DNA of 64,000 nucleotides. Origin: Terriglobus sp. RCC_193 (GTDB lineage: Bacteria > Acidobacteriota > Terriglobia > Terriglobales > Acidobacteriaceae). Within the stretch, counting starts at the first letter, position 1. The number at the start of each line of letters is the position of its first letter. The stretch is taken from contig NZ_JBFUPK010000001.1 in the NCBI RefSeq assembly GCF_041355105.1, forward strand, positions 434,001 through 498,000, written 5' to 3'. The position numbers and the translations under genes are program-made. Of the stretch, positions 1 to 64,000 are shown piece after piece. Under the pieces are notes generated by a model, which saw nothing but the letters and a program-made list of their open reading frames with translations, ran no database searches and was not told where the DNA came from.

Positions 1-745
1 CGTCCCAGAGGTCCGGTTCCTGCTCGCGCACGACGCGGACGACTTCGAAGGCAAATTCGATGTGGCAGCTCTCGTCGCGGAAGACCCAGTTGGTGCCGGA
101 GGCGAGGCCGTGGAGCAGGCCCTTGCTGCGGAAGAAGTAGACGTATGCGAAGGCCGCGAAGAAGAACAGGCCTTCGATGCAGGCGGCGAAGCAGATGAGG
201 TTCAGCAGGAAGTTGCGGCGGTCGGCCTTGGTTTCCAGGTGATCCAGCTGCTGGATGCTGTCCATCCACTTCATGCAGAAGTCGGCTTTTTTGTGGATGG
301 AGGGGATGTTCTCAACGGCGGCGAAGGCTTCGGCGCGCTCCTCATGGTCCGGTACGTAGTTGTCGAGCAGCGTGAGATAGAACTGCACGTGCACGGCCTC
401 TTCGTAAAGCTGGCGCGAGAGATACAGGCGCGCTTCCGGCGAGTTGATGTGCTTGTAGAGATTGAGCACGAGGTTGTTCGAGACGATCGAGTCGCCGGTG
501 GCGAAGAAGGCGACGAGACGCTTGATGGTGTGGATCTCAGCGGGCGTGATCTTGGCGCGCAGGTCGACGAGGTCGGTGGAGAAATCGACCTCTTCCACGG
601 TCCATGTGTTCTTGATGCCGTCGCGGAACATGTCGTAGAACTGCGGGTATTTCATGGGGCGCAGGGTGAGGCAAAGGCCCGGATCAAGAATGGTTTCGGG
701 GACGGCGACGGATGATCCGTGCGTGATGGCTTCCGTGGTGGACAT
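1..745 (-). CDS. nrdB: Ribonucleoside-diphosphate reductase beta subunit (R2), C-terminus cut by window edge
   Basis: This is the small subunit of class I ribonucleotide reductase, which houses the metal/tyrosyl radical cofactor used by NrdA to make dNTPs. Translating the minus strand from the ATG at 745 gives MSTTEAITHGSSVAVPE, and the frame stays open to the window start (248 codons visible). The R2 ligand set is visible: D in GDSIVSNN, E and H in YEEAVHVQFY, E in CIEGLFFF, and the E-x-x-H of DESCHIEF. Tyr lies four residues after the first ligand His, where the radical Tyr of class Ia R2 proteins sits, so a conventional tyrosyl radical is expected. It lies downstream of nrdA on the same strand, 207 nt away, with a stem-loop and a repeat in the gap. 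Family assignment is firm; the missing C-terminus cannot be judged. Confidence 0.93.
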   Translation of the reverse strand, partial: MSTTEAITHGSSVAVPETILDPGLCLTLRPMKYPQFYDMFRDGIKNTWTVEEVDFSTDLVDLRAKITPAEIHTIKRLVAFFATGDSIVSNNLVLNLYKHINSPEARLYLSRQLYEEAVHVQFYLTLLDNYVPDHEERAEAFAAVENIPSIHKKADFCMKWMDSIQQLDHLETKADRRNFLLNLICFAACIEGLFFFAAFAYVYFFRSKGLLHGLASGTNWVFRDESCHIEFAFEVVRVVREQEPDLWD

Positions 746-871
746 GAGATGGCTCTCCTATTGACTGACTTGGTTCGCGGTTTGTCCGCAAAGATCTGTG
801 GCGCTGCAACGACGAGCGAGCGCAGAGTTGATAGCTTCCGTTCGAATACTTTGAAGCAGGAGAGGAATGCA

Positions 872-907
872 GGTCCTTCGGCTTCGCTGCGCTCCGCTCA
901 GGATGAC
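872..907. repeat. Dispersed intergenic repeat (TCCTTCGGCTTCGCTGCGCTC type)
   Basis: The nrdA-nrdB gap contains a G/C- and CTTCG-rich element ending in CGCTCAGGATGAC. From memory, elements of this wording recur between genes in many Terriglobia genomes. No second copy was noticed in this window, so the repeat status rests on prior knowledge rather than on the sequence here. Confidence 0.4.
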
Positions 908-921
908 GACTTCAAGGGAAG

Positions 922-946
922 GGCGCTCCGCTATGAACGGAGCGCC
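922..946 (-). terminator. Stem-loop directly after nrdA
   Basis: GGCGCTCCG and CGGAGCGCC form a perfect 9-bp stem around a 7-nt loop, starting 6 nt past the nrdA stop codon. No convincing T-run follows in the nrdA direction, so it may be an attenuator or an mRNA-stabilising hairpin rather than a full terminator. It could lower nrdB expression relative to nrdA. Confidence 0.45.
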
Positions 947-952
947 TTTGGA

Positions 953-3418
953 TTACTGGCAGGCTTCGCAGCTCTCCGGGTTTTCGAGAGAGCAGGCGAT
1001 GGCGGCGGAGGCGTCGAGCGGTTGCTGTTCCGGTGTGGGCACCGGGACGTTCTGCAACTGCTGCGACGGCGTGGACGCCATGACGGAGCCCTTCTGCACG
1101 GTGGCCTTAGCAATCTTTGTTGCCGGGCGCGAGCGCAGATAGTAGGTGGTCTTGAGGCCCTTCTTCCAGGCGTGCATGTACATGGAGGAGAGGCGGCCGA
1201 TGTTGGGCGACTCGCTGAAGAGGTTCAGCGACTGCGCCTGGTCGATGTAGGCGTTACGTGCTGCAGCCATGTCGATGAGCGAACGCATGGGGACTTCCCA
1301 GACGGTGCGATAGATGGCCTTGAGCTCGTCCGTGAGTTCTTCAATGTTCTGGACGGAACCCTCGCTCATCTTGAGCTTCATGCGCATCTCTTCATTCCAC
1401 ATGCCGAGTGCTTTGAGCTCGTTGATGAGGTAGCGGTTCACCTGCAGGAACTCGCCGGAGAGAGTTTCGCGCTTGAAGAGGTTGCTGATCTGGGGCTCGA
1501 TGCACTCGTAGCAGCCGACGATGGAAGCGATGGTGGCAGTGGGTGCGATGGCGATGAGCAGCGAGTTGCGCACGCCGGACTTCAGGATGCGCTTACGCAG
1601 AGCCTCCCAACGAGCTTCGTCCGTGGGCTTGACGTTCCAGAGATCGAACTGGAACTGGCCGGATGCGAGGCGGGTTTCGTTGAAGCTGGCGTGGGGGCCG
1701 TTCTTTTCGGCGAGCTCCGTGGTGGCCAGCATGGCGTAGTAGTAAATCTCTTCCTGAATGCGGGTGGACAGCGCCTGTGCTTCGGGCGAGTCGAAGGGAA
1801 GACGCATCTGGAAGAAGACGTCCTGCAGTCCCATGACACCGAGGCCTACGGGGCGCCAGCGGTTGTTGGCCTTGAGCGCCTGCTGAACGGGGTAGAAGTT
1901 GATGTCAATAACACGGTCCAGCATGGGCACGGCGATGCGCACGGTGTTGGCCAGCTTTTCGAAGTCGAAGACGACCTTGCCGTTTTCGTCCATCTTTACG
2001 TGGCGGCCCAGGTTGATGGAACCCAGATTGCAGACCGCAGTTTCGTCCTTGCTGGTGACTTCCGTGATCTCTGTGCAGAGGTTCGAGAGATGGATCACGT
2101 TGCCGGGAGCGCCAGTCTGGTTGTTCTTGATGTTGCAGGCGTCCTTGAAGGTCATCCAGCCGTTGCCGGTTTCGGCGAGCGAACGCATCATGCGTGCGTA
2201 GAGTTCACGCGCCTTTACCTGGCGATGGTAGATCTTGCCTTCTTCCGCCTGCAGGTATGCCTGCTCAAACTCTTCACCGTAGAGGTCGGGGAAGTTGGGC
2301 ACCAGCTTGGGATCGAAGAGGGACCACATGCCGTCCTCGTCCACGCGCTTCATGAAGAGGTCGGGGATCCAGTTGGCGGTGTTCAGGTTGTAGGTACGAC
2401 GGGAGAGATCGCCGGTGTTTTCGCGGAGTTCGAGGAAGCTCTCGATGTCGGCATGCCACGGCTCCAGGTAAACGCAGCATGCGCCCTTGCGCTTGCCGCC
2501 CTGATTGACGGCGGCGACGGAACTGTCCAGCGTGCGCAGCCACGGGATGATGCCGTTGCTGAGGCCGTTGGTGGCGCGGATGAGCGAGCCTTCGCTGCGG
2601 ACGCGGTGGAAGGCGAGGCCGATGCCGCCGGAGAACTTGCTCAGCAGGGCAACATCCTTATAGGAGTCGTAGATGGATTCCAGCGAGTCCTGCGGTGAGT
2701 CGTGCAGGTAGCAGGAGGACATCTGCGGATGCTTGGTGCCGCTGTTGAACAGCGTGGGCGACGACGGCATGTAGTCGTGCGCGGCGATGAGCTGATAGAA
2801 CTCGATGGCTTCGTGCGGTGTGCCGGCGAGACCGCAGGCGACGCGCAGGAAGAAGTGTTGCGGCGTCTCAATGACCTTGCGCGAGAGGGGATCGCGGAGC
2901 AGGTAGCGGTCATACACGGTGCGCAGGCCGAAGTATTCGAAGCGGTCGGAGAAGTTCTCGTCGATGGCGTGGTTGAGCTTGCGCGCGTGGACGGTGACGA
3001 ACTCCGCGACGGCGGGACCGACGACGCCCTGCTGGAATCCGTACTCAATGGACTGCGAGAAAGAGTGCAGGTTCTGCCCGGCGACTTCCTTGAGGATGGT
3101 GGCCAGGAGCAGGCGCGCGGCCAGCTTGGAATACTGCGGCTCTTCCGCGATGAGTGACGCCGCGGTGTCAATGGAGATGGCGTCCAGCTCGCGGGTGGTG
3201 GCACCGTCGTAGAGGCCGCCGATGGTCTTGGAGGCGATACGCATGGCATCGACGTGCGGCAGGCTCTGCGACGAACGCTGCACGGCGCGGACGATCTTGT
3301 TGACGTCCACGGCTTCGAGTGAGCCGTTGCGCTTCTTCACGTGCATGACCGGGGTTTCGTCACGGACGGGGAATCCGGGTGTGATGTCAGAGAGGCTGGT
3401 TTGTGCCGTCGTCGCCAA
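953..3418 (-). CDS. nrdA: Ribonucleoside-diphosphate reductase alpha subunit (class I)
   Basis: This is the catalytic subunit of class I ribonucleotide reductase, 821 residues from a TTG start. The frame stays open upstream, but the TTG at 3418 is preceded by AAGGAG at 6 nt, and upstream residues look non-coding. An N-terminal ATP-cone (about residues 25-110, starting MHVKKRNGSLEAVDVNKI) implies dATP activity control. Catalytic residues are visible: C236 in SSCYLHDS and C463 in AVCNLGSINL as the redox pair, and C448/E450 in NLCTEI as the thiyl and acid residues. The radical-transfer Tyr pair is in GLKTTYYLRSRPA. The C-terminus ends SCEACQ, the CxxC-type tail that re-reduces the active site through thioredoxin or glutaredoxin. 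It sits upstream of nrdB. Confidence 0.95.
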   Translation of the reverse strand: MATTAQTSLSDITPGFPVRDETPVMHVKKRNGSLEAVDVNKIVRAVQRSSQSLPHVDAMRIASKTIGGLYDGATTRELDAISIDTAASLIAEEPQYSKLAARLLLATILKEVAGQNLHSFSQSIEYGFQQGVVGPAVAEFVTVHARKLNHAIDENFSDRFEYFGLRTVYDRYLLRDPLSRKVIETPQHFFLRVACGLAGTPHEAIEFYQLIAAHDYMPSSPTLFNSGTKHPQMSSCYLHDSPQDSLESIYDSYKDVALLSKFSGGIGLAFHRVRSEGSLIRATNGLSNGIIPWLRTLDSSVAAVNQGGKRKGACCVYLEPWHADIESFLELRENTGDLSRRTYNLNTANWIPDLFMKRVDEDGMWSLFDPKLVPNFPDLYGEEFEQAYLQAEEGKIYHRQVKARELYARMMRSLAETGNGWMTFKDACNIKNNQTGAPGNVIHLSNLCTEITEVTSKDETAVCNLGSINLGRHVKMDENGKVVFDFEKLANTVRIAVPMLDRVIDINFYPVQQALKANNRWRPVGLGVMGLQDVFFQMRLPFDSPEAQALSTRIQEEIYYYAMLATTELAEKNGPHASFNETRLASGQFQFDLWNVKPTDEARWEALRKRILKSGVRNSLLIAIAPTATIASIVGCYECIEPQISNLFKRETLSGEFLQVNRYLINELKALGMWNEEMRMKLKMSEGSVQNIEELTDELKAIYRTVWEVPMRSLIDMAAARNAYIDQAQSLNLFSESPNIGRLSSMYMHAWKKGLKTTYYLRSRPATKIAKATVQKGSVMASTPSQQLQNVPVPTPEQQPLDASAAIACSLENPESCEACQ

Positions 3419-3596
3419 TGGGGGCTCCTTGCTTTTGCGCCCGCAGGGGCGCCGTTCTGGGTCGCGTTTTTTGGGGGCCGCGACTCTGTATTCCGTGGGC
3501 GAAAGGGGCTTCCGCCTCCCCTTCCATTTTACGCTTTCTTTTCGCCAGGCGCGCGGCTCGTTGGGCTCACGCGGGTGGCGACACATCTGAAGTAGG

Positions 3597-3643
3597 AACA
3601 CTGTAGCTCGCCCCGGTGGTCGGCGCAAGCACAAGATGTGGGG
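3597..3643 (-). promoter_or_regulatory. Candidate paired NrdR boxes upstream of nrdA
   Basis: The 447-nt stretch 3419-3865 holds no credible gene. About 210 nt before the nrdA start it has CACAAGATGTG (3630-3640), whose CACA/TGTG arms and AT-containing centre resemble an NrdR box (consensus ACACWATATATWGTGT). A partial match, AACACTGTAG, is centred about 31-32 bp away, the usual spacing of paired NrdR boxes. A third related word, GCAGATGTGGGG, follows at 3644. The second box is weak. NrdR is known to repress nrd operons, but no nrdR gene lies in this window. Confidence 0.35.
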
Positions 3644-3812
3644 CAGATGTGGGGAGCTGTCATGGGCACTTGTGGTTTTGAAAAGGTTGCCCGGACAGTC
3701 GCCGAAATTCCACTTTACGCTTGTTGAGGGTGGAAATGGTGGTGGGAAATTGGGATTGCTTTTTTTGGCGATTCCGGGGATGGATTCTGGCGGGATTCTC
3801 ACAGAAATCATT

Positions 3813-3840
3813 CAGGGCACTCCCTTACGAGAGTGCCCTG
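3813..3840 (-). terminator. Stem-loop after the SmpA/BamE-like gene
   Basis: CAGGGCACTC and GAGTGCCCTG form a perfect 10-bp stem with an 8-nt loop, 25 nt past the stop codon of the minus-strand gene at 3866. Only a short T-poor tail follows, so termination may be weak. Confidence 0.5.
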
Positions 3841-3865
3841 CAGCATTTGCGAGGAAGCCGGACTA

Positions 3866-4711
3866 TTACTGTACGTCGCTGACTTTGCCGCCGGTGAAAA
3901 TGACCTTCATATCGGGGTACTTGTAAATCTTCTTTGCGCCAAGGTCGATGATCTGGCTGGGTGCGCCCAGGATCCCGGTGACCTGATCCGGGGTTTGTCC
4001 GAGTCCAATGGTGGGAGCGGCGCTGGCGGGTGCGGCGGTGGGCGCCACAACTGCGTTGCCAACGACTGTGCCGGTGGTTGTGGAAACAGCACAATGCGGT
4101 TCGCACGAGCGGGCAACGGTACCGGAATCATGTGCTCGAACCTGATCGGCGGGATTCAGGGACAGGACGGCTTCGATCAATTTCGAGGCATCTTCCGGGG
4201 CCATATGAGCAAGAGTTCCAGGAGCAAGCTTGAATGCCAGTGTGGTCGAGTAACGCTTGGAAGTGCGGTATTGGCCATATCCACTGCCGAAGGTGGCCAG
4301 AACCGCATCGGTCGTCAGAATGGTGACCTTCAGCGTATCTTCTTTGGAGTCAGCGCTGTCGTTGATCTTGGTGATGTACACCTTCTGCCCGGGCTGCAGG
4401 ATCTGAAGATTCGAACTCTTGAGGAAGCCGAGGCCCTTTGACCGCTGTTTCACCTGTCCATCCACCACCGGATTCTCAAACGTGATCATGGTGGGGTAGG
4501 GTTCGGCGTTGATGCCATCGGCCTCAATCGTCAATACAGTTCCAGGATTCGCAACGACTCCCTGTGAGTTGATCTCGGAGATGCGGTATTTCTGCTTCAG
4601 GGCTGAGACAAGTGTGTCTTGTCCAAAGGAAGCAGGCGCCAGGGTAAGCGCGAGTGTCAGAACTGAGAGAATTTTTCCGCAAGTGACTTTATTGACGTAC
4701 GACTGGTACAT
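3866..4711 (-). CDS. Secreted protein with C-terminal SmpA/BamE-like domain
   Basis: The product is 281 residues with a signal peptide (about residues 1-30, ending TLAPASFGQ), so it is probably periplasmic or envelope-located. The middle part is beta-rich with charged motifs and no family I recognise. The last ~45 residues (GLGQTPDQVTGILGAPSQ, then KKIYKYPDMKVIFTGGKV) resemble the small SmpA/OmlA-type fold, in which a G-x-T-x-x-Q-V helix precedes a short beta hairpin. A Pro/Ala/Thr linker separates the two parts. GGAG lies 10 nt before the ATG. It is divergent from the lytic transglycosylase gene, so an envelope role is plausible. Function is unknown. Confidence 0.7.
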   Translation of the reverse strand: MYQSYVNKVTCGKILSVLTLALTLAPASFGQDTLVSALKQKYRISEINSQGVVANPGTVLTIEADGINAEPYPTMITFENPVVDGQVKQRSKGLGFLKSSNLQILQPGQKVYITKINDSADSKEDTLKVTILTTDAVLATFGSGYGQYRTSKRYSTTLAFKLAPGTLAHMAPEDASKLIEAVLSLNPADQVRAHDSGTVARSCEPHCAVSTTTGTVVGNAVVAPTAAPASAAPTIGLGQTPDQVTGILGAPSQIIDLGAKKIYKYPDMKVIFTGGKVSDVQ

Positions 4712-4982
4712 GGGGGTGGTACTCCTGCCAGCAATTTTGGATGTTGTTGAGTGGTCAAAAACTCCCTCACTGTATCAAAGGCCCTGTAACTGGGCATGTT
4801 CCTGATATTGTGTGACGCAAAATGGCGAATCGGGATATGGGGATGGAAGCGCCGTAGACGTAAGGCGATGAACGCTGACGGAGACCACAAGAGGGGTGGC
4901 TTGCGGGGTCGTTACCTTGCTTGGTTCGTCCAAATTGTGTGAGCAGAGGCTCGAAGAGGCTTCTGCATCCTAGAGTGGTAAC

Positions 4983-7352
4983 GTGAGGGTTTTCTTCCGA
5001 TCCGGTTCTGCTTTGGCCGCTGTTGCGGTTTTGTCTTTGCCTTTGGTGCTTGCTGGTACGGTTGGCGCCGTAGCACAGAAGAAAAAGGCGACGCATACCA
5101 CTGCCTCCTCGACGCATAGCACGGCGAAGAGCAGTTCTACTGCGAAGACTGCCAAGAGCAAGTCCACGACGACACATGGAAAGAGCAGTAAAGCTGCCGC
5201 GACCCACGCGCTGAAGAAGGGCACGCACGCGAAGACGACACGCATGGTTTCCGAACCGACAGTGCAGTCGAAGACGCTTCATACAGCCTTTGTTGAAAGC
5301 TCGACGCTGCGACCGATGGCGCAGCAACTGGCGGCGGGGCGTTCCAGCGCAGCGTTTGCGGGGGTGCAGAGCTATGCGTCCGCGCATCCGGGTGAGGGTG
5401 CTGCCGCAGCTTACCTGGCGATGGGTCATGCGTATGCCGTGGATCGCCGCTATGGCGATGCCGTGAGCGCCTATAAGCAGGCGTCGACGCAGGGAAGTGC
5501 GCTGCGTGATTATGCTGATTACCTGGCGGCGCAGGCAGCGCTGAACAATCATGATGCGTCTACGGCGATTACTCTGCTGACCAACTTTGCACAGAAGTAT
5601 CCGGCGAGCATCTTTGTGCCGAGTACGCCGGTGACACTGGCGAATGCCTATCTCTTAAATAACGATGCGAATAGCGCGCTGCGGACGCTGGCCATCCTGA
5701 TGGGTCAGTCGAAGTCGCAGAGTGCGGACTATCTGATTACCGAGGCGAAGGCCCACCAGATGGCGGGCGATGTGGCCGCTGCGGTGTCGATCTATCGGCA
5801 GATATTTGTGCGGTTGCCGTTTTCTCCTGAGGCGCAGCAGTCGCGCGTGGCATTGCAATCGTTGAATGCAGGGCCTACCGCAGGGGAACGCAAGCTGCAT
5901 GCCGATGCGCTGTTCAATGCGAAGCGCTATGGTGAGGCGGGCGCGGAGTATGACGCTATTAAGAATGATGCATCGCTGTCGCAGGCGGACCGCGATGCGC
6001 TGGATATTTATGGTGCTGTTTGCGATCTGAAGTTGAAGCATCTTTCGCGGCGTGATGCGGAGAAGTTGCCGGACACGGGCGATGACAGTGCCGCGCTGAA
6101 GCTCTATATTCTGGCGGAAATTTCACGTAACGAAGGCGATACCGCAGGCCACACATCCATCCTGCAGCAGATGGAGCAGCGCTTTCCGAAGAGCCGCTGG
6201 CTGGAAGAGGCGCTGTATTCCGGCGGCAATATGTATCTGATCAAACGCGACTCGACACAGGCGATTGCGCATTATGGGAAGTTGTTTGAGATGTTCCCGA
6301 ACAGCACCTATGCGCCGAGTGTGCATTGGCGGTCGGCGTGGTTGAACTATCGTCTGCGGAATTATTCCGAGGCCGCCCGGCTGATGGAAGAACAGATTAT
6401 GCGCTTCCCGCTGGGGCCGGAGGTGCCTACGGCGCTTTATTGGCGCGGCCGGCTGTATCGGGACGTGGAGAAGAATTCGGGGCAAGCCGCGAACTACTTC
6501 AGTGTGCTCTCGAACACGTATCGCAACTACTATTATGCGAACCTGGCGCGGCAGCAATTGCAGCAGATGGGAACGCAGACGCAGGCGGCTCCTGCGGACG
6601 CGCTGGGTTATGTGAAGACGCCGCCCGCTCCGACGCTGGTGGCCGCGCTGCCGGAGAACGATCCGCATCTGATCAAGGCCAGGTTGCTGGCGAATGCGGC
6701 GCTGAACGAATATATCGGGCCGGAGATTCAGGCGAGCGGTACGGCGTCGCAGTGGGGCGCGCTGGCGGAAGCTGAGATTTACTCCAGCTATGGCGAGAAC
6801 GTGCGTGCGTTGCAGGCGGTGAAGCGTAGCGGTTCCGGTTTGTACACACTGCCGGTGAGCGAAGTGCCGAGTGCGTATTGGACGCTGCTGTTTCCGCGTC
6901 CCTACTGGGGCGACCTGACGACGAACGCTGAGGCACAAGGGCTTGATCCTTATTTAGTGGCTTCGCTGATCCGGCAGGAGAGCGAGTTCAATCCGGGCGC
7001 GATCTCGCGCGCGAATGCGATGGGGCTGATGCAGTTGTTGCCGGGCGTTGGCAAGCAGGAGGCGAAGCGTGCAGGCATGAAGAAGTTCACTGCGCCGATG
7101 CTGCTGAATCCGTCGATCAATCTGAAGCTGGGCACGATGAATCTGCGCGAGGTGCTGGGCCGGTGGAACAATACGCCGGAGTATGCGCTGGCTGCGTATA
7201 ACGCTGGCGATGTGCCGGTACGGAACTGGGTGGGTGAGGGAAATTACAAGGACCTGCCCGAGTTTGTGGAATCGATTCCGTACACCGAGACGCGTGAGTA
7301 TGTGCAGAGTATTCTGCGCAATCGTGAGATGTACCGCCAGCTTTATCGGTAG
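4983..7352 (+). CDS. Soluble lytic murein transglycosylase (Slt-type) with TPR region
   Basis: This is a 789-residue periplasmic enzyme predicted to cleave peptidoglycan glycan strands to 1,6-anhydro products. The GTG start gives a clear signal peptide (ALAAVAVLSLPLVLAGTVGA); its ribosome-binding site is poor. Residues ~32-90 are a Lys/Thr/Ser/Ala-rich low-complexity spacer. The long middle section has TPR-like helical repeats, as in the Slt superhelix. The C-terminal ~150 residues are the SLT domain: catalytic Glu in LIRQESEFNPGAIS, then ANAMGLMQLLPGVGKQ and EYALAAYNAGDVPVRNW. It stands alone and is followed by a strong hairpin at 7383. Confidence 0.9.
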   Translation: MRVFFRSGSALAAVAVLSLPLVLAGTVGAVAQKKKATHTTASSTHSTAKSSSTAKTAKSKSTTTHGKSSKAAATHALKKGTHAKTTRMVSEPTVQSKTLHTAFVESSTLRPMAQQLAAGRSSAAFAGVQSYASAHPGEGAAAAYLAMGHAYAVDRRYGDAVSAYKQASTQGSALRDYADYLAAQAALNNHDASTAITLLTNFAQKYPASIFVPSTPVTLANAYLLNNDANSALRTLAILMGQSKSQSADYLITEAKAHQMAGDVAAAVSIYRQIFVRLPFSPEAQQSRVALQSLNAGPTAGERKLHADALFNAKRYGEAGAEYDAIKNDASLSQADRDALDIYGAVCDLKLKHLSRRDAEKLPDTGDDSAALKLYILAEISRNEGDTAGHTSILQQMEQRFPKSRWLEEALYSGGNMYLIKRDSTQAIAHYGKLFEMFPNSTYAPSVHWRSAWLNYRLRNYSEAARLMEEQIMRFPLGPEVPTALYWRGRLYRDVEKNSGQAANYFSVLSNTYRNYYYANLARQQLQQMGTQTQAAPADALGYVKTPPAPTLVAALPENDPHLIKARLLANAALNEYIGPEIQASGTASQWGALAEAEIYSSYGENVRALQAVKRSGSGLYTLPVSEVPSAYWTLLFPRPYWGDLTTNAEAQGLDPYLVASLIRQESEFNPGAISRANAMGLMQLLPGVGKQEAKRAGMKKFTAPMLLNPSINLKLGTMNLREVLGRWNNTPEYALAAYNAGDVPVRNWVGEGNYKDLPEFVESIPYTETREYVQSILRNREMYRQLYR

Positions 7353-7382
7353 CGTTTCCGAAAGGTGTAGGACAGGTCTGAG

Positions 7383-7412
7383 GGTTGCTGAAACGTTTCA
7401 GCAACCTTTTTT
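7383..7412 (+). terminator. Terminator of the transglycosylase gene, also a LacI-type palindrome
   Basis: A perfect 24-bp palindrome centred on TGAAACGTTTCA (7383-7406) is followed by six T residues, the form of an intrinsic terminator 30 nt past the stop at 7352. Its core also matches the GAAACGTTTC style of LacI-family operators, and it lies about 50 bp upstream of the TonB receptor's predicted promoter. It could serve both purposes. Confidence 0.6.
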
Positions 7413-7455
7413 GCCACAAATGGCGAAAAAGTGACAGATTTCTGCACTCGACCTG

Positions 7456-7484
7456 TTGCAAAGCTTTCCGAAAATCTGTTTATA
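7456..7484 (+). promoter_or_regulatory. Candidate sigma-70 promoter for the TonB receptor
   Basis: TTGCAA (7456-7461) and TTTATA (7479-7484) are separated by 17 bp in the gap before the receptor gene. The match to -35/-10 consensus is moderate. The predicted start point near 7491 leaves a leader of about 80 nt containing two palindromes. Confidence 0.4.
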
Positions 7485-7516
7485 TTCCGTGGTCCAACCA
7501 TCATGCCTGTAAACGG

Positions 7517-7558
7517 TTCCGAATTCGGAATCCTTTCCATGATGGGAAGCGCTTCCCA
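7517..7558 (+). promoter_or_regulatory. Two operator-like palindromes in the TonB receptor leader
   Basis: TTCCGAATTCGGAA (7517-7530) and TGGGAAGCGCTTCCCA (7543-7558) are perfect palindromes. The second has the AAGCGCTT centre typical of LacI/GalR-family operators and abuts the ribosome-binding site AGGAGA, so a bound repressor or an RNA hairpin there would block expression. Sugar-responsive control of the receptor is an inference; no LacI-family gene is present in the window. Confidence 0.5.
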
Positions 7559-7572
7559 GGAGAAGAACCCTT

Positions 7573-10500
7573 ATGACGAATTGGTCACGTATCCCTATTA
7601 CTGCATGTGTTCTGTCGGTGGCGTGCACGCTGTCTGCTTCTGCCCAGCTCAGCACCGCGACGCTTTCCGGTACGGTGGTGGATGCAGATGGTGCCGTTGT
7701 ACCCAATGCCTCGATCACGCTGACGAATACGCAGACGAATTTCACCCGCACCTTCCAGACCAAGGCTGATGGCAGCTATCGTCAGGAATTTCTTCCGGTG
7801 GGTTCGTACAAGATCGTCGTCAATGCTCCGGGATTTAAGACGCTGGAGCAGAGCGGTCTGACGCTGAGCGTGCTGGAGTCCGCCGAACTCAAGTTAACGG
7901 TCACGGCTGGTGGTGGCGCAGAGACGGTGGAAGTGACAGCAGATACGCCGCTGGTAAATCTGGCGAACTCTACTCTGGGCAATACGGTGGAGAATCGCGA
8001 GATTGATAACCTGCCACTAATCAATCGCGATGTGACACGGCTGCTGCAACTGGTGCCGGGCGTGCAGAACGTGCAGACGGTGAACAGCCTGGGCTTTCAG
8101 GAACTGCACGTCATCGTGAACGGCGCGCCGGACAGCATTGTTGGCCAAACGTCGTACTACCTGGACGGCACATTGAATATGACGGGCCTGCGCAACACGG
8201 GTAACCAGGTGCCGAACCCGGATGCGATCAATCAATTCAATGTGGTGACGAATAACTACAGCGCGCAACTTGGACGCTACTCGTCTGCCGTGGTCAGCAT
8301 TGTGACCAAGAGCGGTACGAATAAGTTCCACGGTTCTGTGTTTGAGTTTTATCGTTCTCGTAACTTCAATGCGAACGCGCATAACTCCAATGTGAAGAAT
8401 GCTTATAACCAGCATCGTTTTGGAGCAACGATTGGTGGCCCGATCCGGCGGGATAAGGATTTCTTCTTTGCGAGTTTTGGTGGATTCCGCTTTATTCAAA
8501 GCGGAACTTACAGCGGTGCTTTGCCCAGTAACGCCCAGATGACCGGCGACTTCACAGAAAATCTGCCGACTGCTGCTGAACAGGCGAGCTGCACTGCAAA
8601 CCCGACAGCAGCCGCGAATACCGCGGTTCACTTTTTGGTTTGCCGTCCCACGATCTACTCGCCGACGACTGGCGTACCCGTTTCAACTACAACGTCCACA
8701 CCGTATGCAGGAAACCGGCTACCCGCCGTGGATCAGACCTCCGTTAACGTACTTAAGTTTTTGAAGGCGAATCTTCCAGCGCAGCTACCCGCACAGTTTG
8801 GCGATACACGTTACACGTACCGCACGCGTTCTCCTTTGCCAGAACAGAACGAAGAATACCTGGGCAAGACGGATCATCAGCTTACGCAGGCGCATCGCTT
8901 GACGCTGTCGTACTTCCTGCTGAACTATCGCGTGCGTGTGGTCCCGAGCACCTTTGCGCAGATATGGTCCTATTCGAATTACGCGAATAAGCAGCAGAAT
9001 GCCAGCATCAGCGATACATGGACGGTGAGCAATCGTTCCGTGAACCAGTTCTGGGTGACGTATACCCGTCAATATGGCGGACGTAACGCAGTTCCCGCAT
9101 CGACACTTGCGGACTTTGGTTCTGATCTTGGCGTGGTGGGAACACCGTCCCGCCCGAACATCTCAGTGGGTGGTGTAGAGGCGTTTACGCTGGGCCAGTC
9201 CATTACAGGACCCAAGGCTGGTGCGAATGTATATGGCATCCGTGATGTGTTCAGCACCACGCGTGGAAAGCACTCGCTTTATCTGGGTGGTGAAGTTGGC
9301 CTGGAGAAAGATTTTCAGCAGACGTTGCTGAACAACTATGGCACCTTTACGTTCAGCACAGCTATTGGCCAGCGTACGGGTAATGCCACGTCCGACTTCA
9401 TGGCTGGTATTCCTGCCAGCATGGGCCAGGACACTCCGCTGTATGCGAATGCAAGCTGGTATAGCTATGGCTTGTTTGCGCAGGATGACTGGAAGATTCT
9501 GCCGAACCTAACGCTGAACCTTGGCGTTCGGTATGACTTCCAGCAGGCGCCGACTGACCCGCAACGGATGCAGACGAACTTCACACCGGGTGTGCAATCA
9601 CATGCGTTCAATGCGAGCGTCCTTGGTAAGCCAGGAGTGAACCTTGCTCCGATTGGCATGTTGTTCCCGGGCGATCCGGGAGTGCCGAAGGGCGGTGTAT
9701 TCTCGCCGATGAACCATGTGTCGCCGCGCGTTGGATTTGCGTACGATCCGATGGGTAACGGTAAGACGGTGTTTCATGGAGCGGCAGGTCTGTTCTTTGG
9801 TGGCATCTCCGGCAACATGTGGGAGTATCCGTCAAACTATGCTCCGTATGCTGTGCGCAGCACCTATGCGAAGGTGAACTCACTGACGCATCCGTATCAG
9901 AACGATGCATCGGAATTCCCGACGGGCACTAACCCCTATCCGGGCCTGGTGTTTAACTATGCGACTAAGACAGCGACCTTCTTACCGTTGAACCAGGTCG
10001 TCGCATTTGATCCAAACTTCCGCTGGCCATATGCCATGCAGGTGAACTTTGGTGTACAGCACCAGCTGCTACGCAATACCGCTGTGTCCATCAATTTTGT
10101 GGGTTCATATAACCGCAAGTCGCCTTTGTATAACGATATCAATGGGCCGATGTTCAACATCAATCCGAACACGGGGCTCGCAGGTCCGAGCTGCTTCCTC
10201 CCTAACACCACGACGCCGGACACCACCCGTCCCTGCGGCTACGCGAATACCTCAAATACGGTGAATAATCGCCGTCCACTAAACGATCCAAAGTACAGCG
10301 CCGACATATCTGCTGCGAACCCGATCTACAGCAATGTGTGGATCATCCGTTCGAACCAGAACTCCAATTACAACGGTTTGCAGGTGTCCGTTGAGCAACG
10401 CATTGTGAAGCACATCAGTGCTCGTGGTTACTACTCATGGAGCAAGACACTGCAATCCAACTTCCTGGACAGCACAGGTAGTACAAATGGCGTCTTCCTG

Positions 10501-11118
10501 GATGCGAACTATCCGCAGTTGGAATATCGTCAGCGTTCCGACCAGGATCGTCGCCACATGATGACTGCGTCGTTCGTGTGGGAGCCGGATTATTTCAGCA
10601 GCTATAACTTCTTCGTCCGCAATGCCCTTAATGGATGGAAGATTACGGCGATCTGGACAGCGAATAGCGGTCAGCCATTTACTGTGACCACGGGCACGGA
10701 CAACTATAACTCCGGCAATGGAAATAACCGTCCCAGCGTGATACCGGGCAAGATGCAGCGCGTATTGCCGAACAATGGATCGCGTGTTGCTGCGATGAAC
10801 CAGTGGTTTGATACGAGTGCGTATTGCATCACCGGTACCAGTGGCTGCCCGGGCGTTGGACCGTTGAACCTGCTGGGTAACACGCGTCCTTACACGCTGG
10901 ATGCACCGGGGTATCGGAACGTGGATGCATCGCTGTTCCGCGACTTTGCCATCTATCACGAGCTGCGCTTCCAGCTTCGTGGTGAGTTCCGCAACGTGTT
11001 TAACCTGACCAACCTTGGCACTCCAACCGCTGCCATGAATAATGCGAACTTTGGCAAAGTTATCGGCAGCGGTGGTGATAACCGCATTATCCAGGTGGGT
11101 GGTCGAATACTGTTCTAA
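7573..11118 (+). CDS. TonB-dependent receptor, Oar-like, with carboxypeptidase-regulatory domain
   Basis: This is an 1181-residue outer-membrane transporter. A signal peptide (cleavage near SASAQ) is followed by a carboxypeptidase-regulatory-like beta-sandwich (about residues 27-115, LSGTVVDADGAVVPNASI). Next comes a plug (about 120-240, with NLPLINRDVTRLLQLVPGVQ) and a long 22-strand-type barrel ending in aromatic Phe (VGGRILF), as barrel proteins require. This architecture is greatly expanded in Acidobacteriota, where such receptors are thought to import oligosaccharides or peptides; the substrate here is unknown. AGGAG lies about 9 nt before the ATG. It is monocistronic, with glmS convergent downstream. 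The leader holds LacI-type palindromes, which favours a carbohydrate substrate. Confidence 0.93.
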   Translation: MTNWSRIPITACVLSVACTLSASAQLSTATLSGTVVDADGAVVPNASITLTNTQTNFTRTFQTKADGSYRQEFLPVGSYKIVVNAPGFKTLEQSGLTLSVLESAELKLTVTAGGGAETVEVTADTPLVNLANSTLGNTVENREIDNLPLINRDVTRLLQLVPGVQNVQTVNSLGFQELHVIVNGAPDSIVGQTSYYLDGTLNMTGLRNTGNQVPNPDAINQFNVVTNNYSAQLGRYSSAVVSIVTKSGTNKFHGSVFEFYRSRNFNANAHNSNVKNAYNQHRFGATIGGPIRRDKDFFFASFGGFRFIQSGTYSGALPSNAQMTGDFTENLPTAAEQASCTANPTAAANTAVHFLVCRPTIYSPTTGVPVSTTTSTPYAGNRLPAVDQTSVNVLKFLKANLPAQLPAQFGDTRYTYRTRSPLPEQNEEYLGKTDHQLTQAHRLTLSYFLLNYRVRVVPSTFAQIWSYSNYANKQQNASISDTWTVSNRSVNQFWVTYTRQYGGRNAVPASTLADFGSDLGVVGTPSRPNISVGGVEAFTLGQSITGPKAGANVYGIRDVFSTTRGKHSLYLGGEVGLEKDFQQTLLNNYGTFTFSTAIGQRTGNATSDFMAGIPASMGQDTPLYANASWYSYGLFAQDDWKILPNLTLNLGVRYDFQQAPTDPQRMQTNFTPGVQSHAFNASVLGKPGVNLAPIGMLFPGDPGVPKGGVFSPMNHVSPRVGFAYDPMGNGKTVFHGAAGLFFGGISGNMWEYPSNYAPYAVRSTYAKVNSLTHPYQNDASEFPTGTNPYPGLVFNYATKTATFLPLNQVVAFDPNFRWPYAMQVNFGVQHQLLRNTAVSINFVGSYNRKSPLYNDINGPMFNINPNTGLAGPSCFLPNTTTPDTTRPCGYANTSNTVNNRRPLNDPKYSADISAANPIYSNVWIIRSNQNSNYNGLQVSVEQRIVKHISARGYYSWSKTLQSNFLDSTGSTNGVFLDANYPQLEYRQRSDQDRRHMMTASFVWEPDYFSSYNFFVRNALNGWKITAIWTANSGQPFTVTTGTDNYNSGNGNNRPSVIPGKMQRVLPNNGSRVAAMNQWFDTSAYCITGTSGCPGVGPLNLLGNTRPYTLDAPGYRNVDASLFRDFAIYHELRFQLRGEFRNVFNLTNLGTPTAAMNNANFGKVIGSGGDNRIIQVGGRILF

Positions 11119-11144
11119 ACCGCGTGCTTCTACTTGAAAAAAAT

Positions 11145-11181
11145 GTGGGGAGTGCAGCGCTTTGTGCTCTGCTCTCCCCAC
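11145..11181 (-). terminator. Terminator of glmS between convergent genes
   Basis: GTGGGGAGTGCAG pairs with CTGCTCTCCCCAC (one mismatch). Read on the minus strand, the hairpin is followed by ATTTTTTTC, a good intrinsic terminator 13 nt past the glmS stop. It could also stop transcripts from the receptor gene. Confidence 0.75.
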
Positions 11182-11193
11182 GCGCGGTAAAAA

Positions 11194-13077
<1,884 letters not shown>

Positions 13078-13116
13078 AGCCGGGATGCCTTTCATTCAAG
13101 AAAACATGCTGAGGAG

Positions 13117-14100
13117 TTAGCCCACCATACGATACTGCGTGGACTTTGTGATGGCCGAAGCTTCCTGCTCCAGGAACCATCCCACTGTTTTTGCCAGACC
13201 GTCTTTGAAGCTGTGCAACGGCTCGTAACCAAGTGTCTTTCGCGACAGGGTGAGATCCGCCTCTGAGTGCAACACGTCGCCCAGGCGCGGCGCGGTGTAG
13301 AGCGGTGTCTTCTTGAAGGAGAGGTATTGTGCCATGAGTTCGTAGGTCTGATTCAGAGAATGACTTTGACCTGTGCCGACGTTGAAGACACGTCCCGCTA
13401 CATCATTTGCCGGGGCCGTGCATGCCAGCATGTTGGCCGAGACGACGTTGTCAATATAAGTAAAGTCGCGGCTCTGATATCCGTCGCCGAAGATCAGCGG
13501 AGTGTTTCCCCTCAGGATTTCTGAGGCGAACTTTGCGATGACACCCGAGTAAGGTGAGTCAGAACCCTGGCGTGGTCCGAAGACATTGAAGTAACGAAGG
13601 CAGACGCCTTCCAGTCCGTAGACGTGCCAGAAGCTCTTCACGTAATACTCGCCCGCCAGTTTCTGTGCGGCATAGGGAGAGAGAGGCGATGGGATCATAT
13701 CCTCGTTCTTTGGCTGCGAAGACTTGTCGCCGTATGCGGAAGAGGATGCAGCATAGACGACGCGTTTCACGCCGGCATCGCGCGCGGCGATGAGAACACT
13801 GAGTGTGCCATCGACATTCGCGACGTGAGTGACCTGAGGCTCGCGGATGGAGCGCGGCACGGAAGCCAGCGCCGCTTGATGAAGAACATAGTCGACACCA
13901 CGGCAGCATTCGCGCAATCGGAGGGTCTCGTTGATGTCTATCACGCGGAAGTCGATGTCTCGAATGATGTCATCCAGGTTATGGACATCTCCTCCCACCA
14001 GGTTGTCGATGCCAATGACTTCGTGACCTTGTTGCAACACGTGGTGGGCAAGAGAGGAACCGATAAAGCCGGCGACTCCCGTAATTAGATAACGTGCCAT
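13117..14100 (-). CDS. NAD-dependent nucleotide-sugar epimerase (UDP-GlcNAc C4-epimerase type)
   Basis: This is an extended short-chain dehydrogenase/reductase of 327 residues. The NAD site is ITGVAGFIGSSLAHH, and the catalytic Ser and Tyr-Lys are in YAASSSAYGD and SPYAAQKLAGEYY. FGPRQGSDSPYSGVIAKF, then FGDGYQSRDFTYIDNV, resemble WbpP/Gne-type UDP-GlcNAc 4-epimerases more than GalE, but substrate cannot be fixed by reading. AAGGAG sits 9 nt before the chosen ATG (MARYLITG); the ATG two codons earlier is too close to it. It is upstream of glmS on the same strand and divergent from the aminotransferase gene. Confidence 0.85.
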   Translation of the reverse strand: MARYLITGVAGFIGSSLAHHVLQQGHEVIGIDNLVGGDVHNLDDIIRDIDFRVIDINETLRLRECCRGVDYVLHQAALASVPRSIREPQVTHVANVDGTLSVLIAARDAGVKRVVYAASSSAYGDKSSQPKNEDMIPSPLSPYAAQKLAGEYYVKSFWHVYGLEGVCLRYFNVFGPRQGSDSPYSGVIAKFASEILRGNTPLIFGDGYQSRDFTYIDNVVSANMLACTAPANDVAGRVFNVGTGQSHSLNQTYELMAQYLSFKKTPLYTAPRLGDVLHSEADLTLSRKTLGYEPLHSFKDGLAKTVGWFLEQEASAITKSTQYRMVG

Positions 14101-14136
14101 CCTCATGCACTCCTTATTGCGTGTGTTGACTGGTTC

Positions 14137-14165
14137 GCACTTACGCAAGTGCATTTGCCATGCCA
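14137..14165 (-). promoter_or_regulatory. Candidate sigma-54 promoter for the epimerase-glmS unit, with inverted repeat
   Basis: On the minus strand, TGGCATGGCAAATGCA (14151-14165 plus flank) has GG-N10-GC spacing, with -24 TGGCA and a weaker -12 ATGC. It would place the start about 39 nt before the ATG. An inverted repeat, GCACTT-acgc-AAGTGC (14137-14152), overlaps it. The rest of the 359-nt gap 14101-14459 shows no gene. Confidence 0.35.
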
Positions 14166-14397
14166 TTGAAGGAACGAGAGGACGTAGGGTGCGTCCGCGT
14201 ATAAAGGCCGCGTGAATTGCAGGAAAAGGCCTATGCTGCGGATCGCTGAGTGCTTCGCAGTGATTCGCTGATGGTGCCGAGGTACGCGAAAAGTATGCAA
14301 TTCCTTGCATTGTGTAACCACTCACGGCAGCGTGCGGCAAGTGTCGGATGCCCTTGAATTTCGGGGGAAAACACTTCCGCAGGTGATATCTGCGATC

Positions 14398-14413
14398 TGG
14401 CTTCTGACGTGCA
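14398..14413 (+). promoter_or_regulatory. Candidate sigma-54 promoter for the aminotransferase-sugar transferase unit
   Basis: TGGCTTCTGACGTGCA has GG and GC separated by exactly 10 nt, with a good -24 (TGGC) and fair -12 (GTGC). The predicted start is about 35 nt before the ATG at 14460. Confidence 0.4.
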
Positions 14414-14459
14414 ACAGCATAGAGCAAGGTGATCTACACCTGTGAAATGGGGGATAGGA

Positions 14460-15608
14460 ATGGAACCGGTACGGATGCTGAATCTGCAGAGGCAGTACGC
14501 TTCGCTGCGCGATGAAATCGGAAAGGCGATGGAGAGTGTGCTGCAGCATCAGCACTTCATTCTTGGTCCAGAGGTTGCGGCGCTGGAAAAGGAAGTTGCC
14601 GAGTACTGCAAAACGGACTATGCCGTTGGTGTTGCTTCCGGGACGGATGCGCTTCTGCTTTCACTTAAGGCTGCAGGTGTTGGCCCCGGCGATGAGGTGA
14701 TTGTTCCGGCATTTACCTTTGTTGCGACTTCAGACACGGTAAGTCTCCTGGGGGCCACACCAGTGTTTGCCGACATTGATCCAGTTACGTACACGATGGA
14801 TCCGGAACAACTGGAGACGATTGTTACACCGGCGACGAAGGCGGTGATTGCGGTCCATCTGTATGGTCAGGCGGCGGACATTACTGCAATCAATGCATTC
14901 GCTCTCAAGTATGGCCTGGCTCTGCTGGGCGACACGGCCCAGGCTTTGGGAGCGCGCTATGAAGGTGATCCGGTCTGCTCGTTTGGTGATTATGGTTGTC
15001 TCTCGTTCTTCCCGAGCAAGAACCTTGGAGCTTATGGCGATGGAGGCATGATTGTTACGCGTGATGCTGAGAAGGCCCAGTATCTTCGCATGGCTCGCGC
15101 GCACGGCAGTGCTAAAAAATATCGTAGTGAATTTCTTGGGTGGAACAGCCGTCTGGATGAACTGCAGGCCGCGCTACTACGTGTGAAGCTGCCGCATCTG
15201 GATACGTGGAATCGTCAGCGAGCGGAGCGTGCAGTACGTTATAGCGAAGGTCTTGCGGACGTGGATGAGATTGTTCTACCGCAGGCTGCCGAGGGCAGGA
15301 CGCATGTCTTTCACCAGTACACGATCCGCGTTCCGCAGCGCGATGCGGTGCAGCAATTGCTGAAGGAGCAGGGGATTGAATCGGCCGTTCACTATCCGAT
15401 TCCACTGCACAGGCAGCCGATGTACGCGTCGCTTGGCTATGAAGAAGGCTCGTTGCCTGAGGCGGAACGTGCCGCGCGCGAAGTTCTTTCGCTGCCGATC
15501 TATCCAGAGCTTCGTGATGACGAGATTGAGCGTGTTGTGAATGCTTTGAAGCAGGCGGTTTCCAGTTTGAAGCCGGAGGCTGCTCCGGTGGTTGCGGAAC
15601 TTGTTTAG
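14460..15608 (+). CDS. DegT/DnrJ/EryC1/StrS aminotransferase, WbpE-like
   Basis: This is a PLP-dependent sugar aminotransferase of 382 residues. The fold signatures run in order: HQHFILGPEVAALEKEVAEY, GVASGTDALLLSLKAAGVG, PAFTFVATSDTVSLLGATPV, LLGDTAQALGARYEGDPV, and the PLP-binding Lys in LSFFPSKNLGAYGDGGM. The C-terminal VHYPIPLHRQPMYASL and IYPELRDDEI are typical. Overall it resembles WbpE, which installs the 3-amino group on UDP-3-keto-GlcNAcA; the WbpA-, B-, D- and I-like genes lie about 32-38 kb away in the same island. The ATG at 14460 is preferred over an upstream in-frame GTG because a GGGGGATAGGA stretch precedes it. It is followed 9 nt later by the initiating sugar transferase. Confidence 0.88.
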   Translation: MEPVRMLNLQRQYASLRDEIGKAMESVLQHQHFILGPEVAALEKEVAEYCKTDYAVGVASGTDALLLSLKAAGVGPGDEVIVPAFTFVATSDTVSLLGATPVFADIDPVTYTMDPEQLETIVTPATKAVIAVHLYGQAADITAINAFALKYGLALLGDTAQALGARYEGDPVCSFGDYGCLSFFPSKNLGAYGDGGMIVTRDAEKAQYLRMARAHGSAKKYRSEFLGWNSRLDELQAALLRVKLPHLDTWNRQRAERAVRYSEGLADVDEIVLPQAAEGRTHVFHQYTIRVPQRDAVQQLLKEQGIESAVHYPIPLHRQPMYASLGYEEGSLPEAERAAREVLSLPIYPELRDDEIERVVNALKQAVSSLKPEAAPVVAELV

Positions 15609-15617
15609 GAGTCGATC

Positions 15618-16958
15618 ATGAAGATAAGTGGAAAGGCCCTGCCGCCGAGGGCCGCCCTCCTTCTCAGTTTTGATTTTGTCGTGCTGGTGATCGCTGCGCC
15701 GTTGCTCTTTGTTCTACCTCTGGTGGCGGTGGAGCCGAACCGCTCGTCCGGCAGCCTTGCGCTTGGGTTGCTGCGGCTGATGACAGTCGGCCTTTTGTGC
15801 CAGATGATTCTGTACTATCACGAGCTCTATAACCTGAACGTGGTTCGCATGGGGCGTGAGACGCTGGTGCAGGTGATGCGCGCCTTCGGCGTTCTCTTCC
15901 TGTTGCTTGCGATTGTGTCCTCGTTGATTCCTGTTGCAACGCCGGTGCTTTCGCGCACGATCATGTTTGCGGGTATTGTTGCGGCTGTGACGCTGTTGTC
16001 CAGGCGGTTGGCGCTTCCGCGGAAACGTGAGCAAGTACTCATTGTCGGTGCGGGGGACGAAGCCGTTGAGCTACGAGGTGTAATCACTACCAGTCCGGAG
16101 TGGAATATGGAAGTGGCTCAAATTACGCTTCCATCTCACCTGCGTTCTGTATTGGATATGACAAAGAACGATGCTGAGCATTTCGACCGGGTGATTGTGG
16201 CGAATGCGCAGGCGCAATCTGACGACAACTTATCGCTACTCCTCGATTTGAAGATGGCGGGCCATTTCGTTGAAGATGCGCAAACATTTTTCGAACGAGC
16301 AACGGGACGTGTGCGTGTAGACCAGTTGCGTGCACAGGACTGTATCTTCAGCGAGCACTATGTAAATCGTCCGACGAAGCGACTTACGAAACGGTTTCTG
16401 GATGTGGCGCTGGCCGGCATGTTGCTGTTACTGGTCTCGCCTGTTATGGCTGTTACGGCGCTGCTGATTCGTTTAAGAAATGATGGGCCAATTTTCTTTC
16501 GGCAACAGCGAATCGGACTCTTTGGCCGCCCGTTCAGCATCTTGAAATTTCGCAGTATGGCGCCGGTCAAAACAGGAGAGCGTACCGGTTGGGCCGGTGA
16601 GGAAACGAACCGTATTACTACACTGGGACGTTATCTGCGAAAGTATCGTATCGACGAGTTACCTCAGCTCCTGAATGTTCTGAAGGGTGAGATGAGCCTG
16701 ATCGGTCCCAGGCCAGAGCAGCCGCATCTTTGCTCCATTCTGGAAGAACATATTCCGTTTTATCAGCATCGTCATTCGGTATTGCCGGGACTTACGGGAT
16801 GGGCGCAGGTGCGCTATCACTATGGCTCGAATATTGAAGAATCGCGTCGCAAGGTGGAGTATGACCTCTTCTATGTAAAGCATCTTTCTATCTGGCTGGA
16901 CTTCGCTATTGCGCTTGAGACCGTGAAGGTTGTTCTGGTAGGTCGAGGAGCAATCTAA
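15618..16958 (+). CDS. Polyprenyl glycosylphosphotransferase (EPS-initiating sugar transferase)
   Basis: The enzyme transfers a sugar-1-phosphate from a nucleotide sugar to undecaprenyl phosphate, the first membrane step of repeat-unit assembly. It is 446 residues long. There are about four N-terminal membrane helices (residues 10-130), a CoA-binding-like Rossmann segment (VLIVGAGDEAVELRG), a further helix (LAGMLLLLVSPVMAVTALLI), then the catalytic bacterial sugar transferase domain. Its hallmarks are GPIFFRQQRIGLFGRPF, ILKFRSM, DELPQLLNVLKGEMSLIGPRP and LPGLTGWAQVRYHYG. The length and three-part layout match the WcaJ/WbaP/EpsB class. It is co-transcribed with the WbpE-like gene (9-nt gap). 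Confidence 0.93.
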   Translation: MKISGKALPPRAALLLSFDFVVLVIAAPLLFVLPLVAVEPNRSSGSLALGLLRLMTVGLLCQMILYYHELYNLNVVRMGRETLVQVMRAFGVLFLLLAIVSSLIPVATPVLSRTIMFAGIVAAVTLLSRRLALPRKREQVLIVGAGDEAVELRGVITTSPEWNMEVAQITLPSHLRSVLDMTKNDAEHFDRVIVANAQAQSDDNLSLLLDLKMAGHFVEDAQTFFERATGRVRVDQLRAQDCIFSEHYVNRPTKRLTKRFLDVALAGMLLLLVSPVMAVTALLIRLRNDGPIFFRQQRIGLFGRPFSILKFRSMAPVKTGERTGWAGEETNRITTLGRYLRKYRIDELPQLLNVLKGEMSLIGPRPEQPHLCSILEEHIPFYQHRHSVLPGLTGWAQVRYHYGSNIEESRRKVEYDLFYVKHLSIWLDFAIALETVKVVLVGRGAI

Positions 16959-16964
16959 AAAAAT

Positions 16965-16986
16965 GGGGCGACCAATTGGTCGCCCC
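16965..16986. terminator. Bidirectional terminator between convergent genes
   Basis: GGGGCGACC-AATT-GGTCGCCCC is a perfect 9-bp stem. Read on the minus strand it is followed by ATTTTTTTAG, so it terminates the beta-helix lipoprotein gene best. It starts only 7 nt past the sugar transferase stop. Confidence 0.75.
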
Positions 16987-17006
16987 CGGCAGTGAATTGA
17001 AGGTTG

Positions 17007-20000
17007 TTATTGATACGCACCCAGGGACGGTCGCGAGCCGCGCGGCACTCCAAGGATGTCGAACGGAGACATGATCGACGTTGTGCCGTTGCCACTTGCG
17101 GGGGATTGCGATTGCAATGAGAAGATGCTCGTCGAGAGGAACAGCGGATCTGAGGTGAGGGGAGCGGAATCCCATGTGGGGGCAGCGCCCGCACCGAACC
17201 ACAGATTATTGCTGCCGCTGACATTGGTCGATCCTTTCTCAATGTATGGCTGTGTCGGTAACGGTTGATAGCAGATGTTATTGGTCAGGTGGATGCCTGC
17301 GCCGCTGGTGACAACGCCGAAGCATCCATTTTGATTGCCGATGAGATACGCTCCTGCATCGACGACGGTGTTGTTATAGACCTCCACGTTGCCACTGCTG
17401 GAACCCGCGGGATCGGAATTGATGGCGATGCCTGCTTCATTGGCAACACCATATGGATTTGTTGCGAGCGCGGCATGCGCTACGACGTTGTTGTAGATTT
17501 CGACGGTTCCCTTGGAAGGATCGACTGAGGCCAAACCAATGCCATCGCAGTATGAGTTGGTGACGATGTTGTCATGGATGTGAAGGTCAAATTGGTTGCT
17601 ACCCAGTGTTGCGTGGAACATGATACCGCGGCAGTAACCCTTGAAGTTCTGACCCACGTTGTTCCAACCCACATCTGCGTGGTTTACGTTGCTGGAGAAA
17701 TAGACGGCGTGGTAGGTCTTGTCAACGTTGCCGCCCGTGTCATGAACATTGTTGCCCTGGAATACCCATGTCTCGGTGGGATCTGTTGTTTCGCCTAGAA
17801 CACACGCTGTACCGCCCAAGCCCGATGGTGGAGCGGGGCAGGAAAAGCTGTTGTTGATAATGCGAGTGTTGCCAGCCTCTGCATCGATCGCCGAACTTTG
17901 GCCAACGATATTGAGGTTTGCGATGGTGATGAACTTACCCCATCCATGCACACCATTGGTAATAGACGAGCTGCCAACATTCACTGTGCCGCCGGGGTAA
18001 CCCACGATGGAAAGCTGGTTGGTGGTGGATGTTCCGCCGATGTCCGTGGAAATGGCTGCCTTGTATCCGCGACCATCGTCGAAGGTGACGTCTGTTCCGG
18101 GCTCGAGGTAGATCACCGTATTTTGCGAAGGCGATTTGGAGTCGTTGGAGGTTACGGAGTTGAACGCGGCACGCCATGTTTTGAATGGCGATGTAAACGA
18201 GCCACTGTTGGAGTCTGAGCCGTTGGGAGAGACGAAGACAATTGTCGTCGGCGTTACTGTGAACGGTACTCCGTTCGATTGCAGACCGTTGACGGTAGCG
18301 ACGATTTGTCCGGTGGTTGCAGATGAGCCGAGTTGCGCAATGATCTGCGTGTCGCTCCACGAGCACAGTGTGCAACTGGTGACGAGAGGAGCGCCGAGGG
18401 TGACGGAGCTGGAGCCCTGGCTGGAACCGAAATGGCTGCCAAAGATCCGGACGTAGACGCCGTTTCCGTTATCACCACCTGTGCCGCTGCCCACATTCAG
18501 ATCGGTGTAGTTAATGTGTGGAGCTCCCGCTGGGGTGGTTGAGGAGGCCGAATTCACAACCACGGTAACGTTTGCGGTAGTGACATTCGCGGGGGAACTG
18601 GAATCAGTCGCCTTGATGGAAAGAGTGGATGACCCTGCGGTTGTTGGCGTGCCGGTAAGTGTGCAGTTGTTCAGAGTTAGTCCGGCAGGCAACGTTCCGC
18701 TGGCGAGCGCGCAGGTGTAAGGTGCGGTGCCGCCACTTACACCGATCGTACCGGTGTACGCGATTCCAACCGTTGCTGCTGCAGGAGAGGATAGGGTTAA
18801 CGTGGTTGCCGCAGTATTGACTGTGACGACAACGTTTGCTGTCGTGGAAGCGATTGTTGAACCGGAATCAGTCGCCTTGATGGAAAGGGCGGATGATCCT
18901 GCGGTTGTTGGCGTGCCGGTAAGTGTGCAGTTGTTCAACTTCAATCCGGCAGGCAATGTTCCGCTGGCGAGGGAGCATGTGTAAGGGGCAGTACCACCAC
19001 TTACTCCAATGTTTCCGCTGTATGTCTTACCGACAGTTGCGACCGGTGGTGCTGTGAGGCTGAGTTGGGATGCCGTGGCGTTCACCGCGAGTGAAACCGT
19101 TGCCGATCCGCTGTTCACAGGGTTACTGGAATCCGTTGCCTTGATACCAAGTGCGAAGGTACCAGATGCAGTGGGCGTCCCCGTTAGAGCGCAGTTGTTG
19201 CGAGCGATGCCAGCAGGCAGTGTTCCGCTGGTGATCGAGCAGGTGTAGGGTCCGGTGCCTCCGCTGACCGCGATTGCGCTGCTGTAAATTGTGCCGACAG
19301 TGGCTGCTGACGGAGCGCCGATGGCGAGCTTTGCCGGGGTCGCAGTTGTTCCGATGATGATGGTGATGTTTGCTGTGGACGAGTTTGCAGAAGAACTGGA
19401 ATCCGTTGCCTTAACAGTGAGGGAATAGCTGCCTGCGGTAGTAGGTGTTCCTGTGAGGCTGCATCCACTCAACGAAAGTCCTGCGGGGAGGCTTCCGCTG
19501 GTAACAGAGCAAACATATGGAGCCGCGCCGCCTGACACACCAATGATTCCTGTGTATGCCGTACCCACAGTACCTGCAGCTGGCGCGGTGATCGAAAGCG
19601 TCGTCGGTGTCGGTGAGGTGTTGTTGGTAAGGATGCTGAGCATTAGCGATGCAGAAGTGCTTGCACCGTTGCTGTCTGCCACCTGCACTGCAAAGCTGGC
19701 GGTGCCAGGACTGGTTGGGGTGCCACTAAGTACTCCATTCCGGCTAAGCGCGAGTCCAGTCGGCAAGGATCCCGAAGTAATGCTCCACGTATATGGAGTC
19801 GTCCCTCCGCCAGCTTGTACCTGCGCACTATATGCGGTGTTTACGGTGCCCGCGGGCAAGGATGAAGTCGTGATCGTGACCGAAGAGTTGCTTGCACGAT
19901 GCCGCACGCGCAACGTGCGATGGAGCGCCGTGGCTGTCGCGGCCGCGCTGGCATCGGTTGCCTGGAATGTTACGGGGTAGTCACCATCAACCTTTGGTGT

Positions 20001-20540
20001 TCCAGAGACCATACCGCTGGAGGCATTGAATTGCAAACCAGTGGGCAGGGAGCCGGAAGCAAGCGATAAACGTGCGGGGTTCGAGCCGCCATTTGTTGAT
20101 ACGGTTGCCGTGTATGGAGTGTCGACGGACGCATCGTTGAGCGTCGCTGTCAGTGTAAGTTCGGGATTGACGGTGACCTCAAACTTGCCGATGGTATCTT
20201 CCGTTGCAGCTATGACATGTATCTGTGATGCAACCGTGGGAGGAGCTGTATATAGTACGGAATCATTGCTGGGGACGACTGTTCCGCAACTGGTGCTGCT
20301 ACATCCTGTCCCGGTCAGAACCCATTTGGCCGAAGCTGGAACAGCCTGTGGAACCTGAACCGTCTGTCCGGCGTTCATGGTAACCGCGGTGCCCGAAGTG
20401 GCAGCGATTACGTGATAGCCCGATCCGCAACCATTCACCAGCCCAAGTGAACAAAAAGTCATGGCCAGAAGTACAGCTTTTATTGCCGGCCGGGCAAAAA
20501 GTGTTTGTAGGAAATGGTGTGGGGTACTGCGAAGGTGCAT
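17007..20540 (-). CDS. Large lipoprotein with Ig-like (He_PIG) repeats, IPT/TIG domain and parallel beta-helix
   Basis: The product is 1177 residues. The N-terminus has a lipoprotein-type signal (SLGLVNGC, Cys38). About six He_PIG-type Ig modules follow (roughly residues 125-650), each with a core like TVGTAYTGIIGVSGG...LTGTPTTAGSYSL. Next is an IPT/TIG domain (VYVRIFGSHFGSSQGSSSV) and a right-handed beta-helix region (about 750-1177) rich in N-N-x-V-x-x turns and Asp/His pairs (YDSYCDGIGL-like: VTNSYCDGIGLASVDPS). Beta-helix proteins of this type are often polysaccharide lyases, hydrolases or epimerases. GGAG lies 8 nt before the ATG. It sits within the EPS island, and its last ~500 residues are paralogous to the product at 22623-24236, so action on the exported polymer is likely. 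Confidence 0.85.
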   Translation of the reverse strand: MHLRSTPHHFLQTLFARPAIKAVLLAMTFCSLGLVNGCGSGYHVIAATSGTAVTMNAGQTVQVPQAVPASAKWVLTGTGCSSTSCGTVVPSNDSVLYTAPPTVASQIHVIAATEDTIGKFEVTVNPELTLTATLNDASVDTPYTATVSTNGGSNPARLSLASGSLPTGLQFNASSGMVSGTPKVDGDYPVTFQATDASAAATATALHRTLRVRHRASNSSVTITTSSLPAGTVNTAYSAQVQAGGGTTPYTWSITSGSLPTGLALSRNGVLSGTPTSPGTASFAVQVADSNGASTSASLMLSILTNNTSPTPTTLSITAPAAGTVGTAYTGIIGVSGGAAPYVCSVTSGSLPAGLSLSGCSLTGTPTTAGSYSLTVKATDSSSSANSSTANITIIIGTTATPAKLAIGAPSAATVGTIYSSAIAVSGGTGPYTCSITSGTLPAGIARNNCALTGTPTASGTFALGIKATDSSNPVNSGSATVSLAVNATASQLSLTAPPVATVGKTYSGNIGVSGGTAPYTCSLASGTLPAGLKLNNCTLTGTPTTAGSSALSIKATDSGSTIASTTANVVVTVNTAATTLTLSSPAAATVGIAYTGTIGVSGGTAPYTCALASGTLPAGLTLNNCTLTGTPTTAGSSTLSIKATDSSSPANVTTANVTVVVNSASSTTPAGAPHINYTDLNVGSGTGGDNGNGVYVRIFGSHFGSSQGSSSVTLGAPLVTSCTLCSWSDTQIIAQLGSSATTGQIVATVNGLQSNGVPFTVTPTTIVFVSPNGSDSNSGSFTSPFKTWRAAFNSVTSNDSKSPSQNTVIYLEPGTDVTFDDGRGYKAAISTDIGGTSTTNQLSIVGYPGGTVNVGSSSITNGVHGWGKFITIANLNIVGQSSAIDAEAGNTRIINNSFSCPAPPSGLGGTACVLGETTDPTETWVFQGNNVHDTGGNVDKTYHAVYFSSNVNHADVGWNNVGQNFKGYCRGIMFHATLGSNQFDLHIHDNIVTNSYCDGIGLASVDPSKGTVEIYNNVVAHAALATNPYGVANEAGIAINSDPAGSSSGNVEVYNNTVVDAGAYLIGNQNGCFGVVTSGAGIHLTNNICYQPLPTQPYIEKGSTNVSGSNNLWFGAGAAPTWDSAPLTSDPLFLSTSIFSLQSQSPASGNGTTSIMSPFDILGVPRGSRPSLGAYQ
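18601..18940. repeat. Near-identical copies of an 88-codon Ig-module repeat
   Basis: Blocks beginning GAATCAGTCGCCTTGATGGA at 18601 and 18865 are nearly identical for about 75 nt, 264 nt apart, which equals 88 codons. They encode adjacent Ig modules of the lipoprotein and point to recent tandem duplication or gene conversion. Neighbouring modules on either side are more diverged. Confidence 0.75.
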
Positions 20541-20640
20541 TTGCTGACTCCATTTTTGGAAAACAAGAAAGACTTAGGCTTCGCAGGGGGGGCGAAACCG
20601 GAGGATATCGGTTCAGTCTGAATATCGTGTGCAAGTAATT

Positions 20641-20720
20641 GCAATTTCGGAGCCTTTCGCACTGAAAGGCGTAAGTCATTGATTTTGCATACAACGCTTT
20701 AGAAATAAGGAACTTATTTC
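20641..20720. promoter_or_regulatory. Divergent control region with palindromes and a weak minus-strand -24/-12 site
   Basis: The 249-nt gap between the lipoprotein gene (minus) and the acyltransferase gene (plus) has GCCTTTC-gcact-GAAAGGC (20652-20670) and GAAATAAG-gaa-CTTATTTC (20702-20720). On the minus strand AGGCTCCGAAATTGCA has GG-N10-GC spacing with a perfect -12 TTGC but a poorer -24. On the plus strand TTGGAGAGGTACGTGCA (20764-20779) also fits, but its start would fall on the ATG. Confidence 0.3.
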
Positions 20721-20789
20721 CTCTCCTGCAGCAGTTTTTTCCATGCCACATGGAGTTTTAAGTTGGAGAGGTACGTGCACTGGAACTGA

Positions 20790-21374
20790 ATGGGTGAAAA
20801 ATTGATCTCAGATTTTCAAGCCGATTGTGCGAGGTATGCGGCGTCCGGTGAATCTGGTCGCCGTATGGCACTCAATCCCGCGGTTTGGTGCCTCTTTTGG
20901 TATCGTCTGGGGCGCTGGATCTATAGGCCTCGCGGGACACAGATTTTCTGGATACCGGCTAAAGTGATTCACATTTTCGGTACGACGTTTTTCGAGGCGT
21001 TTCTCCAGATGCGCCTGAATGTAAGAGCACACATTGGACCGGGATTGCTGATTGCACATTGCGGCGGCATCACCCTTCATCCTGATGTGGTAATTGGCAG
21101 TCATTGCGATCTGGCGCACCATGTGACCCTGGGTACTCGCGGCGTAGGTTCACAGGGGGTACCTCGGCTGGGAAATAACGTTTATGTGGGAACGGGAGCC
21201 GTGCTCATTGGTCCCATCGTGATCGGGGACGGTGCGCGCATCGCTGCCAATTCGCTGGTGACCCGCGACGTTCCTGCGGGCACCACGGTCATGGGAGTTC
21301 CGGCCTGTATTGTGAAGCGGCGTTCCACGGTGTTCGATGTGCAGGTAGAGGAAGAGTGTCTGATCGATGCCTAA
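20790..21374 (+). CDS. Serine-acetyltransferase-like hexapeptide acyltransferase
   Basis: A 194-residue left-handed beta-helix acyltransferase. The N-terminal helical part (NPAVWCLFWYRLGRWIY) and the hexapeptide repeats (AHIGPGLLIAHCGGITLHP, VIGSHCDLAHHVTLGTRG, VYVGTGAVLIGPIVIGDG) resemble CysE. The sequence is shorter than housekeeping CysE and lacks its full N-terminal helical domain, as is usual for copies in polysaccharide clusters that O-acetylate sugars. It overlaps the following glycosyltransferase by 8 nt, so the two are co-translated. Acetylation of the EPS is inferred from context; serine as substrate cannot be excluded. Confidence 0.85.
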   Translation: MGEKLISDFQADCARYAASGESGRRMALNPAVWCLFWYRLGRWIYRPRGTQIFWIPAKVIHIFGTTFFEAFLQMRLNVRAHIGPGLLIAHCGGITLHPDVVIGSHCDLAHHVTLGTRGVGSQGVPRLGNNVYVGTGAVLIGPIVIGDGARIAANSLVTRDVPAGTTVMGVPACIVKRRSTVFDVQVEEECLIDA

Positions 21375-22626
21375 CGAACGTCCGCTTCTGCTGTTTGTCG
21401 CGCCGTACTTTGCCCCAGGATATTGCGGTGGCGTCGTTCAGATTTACCTGGGGTTGCTGCGTCAGTTCAAGGGCTTTCGAATTGTAGTGGTTGCCGATAA
21501 CTGGAACGTGAATCCAGAGATCGCGCGCGACTGGGATGATATGGCGGATGAGTCTTTCGGGTTTTCGATGGAACGACTGGACGCATTCGAGTTTCATCTG
21601 CCTCAGAATGCACATTCGTCTCTTGCAAAAGCGTGTCTATTACTGCCTTCGCTGCTACGTTTTTTTACTCGCGGAAGAAGGCAGTGGAGGGCACTATGCA
21701 AGAAATATACGCCGTCGGTCATCGTGTGTGGAGGTACTTACTCTGCTGGTTGGCTAATGCCAGCAAATCCATCGCATTCCTTGTTGGTGAACTACGTTCA
21801 TGGCGAAGAACTCACGATGCAGGTAGTACCCGCATTTTTGCAACCGATGATGCGTGCGTACCAGAGGCGTAGTCTTCGAGATGCAGATATGAATATCGCA
21901 GTCAGTCGTTATACGGCGGATCTGATCACGCGGATGTCCGATCGCGTGACTGTGCTACCGAACTTCATCGATCATGGTCGGTTCTATGTATCTGGTAGGC
22001 GAGAAGAACTCCGCAGTCGTTATGGATGGTGTGATAAGAAGGTGTTGCTTACGGTCGCTCGGCTTGAACCCAGGAAGGGAATTGATCAAGCCCTCCGAGC
22101 ACTTTCTCATTTAAAAAAATATGGTCGTCTGCAACGTGATTGGCGGTATGTCATTGCGGGTAAGGGAACAGAACTTGCAGCGCTTCGTCGCCTTACCAGC
22201 GAGCTCGAACTTGAAAGTGTGGTGGAGTTCCTGGGTTTCATTTCCGATGAAGACTTACCGGGATGTTATGAGGCAGCAGATGTTTTCTTACAACCCAACC
22301 GCAATCTGAATGGAGATACGGAAGGTTTTGGCGTGGTTTTTCTCGAAGCTGCAGCCTGTGGTTTACCCGTTATTGGCGGTGTGGCTGGAGGCACCGGCGA
22401 TGCGATTGATCACGGGCGAAACGGATTGCTAGTGGACAGCGAATCTGTTTCAGAGATTGCAGATGCTATTGCATTGCTTCTGTCGGATGATGAAATGCGC
22501 TGCCGATTTCGTCTGCATGGACTTGCATGGGCATCGCACTTCGATATTGAAAAGGGAAGGGTTGGCTTTGAGAAGATACTGTTGCAACTTATGCAACAAA
22601 ACAAGAAGCCACGAGTTGTATCTTAA
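21367..22626 (+). CDS. Glycosyltransferase, GT4 family
   Basis: A 419-residue GT-B enzyme. The N-terminal acceptor domain starts LLLFVAPYFAPGYCGGVVQI; the C-terminal donor domain contains LTVARLEPRKGIDQALRAL, the loop DVFLQPNRN, and the E-x7-E element EGFGVVFLEAAACGLPVIGG. These are retaining GT4 hallmarks. It is expected to transfer a sugar from a nucleotide sugar to the lipid-linked repeat unit at the inner face of the membrane. It overlaps the acyltransferase gene by 8 nt, and its stop codon overlaps that of the convergent beta-helix gene by 3 nt (22623-22626 shared). Sugar specificity is unknown. Confidence 0.9.
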   Translation: MPNERPLLLFVAPYFAPGYCGGVVQIYLGLLRQFKGFRIVVVADNWNVNPEIARDWDDMADESFGFSMERLDAFEFHLPQNAHSSLAKACLLLPSLLRFFTRGRRQWRALCKKYTPSVIVCGGTYSAGWLMPANPSHSLLVNYVHGEELTMQVVPAFLQPMMRAYQRRSLRDADMNIAVSRYTADLITRMSDRVTVLPNFIDHGRFYVSGRREELRSRYGWCDKKVLLTVARLEPRKGIDQALRALSHLKKYGRLQRDWRYVIAGKGTELAALRRLTSELELESVVEFLGFISDEDLPGCYEAADVFLQPNRNLNGDTEGFGVVFLEAAACGLPVIGGVAGGTGDAIDHGRNGLLVDSESVSEIADAIALLLSDDEMRCRFRLHGLAWASHFDIEKGRVGFEKILLQLMQQNKKPRVVS

Positions 22627-24236
22627 AAAGCTCCAACAGCATAGGGCGCTCTGGAAGCTCTCATGCGTCCATCCAGTGTCCAGTTCAATGCAGTAGGGAC
22701 GCCGCGATGCAGCGCGGGGCTGAGGTCAGCAGGTCGAAAATCTCCATTAGCGGGATTTCGCAGTAAGGGATTCATGATTTGGAAACCTTCTGGAAGATGT
22801 GACCGGCCATCCTTACCGGCTTGCAACCACCAGATCAGATTCGCTTCTGCCTGCATTGGGATGGGCCTGCTGTTTGGAGAGAAAAGCGGAATGCCTCCGT
22901 CGAGAACGATGATGTTGTTCCGAAGTCTTACACTCTGTTTTGTTGAGCCGCCGGAAAAAGAGATGGCTCCGGAATCCGTGTTTCGCCTGCCTCCACAGCG
23001 AAACATCGTGTTGTTGTAGACATCCACTACGCCACTACTTGCAGGGCCAGCATTGGAGCCGCCTTGTATGTGGATGCAGGCGTAATTGGCGCTGCCATCT
23101 TGTGGATCCGGCCCCGTGCCGACGTTGTAGAGAAGGTTATTGAAGACCTCAACAGGGCCGGCAGAGGGATTGATCGTTGCGAGATTGATCCCGTCGCAAG
23201 CGGTATCGTGAATTACGTTGTCATGGATGTGCAGATCATATTGGTTGCGGCCGGTCCCGGGGTCAGTCGGTGTGGAATGAAACTGTAGACCACGGCATCC
23301 GCGCACGTTTGCAATCGTGTTCCATCCGACATCAATGTGATTGCTGTCGGTGCTGAAATACAGGCCGTGATACACCTTCGTTGTTCTTGGCAGTCCGACG
23401 TCATGGATGGTGTTGCCAAGAAATGCGATGTCGGAGACCTGAGACATTTCGATACAGCCTGTTGGGCCGAATCCATGCGGACAGGTGAAGTCATTACCGA
23501 TAATTCGCCAATCATTGGAGTCGGTAACATCCAGAGCCTCTTGATTTCCGATGAAATGAAGTCCTGCAATGACCCAGTGATCGGATGTTCTTTGTACGTT
23601 TGGGGTCCTGGCTGCGATGCGTGGACCATCGACCTTACCAATCGTGACGCTGGCACCCGGATACGCGACTACCGCAATAGGATTGTCTTTGTGGCCGCTG
23701 CTCATGATGTTCCACGCGGATTCGTAACGATCCAACGCGTTGACGTCTACGCCATCGCGGAGATAAAGAATATCTCCTGCATGTAGTTTGTCGACTGCAG
23801 ACTGGAGTGTTTCACCTTTCTTTTCCGGATAGAAACGAATGTGCCCTGGTCTGACAACAAGATGGATTTCATTGGATGAAACGCCTCTATCCACGTGGAC
23901 TATCACCGCCCCAGACTGGGCCGTGCGTGGTAACTGAAAGGTTACTTTGCGCTCAGACCAAATGGGATAAGTGAATGCGCGGTCGCCGCCGATGGTGATG
24001 TAGGCGGCTCCACGCGTTTCGCCGAAGCCCCTGCCATAAAGTGTGATGAATGCACCCTGATCTGACTCGCCACCTGAGGAGGGCGCGCTGGTCAGGTCGC
24101 TATAGAAGATATGCGGAGGTGATTGCTCTGCGGCAGCCAATCTCGGTGCAAAAAAAAGTGGCAGGAGGAGCAGCGCTCTACAAGGTATCTGCCAGCAACG
24201 GTCGGAAAAATAACGCATATTCCAGGTAGCTTTCAT
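22623..24236 (-). CDS. Secreted IPT/TIG plus right-handed beta-helix protein
   Basis: The protein is 537 residues from MKATWNMRYFSD, with a signal peptide (ALLLLPLFFAPRLAAAEQ). An IPT/TIG domain (FITLYGRGFGETRGAAYITI) is followed by a parallel beta-helix with motifs such as YDLHIHDNVIHDTACDGINL, VEVFNNLLYNVG and VYHGLYFSTDSNHIDVGWN. The same order and many of the same phrases occur in the C-terminal half of the lipoprotein at 17007-20540, so the two are paralogs, this one without Ig repeats. The start is chosen for AAGGA 7 nt upstream; it overlaps the end of the deacetylase gene by 59 nt. It is last in the long minus-strand EPS operon. A lyase, hydrolase or epimerase role on the polymer is inferred. 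Confidence 0.85.
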   Translation of the reverse strand: MKATWNMRYFSDRCWQIPCRALLLLPLFFAPRLAAAEQSPPHIFYSDLTSAPSSGGESDQGAFITLYGRGFGETRGAAYITIGGDRAFTYPIWSERKVTFQLPRTAQSGAVIVHVDRGVSSNEIHLVVRPGHIRFYPEKKGETLQSAVDKLHAGDILYLRDGVDVNALDRYESAWNIMSSGHKDNPIAVVAYPGASVTIGKVDGPRIAARTPNVQRTSDHWVIAGLHFIGNQEALDVTDSNDWRIIGNDFTCPHGFGPTGCIEMSQVSDIAFLGNTIHDVGLPRTTKVYHGLYFSTDSNHIDVGWNTIANVRGCRGLQFHSTPTDPGTGRNQYDLHIHDNVIHDTACDGINLATINPSAGPVEVFNNLLYNVGTGPDPQDGSANYACIHIQGGSNAGPASSGVVDVYNNTMFRCGGRRNTDSGAISFSGGSTKQSVRLRNNIIVLDGGIPLFSPNSRPIPMQAEANLIWWLQAGKDGRSHLPEGFQIMNPLLRNPANGDFRPADLSPALHRGVPTALNWTLDGRMRASRAPYAVGAF

Positions 24237-25251
24237 CAAAGTTTCCTTCTGGCGACAGAACAGATCCATCCCATACGTTGACGCGCGGGATGGCCAATGG
24301 CTCGCTTTCTTTGTGCCAAAGGCCAGGCATTGTTGTGAATCCATAGTGATATCCGCACCTGGCGGTTAGTTCTCGAACGCGTTTGTCTGTGAAGCCGTTT
24401 GGATACGCAATCCAGTATTGCTCCGCATGTTCTGGCATCATGTTACGTTGCAGCTTCGTGGAAGACATTGTTAGTTCTGAAGAGACTTCATCGGATGTCA
24501 AATGTGTGAGGAGAGCGTGCGTGGAAGTGTGCGATCCGACGGAATGACCTGCTCGTGTCAGCGCGCGCATTTCTTCCCAGGTCATGAGCCTCTCCAATAT
24601 GTCTGGCTGGAGAATGGTCATAGAGCTTGCGAGATGTCTCTCGGCATTCTGGATGGCTGCGCAAATCGTTTCTGGTCTGAATTGCTTCAACCAATTCAGG
24701 AGTACTTCTTCTTGCAGAGCACCAGGCGGTAAAGGTATTCCCTCTTTGTCCACGAGGTGAGCAAACACATCCTGAATGGAGATCGGACTCGTTGAATCGT
24801 GCAGCACCCGGGTCAGTCCCAGAGCGCGTTCCGGCCAGAAGGGTTGAGAGTGGCCTGCATATCCAGTTACCGCAAAGAAGCACGCGGATATACCAAATTG
24901 TGCGAGAAGCGGAGCCGCGATTGTGAAATTATCGAGCCAGCCATCGTCGAAGGTAATCAACACACGCGGACGCATATTTGATTCTTCCTGATGATAGTTA
25001 TCTTCAGGTTTAACACAGGTCGCATGTTCGCTGAGATAGTCAAGTAGACTGCGAAAGGCACTTTCGCGAAGAACCATGCCGCGTGGTGAGCGACAGGACT
25101 CAATTGCGTCGTCGGGAATAACACGATGCAAAGTCAGTACAAGTGTGGCACCCGACGTACCTATTTTCTGTTTCGCCATTTTCAGTGCACCGGATGTACT
25201 GAGAGCTTTGAGATAGGCGTGTCGGAGTGTTTGACGTAAACTCATGCTCAT
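24178..25251 (-). CDS. Polysaccharide deacetylase (NodB/CE4 family)
   Basis: A NodB-homology enzyme of about 357 residues expected to remove N- or O-acetyl groups from sugars. Motif 1 is LITFDDGWLDNFTIAAP (catalytic and metal-binding Asp pair) and motif 2 is VGSHTSTHALLTHLT (metal-binding His pair). WIAYPNGFTDKRVRELTARC fits the region around motif 3. No signal peptide or membrane segment is obvious. The ATG at 25251 lies 1 nt past the stop of the upstream GT2 gene; an in-frame GTG at 25275 and an ATG two codons later (25245) are alternatives. It lies between glycosyltransferase and beta-helix genes. Confidence 0.88.
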   Translation of the reverse strand: MSMSLRQTLRHAYLKALSTSGALKMAKQKIGTSGATLVLTLHRVIPDDAIESCRSPRGMVLRESAFRSLLDYLSEHATCVKPEDNYHQEESNMRPRVLITFDDGWLDNFTIAAPLLAQFGISACFFAVTGYAGHSQPFWPERALGLTRVLHDSTSPISIQDVFAHLVDKEGIPLPPGALQEEVLLNWLKQFRPETICAAIQNAERHLASSMTILQPDILERLMTWEEMRALTRAGHSVGSHTSTHALLTHLTSDEVSSELTMSSTKLQRNMMPEHAEQYWIAYPNGFTDKRVRELTARCGYHYGFTTMPGLWHKESEPLAIPRVNVWDGSVLSPEGNFDESYLEYALFFRPLLADTL

Positions 25252-25252
25252 A

Positions 25253-26440
25253 TCAACCTGCATGTGATGTTTCACGTTGTGGTTTCCAGACAGCGTAACG
25301 TTGTCCGCGCAGGAATTTCACAGTTCCCCACAGAGCAGCGCCATTCATCACGCAGAAGTACATCGGTAGCGAAAGGAACTTTCCCTTTTGAAGCGAAGGT
25401 ACGATTGCCACCAGAGCCGCGATGGCATAGAAGGCAAATTGGAGTGCCAAAAGAACGCCATATACAGTGGATGCTCGTAACATCCATGATGATGCGAGCA
25501 TCCCGATCAGGAAGAGCGGGACAGCATATCGCAGCAGCTTGTGAGAGAAGAGTTGCAGCGCAATCCACGGATGCTTCCATGGTGCAAGCAGCTGGCGCAC
25601 ACTGGCGAGGCCTGTTAAAGCACGTGCAATGACACGGACGCGCATGGAAAATTCTTTGGCGGCATTGTGTCCGACATCTTCCCGGGCTAGCGCTCGCGGT
25701 TCAAACTTCACCTTTGCGCCTTGCAGTAGTACATGCATTGGCTCCACAAGATCGCTGATAATACTGGGATCAAGAGGCGTGTATAGACTTCTTCGTACCG
25801 CATAGATGCATCCGCAACAGCCGGTGAGGCTTCCTGCAGCTGACTGCATCTCTCGGATTTGGTTGTCATAACCAGCGTAGGCGCGCGAGGCCACTCCTAC
25901 CGATGAACTGCTGAGGTCGTAGTAGGTATATCTTCCTGAAACGGCTCCTACATTCGGATCGACAAAAGCGCCTGCCAGATATTGCAACGCATCGGGATGG
26001 TATTCCGTTGTGGCATCGGAGAAGACAACGATTTCTCCTTTCGCGCTTCGTATGGCAACGTTCTGTGCATTCGTCTTGCCCGCCTGCTGTGGCACGACAA
26101 TAAGCTCAACGCCTTCCGGGGAAAAGAAGCGGACAACGTCTTCTGTCGCGTCAGTCGATCCATCCGAAGCGACAAGGATCTGCAGCTTCTCCTTTGGATA
26201 GTTCAATTCGAGGCACTGAAGGAGCTTTCTTCCGATATTGGCTGCTTCATCGTGGGCACAGATAAGCAGTGTGAGTGTAGGCGAAGTGGATGGTGTGGTT
26301 GCGCAATGTTTTCTAAAACGAGTGATCAGGCACAGCAGTGTCGGATACCCAACGTAGGTGTAGCCAATGGCAGTTGCACATGTCCAGAAGAGGATGGACC
26401 ACGGTGATACATCCGACGCACTAGGTAGCGAGAAGAGCAT
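25253..26440 (-). CDS. Glycosyltransferase, GT2 family, membrane-associated
   Basis: A 395-residue GT-A enzyme. An N-terminal helix (ILFWTCATAIGYTYVGYPTLL) anchors it. The GT2 domain shows LLICAHDEAANIGRKLLQCL, ILVASDGSTDATEDVV, the D-x-D-like FSDATTEYHPDAL, and acceptor-side LTGCCGCIYAVRRSLY. The C-terminal ~110 residues hold about three membrane helices (LLRYAVPLFLIGMLASSWML, AFYAIAALVAIVPSL). This layout resembles processive or Und-P-utilising family 2 enzymes. GGAGG precedes the ATG by 6 nt, and the gene overlaps the upstream GT4 gene by 20 nt. Confidence 0.88.
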   Translation of the reverse strand: MLFSLPSASDVSPWSILFWTCATAIGYTYVGYPTLLCLITRFRKHCATTPSTSPTLTLLICAHDEAANIGRKLLQCLELNYPKEKLQILVASDGSTDATEDVVRFFSPEGVELIVVPQQAGKTNAQNVAIRSAKGEIVVFSDATTEYHPDALQYLAGAFVDPNVGAVSGRYTYYDLSSSSVGVASRAYAGYDNQIREMQSAAGSLTGCCGCIYAVRRSLYTPLDPSIISDLVEPMHVLLQGAKVKFEPRALAREDVGHNAAKEFSMRVRVIARALTGLASVRQLLAPWKHPWIALQLFSHKLLRYAVPLFLIGMLASSWMLRASTVYGVLLALQFAFYAIAALVAIVPSLQKGKFLSLPMYFCVMNGAALWGTVKFLRGQRYAVWKPQRETSHAG

Positions 26441-27563
26441 CGTATACCTCCACGTGCTGCGAAACCATTGCCTGAATTGAGAAATGTGTCTCTACAAGTT
26501 CGCGAGCGGCGTTGCCCATATATGTCCGGCGCGTTCTGTCATTTATGAGTGCGACGATGTGATCTGCGGCGGCCTGGTAGTCTTCGTTGGGAACCAGGTA
26601 ACCTGTCATGCCATCCGTCACCGCTTCAGATGTGCCACCTACATCGGTTGCAACGACTGGAAGCCTTGCCGCCATCGCTTCAATCACTACGTTGGGAAAT
26701 CCCTCCGTACGCGAGAGTAGGGCGAAGATGTCGGAGTCATGAAGTAAGCCGGGGATGTCTTCCACGTGACCTAGAAAACGAACGCAATGTTCAAGGTTCG
26801 ATTCGCGAACCATGTTGCGCAGTTCTTGCAAGTGCTCGCGGTCCGTCCAGTCGCCTGCAATTGCAAACATTGCTTTGGAGTGTTGTTGATGGACGATAGC
26901 CGCAGCCTTGATGAAGACATCGACACCCTTCCAGGGATTGATATTTGCAATCGTCGTGATGAGGAATGCGTCGTTGGGAATGTTGTGTAGGAGTCGCAGT
27001 TCTGAAGCGTGCGGCGAGAGTTCATAACGTTCCAGCGCGACACCGTTGTGCACGATGGAGATTTTCTTCGCTGTGATGCGATCCTTCTCACGATGCCATC
27101 GTGCCACTTTCTCCGATACCGCAAAGACATGACTGTATAACGGAGCCAGCAACCGATAGAGCAGGTTATGCTTTGCCGTTCGCAGGATCCCCATATCGCG
27201 GCGGCTGGAGCAGATAGTTGTCACACCCGCAAGACGGCTTGCAATGGCGCCAAAGAGGTCTGCACTTTCAAAGTATGTCTGGACGAGGCATACGTTGCGT
27301 TCGCGGATCATTTCACGGAGATGGTTCAAGGTTTGCAGACCTTGTTTTGAGAGGCATGAACGTGTCGGCAACACGGTAATCTCATCGACAAGTTTGTAAG
27401 CTTCGGGACTGGGATTATCCCGCAGGGTCACGACTGTAACCCTGTATCCACGCTCCGGAAGCGATCGTGCGAGTGCGAACATCATGCGCTCTGCGCCGCC
27501 CAGCTCTGTTAGCTGATCAATGATGAACATCACGGATCGCGATTCTGTGGGCCCATGTTTCAT
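26421..27563 (-). CDS. Glycosyltransferase, GT4 family
   Basis: A 380-residue GT-B enzyme with FIIDQLTELGGAERMMFALA at the N-terminus. ISIVHNGVALERYELSPH sits at the domain junction. The donor domain has TTIANINPWKGVDVFIKAAA, FLGHVEDIPGLLHDSDIFAL, and the E-x7-E motif TEGFPNVVIEAMAARLPVVA. It is predicted to add one sugar of the repeat unit. Its ATG overlaps the Wzy-like stop (ATGA), so it is translationally coupled to the polymerase gene. Confidence 0.9.
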   Translation of the reverse strand: MKHGPTESRSVMFIIDQLTELGGAERMMFALARSLPERGYRVTVVTLRDNPSPEAYKLVDEITVLPTRSCLSKQGLQTLNHLREMIRERNVCLVQTYFESADLFGAIASRLAGVTTICSSRRDMGILRTAKHNLLYRLLAPLYSHVFAVSEKVARWHREKDRITAKKISIVHNGVALERYELSPHASELRLLHNIPNDAFLITTIANINPWKGVDVFIKAAAIVHQQHSKAMFAIAGDWTDREHLQELRNMVRESNLEHCVRFLGHVEDIPGLLHDSDIFALLSRTEGFPNVVIEAMAARLPVVATDVGGTSEAVTDGMTGYLVPNEDYQAAADHIVALINDRTRRTYMGNAARELVETHFSIQAMVSQHVEVYDALLAT

Positions 27564-28969
27564 ACGACGGCATCTCCGTGGACGAGTGGCGGATTCGGTG
27601 TGTGCCAGGGATGACGTTTTATAGTCTTCTGCTTCGCTTTCTTAGTTACTGCTGAAGTTTTGGTGCCAGCAATGGAGATGCCACAAAGAGTGCATCCAAG
27701 AAGGATCCAAAGGTTGGAATCGACCTGAATAAACATCCACCGATCACCAAAGAAATTGACGATGGTTGCGGTGAGCATCAAGCAGGCAAAGCCAAGTCCC
27801 ACCAGTGAGAGAAAAGGATCTCTGGCTCGGCTGAATAGTTGCAATCCCGTTCGGGTGAACAGGAGCAGTTGCGCGAGGAAAAGAAGAAGTCCAGAAAGTC
27901 CGGTTTCTACCAACATTTTGAGATAGAAGTTATGCGTGTCTTTGTAGGACCCGACACGACCCATTTCCGCATACGTCAGGAAACCGGTTCCAATCAATGG
28001 ATTGTTTCGGAACATTGTTATGGCGTCCGTCCACAACATCACGCGTTCCTGCGCAGATGCATCCAATGCCGCTGCCTGTCCCGGGTCAGGTTTTGTATAG
28101 GTCATGGCGATGCGCTCTTGCACTGCCACCGGAAGTATGGCCTGCCAGGAAACAACGAGCAGAAGAATGGGAATGAAGAGCCAGCGAATCTTCACGACGG
28201 CAAGAAAACAGAGGACGAGTGCCAAAGCGAGATAGGCCTCGCGCGAGTATGAAAATAAGATGCATGCGGTGTTTGCGGCCACCACAAGCAGAATGCCGGC
28301 ACGTATCAATGTCTTACCCTTGAGCGCAAGCAGCGGCAATAGAAAGGCTGTCGCTTCTACGAGGTATGAGGCCAGGCCATTTTCTCCTGCATATCCGAGA
28401 GGACCGGCATCCCTTGTTTCCTCGGCATAGTGTGAAAAGTCGCGTCCTGCTGCGCCTCTTAGATAACTGAAATCGACAGCGAGGGCTGTTACGCAGCAGA
28501 GTGCAATAATGATGGCGATTTGCTGCCGTGTACGAATGGTTCTGGTGACGGCGACGACGAGCAGCGGCATCACAATGAAGTTCTTGTAATCCACCAGGCG
28601 CACATCACTGAACCACAGGGGGAAGGATCCACCCAGAAAGAAAGCCCCGCGCCAGAGCGACAGATAGTAAAAGCCGCACAACAGTCCAAGGAATGCGAGG
28701 ACTGACGTTCGACGCAGCAAAGGTGCTTGTGGGCGGAGAACGCTGCCAAGCAATGCGCAGAGAATTAGAATATCTACGATATTCGCGCCAAGGGGGAATG
28801 CATGCAGGTGATAACGCGTTGTCTGCAGGGGCAACAGGACCGAGAGAAGATACACACCAATCTCAGATCGCCACAGGATCGTAGCGAGAGCTCCTGCGAT
28901 AACTGCGGAATACATGGCGATTGCACGTATGCTTGATAGTGCATTGGGTGTGGCAGCTTCCAGAATCAT
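27560..28969 (-). CDS. O-antigen ligase/polymerase family protein (Wzy-like)
   Basis: A 469-residue integral membrane protein with about 11-12 hydrophobic helices. The Wzy_C-type signature lies in a large periplasmic loop: RVMLWTDAITMFRNNPLIGT, then GFLTYAEMGRVGSYKDTHNF and LKMLVETGLSGLLLFLAQLL. In this position, next to Wzx and glycosyltransferases, it is most likely the polymerase of a Wzx/Wzy pathway rather than a ligase. The start is MILEAATPN because GGAGGTG precedes it by about 6 nt and the ATG overlaps the Wzx stop (ATGA). The longer upstream frame is non-coding overlap with wzx. Confidence 0.88.
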   Translation of the reverse strand: MILEAATPNALSSIRAIAMYSAVIAGALATILWRSEIGVYLLSVLLPLQTTRYHLHAFPLGANIVDILILCALLGSVLRPQAPLLRRTSVLAFLGLLCGFYYLSLWRGAFFLGGSFPLWFSDVRLVDYKNFIVMPLLVVAVTRTIRTRQQIAIIIALCCVTALAVDFSYLRGAAGRDFSHYAEETRDAGPLGYAGENGLASYLVEATAFLLPLLALKGKTLIRAGILLVVAANTACILFSYSREAYLALALVLCFLAVVKIRWLFIPILLLVVSWQAILPVAVQERIAMTYTKPDPGQAAALDASAQERVMLWTDAITMFRNNPLIGTGFLTYAEMGRVGSYKDTHNFYLKMLVETGLSGLLLFLAQLLLFTRTGLQLFSRARDPFLSLVGLGFACLMLTATIVNFFGDRWMFIQVDSNLWILLGCTLCGISIAGTKTSAVTKKAKQKTIKRHPWHTPNPPLVHGDAVV

Positions 28970-30489
28970 TCTGCACCTCCATCTCCCGTTGCAGCGGTCG
29001 AAGGAACTCGCACCTGCAAAATCGTGCCGATGGATAGCCGAGCGAGGGCTGGTTTTATGACTTTTCGGAAATCTGTCGACATAGCGAAGAGGCATCCAAC
29101 GAAGATGCCACTATATGCGGCTGCTCGGCCCAGCAACTGCGCGATAAGCCATCGTGAGTGAATGAAGGTGGGCAATGGGTAGGCGCATAGCAGCGTCACG
29201 AATGCACTGATAGCTAGAGCCGGATTTATGTGCAAGGGAAGGATTGTCCGGTTCACGATCATCAGGGTTACAACCATGACTGCGTAACTGAGGAAGGTCG
29301 CGGCCGCAGCACCCATCAATCCATAGCGAGGAATCCAGAGGAAGTTGGCGGCGATGTTGATCACTGCTGCTACGACCACGATTGTGGCGAGCAGACTGGT
29401 GCGCTTCTGTAGGACGAGGCCGACATTGAAGAAGATGTGTAGTGCATAGACCATCAGTGCTGGCACCAGCACTTTGAGTAATCCTTCTGCACCAGCGAAC
29501 CGGTTGGATGCAAGGAATACAAGAGCGTCACCTGCGCAGAGCGTTGACAATCCGACAATGAACAACGCGATCACCGCAAACCATGAAAGTGCAAGTGAAA
29601 GGAAGCGCGACGCGGCTTCTTTACCTTCTTCATTCCAGAGGCGCATGTAGATAGGGAAGAGTGCCAGGTTGAGCGGTGTCATGAGGACGTCCTGTAGATA
29701 ACCAGAGATGCTGTAGGCCGCTGAGTACAGTCCCAGAGAATGGTCGCCCATGTAGCGCTGCACGATGATGCGGTCCGCAGAGTCCAATACAAGACTGGAA
29801 AGTTCGTAGGCGATGAGAGGCATGCCGAACATAAGACTGGTCCGGATGAGATCCCAGTCGATAGCGGATGGATGGATCAGGCTACGACGCAGAACATCGC
29901 CCAATTGGATCGCAATTACAAGAGCCTCGGCTGCCATCGTTGCAATGACCACAAGGAATGCCCTGTGTTGACCGGCAATGGCGAGTGCAATGAGGCCAGC
30001 CATGATTGTGACCTTGGTCATTACTTCAACGATGGTATGAAGGCGGCTTCTGCCTTCATTTCGCAGGAAGCTGAGAAGCATGGACTGGATTGTCCGAAGT
30101 ATGACTGCAATGGGTGCAAGTAGCAGGCAATGAAACAATTGTGGGTCTTTACGCAGCGCCGAACTACTAAACAGCACGGCCAGGTAGATTGCTGAAAAAA
30201 GCAACGATGTAATGGCTGGCCCGATGAGCAGTGTCGAATAGAATCTTCGCTGCCCTGCGATGTCTGACTTTGTTGTGTCATAGAAGCGTGCCGCGGAGTA
30301 TTGCAGGCCACATTTTGAAAGGACGACAAGTAACAATACGAGCCGGAAGGTTAACGACAAAATGCCGTATTGAGCAACAGGAAGGACGCGCGTAAGAAGT
30401 GGGAACGTAACGAACCCAAGAAGGATGAGCGACCCGCGGCCGATGAGATAGTTCCCGATATCACGGATGAAGTTCGGTTTGCTGGTCAT
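28966..30489 (-). CDS. Oligosaccharide flippase family protein (Wzx-like)
   Basis: A 507-residue MOP-superfamily membrane protein with about 12-14 helices. The N-terminus (IRDIGNYLIGRGSLILLGFV, then LLTRVLPVAQYGILSLTFRL) is typical of polysaccharide flippases that move the lipid-linked repeat unit across the inner membrane. PLIAYELSSLVLDSADRIIV and YSAAYSISGYLQDVLMTPLN are further family-like segments. It is coupled by ATGA overlaps at both ends, with the DUF2079 protein upstream and Wzy downstream. The GGGGG just before MTSKPNF supports this start. Confidence 0.9.
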   Translation of the reverse strand: MTSKPNFIRDIGNYLIGRGSLILLGFVTFPLLTRVLPVAQYGILSLTFRLVLLLVVLSKCGLQYSAARFYDTTKSDIAGQRRFYSTLLIGPAITSLLFSAIYLAVLFSSSALRKDPQLFHCLLLAPIAVILRTIQSMLLSFLRNEGRSRLHTIVEVMTKVTIMAGLIALAIAGQHRAFLVVIATMAAEALVIAIQLGDVLRRSLIHPSAIDWDLIRTSLMFGMPLIAYELSSLVLDSADRIIVQRYMGDHSLGLYSAAYSISGYLQDVLMTPLNLALFPIYMRLWNEEGKEAASRFLSLALSWFAVIALFIVGLSTLCAGDALVFLASNRFAGAEGLLKVLVPALMVYALHIFFNVGLVLQKRTSLLATIVVVAAVINIAANFLWIPRYGLMGAAAATFLSYAVMVVTLMIVNRTILPLHINPALAISAFVTLLCAYPLPTFIHSRWLIAQLLGRAAAYSGIFVGCLFAMSTDFRKVIKPALARLSIGTILQVRVPSTAATGDGGAE

Positions 30490-32399
30490 TGTTGCCCCCG
30501 TTGGTCTATGGGGAAACAACCGAGGCCGTGCACTGCCGGGTCGCGCAATACGAGAAAGTCTGGTGATTCGTATACCACCTGGAAGCGTGGGTCGGCGGGA
30601 GCTGATGCAACCAGTGCGCGATAGGCTGTTTCGTACTCGGCGGCTGCATTGATGTGCTTCCAGTTCTTGTCGAGTACCAGGTACTCATAGACCGGATGGT
30701 GATATTGATAAAGGCGATGTGTCTGATAGAGGCAGTCGCGATTGGCAACGGCAGGAAGCATGTAGCGCGGGGCGGCGAGAGAGGCCTCCGAAGGAATCAT
30801 TGCGGCAATCTTGTGCGCTTCTGCATCCCACGGTTGTTTGGAGATATCGTCGAACTGCTCCTGTCCGGTGACGAAGGCTAGCGTCGCCACGGTTAGCGCA
30901 AGGGTGATCAGAGGGGCAACGCGAGAACCACCGAGACGAAGCCGCGTTATGCGCGCCAGCTTGCTCTTGCTATTGGTGGAGAAGAGAAGTGCAGCGATGA
31001 ACAGGACCGTTGCCGGAACTACTGAGTACTGTGCATAGATAACGGTGGTGATGCACTTGCCTGCGCCGGCCAGAAGGTTGATGGCCAGGAAAGGGAATGA
31101 CGCGATAACGAGAGAGCTACCGAATGGCAGGAGAAGCCCGGTGGGCGTCAGAAGCTGTTTGAGATAGACCATATTGTTTCGCGTGAAAAGTGTTGTTTGC
31201 GGGCTGCTGCAAACGTGAGTGAGCATTTCCGCAGGTGACGCTCCCAGATGGCTAAAGCAGGCATCGGTAACGAACGACGCACCATTCAATGCATGAGGCA
31301 GCACCACTTTATAAGAGAAAATACCCCATACGAAGCCTGCAATCAGCGGCGTTACGGTCCAACGCAGTGACTTACGCTGAAGTAACGCGACCACTGCGAG
31401 ACACACCGCGAAGAGTGCCAGATCTTCCCTCACCATCAGTGTGAAGAAAAGACTGACTGCGAAGGGGCGAAATTTCCCTTCGAGGTAGTAAAGAATTGTG
31501 AACAGCACGGGAAGTGCTGCGAAGCTCAGGGGGTAGAAGTCAAAGACCGATTGATACAGGATTACTGGCACAAGCAGAAAAGCCACTGCCCAGAGGCGCG
31601 CCGCTCGACCGGAGGTGTACAACATCGCAATGCGGAATACGGGATATGCACACGCGATCATCGCGATATTGCGAAGGAGCAGAAGAGTTATGGGACTTGG
31701 GAAGACTGCATAAAACGGAAGAAACAGGAACATGATAGGCGAGTTGTGCCCAGCGAAATCTGTCGTAACCGTGTGCGAATAGAGTAAGTCCTGCAGCAGC
31801 GAACCCCAGAATAAGTGCCCGTGCAGTGTGGTGTGCATGATCTGTGCGAAATAGGCGAGATCCTGCCCGACATATCCGAACACCAGGTACTTCTGAATCG
31901 CGAAGTAAGTAAGTCCGGCCAGAAGGATGATCGCTTCCAGGACTGGCCAGTGTCTTTTGTGACCTGCTTCGTTCTCCAGTGATTCGCTTTCCTGAAGGGT
32001 GTCATGGAAGAGTGTGGCCCAGAGGCCCAGGAAAATTGTGAGCAATAGAACGGAACGTATGGCGGGCGGACGAACCCTGCCCATGTATTCCGGAATGAAG
32101 AAGAGAAGAAAAACAAATGCTGCTGCGCAACGAGCGAGTTCCCTCTGTAGCGTTGGGGATGTTGTTTTGCGAACGACCAGGGCGAGAGTAGGGCTGAACG
32201 CAAGCAGTGCGAATGTTCCGGCAAAGATAAGGCCTGCCAGCAACGCACCGGTGGTGCCATGAGAGCGAAGAAAAGCAAGCCAAATCCAGATGCAGAGCGA
32301 GGCGGCGCCGAGAGCGACCGGCGTGATGATTGCCGGTCGCTCGCGGAAGTTATTCGCTCCGTTGCGGATGTAGTCTGTCGCGAGAGTTGAGGTCGACAT
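30486..32399 (-). CDS. DUF2079-type multi-spanning membrane protein
   Basis: A 637-residue protein with about 12 hydrophobic helices and a soluble C-terminal tail (about the last 140 residues). The segment GYVGQDLAYFAQIMHTTLHG, then HTVTTDFAGHNSPIMFLFLP, matches what I know of DUF2079, a GT-C-like family with an Asp-containing first loop and conserved H-x-P. Such proteins are suspected polyprenyl-linked sugar transferases, but no activity is established. The C-terminal domain (LVLDKNWKHINAAAEYETAY, VVYESPDFLVLRD) resembles periplasmic GT-C tails. The start is at MSTSTLATD because TAAGG, formed by the upstream stop, precedes it. It belongs to the EPS operon. Confidence 0.8.
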   Translation of the reverse strand: MSTSTLATDYIRNGANNFRERPAIITPVALGAASLCIWIWLAFLRSHGTTGALLAGLIFAGTFALLAFSPTLALVVRKTTSPTLQRELARCAAAFVFLLFFIPEYMGRVRPPAIRSVLLLTIFLGLWATLFHDTLQESESLENEAGHKRHWPVLEAIILLAGLTYFAIQKYLVFGYVGQDLAYFAQIMHTTLHGHLFWGSLLQDLLYSHTVTTDFAGHNSPIMFLFLPFYAVFPSPITLLLLRNIAMIACAYPVFRIAMLYTSGRAARLWAVAFLLVPVILYQSVFDFYPLSFAALPVLFTILYYLEGKFRPFAVSLFFTLMVREDLALFAVCLAVVALLQRKSLRWTVTPLIAGFVWGIFSYKVVLPHALNGASFVTDACFSHLGASPAEMLTHVCSSPQTTLFTRNNMVYLKQLLTPTGLLLPFGSSLVIASFPFLAINLLAGAGKCITTVIYAQYSVVPATVLFIAALLFSTNSKSKLARITRLRLGGSRVAPLITLALTVATLAFVTGQEQFDDISKQPWDAEAHKIAAMIPSEASLAAPRYMLPAVANRDCLYQTHRLYQYHHPVYEYLVLDKNWKHINAAAEYETAYRALVASAPADPRFQVVYESPDFLVLRDPAVHGLGCFPIDQRGQQ

Positions 32400-32412
32400 T
32401 GTTGTAGAGACC

Positions 32413-35400
32413 TTACTGTTGAACAACTACATTGCTGAAGGAGATGGGTTGTGAAGAGACATCGAGTGTGATGGCACCCGAAGTTAAGGTGCTGTCCGTT
32501 GTCGAAATGATCAGAGTATTGTCGTAGTAGACCCGAATCTGATTGCCAGCGAACTGCATGCGTACTGTGTGTTTGTTTGTATCGAGCAGCATGGTGGGTG
32601 CCTGCCCCAGGAGGGCCAGGCCTGAGGAGTCGATCGCCCATCCCGTGGAGCGCAGGAGCTTGATCGTGTTGTCCGCTGGATAGAGCCAGACTGCGTAGGC
32701 TGCACCAGTCGTTAGATTGACACGTCCACGAATGCCACCCGGATAGTTAGAAAGATTGCTGAGTTTGACGTCCACCGACAAGGTGTAGTCTGTCCAGCTT
32801 TGGCTGCCGGCGTATTGCTGAGTATGGCCACTACCGTTGTAGTTGAAGGATCCATTGGCTACGCTCCAGTTTGAAGCGTAGCCCAGCGGTGATGGCGTCC
32901 ATTGCGTTGAGCCGGACGCGAAGTGATCCTGGAACAGAAGATTGCCGATGCTGAGTGTTATAGGAACAGTAAGAGCGGCAGTGGCATTGGTCGAGCTCAA
33001 GGTAATATTTCCCACTGTCGTACCTGCTGCGAGTGCTGATGTGGACGGTGTCAGAGATAGCGTTCCAGGAGCAGAGGCAGATGCGGGTGAAGGAGTGAGC
33101 CAGGAGACACTGCTGGACGCAGTCCATGCCATTGCCCCCGTGCCTGTGTTTTGGACGGACAGGGTTGCGGCAGTGGGCGACGTTCCAGCCGGACTAAACA
33201 GATAGAGAGAAGAGGGGACGGCGTTGATGGTGGCGGTGGGTTGAGACGTCACCGTAAACGTGACGGGAATTTGTACCGCGCTGCCACTCGATGGTGTCAG
33301 TGTCAGTGTTCCCGTATAGGTGCCCGCATTCAGACTTGCAGCGCTGGCGGTGACCGTGACTGTGGCCGGTGTAGAGGTTCCCTGTGCCGGCGCCGCAGTC
33401 AGCCAGGCCGCGTTGGTTGACGCGACCCATGACACGCTGTTGGGCGAGGACGTAAGGCTGACGGTTTGTGCCGGTGCAGATGCGCCCGGCGTTGCGTTGA
33501 AGGTTAACGATGTCGGAGATGCCGTTGCAACGGTTGATGAAGTAGCGGCATTAGAGACCACGACAGAGTTGTAAAGCACCACCTGATTGGATGGGTCCAG
33601 GGCTACCACGCCGGATGTATATGTGGAGTCTGTTGCGGTGAACAGTTGTGCTCCATCCCGCGATACCGTCAGCGCGCTGCCGTGCATCGATAAGAGATAC
33701 GTATGTGGGTTCGCATCAAATACTAACTGGTTATAAGTACCGATCAATGTGTAGCCGTTCGAGATATTCCAGTTGACTACCTTGTATAGATTCACTGTAT
33801 GGTCGGCGGGATAAAACCATAGCGCATAACCAGAACCGTCGACTGGGTTTACTCGAGCACGGAAACCACCCGGGTAGTTTGAGACCGGCATGGTCATATT
33901 GATTGCCAGGTCATAGTCTGTCCAGCCTGCATTGCCCGCATAGATGGGAGCGATACCGGCTCCGTTGTAGCGCAATGTAGATCCCGTGCTGGACCATCCG
34001 GAGAGACCGCCGAGTGGGGATATCGTCCAAGAATTCAGGTTCGAGGTAGAGATGGTGATTGGAGCAGCGGTGACCGCAAATGTAACCGGGATCAGGAGGG
34101 TAAGTGATGGCGCTGTGGACGAGACAGTTACTGTAGCGCTGTAAGTTCCCACCGCGAGCGAACCAGCGCTGACAGAGAGGTTCATTGTTCCTGGTGTTCC
34201 TCCGCTGGCAGGTGACATGTGCAACCATGATGCACTCGTGCTGGCGGTCCAGTTCACATTGGTGGTACTTGGGTTTGTGATGGAGACCGACTGGGATGCT
34301 GATGACGTGGTGGTACCGACCTGCTGGCTAAAGGACAGTGAGGTGGGGCTTGCGATTAAGGAGGATGTGTTGGGGATCACGGTCAGCGATACGTTAACAA
34401 CATAGGGGCTATAAGCGGCTGTCGAGGAACTTACTGTGAGTGTTCCTGTGTAGGTGCCTGCCGCCAGACTGGTGCTGTTGACATTTACTGTGACCGTTGC
34501 GCCGGACGATCCGCTGGCTGGTGTGGCACTAAGCCACGATGTGCTGCTGGTTGCCGTCCAGGTATAGGTTCCTGAACCGAGGTTTGCCACCGTGATTGTC
34601 TTCGAAGCAGGAGAGCTTCCAGCGCTTGCCGAAAAGCTTAACGATTCAGGCGATACCTGCATTGTTGGTGGTGCCTGATTTGCGAAAGTATAAGTGCCGC
34701 CATTGCTAAAACCGGGAACGGAAAGAAGCCGGCCTTCGTCATCTCCGTAGAAGATGTAACTCTTTGTCGGGATGAGATGTCCATCTGCATCGGTGGCCGA
34801 TCCGGTAAAGGTGAGGCTGATGGTGGAGGGGGTAACAGAACCACTTGCCAGCAGAGAATGATTGCGTGCGCGCAAATAGTCGCCCATGCCGTCCATGAAC
34901 TGGTGGGTCCCTTTGTTGGCGCTGAACCACTGGGAGAGCTGCGTAATGAAGCTCTGCCGGTCTGCCGTAGTTGACTGGTCAAGATTGCTTCCGTCATGGG
35001 TATAGATCTGAACGGGCTCCATGCCTGACCAGAAGTGCCACATATAGTATTCCCATTGATTCAGGCTCTGGGCCACAGTGTAGCCATTCGCTGTGCTTGG
35101 CCATAGCGCGTCAGGCCGTGTGAAACGGCCACCGGCCTGTCCGACCTGCGAACCAAAGGAGAAGAAGGTCTGTGCAGGCTTACCAGCAACGCTGTGGACT
35201 ACCAGGTCATCCGCGAAGAAGAAGGGGAATGTCTCCTCGTAATCAGTCGGATATACCGGAGGCTGTTCATAGATACGGAATGGTCCAAGCGGGATACGTT
35301 GCGCTGGTGTCTTTGGATAATTGAAGTAATACGTTCCTGGGGCCTGGGGAGACGTGATGTAACGAAGTCCAAGGCTGTTCCACATCTCGTAACCCGAGTT

Positions 35401-36621
35401 ATCGGAGATATCCCAGTAATGCGCAACCATGGAGCGGCCGAATGTGGGAAAGGTATCCGTGCCACCCTGGCCAAGTTTCCATGTCAGAGCAGACGCTATG
35501 TTGGCTTGCCATTGGGCATCCGTGTTTGGCACAGTCAGATTCCAGTACAGGTCGCCACCAGAGCCATATGCCAGGCCGTGAGGGGAGGTATGCAGGTAGT
35601 TCGAGTTGATCGCGCTGATCATCTGCGCGCGTTCGCCACCCGCGGTTGCAAGAGAACTGAGTTGCATATTGAGCTGCGGCATCCATGGACCGCCTGTGCC
35701 GTCCGAAGCCACCGTGCCAGTCAGGCTGGTATTCCACATGTCGGGGATGCGTGACATGACACCGGGTTCGTTGTCATCCATCTGGATTGCGGCAATTCGC
35801 GGATATCCACGCAGCACGAATGGCTTACGTGCCGCCCAAACCACGCTTCGCCAGAACAAGTCATCGACGCCCTGCACAAATCCAAATCGATCTGCGTGCA
35901 GATAGTCGTATGTCGTGAAGTCGACGATTCTTCCTCTGCCGTATGTCGTCGCGAGAATCAGAGGATCGGTTCCAAGCTCTGCGACAACGGTACCTGTAGC
36001 CCCCGTCAAAATTGTCGCATTGGATGCGATCGTGGTGGTTCCATTGCCGTGATAGTTGTAAGTGATGTCGCCAGCAGGATCATTCAGCCAATGCCGTTGC
36101 AGGGTAGCAATGTAATGAGGTGCAGAGCCGCCCACCTGTACCGCTGCGGGAATAACGATGCTTGTTTGATCGAAGCCGAGTGTGGCGCCCGTTGCGTGAA
36201 ACATGGTCTGAATATGTGTCTGTGTTCCGATAGCAGTATCGCTATCAAGATTTACGAAACCCGTTCCATTACCGACGGCTGCGACGATCGCATTCTGCCA
36301 TGCCATACTCGGATTCAGTCCGTTATGCGCGGCGATGATGAGCTGTGATGCGGATAAATCCATCGCTGCCGTCTGGCTGATATCGATAACCTTATAAGGA
36401 ACCTGCAGGTGCACGAGATATCTTTCCGGTCCCATCTGGTATGTGCCGGGAGTTGTGCTGCTGGTGTTGTATCCGGTTGTGTTCGCGGAATTCACAAGCA
36501 CAACAACGGTAAGGTCCTGGCTCTGAGCCTGCGCAAATGGCATCAGAAATAAAGCGCCTGTTAACAGCAGACTGCAGAGAAGTAGGAAGCGAAGATAGCG
36601 GAGACTCTGGTATAGGAACAT
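32413..36621 (-). CDS. Secreted NodB-like deacetylase with duplicated BACON-BACON-lectin modules
   Basis: A 1402-residue exported protein with a signal peptide to about residue 33 (MPFAQAQSQ). Residues 36-260 look like an alpha/beta GATase-like domain (VVVLVNSANTTGYN, QLIIAAHNGLNPS). Residues ~270-570 carry a NodB-like pattern: IQMDDNEPG (D282/D283), YLHTSPHGL (H344/H348, the H-T-x-x-H metal motif) and VQIYTHDGSN (H542/D543). Four BACON-type beta-sandwiches (651-750, 751-852, 1030-1126, 1127-1226) and two concanavalin/LamG-like domains (855-1024, 1228-1402) form a (BACON-BACON-lectin)x2 duplication. AAGGA precedes the ATG by 7 nt. It lies directly after the BY-kinase gene. Deacetylation of the EPS with polymer binding by the C-terminal modules is inferred; no named family was recognised for the first domain. 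Confidence 0.75.
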   Translation of the reverse strand: MFLYQSLRYLRFLLLCSLLLTGALFLMPFAQAQSQDLTVVVLVNSANTTGYNTSSTTPGTYQMGPERYLVHLQVPYKVIDISQTAAMDLSASQLIIAAHNGLNPSMAWQNAIVAAVGNGTGFVNLDSDTAIGTQTHIQTMFHATGATLGFDQTSIVIPAAVQVGGSAPHYIATLQRHWLNDPAGDITYNYHGNGTTTIASNATILTGATGTVVAELGTDPLILATTYGRGRIVDFTTYDYLHADRFGFVQGVDDLFWRSVVWAARKPFVLRGYPRIAAIQMDDNEPGVMSRIPDMWNTSLTGTVASDGTGGPWMPQLNMQLSSLATAGGERAQMISAINSNYLHTSPHGLAYGSGGDLYWNLTVPNTDAQWQANIASALTWKLGQGGTDTFPTFGRSMVAHYWDISDNSGYEMWNSLGLRYITSPQAPGTYYFNYPKTPAQRIPLGPFRIYEQPPVYPTDYEETFPFFFADDLVVHSVAGKPAQTFFSFGSQVGQAGGRFTRPDALWPSTANGYTVAQSLNQWEYYMWHFWSGMEPVQIYTHDGSNLDQSTTADRQSFITQLSQWFSANKGTHQFMDGMGDYLRARNHSLLASGSVTPSTISLTFTGSATDADGHLIPTKSYIFYGDDEGRLLSVPGFSNGGTYTFANQAPPTMQVSPESLSFSASAGSSPASKTITVANLGSGTYTWTATSSTSWLSATPASGSSGATVTVNVNSTSLAAGTYTGTLTVSSSTAAYSPYVVNVSLTVIPNTSSLIASPTSLSFSQQVGTTTSSASQSVSITNPSTTNVNWTASTSASWLHMSPASGGTPGTMNLSVSAGSLAVGTYSATVTVSSTAPSLTLLIPVTFAVTAAPITISTSNLNSWTISPLGGLSGWSSTGSTLRYNGAGIAPIYAGNAGWTDYDLAINMTMPVSNYPGGFRARVNPVDGSGYALWFYPADHTVNLYKVVNWNISNGYTLIGTYNQLVFDANPHTYLLSMHGSALTVSRDGAQLFTATDSTYTSGVVALDPSNQVVLYNSVVVSNAATSSTVATASPTSLTFNATPGASAPAQTVSLTSSPNSVSWVASTNAAWLTAAPAQGTSTPATVTVTASAASLNAGTYTGTLTLTPSSGSAVQIPVTFTVTSQPTATINAVPSSLYLFSPAGTSPTAATLSVQNTGTGAMAWTASSSVSWLTPSPASASAPGTLSLTPSTSALAAGTTVGNITLSSTNATAALTVPITLSIGNLLFQDHFASGSTQWTPSPLGYASNWSVANGSFNYNGSGHTQQYAGSQSWTDYTLSVDVKLSNLSNYPGGIRGRVNLTTGAAYAVWLYPADNTIKLLRSTGWAIDSSGLALLGQAPTMLLDTNKHTVRMQFAGNQIRVYYDNTLIISTTDSTLTSGAITLDVSSQPISFSNVVVQQ

Positions 36622-36656
36622 ATCGATTTCCTTGCAAGACAGAAATTAGGAAGTTA

Positions 36657-37457
36657 CTACTTTTGTCCGTATGAATCTGACAGCAATGTGTCGTTGTAGA
36701 TCACAAAGTTGAGCCGTTCGCCCAAACGCTCTGCGGCGCGTTCCAACATCGCCCGTGGTGTTCCGCGTTCGCGGACAACCATTAGCGCGAGGTCTACCCT
36801 GGGTAAGATTTCTTCCACGTCCGATACCGCGAGCACCGGAGGGCCATCGATGATGACCCAGGAAAAGGTTTGGCTTGCCCACTGAATCAACTCGGTAAGT
36901 TTCTTTGACCGCAGCAGACGAATGGGGCGCGTAGCAGGCTTATTTACTCCCAGGTAAAACAATGGAAGTTCATGCAAACGCCGCACCGCGGAAAGCCCTG
37001 ATATTTCACCTAATAAGACATCGTTTAGATCGTGCGGAGGGTTCTCCGGCATGTAGCGATGCAATCCAGGTCTACGCAGGTCTAGTTCCAGCAACAAGGT
37101 GCTGTGTCCGGCTTCGGCAAGTGCCCACGCAAGATTGTTCGCGTTCATGGTCTTGCCGTCGCCAATGCCTGGGCTGGTCAGCAATACAGTGCCACCCGCC
37201 GGGCGCAGATTGCTGAGTCGCCGCTGCATCAGACGAAACTGTTCCGAGGCTGCCCCGTATGGATCGACATGAAAGACAGAGTATTGCTGCGTTCTGTCGG
37301 CCCCGCCAGCCTCCAGAAGGGGGATGCTATCCAGATATTCTTCGTCATCAACGTGGAGAAAATCATGTGAGATAGAAGCGATCTCTGAATCGTCGATTAA
37401 CTTCAATTCACGGCGCGTGTGTGTTACGGATTCGTGTTTCAGGGAAAGCGAAATCAT
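36657..37457 (-). CDS. CpsD/CapB-family tyrosine kinase (BY-kinase)
   Basis: A 266-residue cytoplasmic BY-kinase that partners with the chain-length protein encoded immediately upstream. Walker A is LTSPGIGDGKTMNANNLAWA, Walker A-prime is LLLELDLRRPGLHRYM, and Walker B is WVIIDGPPVLAVSDVEEI. The protein is separate from the Wzz part, as in the CpsC/CpsD arrangement. The tail ends LLSDSYGQK with only one or two Tyr, poorer than the usual tyrosine cluster, so autophosphorylation capacity may be low. Its ATG overlaps the Wzz-like stop (TAATG), with GGAGG 6 nt before it. Confidence 0.88.
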   Translation of the reverse strand: MISLSLKHESVTHTRRELKLIDDSEIASISHDFLHVDDEEYLDSIPLLEAGGADRTQQYSVFHVDPYGAASEQFRLMQRRLSNLRPAGGTVLLTSPGIGDGKTMNANNLAWALAEAGHSTLLLELDLRRPGLHRYMPENPPHDLNDVLLGEISGLSAVRRLHELPLFYLGVNKPATRPIRLLRSKKLTELIQWASQTFSWVIIDGPPVLAVSDVEEILPRVDLALMVVRERGTPRAMLERAAERLGERLNFVIYNDTLLSDSYGQK

Positions 37458-38929
37458 TATTGACCTCCCAGCAGAAAGCGTGATTGTGGAAGGCCCCTGC
37501 GGATCACAGGAACGTTTTGCATTCCAGGCGTTGTTCCCAGCAACGGAATATCAGGCAGACAATCCCGCAGTTCAGTTTCGGACTTCACAGTGTTGTCAAG
37601 GGTTTCAGCAAGTAACGCGACTCCGATCCCGGAGACGAGCGAGAATAAAAACGCGGCCAGGAATAGGGGAATGCGCTTGGGGCCAACTGGGGCTTCGGGG
37701 ACACGTGCCTTGTCCAGCATGGTGAAATTACCGCTCTGTTGCTCTTGCTGGAGTTGTGCAGCCATCTGTGCTGAGTAGGTCTTTTCCAGCAGGGCGCGAT
37801 AGTGATCGCGGGCCGTACCGTAATCGCGAAGCAGTTGTGAGACTTCTTGTTCGCGTACAGGCGCAGAGTCAATTCTGGATTGATATCGGTTGATAGAGCC
37901 CTGAATCTTTCGCTGTTCGTCCTGGAGACGATCATGGTCGCGGTGTATTAGTTGCAGTCGTGGATTTGCGGTATTTGTCGAATCAGCTGTCGCCAAAGGG
38001 GTAGGGTCAGATGGCAAGGACGCGATTTGTCCATCCAGAGAACGGATCTCAGCTTCCTTCCTTCCTACATCCGGAAAACTATCCGTGTAGTGCTTGCGCA
38101 GTTCGACTAACTCTGTCTGCGCTGCATATTTCTCCGTCATTAGTTTTTGCCGCACAGATGTAGAGATAGATGGCGTGCGCGGTGATCCTGTATCTGGCAG
38201 CGATGAGGTGAGGAGCGCCTCATGGTCCAGACGGCTTTGCGCTTCTGTATTTGCCTGCAGTTCCACTTGCAGACGCGACAGTGTCTGCATGTTGGCGTCC
38301 AACTGATCCGGTAGCTCTCCGAGGTGCTTCATCTTGTAGCTACGGAGTTGTTCTTCCAGGTCATCCAACTGTGACTTTGTCGTTGTTAACTCATTCGCAA
38401 GGAATGTGGTGGTGCCTTTTGCTTCCTGCTCACGATCCTGCAGGTTCCACGATATGAAGGACTCTGCAAGACGATTGGCTACATTTGCTACTTCCTGTGC
38501 GGAATCGCCGGTATAGCTGAGTGTGAAAGCGCTCAGTCCTTCCGAGTTGTGCTTCAGTTCGATGCCGATGTTCTTGCGCATCCGCTTGATTAATTCGTCA
38601 TGGCTCACCTTGTCTCGCAGATTGGAGAAGAGATGAAGTTCGTCCATGATGGTTTCCAACCGGGATGAACTGAGTATCTGCTGGCTCAGAGTGTTCAGGC
38701 GTTCACTGGCATCCATGGTTGCGATGCTGTTCACGTACTTGTCTGAAATACGCTGCGGATTCACCAGAATCTGTGTTTCAGATTGGTAGACATCCGGCAT
38801 TTGCATCACGTAGGTTACTCCCGCCGCAAGCACAGCCACGGCGACGAAGAGGATGAGTCGATAGCGATACCGAATCGCACTCAGCAACGTGTGGATACCA
38901 CTGAGCGGAGACCTGTGTTCATCGGCCAT
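37457..38929 (-). CDS. Wzz/GumC-like polysaccharide co-polymerase
   Basis: A 490-residue inner-membrane protein that sets polymer length and links synthesis to export. It has an N-terminal membrane helix (RLILFVAVAVLAAGVTYVMQ), a Wzz-type periplasmic region (YQSETQILVNPQRISDKYVN) and long coiled-coils (QLDDLEEQLRSYKMKHLGEL, DHDRLQDEQRKIQGSINRYQ). A second helix (FLAAFLFSLVSGIGVALLAE) follows, then a short cytosolic tail. The layout is that of GumC/EpsC-type proteins lacking the fused kinase. MADEHRSP is the start because GGAGG lies 5 nt upstream; it overlaps the preceding barrel gene by 11 nt. Confidence 0.9.
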   Translation of the reverse strand: MADEHRSPLSGIHTLLSAIRYRYRLILFVAVAVLAAGVTYVMQMPDVYQSETQILVNPQRISDKYVNSIATMDASERLNTLSQQILSSSRLETIMDELHLFSNLRDKVSHDELIKRMRKNIGIELKHNSEGLSAFTLSYTGDSAQEVANVANRLAESFISWNLQDREQEAKGTTTFLANELTTTKSQLDDLEEQLRSYKMKHLGELPDQLDANMQTLSRLQVELQANTEAQSRLDHEALLTSSLPDTGSPRTPSISTSVRQKLMTEKYAAQTELVELRKHYTDSFPDVGRKEAEIRSLDGQIASLPSDPTPLATADSTNTANPRLQLIHRDHDRLQDEQRKIQGSINRYQSRIDSAPVREQEVSQLLRDYGTARDHYRALLEKTYSAQMAAQLQQEQQSGNFTMLDKARVPEAPVGPKRIPLFLAAFLFSLVSGIGVALLAETLDNTVKSETELRDCLPDIPLLGTTPGMQNVPVIRRGLPQSRFLLGGQ

Positions 38930-40211
38930 AGCGCCCTCCATTTTGTTTTTGCCAGGTGAAGGCTACGAAAAAGACCGTGCGCGCCAGGTCCGCAACGGGC
39001 GTCGTGCTTGCAGGAGCGGGACCTGTCACCGATCGTTGAAAGCGACGTGCCGTGAATGTCCATTCCGCATTGTTTGAAATGGGGCGGTGAAGTTCGACAG
39101 ACACGAAGTAGCCACTCAGATCTGTGCTTTGAGCCGACGTAACTCCACCGTGGTAACTGGTGTATCCGCCATTCACAGCTGCGACGAATTGCCGAGGATT
39201 GCCTACTTGCATTCCACCGAATCCTGAAGTTTCCCATAGAGAGCCAGCGACGTCACCATTGCCACGCTTGCGGCTGGTTCCAACGTACGCACGCCGGCCG
39301 CGCACGCTCTGCGCTGAAAGCAATGCCTGATATTGATAGTTTCCAGTGCACTGTGAGGAACCAAATGCTGGACCTATCCCGCCGTCGAGGCGGACAGCGC
39401 TTGAAAGTTGCATCGTAGCGAATCCCAGCAACGATGAGGTGGTGCAACTGCCGGAACCGTAATATTGCTGCACGCCATCTGCACGCACGCCAATCAGAAA
39501 GGCTTGACTCAAATACTTTCGAACGGAGCCTGTGACGTTATACTGACGAGTCGATGGCGCAGCGCCAAGGAAGTTCTGAAAACTTACATTGGCGCCGAGA
39601 GAGAAAGCCTGGCTTTCAGAGACCTGATGGTCGACCACACCCGAAACATACTGACGCAATGTGTTGCCCGTGATTACACCAGCAAGAACACTGTTGTTGT
39701 CGATCGACGTCGTGTTGACAGCGGCCAGGCTTAAAGAGCTGCTTGCCCGTGCGGAGTCTGCGCCATAGGCATTTGCAGCGTTCACTCCCCAGGTGGTGTT
39801 CCGGGAAGGTGAATGCGTGAGGTTCAACGTTGTCCATTGATATTGCTGCATATCAAGTCCGCTGCCGGGGAACAACTGGAATGTGGCGTCATGGCGCAAG
39901 GATAAGTAACTCGTGCGACTTCTGCGGGCCATGCCAAGGGTGCCCTGAATGTTGCTGAATTGCGACGAAACGTCAGGAATATTGTTTACAGCTGAATCAT
40001 GACCATAGCTGGCGGAGACGCCAAGATTCAGATCCGAGCGTTCGCCCATAGAGACATTCGAACTGATCCAGGACGGCTTCAGCTCTTGTGATTCCACCTG
40101 CTGCTGTGTGCTGTTCGTTGCAGCAACCAGATTGCGATCCTGTGCCAGCAAAGGGATCGGAGCGCAGAGCAACGCACTGATCGTAATAAGCATGGGCTTT
40201 GAAATAATCAT
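38919..40211 (-). CDS. Outer-membrane beta-barrel protein of the EPS export operon
   Basis: A 430-residue protein with a signal peptide (ISALLCAPIPLLAQ) and alternating hydrophobic/polar strands throughout (LNLGVSASYGHDSAVNN, SYLSLRHDATFQLFP, AFSLGANVSFQNFLG, FFVAFTWQKQ near the end). It resembles the outer-membrane barrels found with exosortase-type EPS clusters, but no named family could be fixed. The gene sits between Wza-like and Wzz-like genes, coupled to the former by a 4-nt overlap, which suggests a fixed-ratio role in polymer passage across the outer membrane. The final residues (QNGGRYGR) are not the usual aromatic barrel terminus. Confidence 0.7.
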   Translation of the reverse strand: MIISKPMLITISALLCAPIPLLAQDRNLVAATNSTQQQVESQELKPSWISSNVSMGERSDLNLGVSASYGHDSAVNNIPDVSSQFSNIQGTLGMARRSRTSYLSLRHDATFQLFPGSGLDMQQYQWTTLNLTHSPSRNTTWGVNAANAYGADSARASSSLSLAAVNTTSIDNNSVLAGVITGNTLRQYVSGVVDHQVSESQAFSLGANVSFQNFLGAAPSTRQYNVTGSVRKYLSQAFLIGVRADGVQQYYGSGSCTTSSLLGFATMQLSSAVRLDGGIGPAFGSSQCTGNYQYQALLSAQSVRGRRAYVGTSRKRGNGDVAGSLWETSGFGGMQVGNPRQFVAAVNGGYTSYHGGVTSAQSTDLSGYFVSVELHRPISNNAEWTFTARRFQRSVTGPAPASTTPVADLARTVFFVAFTWQKQNGGRYGR

Positions 40212-40843
40212 GGGATCACCACGGTGTCGCCAGGACTCAACGTAAGATTGTTGCCGCCATCTTTGGATTGCGTCATCGCCTTGTAGCTCAACAGGTGCTC
40301 GTCGCGCTTACTGTTAGAGCGAATTACCTGAATCTTCTTGCGCGATGCAAATTCTGTCAGGCCGCCGGCTTGTGCGATGAGCTGGAGCACGGTGATGGGA
40401 GTATTGAGGGGATATGCTCCTGGCCTAGCCACTTCGCCCGTGATGTAAACCATTCGGCTGTGGATCTCAGAGACAGTGACTGTCACGCGTGGCTCAACGA
40501 CCATGGACTGCAGACGCGTCTGTACGATCTCTTCCACCTGTGATGGTTCTTTGCCGATTACCTGAAGGTCACCCAGGAGTGGAAGGGATATCTTGCCATC
40601 GGGACGCACAACGACGACCTGACTGAGATCCTTTTCTTTCCAGACCTGCACATTCAACACATCACCGCTACCGATGGTGTATTGCGTGGGTGTAACAGCC
40701 GAATGTGCATCTGCTAATGCCGTTGTCGATACTGCAGACTTTGTTACATTCGTAGTGGCCTGTTGGCCATTGCACCATACTGTGCAGAGCAGGAGCGGCG
40801 GTATATGTAGTGCGCTCCACCTTATTTTCCGCTTCGAGTCCAT
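40208..40843 (-). CDS. Polysaccharide biosynthesis/export protein (Wza-like, SLBB)
   Basis: A 211-residue periplasmic/outer-membrane export protein. An N-terminal signal (HIPPLLLCTVWCNGQQ) includes a Cys that might be lipidated. A Poly_export domain (YTIGSGDVLNVQVWKEKDLS, VVVRPDGKISLPLLGDLQVI) is followed by one SLBB domain (MVYITGEVARPGAYPLNTPI, QLIAQAGGLTEFASRKKI). It is shorter than Wza of enteric bacteria, which has more SLBB domains and a C-terminal helix; the adjacent barrel protein may supply the outer-membrane portion. MDSKRKIRW is chosen as start for the AAGG/AAGGG upstream. First gene of the export operon, behind a candidate sigma-54 promoter. Confidence 0.88.
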   Translation of the reverse strand: MDSKRKIRWSALHIPPLLLCTVWCNGQQATTNVTKSAVSTTALADAHSAVTPTQYTIGSGDVLNVQVWKEKDLSQVVVVRPDGKISLPLLGDLQVIGKEPSQVEEIVQTRLQSMVVEPRVTVTVSEIHSRMVYITGEVARPGAYPLNTPITVLQLIAQAGGLTEFASRKKIQVIRSNSKRDEHLLSYKAMTQSKDGGNNLTLSPGDTVVIP

Positions 40844-40873
40844 AGCCCTTGTCCTTCCCATGCCAGTAAAGAA

Positions 40874-40888
40874 GCAACCGGAAAGCCA
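40874..40888 (-). promoter_or_regulatory. Strong candidate sigma-54 promoter for the export operon
   Basis: On the minus strand, TTGGCTTTCCGGTTGCT matches the -24/-12 consensus TTGGCACGnnnnTTGCT at all key positions, with exactly 10 nt between GG and GC. The expected start is about 20 nt before the Wza-like ATG. A sigma-54 activator gene lies at 53191-54663. Confidence 0.6.
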
Positions 40889-40946
40889 AAGTGTTTTGCT
40901 TCAAAAGTGGCCATTTTGGGGCTTTCATGGAGTAAGGAGAAGGCGA

Positions 40947-40991
40947 ACAAGTGAAAGGTATGCAAGTGTCTGCACACTTCCTTTCACTTGT
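40947..40991 (-). terminator. Long hairpin overlapping the stop of the GT4 gene
   Basis: ACAAGTGAAAGG pairs with CCTTTCACTTGT (12 bp), with an inner AAGTGT-ctgc-ACACTT stem. It starts within the last codons of the gene at 40984 and separates the upstream minus-strand unit from the export operon. No T-run follows, so it may instead protect the mRNA end or act as a regulator site. Confidence 0.45.
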
Positions 40992-42264
40992 TTGGCACTA
41001 GTTCCCGATAGACGGAAAGCGTCTGTTTTGCGATTACGTCCCAGCTCGTGTACAGCTCGCGGTTACTTGCAGAACCGGAGGCTAAGGTGCGATACATCGT
41101 CTGTGTCTTGGGATCTCCGGATAGGCCCAACAAAAGTGTGTGGAGTACTTCGACGAGAGCGTTTACGTCTCCAGGAGGAACGAGGAGAGCGTTTTCCTTG
41201 TGGCGAAGAAATTGTCGAAATGGCGCCAGATCCGAGGCGATGATGGGTTTTCTGTAACTTAGCCCGGTCAGGAGTGCGCCACTGGTCGTGATCGCACGAT
41301 AGGGATAGACCAGAACATCGGAAGCCTGGAAAAGGAGCGGTAATTCCGTAGTCGTGATGTAACGAATCTCCGTGCGAACGCTGTCAGACAGATGTTTCGC
41401 AGCCCCGTTCACTAGAGTTACTTCAGTTGTCGAACCGGTCCCGGCGATGAGTAATAGGGGTTTGGTCGCAGTGTCAGGCCAATCATGCATGCATCGTTCC
41501 CATGCCTGCAGCAGCAGGTCCAACCCCTTGTACGGAGCCATGACACCTTGCCAGAGAACGACCGGCCGGTCGCGTTGGATGCTCAGGCTGGCTCGTGCTA
41601 AACATTGCTCGTTCTCTGTTTCCGGAGGGGCTTCAAACAGTGGCCCGTGCGGAATGACGGAGATATTGCGAGCGTTGACTCCGAATTGTTTTATTAATTG
41701 TTCCGCTACATCAGGCGAGTGGCAGATAAGCCGATCCACGGTCGTATAGAGCCGTTGATAGGTGGCTCGCAGTGTATTGCCACTGTCATGTGGCAGAAGA
41801 TTATGCACGGTGTGCACCACCGGTACGCCACAATGCTGTGCGCATGCGATGGTACGAAAGTCATCATGAACCCCATGATTGAGTGCAGGCAACTGCTGCA
41901 AGTGCAGAACATCCGGACGCGCCACAGAGGAGTGCTTTAATTGCCATCGCAGCGTCGCAGAGTTTGCCATGGCTGCAAGGAGTCGTGCTGCTTTTCTGGC
42001 GGGAGAGGGCAGTTTGTTTGCATGATGAAATGTAAACGGGCCAGGACATGATGCAATCCCCTGGCTTTTGAAGTATGCCGGTTCGCCTGCAATTTCGGAA
42101 GAGATGAAACGAACGGATGCCCCGTTGTTAAGTAGTGCTTTCACAAGAGCGGCACTATACCAAGGGGTAAAGCAAAATGCATCGGAGAGCCAAATACTCC
42201 AGTTGCGATCCAGTTGTGCCACATCGGATCCAGATGGTGATGACGTAAGCGCTGGTGCAATCAT
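40984..42264 (-). CDS. Glycosyltransferase, GT4 family
   Basis: A 426-residue GT-B enzyme. The acceptor domain includes IWLSDAFCFTPWYSAALVKA and VVHTVHNLLPHDSGNT; the donor domain has VLWQGVMAPYKGLDLLLQAW and LLFQASDVLVYPYRAITTSG. The classical E-x7-E is replaced by TTSGALLTGLSYRKPIIASD, in which the first Glu is absent, so it is a divergent GT4 member. It overlaps the previous GT4 gene by an ATGA junction and is the last gene before the hairpin at 40947-40991. The sugar it transfers is unknown. Confidence 0.85.
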   Translation of the reverse strand: MIAPALTSSPSGSDVAQLDRNWSIWLSDAFCFTPWYSAALVKALLNNGASVRFISSEIAGEPAYFKSQGIASCPGPFTFHHANKLPSPARKAARLLAAMANSATLRWQLKHSSVARPDVLHLQQLPALNHGVHDDFRTIACAQHCGVPVVHTVHNLLPHDSGNTLRATYQRLYTTVDRLICHSPDVAEQLIKQFGVNARNISVIPHGPLFEAPPETENEQCLARASLSIQRDRPVVLWQGVMAPYKGLDLLLQAWERCMHDWPDTATKPLLLIAGTGSTTEVTLVNGAAKHLSDSVRTEIRYITTTELPLLFQASDVLVYPYRAITTSGALLTGLSYRKPIIASDLAPFRQFLRHKENALLVPPGDVNALVEVLHTLLLGLSGDPKTQTMYRTLASGSASNRELYTSWDVIAKQTLSVYRELVPNK

Positions 42265-43400
42265 GCCTGCATATCCATGCGGTTGGCGCGCGTCAGATGT
42301 CGTTGGGGGTGATGACTGGACGCGACAGTGCGGTAAACCTTTTGGTATTCGGCAGTCATCATCGCGACATCGAATTGTGATATCGCTTTTTGTGCCGCTC
42401 TGCGCTCCAGGCTTTGCCGCAGAGCCTCATCTTGCAGCAGAGCGAGGATTGCATCTGCAAGCTTCTCCGGACTGTCAGGCGGCACAAGCATTCCAGCATG
42501 GCCGTCTTCGAGTAAGCGAGGAATCTCACCCACCGAGGAAGCGACAATCGCCTTGCCTGCAGCCATCGCTTCCAGAATGGCCAAAGGCATTGCCTCGATG
42601 CGCGACGGCTGGACAACGATGGTGCATAGCTTCAAAAAATCTGCCGTGTCGTCACAAAACCCTGGCATGTGGAACGAGGCGGTTACGCCTAGTTTCACGG
42701 CCAATACTTCGAGTCTTTCTCGCTCTGGTCCCTCTCCCGCGATGCAGCAGTGCAAGTTCGGATATTGGTCGAGGACTCTTGGTAATGCCCAAAGTAAAAC
42801 GTCAACACCTTTTTCTTTGGATAGACGCGAGAGGCCTCCGATGACAAGCGGCTGACCGTGTTTGGTGTGATTGCTTGAGCCTTGGTACTTTGCGACATCG
42901 ATACCATTCGCAATTACGCGGATACGGTGCACGCCATGGTGCCGAAGTTCAGCAACGACGCCTTGAGAAACGGCGATCACGGTGTCGAACCATCGCAAAA
43001 AAATCTGATCCAGAGCAGCATATTTCTGCAGAGCGGCGGTACGCTTCGTCCAGTTGTGACATGTCGCAACAATGGCACAGCCTGCAAGCCTTGCGCCAAG
43101 AAAACCGTAGATGTTGGCTTTGTAGCCGTGTGTGTGCAGAACATCAATGTGATTGATCTTCAGGAAGTTTGCCAGATCATGAACCGCGCGCCAGTCCCAG
43201 CGCCCGCGGCAACGTAAACTCCAAACCGGTATTTTGCTTTGATCGGCCTCGCGAACAACCTGTGCGCATGACGCTCCGTCTGCATTGAACAAGCCGAGGT
43301 AGACCTGTTCGCCGGCCTGATTCAATGAGCCTGTCAAGAGATTAACCATTCGCTCTGCGCCATAGAATCCCGAACTGGAGACCAGCTGTAGTACTCGCAT
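42261..43400 (-). CDS. Glycosyltransferase, GT4 family
   Basis: A 379-residue GT-B enzyme starting MRVLQLVSSSGFYGAERMVN. VRVIANGID-type junction residues (IRVIANGIDVAKYQGSSN) and a donor domain with IGGLSRLSKEKGVDVLLWAL and the E-x7-E region EAMPLAILEAMAAGKAIVAS are clear. AGGAGG lies 4 nt before the chosen ATG; the longer upstream frame overlaps the deacetylase gene and is not used. It is flanked by a NodB deacetylase and another GT4. Confidence 0.9.
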   Translation of the reverse strand: MRVLQLVSSSGFYGAERMVNLLTGSLNQAGEQVYLGLFNADGASCAQVVREADQSKIPVWSLRCRGRWDWRAVHDLANFLKINHIDVLHTHGYKANIYGFLGARLAGCAIVATCHNWTKRTAALQKYAALDQIFLRWFDTVIAVSQGVVAELRHHGVHRIRVIANGIDVAKYQGSSNHTKHGQPLVIGGLSRLSKEKGVDVLLWALPRVLDQYPNLHCCIAGEGPERERLEVLAVKLGVTASFHMPGFCDDTADFLKLCTIVVQPSRIEAMPLAILEAMAAGKAIVASSVGEIPRLLEDGHAGMLVPPDSPEKLADAILALLQDEALRQSLERRAAQKAISQFDVAMMTAEYQKVYRTVASSHHPQRHLTRANRMDMQA

Positions 43401-43408
43401 ACTGCCTC

Positions 43409-44182
43409 CTAATTCGGTGTGGCCCGGAACAGATGGAACCACAACCTCTGATACGCCTGATCGCCCAGCAGACGCTTTACGCTGTTTCGTGCCTGATACA
43501 TAGAGTGAATCCTCCGCACCGTCATCCAGTCACCACTGGAATAGCCGTTGATGACGCGCAGACTCGTTCGGCGCTGTATGGCAAATCTGCCAATGACGGC
43601 TGGCGTCCGTAACTCGTCCATGTTGATTGCAGGCCGATAAAATCCAGGTTCCGAGGTATATACCGTTTCGTATCCAGCCAGTGCACATGCCCTCAAGACC
43701 TCCTCATTCCATCTGCCACCAGGCATGGAAATGGATGTCACCGATATACCCAATCGATCTTCGAGCGTGTGGCGCGATCCAGCCAACTCTTCGTACATGG
43801 CAGATGCACTGCAGGATGTGAGAAATGCGTGCGTCGCGCTATGTGATCCGATTGTGTGCCCCCTGGCTGCGAGTTCGCGAATATCTTGCCAACTCATGAA
43901 GCCGCGGCGCTGACCAATCCATGTGCTCGGTAGAAAAAAGTGACCGTGAAGGGCCGTGAATTCCAGAAGTGGAGCTGCAAATCGAAAGTTAGAGTAGTGC
44001 CCGTCATCGAATGTGATCACGAGAGATTCGGGGCTATCGTTGACCGAATGACGCATGGTCCACAGATGCTGTAAGAAAAGCTCTGGCGTGATGCAATACA
44101 CGTCATTCACATTTAGGCTGTGAATTTCGTGATACGCAAACGCACGTATGGGAGCGTCTTCCATGTGGACGGTCGTGTTCAT
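43409..44182 (-). CDS. Polysaccharide deacetylase (NodB/CE4 family), short form
   Basis: A 257-residue cytoplasmic-looking NodB protein. Motif 1 is LVITFDDGHYSNFRFAAPLL, motif 2 is IGSHSATHAFLTSCSASAMY and motif 3 is SISMPGGRWNEEVLRACALA. It lacks a signal peptide and may act on a lipid-linked intermediate at the inner membrane face, or on a nucleotide sugar. Its start overlaps the stop of the small membrane protein gene (ATGA). It is a second, more compact deacetylase than the one at 24178-25251. Confidence 0.87.
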   Translation of the reverse strand: MNTTVHMEDAPIRAFAYHEIHSLNVNDVYCITPELFLQHLWTMRHSVNDSPESLVITFDDGHYSNFRFAAPLLEFTALHGHFFLPSTWIGQRRGFMSWQDIRELAARGHTIGSHSATHAFLTSCSASAMYEELAGSRHTLEDRLGISVTSISMPGGRWNEEVLRACALAGYETVYTSEPGFYRPAINMDELRTPAVIGRFAIQRRTSLRVINGYSSGDWMTVRRIHSMYQARNSVKRLLGDQAYQRLWFHLFRATPN

Positions 44183-44370
44183 GCTGTGCCGTCTCCTACA
44201 CTCTGGTTTGATATAGACGGTTTAGGGATAGCAACACGCACGCGGTTCAGACGATCCAGGATCATGGAGCCCAGAATCAATCCTCCAGAAAGAAGAAAGA
44301 GGCACAGTGCCGGGCTGCGGTTGAGTATGCCATCCAGCAGGTGAAACAAATTTTCAAAGAGCAATGTCAT
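44179..44370 (-). CDS. Small single-pass membrane protein
   Basis: A 63-residue protein (from MTLLFENLFHLLDG) with one hydrophobic segment (ALCLFLLSGGLILGSMIL) and a basic tail (DRLNRVRVAIPKP). No family was recognised. ATGA-type overlaps at both ends, with the FAD oxidoreductase gene upstream and the deacetylase gene downstream, argue that it is a genuine gene. It may anchor or recruit one of its soluble neighbours to the membrane. An alternative start lies three codons earlier. Confidence 0.55.
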   Translation of the reverse strand: MTLLFENLFHLLDGILNRSPALCLFLLSGGLILGSMILDRLNRVRVAIPKPSISNQSVGDGTA

Positions 44371-45800
44371 GCTGTACATGCGGCACGCACCCCCTGCGTC
44401 TTCGTAAACACCGAAGGTATTTGAACCACATCTGCAGTATGTTCAAGCTGTCGAACGGCCGGAATGTCCTGCATGAGCGCGTCGCATGTTGCTTCGGCAA
44501 TGGAGGTCATCGCATTGTTGTTGAGCGTGTTGTTGATGATCTGCGCGGTGTTCGCTACATAGACTCCGGCGACTGGTGTGCGGGCTGGCGGGGCGAGTGT
44601 CGAATAGTCGATCGTTGGTACGGGCTGAACATCTTTCTGCCGAAAGACGAATCGGCTTTCAATATCCTCTTCCTGCAGGTCGGGAAAGATTCGCTTGAGA
44701 TCTGGCTGAATGTGCGCCCATATAGCATCATCGCTCGCCCCAAAGAGCGGATCAGAGGGTGAGGTGTATCGCGGAAGATAGACGAGGTGTCTTCCGTTTG
44801 TTTCCTGTTCTGGATCGATCAGGTTAGTCATTTCAATGACACCTGTGAATCCGATCTTCTCCGTAACATTCGTCACATAAAACGACGAGAGCTTCCGTTT
44901 CAGGACCAGCACCGTGCACACGATGCCCAGATACATCACCTGTCCCAGTCGCTCTTTGTACAGGTGATCTTCCACCTGGAGCAGCGAGGCGATAACGCGA
45001 TTGGGGGTTGTAAGTACTATGCCGTCGACATAGATATCCCTATGTCGCGCACGAATCAGCACGCCTTCGCCCGGGACATCGTTTCTGCCTGGGCCAATGC
45101 TTCGAATATCGACTCCAAGGCTCGTTTCACCGTGCAGGGAATTGACTGTCTGTTGTAACCGCTTGAAAAGCGTTCCGTAGCCTCCATGCAGATAGCCAAG
45201 CCGTTCCTGTGTTCCGGGGCCTTTCTCGCGCGTGGAAGCAAGTCTCACGATGGTTCCCCAGAGGAATGCGGCAGACGCATACTTGCGCAGTTCACCCAGC
45301 TTGCACCGCAATAGTGGTTCCCATACCTGGGAGTAGACCTCTTCCCCGAAAATGCGCCTCGTCCATTGGCATAGCGGAATGCCTTCCAGCTTGCGCCCGT
45401 TCTTGAGACGCGTGACATATAAGGTCATGAGTGCGAGCCGGGCTTTTGACAGCAGGGAAAGATGGCGATAACGCAGGAGGTCAGTCGGGCCAGTCATCCG
45501 ATGAAGCTCGCCGTGAGAAAACAGACCCACTTCTGTCTTATTCCATCGAAGTTCGCTGTCGAGGCCAAGATCCTGGATGAGGCGCAGCAGTGGCTTATCA
45601 GAGGTCAGGATGCAGTGATAAAAGCGATCCCAATGAAATGAGCCAAAAGACTGCGTTGCGCTCAATCCGCCGAGCTCGATTTCGCGTTCCAGGATGGTGA
45701 CGCGATAGCCAGCGCGTAACAGACGAAAGGCACAAACCATGCCTGTAAATCCGCCTCCGATCACTGCAATATGTGACTGTCGGACTTCAGCATTCTGCAT
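44367..45800 (-). CDS. NAD(P)/FAD-dependent oxidoreductase (amine-oxidase/protoporphyrinogen-oxidase-like)
   Basis: A 477-residue flavoprotein. The dinucleotide-binding motif is IAVIGGGFTGMVCAFRLLRA with the following acidic residue in VTILEREIELGGLSATQ. The C-terminal FAD contact is near VAGVYVANTAQIINNTLNNN. Overall it resembles the FAD oxidoreductases in polysaccharide clusters related to UDP-galactopyranose mutase and to protoporphyrinogen oxidase, but the substrate is unknown. AGGGAG lies about 8 nt before the ATG, which follows the upstream SMR-like stop by 1 nt. Modification of a lipid- or nucleotide-linked sugar is inferred from context. Confidence 0.8.
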   Translation of the reverse strand: MQNAEVRQSHIAVIGGGFTGMVCAFRLLRAGYRVTILEREIELGGLSATQSFGSFHWDRFYHCILTSDKPLLRLIQDLGLDSELRWNKTEVGLFSHGELHRMTGPTDLLRYRHLSLLSKARLALMTLYVTRLKNGRKLEGIPLCQWTRRIFGEEVYSQVWEPLLRCKLGELRKYASAAFLWGTIVRLASTREKGPGTQERLGYLHGGYGTLFKRLQQTVNSLHGETSLGVDIRSIGPGRNDVPGEGVLIRARHRDIYVDGIVLTTPNRVIASLLQVEDHLYKERLGQVMYLGIVCTVLVLKRKLSSFYVTNVTEKIGFTGVIEMTNLIDPEQETNGRHLVYLPRYTSPSDPLFGASDDAIWAHIQPDLKRIFPDLQEEDIESRFVFRQKDVQPVPTIDYSTLAPPARTPVAGVYVANTAQIINNTLNNNAMTSIAEATCDALMQDIPAVRQLEHTADVVQIPSVFTKTQGVRAACTA

Positions 45801-45801
45801 G

Positions 45802-46164
45802 CTACACACTCCCTGCCACCATGGCGGCTCCGCACGTTATAAGGCCCACTGCGATCCATCGCCACTTCGTAACGCGTTCATGAAGAAGAACCGCTGCCAA
45901 CCCTGTTACTGCGACATATCCCAGACTCATCAGTGGGTACGCAATGGAGATATCGAGTCGTCGTAGCGCAATAATCCAAAAGATCATGGCGCCTGTGAAC
46001 TGGATACCCCACAGAAGTAACCACGGCACCGCCAGATATCGTTGTTCGACCACAGACAGACGATTGGTTGTATGTTTCAACGTGACTTGCGCGAACGACC
46101 CCATTGCAATGCTTACCGCGAGGGAAGTCCAGGCAAAGGAAAGAGAAGAAGTCGACATTAGCAT
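45802..46164 (-). CDS. Small four-helix SMR/EamA-like transporter, ArnF-like partner
   Basis: A 120-residue membrane protein with four helices (SLAVSIAMGSFAQVTLKHTT, VPWLLLWGIQFTGAMIFWII, SIAYPLMSLGYVAVTGLAAV, WIAVGLITCGAAMVAG). It resembles the small EamA/DMT half-transporters such as ArnE/ArnF, which flip undecaprenyl-linked amino sugars as a heterodimer. A second such protein is encoded directly upstream with overlapping ends. The start at 46164 has AAGGA about 6 nt upstream; an ATG two codons later (46158) is alternative. Confidence 0.75.
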   Translation of the reverse strand: MLMSTSSLSFAWTSLAVSIAMGSFAQVTLKHTTNRLSVVEQRYLAVPWLLLWGIQFTGAMIFWIIALRRLDISIAYPLMSLGYVAVTGLAAVLLHERVTKWRWIAVGLITCGAAMVAGSV

Positions 46165-46538
46165 TCGCTTTCCTTTGTGTTCGTTTTCGACAACAATACG
46201 ATTCCACTTGTCATCACAAAAATTCCGCACCAGCGCAGTGGCCCCATCCCTTCGTGCAGCAGGAAATGTCCGATGAATCCCATCAGCACATAGTTAATCC
46301 CTGCAAGTGGATAGAGATAACTGATGTTGCGCTGCGCAACTGCGGCAAACCACATCACGGTCCCTAATCCATAGACGCAAAGTCCAATGAGAACTCCTGT
46401 AGTGAGCGGTAGGGGCCATTCCAGTACCGTTCTGGAGAAAGCCACATGTGCTGTCAGTCCCAGTTTGATCAGAGTTTGACCAACTGCAGCCATCAGCACA
46501 GAACCGATCACTAACAACTCTGTCTTGTATCCGCTCAT
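46158..46538 (-). CDS. Small four-helix SMR/EamA-like transporter, ArnE-like partner
   Basis: A 126-residue membrane protein with four helices (LLVIGSVLMAAVGQTLIKLG, TTGVLIGLCVYGLGTVMWFA, SYLYPLAGINYVLMGFIGHF, WCGIFVMTSGIVLLSK). The Q-T-L-I-K-L-G in helix 1 and YPLAGINYV in helix 3 are typical of EamA-type lipid-sugar flippase halves. It pairs with the gene it overlaps downstream. Placed after the WbpB-like dehydrogenase gene and before an FAD oxidoreductase, it probably moves a modified lipid-linked sugar rather than a drug. Confidence 0.75.
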   Translation of the reverse strand: MSGYKTELLVIGSVLMAAVGQTLIKLGLTAHVAFSRTVLEWPLPLTTGVLIGLCVYGLGTVMWFAAVAQRNISYLYPLAGINYVLMGFIGHFLLHEGMGPLRWCGIFVMTSGIVLLSKTNTKESEC

Positions 46539-46551
46539 TTGAATTTCGCTC

Positions 46552-47667
46552 TCAGGAGACCGCCGCCACGGGTAACTGTTCCGTAAGCGGGATCTGAGGT
46601 GTCCATTGGCGGTCCATGGGAGTGAGCTTTGGCATGCGCTTGCGTGCCATGCCGGACTTCAGCGAAATTGGCAACCCGTCGAGCTCCAGTGATTTCTGCG
46701 CTGCCTCCAGGATGCGCACCACTCGAAGACCGTCCTTCGCGTCGCTGCGCGGTGTCAGACGCTGATTCACGCATTGAATGAAGTGCTGGAACTCCAGTTT
46801 CAGAGGCTCGGTGGTCGTAAGGTGCGGGATCTGAATATCTCCAAATCGCACCTGGATTGCTTCGCCATAAGAGTAAGTCGCAGGCTGTTGCGCTCCGCTG
46901 TCATAGATGCGCAGCTTTTCCGTTGTTGCGGCATCATCAAACACCAGCATTTTCTTGCTGCCGACGACGGTTGTGCTCCGCATCTTGTGCGGGTCCAGCC
47001 ATGAAATGTGGATGTGTGCCATTCGGCGGTTCTTGAAGAAGAGGCTTAGAAAAACAACATCTTCAATTCCGTCCTGAATGTACGACTGACCTCGGGCACT
47101 GACATCCACCGGCTCTTCTCCAAGGATGTAGAGGATCTGGGAGATGTCATGCGGGGCAAAACTCCACATTGCGTTTTCATCTCCCCGGATGCGTCCCAGA
47201 TTCACGCGCTGCGTGTAGATGTAATAGACATCTCCAAGTTCACCGGCCTGCACAATGTCGCGGATCTTATTTACGGCGGGGTGATATTCCAGAAGGTGCC
47301 CGACCATCAAGACTTTCCTGCGCTCTTCTGCCAGCGCCATTAACTCTTCCGCGTCTGTAACGTTCAGCGTGAATGGTTTTTCGACGAAGACGTCCTTATC
47401 CGCGAGTAGAGCCATTTTGGCTAATGGATAATGCATGACTGCCGGAGCAGCAATTGCAACCGCAGTAATTTCCGGGAATTGCGCGAGCATTTCGTCAAGA
47501 GATGCAACTGTTTGCACACCCCAGTTGCGCTCTGCCAGAGCGCGGCGGTTCTCACTCAGATCGCTGCAAACTACCAAATCGCAATCAGGCAACTCATATA
47601 AGCAACGTGCGACGTTGCAACCCCAGGCCCCAAGACCCACCACACCTAACTTCAAGCGTGTATCCAT
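46552..47667 (-). CDS. Gfo/Idh/MocA oxidoreductase, WbpB-like
   Basis: A 371-residue NAD(P)-dependent oxidoreductase with N-terminal Rossmann motif LGVVGLGAWGCNVARCLYEL. The family catalytic lysine is in DVFVEKPFTLNVTDAEEL (E-K-P). WSFAPHDISQILYILGEEP and the LEFQHFIQCVNQRLTPRSDA tail match WbpB-type enzymes that oxidise the 3-hydroxyl of UDP-GlcNAcA before transamination by WbpE. The WbpA-like gene is divergent from it across a 268-nt gap. MDTRLKLG is chosen as start. A candidate sigma-54 promoter lies about 33 nt upstream of it. Confidence 0.87.
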   Translation of the reverse strand: MDTRLKLGVVGLGAWGCNVARCLYELPDCDLVVCSDLSENRRALAERNWGVQTVASLDEMLAQFPEITAVAIAAPAVMHYPLAKMALLADKDVFVEKPFTLNVTDAEELMALAEERRKVLMVGHLLEYHPAVNKIRDIVQAGELGDVYYIYTQRVNLGRIRGDENAMWSFAPHDISQILYILGEEPVDVSARGQSYIQDGIEDVVFLSLFFKNRRMAHIHISWLDPHKMRSTTVVGSKKMLVFDDAATTEKLRIYDSGAQQPATYSYGEAIQVRFGDIQIPHLTTTEPLKLEFQHFIQCVNQRLTPRSDAKDGLRVVRILEAAQKSLELDGLPISLKSGMARKRMPKLTPMDRQWTPQIPLTEQLPVAAVS

Positions 47668-47710
47668 GTCCGTTCCATCTCCCATCTAGGAATCGTTTGT
47701 ATTAGGTTGT

Positions 47711-47726
47711 GCAATTGTTATGCCAA
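47711..47726 (-). promoter_or_regulatory. Strong candidate sigma-54 promoter for the WbpB-like operon
   Basis: On the minus strand, TTGGCATAACAATTGCA fits the -24/-12 consensus (TTGGCAcgnnnnTTGCA) almost perfectly, with 10 nt between GG and GC. The predicted start is near 47700. Confidence 0.6.
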
Positions 47727-47748
47727 TGCAAATGCAGGTTTCAGGCGC

Positions 47749-47810
47749 AGGTTTCCGAAACCTCAAAGCTGAATAGAAGCAGAGACGCAAAGTTCTGCAT
47801 ACTCTATGCA
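47749..47810. promoter_or_regulatory. Palindromes in the divergent WbpA/WbpB control region
   Basis: AGGTTTC-C-GAAACCT (47749-47763) and TGCATA-ctc-TATGCA (47796-47810) are perfect palindromes lying 40-160 bp from the two -24/-12 candidates, suitable as enhancer-type activator sites. Their use by the sigma-54 activator is inference. Confidence 0.4.
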
Positions 47811-47907
47811 CACCGTCACGTTACTTTCGGATCCCTTAACTGCACGGAAGATACGAAACCCCAGATATAGCGCATGAATGATGAAGTCATCCCGGTCGTT
47901 TTGGGTT

Positions 47908-47923
47908 TGGTACGAACCGTGCA
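47908..47923 (+). promoter_or_regulatory. Candidate sigma-54 promoter for the WbpA-like operon
   Basis: TTGGTACGAACCGTGCA has correct GG-N10-GC spacing and good -24/-12 hexamers. The expected start (about 47934) lies 2 nt before the ATG at 47936, and no ribosome-binding site precedes that ATG, so the transcript would be leaderless if both calls are right. Confidence 0.4.
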
Positions 47924-47935
47924 ACATGCCCCGGC

Positions 47936-49303
47936 ATGAACAGCGTTACTCTCGCATCACGTGCCCATCAGGTGGAGCGTCAACTCGATAAGCTCCAAGC
48001 GAAGACTGCAAAGGTTGGCGTCATCGGCCTTGGATATGTCGGTCTGCCTCTCTCACTCTTGTTCTCGGAAGCGGGTGTCGCTATCCAGGGATTTGATATC
48101 GATACGGCTAAAGTTAGCCAACTTGAGGAAGGGAAGAGTTACATCTTTCGTATTCCGCCCACAGAAATCGAGATGGCTCGTTCGCAGGGATTTCGTGCGA
48201 CCACGGATTTCTCGAAAATCTCAGAGCAGGATGCAGTTATTGTTTGCGTGCCAACGCCCCTGACTGAACATCGCGATCCAGATCTCTCCTTTATCGAACG
48301 CACTGCGGAATCAATCGCTCCCTGGCTCCGTCGTGGACAGCTCGTTGTACTTGAAAGCACGACATATCCCGGAACCACAGAAGAAGTGCTCATTCCGATC
48401 CTGAATGCGGGCAGCCCGGAAGGACTGTGCGCTTACGAAGAAGGCATGGACCCGGACGGCGATGTTTTCTTTGTCGCTTTCTCGCCGGAGCGTGAGGACC
48501 CAGGTAACAATACGGTCGCCCGTCGCGATATCCCCAAGGTCATCGGTGGTCATGGGGCACATGCAGGACGCCTGGCATCTATGCTTTACGGCAATATCTT
48601 CAGTAAGACGGTATCTGTGTCTTCGACGCAGGCAGCGGAAATGACGAAGTTACTCGAGAACATTTATCGCTGCGTCAATATTGCGCTGGTCAATGAATTG
48701 AAGATGCTGTCACACCGGATGGGAATTGATATCTGGGAGGTCATTGATGCTGCGGCGACCAAACCATTTGGCTTCCAGGCGTTCTATCCGGGGCCGGGCC
48801 TTGGCGGTCACTGCATTCCGATTGATCCGTTTTATCTGAGCTGGAAGGCACGTGAGTGGAACTTCCATACCCGCTTCATCGAGCTTGCCGGTGAGATCAA
48901 TGAAGGCATGCCGCGCTACGTTGTTCAGTCCATCGCCAATGCTCTCAACTCACACCGCAAATCGATCAATGGATCCCGGATTCTAGTGCTTGGCATGGCC
49001 TACAAGAAGGATATCGACGATCTTCGCGAGTCTCCTTCGCTCGAGATTATCGAGATGCTGCAGGACGAAAAGGCCATCGTGGAATACAACGATCCCTACT
49101 TCGCCAAAGTTGGTCGAGGCCGCCACTACGACCTGGGGATGACCTGCACACCGCTGGACCGCATCGGCGAGTTCGACTGTGTCGTCATCGCCACTGATCA
49201 CTCGGATTATGACTACGCCTCCATCGTCAAAAATGCACAACTTGTTGTCGATAGCCGCAATGCAACGCGCGGCATTGAGTCCACCAAGATTGTGCACTGC
49301 TAG
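47936..49303 (+). CDS. UDP-N-acetylglucosamine 6-dehydrogenase family protein, WbpA-like
   Basis: A 455-residue nucleotide-sugar dehydrogenase that oxidises C6 of a UDP-HexNAc to the uronic acid with two NAD. The N-terminal Rossmann motif is VGVIGLGYVGLPLSLLFSEA. The catalytic Cys is in GPGLGGHCIPIDPFYLSWKA, and a second nucleotide-binding domain contains ILVLGMAYKKDIDDLRESPS. LESTTYPGTTEEVL and FSPEREDPGN are typical of the WbpA/WecC group rather than UDP-glucose dehydrogenase (Ugd). First gene of a five-gene plus-strand unit (GT2, WbpD-like, WbpI-like, SDR). Confidence 0.92.
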   Translation: MNSVTLASRAHQVERQLDKLQAKTAKVGVIGLGYVGLPLSLLFSEAGVAIQGFDIDTAKVSQLEEGKSYIFRIPPTEIEMARSQGFRATTDFSKISEQDAVIVCVPTPLTEHRDPDLSFIERTAESIAPWLRRGQLVVLESTTYPGTTEEVLIPILNAGSPEGLCAYEEGMDPDGDVFFVAFSPEREDPGNNTVARRDIPKVIGGHGAHAGRLASMLYGNIFSKTVSVSSTQAAEMTKLLENIYRCVNIALVNELKMLSHRMGIDIWEVIDAAATKPFGFQAFYPGPGLGGHCIPIDPFYLSWKAREWNFHTRFIELAGEINEGMPRYVVQSIANALNSHRKSINGSRILVLGMAYKKDIDDLRESPSLEIIEMLQDEKAIVEYNDPYFAKVGRGRHYDLGMTCTPLDRIGEFDCVVIATDHSDYDYASIVKNAQLVVDSRNATRGIESTKIVHC

Positions 49304-49336
49304 TCGTCGCCGATAAGCAAGAAAGGGAGATACAAC

Positions 49337-50173
49337 ATGGGGCGCGCACGCACACAATCCCTTTCGAGGGTTGCGATAGTAATTCCTGTTTGTAACGAAC
49401 AGGATAGTCTGCAGGTTCTCAGGATACGTCTGGCAGAACTGCAGCGCGGACTCCAGGATCGCTTTATCGTCTTCTATCTTTTTGTAGACGATGGCAGTAC
49501 CGACCGAACCGTGGAGCTGATTCCCAGGGCGGTTCCTGGCGATGCGGCATATCAGATCGTCTCGCACGGGACGAACCGAGGTCTTGGGGAAGCATTCCGT
49601 ACTGCTTTTCAAATTGTGGGAAGTGCCGAGATTGTCTGCACGATCGATGCGGATTGCAGCTATCGCGCAGACAATCTCGTTCCCATGATTCACCGCATCA
49701 TCGAAGGAAAGGCCGACGTGGTTGTGGCTTCGCCGTATCATCCGCTGGGTGGCGTGGATGGGGTGCCGGCATGGCGGCTTGGGCTCAGTCGCTGGTGCTC
49801 ACAGCTTTATCGCGTGGTCTCGCCTGTCAAGCTCTACACCTACACCAGTATGTTTCGTGCATATCGCGGCTCCTTTGTTCGTGAAGCACAATTTCAAAGC
49901 TCAGGATTCGTATCGACCGTTGAAATTCTCATGAGTGCGTCTTACATGGGCTATCACATCGAAGAATTTCCAGTTGTATTGCATCGCCGCGTGGCTGGTA
50001 CGAGCAAGATGCGGATTCTCCGTACCGTGGGGCAACACCTCCGTCTTGCGATCGGTTGCATCATTTCAAAGGAGCGTGGCTACCCTTTGTTTTGTTCGAC
50101 AGAACAGGACACAAAAGTCTCCACGGAAAACGAGACAGGACATTTCATGAAAGTCGCAGGAAATAGCCGCTAA
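49337..50173 (+). CDS. Glycosyltransferase, GT2 family (Dol-P-mannose-synthase-like)
   Basis: A 278-residue GT-A enzyme: VAIVIPVCNEQDSLQVLRIR, YLFVDDGSTDRTVELIP, HGTNRGLGEAFRTAF, and the metal-binding TIDADCSYRADNLVPMI. VLHRRVAGTSKMRILRTVGQ near the end is the acceptor-side motif seen in DPM1-like enzymes. It lacks the C-terminal membrane helices of GtrB. It may charge undecaprenyl phosphate or add a sugar to the repeat unit. It follows the WbpA-like gene by 33 nt, with GGGAG before the ATG. Confidence 0.88.
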   Translation: MGRARTQSLSRVAIVIPVCNEQDSLQVLRIRLAELQRGLQDRFIVFYLFVDDGSTDRTVELIPRAVPGDAAYQIVSHGTNRGLGEAFRTAFQIVGSAEIVCTIDADCSYRADNLVPMIHRIIEGKADVVVASPYHPLGGVDGVPAWRLGLSRWCSQLYRVVSPVKLYTYTSMFRAYRGSFVREAQFQSSGFVSTVEILMSASYMGYHIEEFPVVLHRRVAGTSKMRILRTVGQHLRLAIGCIISKERGYPLFCSTEQDTKVSTENETGHFMKVAGNSR

Positions 50174-50202
50174 CTGGCGGCATCCCGGGGTGATAAAGAA
50201 CT

Positions 50203-51003
50203 ATGAAAGCAGAGTTTGTTGTTTCTGAAAACACTCTTCTGGAAGAACAAGACAGAAACCGTCAATATCCCGACGTAAGCTTCGGCAAGCACGTAGTTGT
50301 TGGTCAAGACGTCAGTATTGGTGAGGGGACCGTCATTGGAAACCATGTCGTATTGCACAGCCACATCAACATTGGGAAGGATGTTCGCATTGATGATGGT
50401 GTGATCATCGGAAAGCGACCGATGAAATCGCGGGCAAGTGCGATGACTACCACTCGCGAACTGACGCCCACTTTTATAGGAAACGGATGTCTGATCGGAA
50501 GCAATGCCGTCATTTATACCGGATCCGTTGTGCATGACGGTGTCCTGATTGCTGATTTTGCCAGCGTGCGAGAAGACACTACGATCGGAGAACTTACCAT
50601 CATTGGTCGTGGTGTTGCCGTGGAAAACGAAGTAACGATAGGCCGGTGCTGCAAGATCGAGACCGGTGCGTACATCACTGCCAAATCCACGATTGGCGAT
50701 CTCTGCTTCATCGCTCCCGAGGTCACATTTACAAATGACAATTTCGTTGGACGTACCCAGGAGCGTTTCAAGTACTTCGGTGGAGTAACGATGCGGCGTG
50801 GTGCTCGCGTTGCTGCGAATGCGACCGTGTTGCCCGGCATCACCATCGGAGAGGATGCACTCGTAGCGGCTGGATCGGTTGTGACGCGCGATGTTCCTGC
50901 CGGCATGGTGGTTATGGGCACACCTGCACGTCCGGTTCGCCCGGTCCCCCCTGCTCAGAAACTTCAGGCCACCGAGGAAAAGAAAGCAGGCGACAACAAA
51001 TGA
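50203..51003 (+). CDS. Hexapeptide N-acetyltransferase, WbpD-like
   Basis: A 266-residue left-handed beta-helix protein with repeated I/V-G-x-x-x-x units (VVVGQDVSIGEGTVIGNHVV, VLIADFASVREDTTIGELTI, VAVENEVTIGRCCKIETGAY). The C-terminal MRRGARVAANATVLPGITIG and VPAGMVVMGTPARPVRPVPP are typical of sugar N-acetyltransferases. In this gene order it would acetylate the 3-amino group made by the WbpE-like aminotransferase. It is longer than WbpD of Pseudomonas, with about 60 extra residues at the start. Its stop overlaps the next gene by 4 nt. Confidence 0.85.
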   Translation: MKAEFVVSENTLLEEQDRNRQYPDVSFGKHVVVGQDVSIGEGTVIGNHVVLHSHINIGKDVRIDDGVIIGKRPMKSRASAMTTTRELTPTFIGNGCLIGSNAVIYTGSVVHDGVLIADFASVREDTTIGELTIIGRGVAVENEVTIGRCCKIETGAYITAKSTIGDLCFIAPEVTFTNDNFVGRTQERFKYFGGVTMRRGARVAANATVLPGITIGEDALVAAGSVVTRDVPAGMVVMGTPARPVRPVPPAQKLQATEEKKAGDNK

Positions 51004-52106
51004 AACTTCTCTCTGTTGGGGGCACGAGGCCGCAGTTCGTCAAGATGGCCATTATGTCGAAAGCGATTGAGGAATTCAATCAACTCACCTCTGCTCCGAT
51101 TGACCATCGCTTGTTGCACACGGGGCAGCATCGCGATCCTGGCATGTCGGACATCTTCTTCCATGAACTCGGTATGCCGAAGCCTCAAGTACTGAGGAAC
51201 ACCCCTGCGCACACACCGGGGCTGCAGACAGCAATCATGCTCGCTGGTATTGAAGCGGAGATGATCAACTGGAAGCCGGATGCAGTGATTGCTTATGGAG
51301 ATACAAATTCGACAATTGCCTCGGCTCTCGCAGCAGCGAAGTTGCATATTCCGCTCATCCATGTGGAGGCTGGCCTACGCAGTTTTAACCGTCTCATGCA
51401 GGAAGAGATCAACCGTATCGTCACGGACCAGGTATCGGATCTGCTTCTTTGCCCTACACAGGCCGCGGTGAAGCAACTGCGGCAGGAGGGTCTCGGCGAC
51501 CGAGCTGTGTTTGTGGGAGACATTATGTTGGATGCCGTTGAGCAATTTGGCAATCATCGCCGTGAAGCCGCAACATTACGAGACCTCCCTGTGAAAATAG
51601 GGGAATACGCGTTGCTCACGTTGCACCGAGCGGAAATGACCGATGATGCCGCGAAGCTTGCTTCGATTCTGAGTGCACTTCGGAAAATTGATATTCCCAT
51701 TGTTTTTCCAATGCATCCGCGTCTTCGCAATCGCTTGGCCCAAAACGATAACTCTGTCTTTCTGGGAAGCCATGTTCATGTCATCGAACCCGTGGGCTAT
51801 CTCGAGATGCTTGCACTGCAGCGGAATGCACGTTTCGTCATGACTGACTCCGGCGGTCTACAGAAGGAGGCGTATTTCACTGGTGTTCCGTGTCTTACGC
51901 TTCGTGAAGAGACAGAGTGGCGCGAAACCCTGCATGGTGGCTGGAACATGCTAGTAGGAAGTGAGAGCGAACCTATTGTCCAGGCAGCAAATGCGCTGGT
52001 ACATAGCGGTCCATCTGCCGAGCCACGCAACCTCGAGCTCTTCGGAGGTGGACTGGCCTGCAAGCGTAGTGTTGATCAAATCGTAGAAATGGTGAGGGCG
52101 GCATGA
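51000..52106 (+). CDS. Non-hydrolysing UDP-GlcNAc 2-epimerase family protein, WecB/WbpI-like
   Basis: A 368-residue GT-B-fold epimerase: LLSVGGTRPQFVKMAIMSKA, LLHTGQHRDPGMSDIFFHEL, VIAYGDTNSTIASALAAAKL, and HVEAGLRSFNRLMQEEINRI with catalytic acidic residues. LTLHRAEMTDDAAKLASILS and FVMTDSGGLQKEAYFTGVPC complete the family pattern. With the WbpA, B, D and E-like genes it most likely epimerises UDP-GlcNAc(3NAc)A to the manno form, as WbpI does. WecB (UDP-ManNAc synthesis) is the alternative. Coupled to both neighbours by 4-nt overlaps. Confidence 0.9.
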   Translation: MKLLSVGGTRPQFVKMAIMSKAIEEFNQLTSAPIDHRLLHTGQHRDPGMSDIFFHELGMPKPQVLRNTPAHTPGLQTAIMLAGIEAEMINWKPDAVIAYGDTNSTIASALAAAKLHIPLIHVEAGLRSFNRLMQEEINRIVTDQVSDLLLCPTQAAVKQLRQEGLGDRAVFVGDIMLDAVEQFGNHRREAATLRDLPVKIGEYALLTLHRAEMTDDAAKLASILSALRKIDIPIVFPMHPRLRNRLAQNDNSVFLGSHVHVIEPVGYLEMLALQRNARFVMTDSGGLQKEAYFTGVPCLTLREETEWRETLHGGWNMLVGSESEPIVQAANALVHSGPSAEPRNLELFGGGLACKRSVDQIVEMVRAA

Positions 52107-53104
52107 AAAGAGTACTTATTACAGGAGCTGCAGGGTTTCTGGGATCCCATGTGACGGATAGGATGCTTGAGAAAGGCTACGACGTGATCGCGGTAGACGA
52201 CTTATCGCATGGTCATATGCGCAATCTCGAAATGGCGGTGCTGAATCCTTTCTTCGAGTTTCGCGCTGTTGATGTTTGTGATCTTGCCGCCTTGAGAGAG
52301 GCGGCCGGTAGCGTCGATAGCGTGATTCATCTTGCGGCCTACAAAATTCCGCGGTACGAAAATCCAAAGAAGACCTTGCTCGTCAACTCCATCGGGACAC
52401 AAAACGCGTTACAGGTTGCGATCGAGAACGGTGCTCGTTTCACCATTACTTCCACGTCCGACGTGTACGGTAAGAGTTCGGATATCCCGTTCGCAGAAGA
52501 CGGAAATTGCGTGCTGGGGCCAGCTACCGTGGCCCGCTGGGCCTATGCAGCATCCAAGATGTTTGATGAACATCTGGTTCTTGCAATGGCAGAAGAAGCT
52601 GGCATCTATGCTACCGTCCTCCGTATCTTCGGTTCGTATGGTCCCCGTCAGAACCTGACCTGGTGGGGAGGACCCCAATCTGTCTTCATCAATGCGATCT
52701 TGAATGATGAAGTCATTCCCATTCATGGTGATGGGCAGCAGACTCGCTCCTTCACCTTTGTAGAAGACACCGCACGTGGCATTGTGGCAGCTGCGGAAGC
52801 AACAACCGCAAATCGAGAGATCGTTAACATCGGCAACAACCGTGAGATTACGATTCTCGATCTGGCACGTGAGATCTATCGGTTGTGTGGCAAGCCAGGG
52901 GAGCCTCGGATCGACATGGTCCCATACGATGCCATTGCCGGCCGTAAGTATGAGGATGTTTTGAGACGTGTTCCTGATATTCGTAAAGCAGAACGTCTGC
53001 TGGGATTCCGTGCCTCGGTACCGCTGGAGGAAGGGCTTGTTCGTACGATCCAATGGCAGAAGGAACAACTTAGACTGGAACGGGAAGCTCTGATAACCGC
53101 ATAA
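52103..53104 (+). CDS. NAD-dependent epimerase/dehydratase
   Basis: A 333-residue extended SDR: VLITGAAGFLGSHVTDRMLE for NAD, TSTSDVYGKSSDIPF and RWAYAASKMFDEHLVLAMAE for the catalytic Ser and Tyr-x3-Lys. LRIFGSYGPRQNLTWWGGPQ and IHGDGQQTRSFTFVEDTARG bind the sugar nucleotide. It resembles UDP-glucose/xylose-type SDRs rather than the C4-epimerase at 13117-14100. Its substrate is unknown. It is last in the plus-strand unit, coupled by a 4-nt overlap and followed by a clear terminator. Confidence 0.88.
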   Translation: MKRVLITGAAGFLGSHVTDRMLEKGYDVIAVDDLSHGHMRNLEMAVLNPFFEFRAVDVCDLAALREAAGSVDSVIHLAAYKIPRYENPKKTLLVNSIGTQNALQVAIENGARFTITSTSDVYGKSSDIPFAEDGNCVLGPATVARWAYAASKMFDEHLVLAMAEEAGIYATVLRIFGSYGPRQNLTWWGGPQSVFINAILNDEVIPIHGDGQQTRSFTFVEDTARGIVAAAEATTANREIVNIGNNREITILDLAREIYRLCGKPGEPRIDMVPYDAIAGRKYEDVLRRVPDIRKAERLLGFRASVPLEEGLVRTIQWQKEQLRLEREALITA

Positions 53105-53105
53105 A

Positions 53106-53131
53106 GAAATGGGAGGATAACCTCCCATTTC
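53106..53131 (+). terminator. Terminator of the WbpA-like operon
   Basis: GAAATGGGAGG-ATAA-CCTCCCATTTC is a perfect 11-bp stem that begins right after the stop codon and has T-rich sequence at its 3' side. It separates the operon from the convergent sigma-54 activator gene. Confidence 0.75.
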
Positions 53132-53190
53132 TCATGTCTATATCCATTCGTGAACTAAGGTAGTTACCTTGGATGAGATTCATGGTTACT

Positions 53191-54663
53191 TTATGCCGGA
53201 AGGGAAGTTCCGCTGCTCTGTACCGCCTGGAAACGCAATGGAACACGGGTTTCCTTTAACCTGTAATGCTCAATTTTATAGAGCAAGGTGCGATAGCTGA
53301 TACGTAGAGCTAAGGCTGCCTGCCGACGATTCCATCGTGCTTCTTCCAACGCCTGTTGGATCAATCGGCTTTCCGTCTGATCTTTGAAATTCCTAACGAT
53401 CGAGCGCATCTCATTCACACTTGCTTCCGGTTCAGGTGCATCCCTGCCGCATGACTGCACCTTGGCAACCTTACCCAGGACCTTGGCCTCAATGTCGGAG
53501 ATGGAGGACTCCTGTCCCTTTAGTACCTGCATGCGAATGACCGCATTGCCCAGCTCACGCAAGTTACCGGGCCATTCATACTCCTGCAATAGAGACATCA
53601 TTCGCGGTGAAATATAAACCGGGTCCTGGTGAAACGCCATTGCCTGCCGTTTCACCATCTCTTCGATCAAGTATGGTATTTCTTCCCTGCGTTCCCGCAG
53701 CGGAGGCACACGGATAGTAAAGGTGCTGATGCGGTAATACAGATCTTCACGAAACAATTTTTCTTCAATGGCAGTGTCGATATTCACATTGGTTGCGGCA
53801 ATAACGCGGACATCAGCGGTAGATACACTCCTGGCACCCAAGCGCGAATAGCGGCCGTCCTGCAGAACATGTAACAGTTTCGCTTGCATTGGCGCACTCA
53901 TTTCACCGATTTCGTCCAGCAGAAGAGTTCCTTTGTCTGCCTGCTCGAAGCGGCCTGGCTTTGCCTTTACAGCCCCGGTGAAGGCGCCTGCCTCGTAGCC
54001 AAAGAGTTCGCTCTCAAGCAGATCTGGAGGCAGAGCGGCGCAGTTTACGGAGCAGAATGGGTATGCTGCGCGGCGCGAATGTTTGTGAAGAAGATTGGCG
54101 ATAACGTCTTTGCCCACGCCACTCTCACCCAGGATGAGAACTGGCGCATCGACCTGAGCCAGCAGGCGGATGTTCTCATAAATCCGCATCATTACCGGGC
54201 TCGCGGCCAGGAAATAGCGGTTGTTCGGAAGGTCCTCAATATGTACAGCCCGTGTCTGCACAGGATCGGTCACATCGTAGGAACTTAATGAAACTGGAAT
54301 GTCTTGAAGATAAGTCATCACCTCGTCGAGTTCGGCAGAGCGAAGTGGAACGCCAAGTGTATGTAGGATGCCAAGATGTTCTGCGTCTGATGTCCATGGG
54401 CTTACGCCTAGGGGGAGAGCAATCCAGACCCTATCCTTGCCAACAAGCTTTACAAGCTCAGCTAAAGATTGATGATCTCGCGGTGGCCGGGCAGATACAT
54501 CGATGACAACGGCATCAAATGACTTATTGTGCATTGCGGGGATCGCCTCTTTAAGTCCGTCGAAGGCGACGACCTCATGGCCTTCAAAGGTCAAAGCAGT
54601 TACAGCAGCGTGCAGAAAGGTAGTAGAGGGGCTGATAAGAGCAACCGTTCGAGTCCGGAGCAT
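53191..54663 (-). CDS. Sigma-54-dependent transcriptional activator, receiver-AAA+-Fis
   Basis: A 490-residue NtrC-type regulator. Residues 1-120 look like a degenerate receiver domain (TVALISPSTTFLHAAVTALT, AVVIDVSARPP). The AAA+ domain has Walker A in LGESGVGKDVIANLLHKHSR and the sigma-54 contact loop in YEAGAFTGAVKAKPGRFEQA. Walker B is GTLLLDEIGEMSAPMQAKLL. The C-terminal Fis-type helix-turn-helix is NRRQAALALRISYRTLLYKI. It can therefore open promoters with sigma-54. AAGGA lies 8 nt before MLRTRTVAL. It sits at the end of the EPS island, whose operons carry -24/-12 candidates, and resembles PrsR-type regulators of exosortase-associated EPS. The partner sensor kinase is not in the window. 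Confidence 0.9.
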   Translation of the reverse strand: MLRTRTVALISPSTTFLHAAVTALTFEGHEVVAFDGLKEAIPAMHNKSFDAVVIDVSARPPRDHQSLAELVKLVGKDRVWIALPLGVSPWTSDAEHLGILHTLGVPLRSAELDEVMTYLQDIPVSLSSYDVTDPVQTRAVHIEDLPNNRYFLAASPVMMRIYENIRLLAQVDAPVLILGESGVGKDVIANLLHKHSRRAAYPFCSVNCAALPPDLLESELFGYEAGAFTGAVKAKPGRFEQADKGTLLLDEIGEMSAPMQAKLLHVLQDGRYSRLGARSVSTADVRVIAATNVNIDTAIEEKLFREDLYYRISTFTIRVPPLRERREEIPYLIEEMVKRQAMAFHQDPVYISPRMMSLLQEYEWPGNLRELGNAVIRMQVLKGQESSISDIEAKVLGKVAKVQSCGRDAPEPEASVNEMRSIVRNFKDQTESRLIQQALEEARWNRRQAALALRISYRTLLYKIEHYRLKETRVPLRFQAVQSSGTSLPA

Positions 54664-54788
54664 GGTTGAGATCCTTGAGGCCTGTATGTCGCAGAGAGAT
54701 GAAATTAGTACCGGAAGCAAAGATTTAGGAGTATCGTTAGATCGTTTCGATAATTCCCCTGATAATGACCGTGGAAAGCATTAGCTTC

Positions 54789-55109
54789 CTACGAGTGAAC
54801 GCGACTTCGTAGGTCAAGATCATCCAACACGGAAGGTTTCCTGCGGAAAACGGAATAGGTGTTCTGAAGCCATACCTCAATGAGGGATATGAGCCATGCA
54901 AGCTGGACAATGACCGATATAGCTACCGAGAGAGTTCCTGGTGTCCTAAGAGAAAACACTGCCCAATACATTGACAGTGCTGCAACCCCTAGTAACGTAA
55001 CGAAGATTGACGGTAGATAGAGGAATAAGATCAAAGACCGACCAGAGAGTCGCGGACTGATATGTAGATTGCGCTCGGAAAGCGGATGAAGCACTTTAGT
55101 GGCAGACAT
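54789..55109 (-). CDS. Small two-helix membrane protein
   Basis: A 106-residue protein from MSATKVLHPLSERN with two hydrophobic segments (SLILFLYLPSIFVTLLGVAA and LSVAISVIVQLAWLISLIEV) and a basic, soluble tail. No family was recognised. AGGAG lies 7 nt before the ATG, which supports translation. It stands alone between the sigma-54 activator gene, 125 nt downstream on the same strand, and the divergent CadC-like gene. The layout of a cytoplasmic tail next to two helices recalls small regulators or holin-like proteins, without further support. Confidence 0.5.
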   Translation of the reverse strand: MSATKVLHPLSERNLHISPRLSGRSLILFLYLPSIFVTLLGVAALSMYWAVFSLRTPGTLSVAISVIVQLAWLISLIEVWLQNTYSVFRRKPSVLDDLDLRSRVHS

Positions 55110-55288
55110 AGGAAAACTCCTAAGAGTTAAAAGAAGGGCAGAGCCCTCGCAGCAAAAATTCTTACCGTTGTACTGAATCAACTTCATAGTGCGGGAACTT
55201 CATTAAGCTAATTATTCAGCGGGATGAAGTCCTCAAATGCACGATTGATGTGGATCAAATAACAACGGTTTTTCCCAAGGTCCCTGAT

Positions 55289-57397
55289 ATGAAGCAGATA
55301 GTGCATTTCGGTGAATACACGTTTGAGACTACCCAAATGGTTGTCATGCGCGGGATTGAGATAATTGATATGCCGCAACGGCAGCGAGAGGCACTCGCAT
55401 TGCTGTTAAAGGCCCAGGGAAAGGTGGTATGCCGAGAAGCATTTCTCGATACCGTCTGGAAGGGGGTTATCGTTGAGGAGCATAACCTCACCCAAACGAT
55501 TTTCATGTTGCGAAAAGCTCTTGGTAAGTTGCCGAATGGGCGGGAATATATCGAGACGATCCCCAAGAAGGGTTATCGCATGTCCGTAGGGGCCCTAAAC
55601 CAGGGTAATCTGCGATTCCCTCCGGATTCCGAATGCAGTGATGCTCTTGAACGATTAAGACAGGATCTTGGAGTTAAGGTTCCGAACCAAATGGGGCATC
55701 AGGTAGTGATCGTGAAATCGTCGCTCTTGATTGGTCTAATCGCTCTCTTTGTCTTCGTTGTTGTACCCATTGTTGGGAGTGTTTACAAACAGAGAGAAGA
55801 TCTGAGCGCAGTGACAAAGCTTACTCGGGATGGCTTTACCAAGATAAGCAGAGCTCCTTTGATCCTTCACCAGGGAACACTGCTCTTTACGGAACTCCGT
55901 GGCAAGAAATCCTATCTAGCCTCCGTCCCTGTTGATGGCGGAACCACAACAGCTACTGCGTTGGGTACGGCAATCACATATGTCTCGGGGATCCACTTCG
56001 AACGCCCCGAAGTGTTGGTTTCCAGAGATGACCGCGATGCGCCTATCAGCGCAGCGACGTTGCAGGGAGATCCATCGCAATCCGTAACAGAATTATTTGG
56101 CCGATCGGCTACGTGGTCACCAGATGGTACGAAAATTGTGTATGTTTCCCAGCAGCATGTCATGCTTGCAGATAGTGTTGGGCAGAATGCGTCGGTACTG
56201 GCCGCCACCGCAGGTACTCCCTTCTGGCCATCCTGGTCCCCTGATGGGAAATCAGTCCGATTCTCTGTGCATGAAGCCGATGATCAAGAAAGTCTGTATG
56301 AGGTCAATCTTGCAGACAGGAACGTGACTCCGGTTCTGAAAGGGGATATCCACGAGCATCATGCTTGTTGTGGCTCGTGGAGTGCTAATGGAAAATATTT
56401 TGTCTATGTCGTAGATAGTTCGAGTTCGTCTTCTATCTGGGCTCGCCGGGAGAAGCTATTTCGCTGGAAAATTATGGGTGATCCTTGGGAGATCGCCTCG
56501 GGGCCTGTCGATTTCTGGAGATCACCGACGCTCAGCCCTGATTTGCACCATCTTTATGCGATGGGTGAACAGAGCCGTCTTTACTTGACGATGCTAAGCC
56601 GCGACTTCGAACCATTCCTTCGGGGTGTCTCAGTGTCGTCGATGAGCGTGTCGCACGACGGAGAATGGGTTGCTTATACGTTGCATCCTGAAGGTACGCT
56701 CTGGAAGAGCCGGCTTGATGGAAGTGAACGTGTTCAGCTTTCGACACCGGGCGAATTTGCAAAGTCTCCACAGTGGTCGCCGGATGATCATAGTTTGATC
56801 TATGTGCGAGAGCGAAATGGCGGAAACACAATTGTGCGCGTGAATGCAGTAGATGGTGGTTCACGAGAAGTGGTCGCCGGAATACGTGACGTTCGACAGA
56901 TTGCGTATGCACCGATAGGCGAGAAGATAGCTTTTGAGTCTGGGGCAGGAGCAAACCACCTCGAACGTGCAATTTTCATTATGGAACTTGGTGATCATGG
57001 CATCGAAGTGCTACCAGGGTCTGCGAGATTGTCGTCGGTAAAATGGTCACCGGACGCGCATTATCTGTCCGCTGTAACGAATGATCAATCCAAGCTTAAG
57101 TTGTTTGATGTAACTACTCAGACCTGGCATGACATTTCTTTATCTGGTGCGATCGGTGCGCAGGCGTGGGATCGGAAGAAGAACATTCTCTATTTCATTG
57201 AGGCACAAAATGGCTGCTATGTTTTGATGAAATACCTGGTTGCTAGTGGTAAGGCAGTGGAGATACGGAAGATGCCTGAACGCTACGATGAAGACTATGC
57301 ATCGAGTGTTCTCGATGTAACACCGTCTGGAGAATTGCTGTTCGGCTATTCCGTTGGAGAAAACGAACTCTATGATATTTTGATCGACCTCTCATGA
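55289..57397 (+). CDS. CadC-like winged-helix membrane regulator with TolB/WD40-type beta-propeller
   Basis: A 702-residue one-component sensor. The N-terminal OmpR/PhoB-type winged helix (about residues 1-105) includes VCREAFLDTVWKGVIVEEHN and FMLRKALGKLPNGREYIETI. A single membrane helix (SLLIGLIALFVFVVVPIVGS) follows, then a long periplasmic beta-propeller with TolB-like W-S-P-D-G repeats (ATWSPDGTKIVYVSQ, SWSPDGKSVRFSVHEA, KWSPDAHYLSAVTND). The ATG at 55289 has AAGG 8 nt upstream; an in-frame GTG at 55250 is alternative. It is convergent with the RiPP locus and divergent from the small membrane protein. Such sensors are frequent in acidobacteria; the ligand is unknown. Confidence 0.85.
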   Translation: MKQIVHFGEYTFETTQMVVMRGIEIIDMPQRQREALALLLKAQGKVVCREAFLDTVWKGVIVEEHNLTQTIFMLRKALGKLPNGREYIETIPKKGYRMSVGALNQGNLRFPPDSECSDALERLRQDLGVKVPNQMGHQVVIVKSSLLIGLIALFVFVVVPIVGSVYKQREDLSAVTKLTRDGFTKISRAPLILHQGTLLFTELRGKKSYLASVPVDGGTTTATALGTAITYVSGIHFERPEVLVSRDDRDAPISAATLQGDPSQSVTELFGRSATWSPDGTKIVYVSQQHVMLADSVGQNASVLAATAGTPFWPSWSPDGKSVRFSVHEADDQESLYEVNLADRNVTPVLKGDIHEHHACCGSWSANGKYFVYVVDSSSSSSIWARREKLFRWKIMGDPWEIASGPVDFWRSPTLSPDLHHLYAMGEQSRLYLTMLSRDFEPFLRGVSVSSMSVSHDGEWVAYTLHPEGTLWKSRLDGSERVQLSTPGEFAKSPQWSPDDHSLIYVRERNGGNTIVRVNAVDGGSREVVAGIRDVRQIAYAPIGEKIAFESGAGANHLERAIFIMELGDHGIEVLPGSARLSSVKWSPDAHYLSAVTNDQSKLKLFDVTTQTWHDISLSGAIGAQAWDRKKNILYFIEAQNGCYVLMKYLVASGKAVEIRKMPERYDEDYASSVLDVTPSGELLFGYSVGENELYDILIDLS

Positions 57398-57675
57398 TAG
57401 GAACGAACTGCAGTGAAGCATGTCCCCATGAAACGAGAGAAGTCAGATAGCATCCGTCTCGAGCCGCTACACGAAGTGGTCTGCTCATGAGCCGATGCTT
57501 CCCGTCCGTGTTGTCTCCACGAAGAAGAAAATTGTGGCTATCGATTCGAAGTTAAGCTCGTCATTTCACCGTGGTGACGAATCGGGATGTAAGACGGATG
57601 CGTTCTACATCGAAGAATGTAGAGCGCCCAAAGGCATGAGCATCTTCCGAATGGGACGGCGGATATTGGTTGTAT

Positions 57676-58581
57676 TCACTGGAAAGAGCGTGGCAGGGTC
57701 AGACCGCTGATAATTCCATTCGGGAAAGAGACGGCCTGCACCTCGATATCGCTCAGCAGGCGGTTCACAATTCGTAGCTGCTCTGGTGATGGGGGTGTCA
57801 CGATGCAGGGATCGATCGTGAGATTGCCGAATAACGCGCGCAGTCGGTCAACACCGCTCATCGGTTTGAGCTGTATGCCTGAATCGCGTGGACCGCGCTC
57901 ACCGATCACAAAGATGGCATGCAATGGGGTTTCCGGTAATGCAGGCGCGTTGCACTCCAGTACGAACTTGTTGATCCGCGAATCTTCGGGTGCACCGGGT
58001 ATGGTCCAGCGTCGATGAAGTTGATGAGGATCAAATCCTAAAGTCTGGGCTGTATGCAGCGAAATTTTCAAATGGCAAAAGCCGGTTGGCACCATCCAAT
58101 GATCGCCGTTTTGTTTCACCCGCACCAGATCGTCAGAGAGCAACGTCCATCCTGATTGCATCAGCATGGCAGCAGCAGTGGATTTGCCTGCTTCTTTTGC
58201 TCCAAGCAGAAGAACCGCCCGACCATTGCGCTCGAGTGCTGCGCCATGGAATGAAGTGATATCACGTGCGCGGAATACCGATCGCATGACCGGCTCAGCG
58301 AAGAGCGTTAACAGGTCTTGTTGTGGGAGTGTGGACCGCGAGCGCGAGAAAACACGTTGCCCGTCAGGCGAAATACTGAACTCGCAAATGACTTTGTCAG
58401 GAAATCCGTAGATGTGATGGGCCCAAAGGCAGCCATCGCGTTGGGTGGTGAAATGCGAGGGCCGATCATCATGAGCGATGTCCTCGACGGTCTCGTGCTT
58501 CCAGATAAGATCACCTTCCTCAAAAGGAGAAGGCGATATACAAATCTTTAGACCGTAGAGATTTGGAATGGCTTGATTCAA
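57676..58581 (-). CDS. HprK-like kinase of a lasso-peptide locus
   Basis: A 301-residue protein with an HPr-kinase-like P-loop domain: LLLGAKEAGKSTAAAMLMQS (Walker A, G127-S134) and LLSDDLVRVK with the acidic pair of HprK. Housekeeping HprK with its N-terminal HPr-binding domain is not indicated; relatives in lasso clusters (paeninodin type) phosphorylate the C-terminal Ser of the precursor, and the precursor here ends in Ser. The start is TTG at 58581 with no close Shine-Dalgarno; an inverted repeat CAATCGCT/AGCGATTG (58579-58586, 58612-58619) spans it and could damp its expression relative to the precursor. An AAGGA lies in the loop, 20 nt before the TTG. Last gene of the RiPP operon. Confidence 0.78.
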   Translation of the reverse strand: MNQAIPNLYGLKICISPSPFEEGDLIWKHETVEDIAHDDRPSHFTTQRDGCLWAHHIYGFPDKVICEFSISPDGQRVFSRSRSTLPQQDLLTLFAEPVMRSVFRARDITSFHGAALERNGRAVLLLGAKEAGKSTAAAMLMQSGWTLLSDDLVRVKQNGDHWMVPTGFCHLKISLHTAQTLGFDPHQLHRRWTIPGAPEDSRINKFVLECNAPALPETPLHAIFVIGERGPRDSGIQLKPMSGVDRLRALFGNLTIDPCIVTPPSPEQLRIVNRLLSDIEVQAVSFPNGIISGLTLPRSFQ

Positions 58582-58667
58582 TCGCTAAAGCGCTCTGATT
58601 TCCTTAGAAAAAGCGATTGCCGCTCACTAGAGCAGCAACCTGGAAGTATTAAGATCGGAAATCCCGA

Positions 58668-58796
58668 TTAAGAGGTATAAGAACTTCCGCTGGTATCAAT
58701 CGTGTTGGTTGAGGAGTTGACTGTCTTGGTGATCTGTTGCGCATCACCATAATCGGAGATTGCTGCGGGGATGTATGGTTTTTTACGGATATTCAA
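58668..58796 (-). CDS. Lasso peptide precursor
   Basis: A 42-residue peptide encoded in the gap between the cyclase and HprK-like genes. From the TTG at 58796 it begins MNIRKKPYIPAAISDYGDAQ, continues QITKTVNSSTNTID and ends TSGSSYTS. The leader has the features of lasso precursors: K-K-P-Y-x-P (the Y-x-x-P type motif read by the RRE), then a YGD turn, then I-T before the core. The core has an Asp able to close a macrolactam and a Ser C-terminus that the neighbouring kinase could phosphorylate. AAGAGG lies 9 nt before the TTG. No ATG or GTG exists in frame upstream before a stop. A small hairpin (58654-58668) overlaps the stop codon. Identification rests on motif and context. Confidence 0.75.
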   Translation of the reverse strand: MNIRKKPYIPAAISDYGDAQQITKTVNSSTNTIDTSGSSYTS

Positions 58797-58853
58797 TTCA
58801 GGGAACCTCTTGTAGTTACAGTGCAGTTAGTCTGGCGTGTCATGAAAAGGAAG

Positions 58854-60620
58854 TCAAGCTGATCTGGCGATCCAACGCAGTAAAAGCTCGATTCGGCCCA
58901 ATCCCAGACTCGTTTCGGCTTCTGGTGATGCAATTGATCGTCGAACAACATCCAGATTCACGATGTGCGTGATGGAGGATCCTGTTTCGTCAAGCAGCGC
59001 ACTCCGTCGCTGCTGATGATGTGGGTCAATCTGAAGAAGCACCTTAGTTGATCCAAGTGGAGTCTTCGGCCGTTGTAGAACATCATCGGGTAAAAGTGTC
59101 CGCATCGCCTCTCTAAGAATCCTCTTGTGCCATAGCAGGTCGTCTGGAAGGCATGACGAAAAACGCATCAGGCGAATGTCGAAATACGGATAGGAAACGT
59201 CGAACGAAGCTCCTGTAAGACTGGAAACGCCAAGGCCGAGCAGGTTCGTCCAGAACGGTCCACGCAGTTCGTTCACGTCTGCTGTTCGGGTTGCGAGGTA
59301 CTTGTCAAGCCGGTCTTGCAAGCCGGTGCGCTGAGCGAATGAAGGATGAATCCAAACCGGTAGCAGATGAACTCCGCGCTTTCCGAGTTTCTGCGCCAGG
59401 TAAGGCCGCCAACCAAACGCAGGAATTGTGCCGAGTGTTTTCCAATAGCGAATGCATTGCAGAGGCGTGCGCAGCAAACCCGTGGCTGCAATGCGTTGCA
59501 GATCACAACGTGTCGGGCGAAACTGCGCGTCGCCGCCCTGGCCGGAGAAAAGTGTTCCTCCCTGAGTAGCCATCTCAAGTCCTGGTAACGATGTCGCAAG
59601 AGAGGGGGGCTCGAGTGATGGTTGTGGAGGTCGGACGGCCATGTGCCGTTGGAGGCTTTCTTCAATGGCATCTTCCGATACGAACACCTGATGGCGAATA
59701 CCAAGATGCTTCGTGACCGACGCAGCGTAATGGCCCTCCCGTTCCCGAACGATTCGCGAGACATGGGTGTATGCGGTAACGCGGTCTGCGGCACTCTCTC
59801 GCCCCAGGACATGGCAGATGCATGCGGCAATGGAGGTGGAATCCATACCTCCACTCAGCATCACACCGATTGCTCCAGCAAGTGGGATACGTTCGGCGAC
59901 AACCTGCAGAAGAAGATGGCGAAGTTGTTCCGCGTAGTCTTCGATCCGTGGAAGCAGGAGCAACTCTTCCTGTGCAGGGGGTTGCCAATAAGCAGCGACC
60001 TGAATATGACCATCTTTGTAGATCAATCGCGTTGCAGGCGCCAGCCGTTGGATGCCGCGATAGTATGTCGCTCTCTCATCGATGATGAAGCCAATGGATA
60101 AGAAATCAGCAATGGAGTTCTCGTCCATCGCAATATCGCATAGCTTGCTGTCTCTTAGCACCGGAACTGAATCGCTGAGGAGAAGCCCCTGTGTTGCAGC
60201 TGAGTAGAAAAGTGGACGGATACCAAAGTGATCTGTTGCAGCAAGTGCTATGTGCTGTTCGGAATCCCAAAGTACAAACGCAAATTCACCTTGTACATGG
60301 AGCAACAAGTCTGTGCCCCAACGCCGATAGGCGAGCAGAAGCAGTGCAGCATCCGTCATGGCGGAAGAAGCATTGAGTGTGCGAACCAATTCTTCTCGCG
60401 CGGTCCAGCGGATATTCCCCACGGCGGATACACCGTTTTCGTCGGCGACGAACTCTGGCTCTCGTTCTACAGATGCCGCTGTGCGCAGTACCTGGAAATG
60501 GTTTGCCGTGTTGGAATGCAACACGCTTTTGCCAAAAGAGGCCATCGCAAGAGACAACGACCGGAGCGTCTCTTCATCCGGCTTGGCGTTATTTCTGATG
60601 AGGCTTGCAAAAGCTGACAT
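58854..60620 (-). CDS. Asparagine synthetase-like lasso peptide cyclase
   Basis: A 588-residue enzyme predicted to adenylate the core Asp side chain and close the macrolactam. The C-terminal synthetase domain has the PP-loop VMLSGGMDSTSIAACICHVL. The N-terminal glutaminase-like domain starts MSAFASLIR without the catalytic Cys at position 2, so it cannot use glutamine; this fits lasso cyclases, not true AsnB. FVLWDSEQHIALAATDHFGI, then RPLFYSAATQG, show the degenerate glutaminase fold. It starts 4 nt after the B1 stop. In the operon it follows B1 and precedes the precursor. AsnB function is disfavoured by the missing Cys and by the neighbours. Confidence 0.9.
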   Translation of the reverse strand: MSAFASLIRNNAKPDEETLRSLSLAMASFGKSVLHSNTANHFQVLRTAASVEREPEFVADENGVSAVGNIRWTAREELVRTLNASSAMTDAALLLLAYRRWGTDLLLHVQGEFAFVLWDSEQHIALAATDHFGIRPLFYSAATQGLLLSDSVPVLRDSKLCDIAMDENSIADFLSIGFIIDERATYYRGIQRLAPATRLIYKDGHIQVAAYWQPPAQEELLLLPRIEDYAEQLRHLLLQVVAERIPLAGAIGVMLSGGMDSTSIAACICHVLGRESAADRVTAYTHVSRIVREREGHYAASVTKHLGIRHQVFVSEDAIEESLQRHMAVRPPQPSLEPPSLATSLPGLEMATQGGTLFSGQGGDAQFRPTRCDLQRIAATGLLRTPLQCIRYWKTLGTIPAFGWRPYLAQKLGKRGVHLLPVWIHPSFAQRTGLQDRLDKYLATRTADVNELRGPFWTNLLGLGVSSLTGASFDVSYPYFDIRLMRFSSCLPDDLLWHKRILREAMRTLLPDDVLQRPKTPLGSTKVLLQIDPHHQQRRSALLDETGSSITHIVNLDVVRRSIASPEAETSLGLGRIELLLRWIARSA

Positions 60621-60624
60621 CGTT

Positions 60625-60897
60625 TCAACGCCGCCGGATCAGGTTGCGGCTTTCAAGTCCATTCAGCGTGTTCGCAACATCCTGACGAACCTGTTCTTCC
60701 GGTGCTTCAAACTCTTCCTGGAGTACGGCACAGATCATCTCTTCGGAGTGTGTTTTGGTCTCGATTAACTGCCACATGCGTATTGCGCTGCCGTGCAGGC
60801 CGAAGTATTTCGGATTGGCTTCTCTCATGGAAAGGAGAATGATCTCTTCTCCCACCTGTGTTGAGAGCGTGTCATCTACTGGCTCAAGAATTTTCAT
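60625..60897 (-). CDS. PqqD-like lasso B1 protein (RiPP recognition element)
   Basis: A 90-residue PqqD-fold protein: VGEEIILLSMREANPKYFGL, then GSAIRMWQLIETKTHSEEMI, and a C-terminal helix region (VRQDVANTLNGLESRNLIRR). PqqD-like RREs bind RiPP leaders; in lasso clusters this stand-alone B1 delivers the precursor to the B2 protease and cyclase. The Y-x-P leader found downstream is its likely ligand. It lies 16 nt after B2 and 4 nt before the cyclase gene. Confidence 0.88.
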   Translation of the reverse strand: MKILEPVDDTLSTQVGEEIILLSMREANPKYFGLHGSAIRMWQLIETKTHSEEMICAVLQEEFEAPEEQVRQDVANTLNGLESRNLIRRR

Positions 60898-60913
60898 AGT
60901 TTATTTCGACTCG

Positions 60914-61396
60914 TTAGGTATTCGATGGCTTAGACAACCCCAATTCCTGATAGACAGCGCTGGAGCCTCCGCCAGTGACAACGATGCTTCCGGCAGAGAG
61001 CCATGCGTGGGCTTGTAGCGGATCGCCAGGAAAAGGTGACTTGATTACCCCAAAGTGCAATGTTGTATCCACACTACGCAACCGCAACATCATTCCTGCC
61101 GCAAGGCATTGAGGTACACAGTCGCCCAGCATTGGGTAGTGGATGTTGATGAATGACATGCGGTCTCGCACCGCGTTTACGAAGGGACGGTGGCGATCAT
61201 CGATTCCGCTTGTTGCTTTAAAGCGTAATCCGAGAAACCGGGCAAGCGTGCCAAGCGGGAAGAGCAAGAGCAGACAGCGAAAAGCCAGAATTAAGAACAC
61301 TGGAAGAAGTAATGTCCATTTGTTGCAACGCAGAGGTGGATCCGCCTCAACCCGGTCCTCTGTACTGCAGTCGACGTCTGGGATAGAGCGTGTCAT
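60914..61396 (-). CDS. Lasso peptide biosynthesis B2 protein (leader protease)
   Basis: A 160-residue transglutaminase-like Cys protease that removes the leader. It has a membrane-like hydrophobic stretch at residues 27-56 (LLLPVFLILAFRCLLLLFPL). The catalytic Cys93 is in GDCVPQCLAAGMMLR and the His130 in QAHAWLSAGSIVV; both positions match B2 proteins. The ATG at 61396 overlaps the Nif11-like stop (ATGA), so the two are translationally coupled. The membrane segment suggests the locus works at the inner membrane. Confidence 0.85.
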   Translation of the reverse strand: MTRSIPDVDCSTEDRVEADPPLRCNKWTLLLPVFLILAFRCLLLLFPLGTLARFLGLRFKATSGIDDRHRPFVNAVRDRMSFINIHYPMLGDCVPQCLAAGMMLRLRSVDTTLHFGVIKSPFPGDPLQAHAWLSAGSIVVTGGGSSAVYQELGLSKPSNT

Positions 61397-61596
61397 CGTT
61401 GATCCTGATGATAATGGAGCCACCGTGCAGTCCAATCAAGACGAAATGCTTCTGCCAGTTCCTGTCGTGTAAAGTTGTAGTCACTTGCGGTAGCTGATTC
61501 TGCATCAGCCAGATCGTTACAGGGTAACGAAGCAGTGCGAAGCGATTCATCGGTTCGGCATGTTCGAATGAATTGCAAAGCGCTGGCCAGGCTCAC
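61393..61596 (-). CDS. Nif11-domain small protein
   Basis: A 67-residue protein from a GTG start, MSLASALQFIRTCRTDESLR, then NFTRQELAEAF in the second half. This follows the Nif11 pattern (M-S-x-x-x-x-x-F-x-x-x-x-x-x-D-x-x-L and a F-T-x-x-E-L near residue 42). Nif11-type leaders normally precede a Gly-Gly site and a core; none is visible, as the C-terminus is WLHYHQDQR. The GTG overlaps the stop of the upstream gene (GTGA) and its own stop overlaps the B2 start (ATGA). AGGGG lies about 8 nt before the GTG. It may be a substrate, a regulator, or a remnant. Confidence 0.65.
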   Translation of the reverse strand: MSLASALQFIRTCRTDESLRTASLPCNDLADAESATASDYNFTRQELAEAFRLDWTARWLHYHQDQR

Positions 61597-63878
61597 AGGC
61601 TGTTCCCCTGTTGTTGCAATGCACGTTGCGCTATCGCCAGTGCGGATACCACGGCCGCAGTCGTAAAGTTGCCGCGATAGTCCAGGTGAACCCTCTCGTT
61701 CCCATTACAGACAATGGTTGATGGCAATGGAATCCGCATACGCGCTGCGGGCAGCCATCCATCTTCTATCTGAAGGTGGAGCAAAAGCTCTATTGCGAAA
61801 TGTATTTGCTGTGAATGGTGGTGGAGGTCGGCGGCACAAAGTGCCTTGAGGCAGAACGCGAGATCAAACGCATTCCTCTCTTTACTGTTGCCGATCTCAA
61901 GTATGGAAGCGGCAGCCCATCGTTGTGCTGCACTTACGATATCGGCATATTCACTTCTACCTGCCAGGGCAGATACAGCCATAGCGGTTGGATAGGCATC
62001 GCCATGCCACCAATAGCCTGACCAGTGGCCATTACGCTGCAGACGGCGAAGAAATACGAGTGAAGTGTCGGGAAGGAGTGGGGCTGCGGCTGCCGTGACG
62101 CATATGTGGGTTTGCTCCCAACCGCCAAACGATTCGTCCACTGCCATGCCCATTCGCGTGGAGAGTTGCACATGATCTGCATATGTGCGGACGCCGCCAT
62201 TCTCAGAGGTATGACGTCGAAGAAAATTCATTCCATTCTTGAACGCTTCGCTATGCTCGAGATGGAGACGTTTCAATAAGTGCAGCACCCATGCCGTGCT
62301 ATCTGCATCTGGTGCCTGATGAATCCAATATCCCCACCCGCCATCGCTTCGCTGCGTTCGCAGCAGAGCTGCAGCGCATTCTTCTGCAGCATCGCGCACA
62401 GAAGGGAAGTCTGTATCCAGAAGATGGAAGGCAATGAATGCGCTCACCCACTCATCACTGAGTGACGGCGTTTTAAAGTCGCGCCACAAACCGCTTTGCG
62501 GCTGACACCGAAGCAGCCGATGTGTGCCAGCTTCGATCGCATCTGAAATGCCATGCGGGGTTTGTTCGTCGCGAAGCGTTGTTTTGCGAGGGGGGCCGCT
62601 GGGTGCCTTCCATGAACGCGTTGCTGCCGGTGCGATCCATTCATGCGAGGCGCCAAGGTAAGCCTTTGCTTCCCATTGTCCCCCTGGTTCGCCGCTGAGC
62701 TTCAGATGATAGAGCTTGCGCACGAAAGCGGAGAAGTGGTCTTCGGGCTGCGCAGTCGATTGTGCAATCAGATCCAATGGCCACGGTGTTTCTGTGCTGA
62801 TTGGCAAAGTCTCTCCAGGCAGCGCCATCAACGCATGCAGCTTTGCAGTGCTACACAGATTGTCCTCGCAGAGTTCGCTGAGTGTCTGTTCCCATAGAGG
62901 GTCGGCATCTGGCTGTTCATCGAAGAAACATTCCATGCCAATGCGCGGAAGAACTTGAACTGTATCGCTCTGAGGCTTCAGGTCCAAAGCCAGGGTCACC
63001 CGATCAGCGTTGGTCAGTGATGCGGTAAATTGTTCGGCCGCTGCACGGCAATTACCGGAATAGCCGATGCCGGCAAGATAGCATTCCACGGTGGATGGAA
63101 GAAGTCGTTTCACGTTGATCCGCACGAAATCGCCAGTGCGTCCAAGCATGAGTCCCAGACCGGAGACGAACTCCCCGTTCTTACATGTTCCTATGCAGTG
63201 ATCTACTGCAGTTTGCAAATTGGACGAGGCCTGTCCTGAGAGAAGATTGATAGCTCGCGCTGCAACTTCACGTGCGGTAGCCGGATCATCCGGTAAGGAA
63301 AGAAATATTGAGGGAAAGGATGGCTCGCGACCGAAGGGCAGATCGAATTCAAGAAAAATTTCGTCAACATGGCGCGATAGAACACTGCTGACGTCTGAGA
63401 GTTCGTTGGCAAAGTGTTCGAGGCCATCTACTCCTGAGAGCGCTGGCGATGAGAGATAGTGCGCCAATTGCGGATAGACGCCATCGTTACGTCGAAATTG
63501 CTGCTGCAGGTCGACCTGCGTTTCTCCGTCCCGCAGGCGAAACTCCAAGGCAATCCTCGGGACTGGAGGGAGTGTTTCGGACAGGGAAGAGATCGTACGC
63601 AGCGAATGAGGCGAGATGAGTGCTGATTCCGTGTCGGGTAACAGGAATGGGCAATAATCCGCCAGAGACAATGGAACATGCCAATGGTTCGCGTTGTGCG
63701 GTACAGCCATACCACCCGATGACATTCGTTGAAACGATGTGAGCTTCATTGGCGATATCCGATTTCGGTTAGCCAAGCGAAGCGCCTGCGTTGTACATTT
63801 TGCCGCGATGAAACAGAATTGGCCAGCGAGAAGCAGATAGAAAATTGTTGATGGAGAGGAGTAGCAGTGAGAAGCCAC
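61593..63878 (-). CDS. Two-domain protein: unknown N-terminal domain and squalene-cyclase-like repeats
   Basis: Up to 761 residues, from a GTG at 63878 with AAGGA 10 nt upstream; an ATG at 63749 is alternative. Numbering is from the GTG. A hydrophobic stretch lies at residues 11-28. Residues ~105-415 form an N-terminal domain with GLGLMLGRTGDFVRIN, VLPRIGMECFFDE and QWEAKAYLGASHEW; I recall similar uncharacterised proteins beside RiPP genes. Residues ~445-761 hold prenyltransferase/squalene-oxidase repeats (QRSDGGWGYW 509-518, GGWEQTHICVT, RNGHWSGYWWHGDAYPT). The class II terpene-cyclase DXDD is DADS (524-527), so canonical protonation chemistry is doubtful, and only one barrel fits. It is first in the RiPP operon within the window. 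Confidence 0.7.
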   Translation of the reverse strand: MASHCYSSPSTIFYLLLAGQFCFIAAKCTTQALRLANRNRISPMKLTSFQRMSSGGMAVPHNANHWHVPLSLADYCPFLLPDTESALISPHSLRTISSLSETLPPVPRIALEFRLRDGETQVDLQQQFRRNDGVYPQLAHYLSSPALSGVDGLEHFANELSDVSSVLSRHVDEIFLEFDLPFGREPSFPSIFLSLPDDPATAREVAARAINLLSGQASSNLQTAVDHCIGTCKNGEFVSGLGLMLGRTGDFVRINVKRLLPSTVECYLAGIGYSGNCRAAAEQFTASLTNADRVTLALDLKPQSDTVQVLPRIGMECFFDEQPDADPLWEQTLSELCEDNLCSTAKLHALMALPGETLPISTETPWPLDLIAQSTAQPEDHFSAFVRKLYHLKLSGEPGGQWEAKAYLGASHEWIAPAATRSWKAPSGPPRKTTLRDEQTPHGISDAIEAGTHRLLRCQPQSGLWRDFKTPSLSDEWVSAFIAFHLLDTDFPSVRDAAEECAAALLRTQRSDGGWGYWIHQAPDADSTAWVLHLLKRLHLEHSEAFKNGMNFLRRHTSENGGVRTYADHVQLSTRMGMAVDESFGGWEQTHICVTAAAAPLLPDTSLVFLRRLQRNGHWSGYWWHGDAYPTAMAVSALAGRSEYADIVSAAQRWAAASILEIGNSKERNAFDLAFCLKALCAADLHHHSQQIHFAIELLLHLQIEDGWLPAARMRIPLPSTIVCNGNERVHLDYRGNFTTAAVVSALAIAQRALQQQGNSL

Positions 63879-64000
63879 AGCGTCTCATTCCTTGCCGAGT
63901 CGTTTGGATTACCGCCGTTTATGCCGCTAAATCGACGTATTTCTTAGGTCAGTGGCGAGAACGACGCGCCTCTACCGCGACAGAACAAAGAGAAGTGTAC

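Follow-up and report, generated by a model that had tools for sequence, protein, structure and literature searches.

A lasso-type gene cluster of Terriglobus sp. RCC_193 with a probable small TTG-start precursor gene, a predicted ten-residue ring and a candidate terpene-modifying enzyme

In the genome of Terriglobus sp. RCC_193 (NCBI RefSeq assembly GCF_041355105.1), a 42-codon open reading frame (ORF) with a TTG start, here called A (58668..58796, minus strand), very probably encodes the precursor of a lasso-type cluster whose genes are transcribed from the minus strand in the order T-N11-B2-B1-C-A-K. Positions are those of the window, by which we mean the whole 64-kb stretch that was analyzed (contig NZ_JBFUPK010000001.1, positions 434,001 to 498,000). 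The product of A is a 42-aa peptide, MNIRKKPYIPAAISDYGDAQQITKTVNSSTNTIDTSGSSYTS, and its gene is tiny and easily overlooked. An earlier reading of the letters alone (hereafter, the sequence-only reading) had picked out this frame; it is present on the minus strand in the ORF list, and the coordinates and profile matches bore out its placement between an Asn-synthetase-like cyclase gene and an HprK-like gene, with B2 and B1 nearby. When the border is set by the leader Thr at position −2, the leader would comprise residues 1–24 (58725-58796) and the predicted core, TVNSSTNTIDTSGSSYTS, would be encoded at 58671-58724, followed by the stop codon (58668-58670), all on the minus strand. A Shine-Dalgarno-like AAGAGG (58806..58811, minus strand) was seen by direct inspection 9 nt 5′ of the TTG. 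As an overall explanation of the locus, we lean towards a lasso-type RiPP cluster with a D10 ring and a terpene-decorated core; the ring, the threading and every chemical step are put forward here as predictions.

The enzyme genes, all on the minus strand, were assigned from profile matches. B2 (60914..61435, 173 aa) is a lasso leader peptidase (NF033537, 65.4 bits against a cut-off of 33; PF13471, 55.3 bits against 26), and B1 (60625..60897, 90 aa) is a PqqD-like leader-binding protein (PF05402, 54.9 bits against 23.4) that also matched lasso-specific NCBIfam models at scores below their cut-offs. C (58854..60620, 588 aa) is probably an Asn-synthetase-like macrolactam synthetase (PF00733, 86.2 bits against 21), the top NCBIfam match of which was the lasso cyclase model NF033535 (186.6 bits, below the cut-off of 525). 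Frame A is separated by 57 nt from the end of C and by 86 nt from the start of K (57676..58581, 301 aa), a putative HprK-like kinase with sub-threshold matches to Hpr_kinase_C (30.4 bits against 33.3) and HprK_rel_A (39.3 bits against 200). K contains a P-loop, GAKEAGKST, and an SDD motif, as read by eye against the motif list in the accessible part of PMC10368454. The cluster opens with T (61593..63878, at most 761 aa from a putative start), a gene that the sequence-only reading does not mention and in which a prenyltransferase-like domain and an MstE-like class II terpene cyclase form one frame. It is followed by N11 (61393..61596, 67 aa), a small, weakly Nif11-like frame (profile E 0.004 and 0.011, below cut-offs) that shares 4 nt with the end of T. 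Beyond K lies a divergent gene (55250-57397) that appears to encode a CadC-type regulator with PD40 repeats (a CadC/TolB-like fusion). The same genome carries a second B2 and K locus (G000:C1:1532661-1533029, L011) with no cyclase in the fetched stretch, and further genomes of the genus likewise have stretches that contain B2, B1 and K but no cyclase (L046, L052, L054, L057 and L059).

The case for A as a precursor was evaluated with profiles from which the window frame had been held out. A leader model built from 48 homologues ranked A first among the 1,792 six-frame ORFs of the 64-kb window. The leader-only score was weak (8.5 bits, E 0.18 for the window): 7 of 40 Markov resamples of the window contained an ORF that reached this score, and in a leave-one-out comparison the A leader was the lowest of 49, the next-lowest reaching 13.0 bits. 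When ten core positions were added to the leader model, again without the window frame, A scored 15.2 bits (E 0.0013) and was the top ORF of the window, followed by a runner-up at 7.6 bits (E 0.31); no other ORF in 55000-64000 exceeded 3.0 bits with this model. The gap between C and K holds four sense-strand ORFs of 20 aa or more, and by a scaled estimate the chance of such a score there is about 4e-4 for the leader alone and about 3e-6 for leader and core. Because of the leader-plus-core E value of 0.0013 together with the location between C and K, we regard A as a likely precursor, and we hold with high confidence that it is a genuine one. The profiles used in gathering the homologues had contained the window frame as one of seven and one of 13 rows, which introduces a mild bias in its favor.

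The features that the sequence-only reading had named, namely a KKPYxP stretch, YGD, IT, a core Asp and a terminal Ser, were every one found in the product. Its leader motif needs qualifying, as the stretch is present but reads Y-I-P-A, with the proline one residue earlier than in the usual YxxP; because of this displaced proline, a YxxP regular-expression search missed the window frame, and profiles were used instead. In the proposed search with lasso-precursor models, the frame had no NCBIfam or Pfam match at E ≤ 1; among 11 relatives tested against curated lasso precursor models, five pass (L222, L068, L225, L228 and L233). No other precursor-like ORF was found at the locus. Conservation at syntenic loci was found in part: similar frames occupy the corresponding position in distant loci across the phylum, but a search for C in the genome-contig collection and in the genomes of the genus returned no close syntenic relative. 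Within the genus, 7 of 19 genomes, the window genome included, matched C at E ≤ 1e-20, and the matches outside the window genome were local, with 31–33% identity.

Related precursors number 51 in 47 loci of the same phylum, with the window included. They were gathered by searching 300 genomes of the family with B2 (88 had a match, and most of the matching stretches were fetched), and then by applying window-protein profiles followed by the seven-row leader profile, which yielded precursors that neighbor K, C, B1 or B2. A 13-precursor profile was then run on 398 family genomes (107 matches at E ≤ 1, mostly weak) and on 396 phylum genomes (24 matches at E ≤ 0.001). Of 53 candidates at 12 bits or more, L122 and L145 were removed as belonging to another family or spurious, and L245 (11 bits) was left out of the counts; the registers of L253 and of one L249 row were placed by hand. 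In 25 of the 36 precursor loci with C, the precursor gene follows C directly on its 3′ side (same strand, at most 700 nt away), and the order C-A-K occurs in 15 of the 28 with both C and K; therefore, a position after the cyclase, which had been taken for a departure from the common order, is common in this group. Soil-metagenome lasso clusters already show C followed by A, according to the sections consulted of PMC9064862. These order counts and the core statistics below hold for loci with a recognized leader; another 21 loci with C or K yielded no recognizable precursor, and a loose regular expression gave nothing convincing there.

The C-terminal half of T (61593..62600) matched MstE both by profile (E 1.9e-46) and as a single sequence (phmmer against the PDB, E 1.3e-31), and its DADST motif, which presumably holds the catalytic Asp, aligns opposite the DADTT of MstE. 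MstE is a single-domain protein, in contrast to the two-domain T, and the titles of its PDB entries name prenylated dihydroxybenzoate ligands and merosterolic acid A as bound molecules. The N-terminal half of T had no sequence-level match to a known family. An AlphaFold2 model of this part (331 aa as modeled, 62604..63596), built from four sequences, reached a mean pLDDT of 80.1 and a pTM of 0.82, and all 44 of its PDB matches at E ≤ 0.001 were prenyltransferases (TM-score on the query 0.37–0.56), as judged from the entry titles or, for AnaPT and CdpNPT, from the names; they include DMATS1 with L-Tyr, LimF and KgpF. For an earlier model of T from two sequences (pLDDT 41.8), the top Foldseek match was MstE, in line with the sequence search. 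Taken together, the fold model and the alignments suggest that T is a fusion of an ABBA-type prenyltransferase fold with a class II terpene cyclase of the MstE type. A prenyltransferase–terpene cyclase fusion of RiPP biosynthesis, NctPC, has reportedly been described by Hubrich et al. 2024. A stand-alone homologue of the prenyltransferase half is encoded elsewhere (L014:6814-8160), in a class II lanthipeptide cluster where its neighbors include a LanM-like protein and a leader peptide of the nitrile-hydratase type. L013 was considered as a relative of this half and rejected, as the cyclase half alone aligned; its N-terminus gave a weak Pfam Trp_DMAT match, below the cut-off. No T relative was confirmed in the genome-contig collection, and nine fetched stretches around cyclase-half relatives in other genomes (L267-L275) contained no lasso gene detectable by profiles.

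Apart from the window genome, a full-length T was found in 1 of 299 and in 1 of 289 genomes, G095 both times, and T lies inside the lasso cluster in both the window and G095. Among the 51 precursors, a Tyr falls within the last four core residues in three, those of the window, L012 (genome G095) and L222 (genome G307); in the window core, Y16 is the only aromatic residue and there is no Trp. After its Tyr had been noticed, G307 was searched for T along with six other precursor genomes, and was the only one of the seven with a full-length T (E 6e-78). G726 gave a partial match to the prenyltransferase half (4.6e-15) elsewhere in its genome and has a D10 core without Tyr, and G001 gave a weak match to the cyclase half (1.7e-6). 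In G307, contig C86 carries T in one line with K and a cyclase running to the end of the stretch, which was taken as the contig end. Contig C185 carries the precursor, B1 and a cyclase frame of 214 aa that ends 64 nt short of the contig end, and contig C122 has another, complete cyclase. The link between T and the Tyr comprises three genomes, one of which (G307) was predicted, with the G307 precursor and T on different contigs. That T acts on the core of A is possible, and we put its probability slightly short of even. Next to T in G307, the frame L281:341-1765 has a heme motif, seen by eye, which we take to be P450-like; it may serve further oxidation of a terpene.

T and N11 could instead form an independent pathway that acts on the N11 tail or on a small molecule and lies beside the lasso genes by accident, an explanation that we consider rather unlikely. 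In its favor, the two genes overlap by 4 nt in two genomes, and two known enzymes can be cited: NctPC, an ABBA prenyltransferase fused to an MstE-like cyclase, attaches geranylgeranyl to Trp and then cyclizes it (PMC13290415, excerpts), and MppC, a peptide prenyltransferase, depends on a Nif11-like leader in its substrate and prefers a macrocycle (PMC12715784, excerpts). The architecture of T is that of NctPC as far as the descriptions of the latter go, yet NctPC acts on Trp, while the window core offers Tyr only and the partner genes in the window are lasso genes. The counterpart of N11 in L012 (29% identity, E 0.002) matched the Nif11 model at E 0.072 and had no Pfam match. The tail of the window N11 contains two Trp and one Tyr, but that of the L012 counterpart has neither residue, which speaks against such a pathway. 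Moreover, a full-length T stands among lasso genes in all three genomes that have one, and by eye no N11 was recognized beside T in G307. N11 was also considered as the main precursor of the cluster and rejected, since its tail is not conserved.

The site of cleavage, and with it the ring size, was read from the alignment of the leaders. A Thr stands six residues past the leader Gly in 46 of the 51 rows (in two of them after the register was set by hand), and the other five rows have Ala, Ile, Val, Val and Ser at this −2 position. Window T23 aligns with this Thr, and in the conserved register the core begins with Thr1 and has its first acid at D10, with none at positions 7–9; the core Asp of the sequence-only reading is thus present, but outside the 7–9 range. 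For the 40 cyclase-linked precursors, the first acid from core position 7 onward falls at position 8 in 19, at 9 in 11, at 10 in five, at 7 in two, and at 11 and 14 in one each, with one precursor having none. The five D10 cores begin TVNSSTNTID (window), AGSSGNTTGD (L012), SGSNTNPTTD (L222), AGGMTSRNSD (L228) and TLNSLMGNAD (L237), so that position 1 is A, A, S, T or T in this class. Eight cyclase-linked precursors lack an acid at positions 7–9, and five of these have one at exactly position 10, an excess over the background of 19/549 (binomial 2.5e-6, with related rows counted as independent). A cut one residue later would give V1 in the window and L1 in L237, first residues absent from the other cyclase-linked rows. 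Thr1 itself is outside the first residues observed so far, listed as Gly, Cys, Ser, Ala and Asn in the portion available of PMC12670498. The simplest reading of the alignment is a predicted ring of ten residues, T1–D10, and, given a genuine precursor, we judge closure through D10 a little better than an even bet. A review gives 7 to 9 residues as the range of lasso rings and mentions one of ten residues that a lasso cyclase system produced in vitro (PMC8498205, in part); a change of ring size by one residue reportedly lowers lasso production significantly, which speaks against the ten-residue reading (PMC13352647, in part). A natural ten-residue ring, if true, would widen this known range of lasso cyclases.

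Alternatively, the cut may fall two residues later, with T25 as the penultimate leader residue, so that N27–D34 would form a standard eight-residue ring with Asn1, as in metanodin. Both TV|N in the window and TL|N in L237 fit a Thr at −2, Asn1 also occurs in L241 and L248, and metanodin combines Asn1 with a Thr at −2, with MS support according to the extract of PMC12670498. This cut would, however, make the leader two residues longer than in the aligned rows, and the same shift fails for L012 and L228, where it would place Ala at −2, and for L222, where it would place Ser; we regard a ring of the standard size as unlikely.

The ten-residue reading was set against the phylogeny of the cyclases. 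In a maximum-likelihood tree of 45 cyclases (L222, with a cyclase frame below 500 aa, was left out), window C groups with cyclases of other lasso-type loci and falls within a nine-row clade with support of 100/99. The 11 precursors of this clade are all D9 or D10 and none has Gly1; outside it, D9 or D10 occurs in 4 of 28 and a non-Gly first residue in 9 of 28 (Fisher 8e-7 and 1.5e-4, respectively, with related rows counted as independent). L012 has D10 but lies outside the clade. The window cyclase forms a long branch with at most 26% identity to any other row, and the tree program warns of possible misplacement. The phylum-wide set ties ring position to cyclase phylogeny, which makes control of ring size by the cyclase testable.

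Whether the product is threaded we consider evenly balanced. C may join the ends of an unthreaded peptide, or the terpene may be the primary modification and the ring a secondary one. The tails past D10 are short in part of the class (eight residues in the window, six in L012 and four in L222, compared with ten in L228 and 14 in L237), and the cyclase-linked L234 and L250 have no acid at positions 7–11, in agreement with such a product; however, B1, B2 and C are all present and the cyclases of the clade serve D9 or D10 precursors, and an unthreaded or otherwise modified peptide appears improbable to us. That A is a decayed precursor or a chance ORF in a degenerating cluster is very improbable, since, despite the lowest and individually weak leader score, the enzyme genes are open, leader and core together reach E 0.0013, a Shine-Dalgarno-like site precedes the start and the frame occupies the usual place between C and K.

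For the lasso-type cluster with a D10 ring, we propose the following steps, in no fixed order. B1 would bind the leader and bring A to B2 and perhaps to K. B2 would cut past K24, with T23 at −2, to release the 18-residue core TVNSSTNTIDTSGSSYTS, and C would close the ring between the T1 amino group and the D10 side chain, which makes ten ring residues and leaves eight for the tail. A hydroxyl residue would be phosphorylated by K, with S18 the simplest choice by analogy with paeninodin. T would prenylate Y16 and then cyclize the chain, as NctPC does on tryptophan, and N11 may help T to find its substrate.

In the portions consulted of PMC9266682, PMC8498205 and PMC10368454, the paeninodin (PadeK) and Bradymonas bsf (BsfK) systems share with the window a split B1/B2, an Asn-synthetase-like C and an HprK-like K, as well as a conserved leader motif and a Thr at −2 (Ile in BsfA). 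PadeK (PMC9266682) and BsfK (PMC10368454) act on the precursor, BsfK on Ser3, in the same portions of text. Paeninodin, as partly seen, also shares the C-terminal Ser; the terminal Ser noted by the sequence-only reading does stand in A, but it is kept in 7 of 36 cores of the window group and is no group trait. Relative to both systems, as far as these portions describe them, the window differs in having the precursor gene between C and K, Thr1, D10 and the additional T and N11. The soil-metagenome clusters of PMC9064862, which have acidobacterial best matches, resemble the window in the split B1/B2 and in C followed by A; in the part of that account consulted, the kinase-bearing cluster has a kinase of the aminoglycoside phosphotransferase family, and no terpene gene is mentioned in the clusters as described. 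Metanodin resembles the window in an A gene without antiSMASH annotation and in a first core residue outside Gly, Cys, Ser and Ala, and differs in the residue at position 1 and, in the conserved register, in ring size; the extract of PMC12670498 describes no prenyltransferase or terpene cyclase for it.

Kinase-type lasso clusters, the C-before-A order, an Asn1 lasso, a ten-residue ring in vitro and terpene-bearing RiPPs are each already on record, and lasso peptide prenylation has been reported (PMC12715784, excerpts). In the open-licence literature, we found no report that joins lasso genes with a prenyltransferase–terpene cyclase, and none of a natural ten-residue ring. We tentatively suggest, while thinking it distinctly short of probable, that the clusters represent a natural terpene–lasso hybrid, a lasso-type family with a ten-residue ring that begins with a residue other than Gly and, in at least three genomes, a cyclized terpene placed by T on a Tyr close to the end of the tail. 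A cyclized terpene on a lasso peptide, if true, would unite two modes of RiPP modification, and the combination would be new if confirmed.

Several further arrangements were seen among the collected loci. In L228:4596-6944, cyclase and precursor lie in one stop-free 782-aa frame, possibly a fusion or overlapping genes. In L113:6554-7045, L131:3453-3917, L236:7013-7975 and L243:1979-2401, the core (G1...D8) is part of a larger protein and continues into a C-terminal follower domain that opens CW(V/I)AEA(V/I/L)YG and, in frames seen in full, is about 80 aa long. In L079, L107, L114, L128, L224 and L254, K is immediately preceded by a precursor-like leader, and the fetched stretch has no cyclase; B1 and B2 lie farther along in five of the six, and the cores of this set contain GFPEPE or NPDEL, unlike lasso cores. 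A second group of precursors near C (L083, L074, L076, L111, L120, L137 and others) has YxKP leaders in which no Thr at −2 was apparent by eye, and its cores have acidic C-termini such as AYEADE and AYDLDE. The L234 core contains no acid although C, B2, B1 and K are present, and it is one of five cores that end in Cys-Leu, together with those of L223, L229, L246 and L253.
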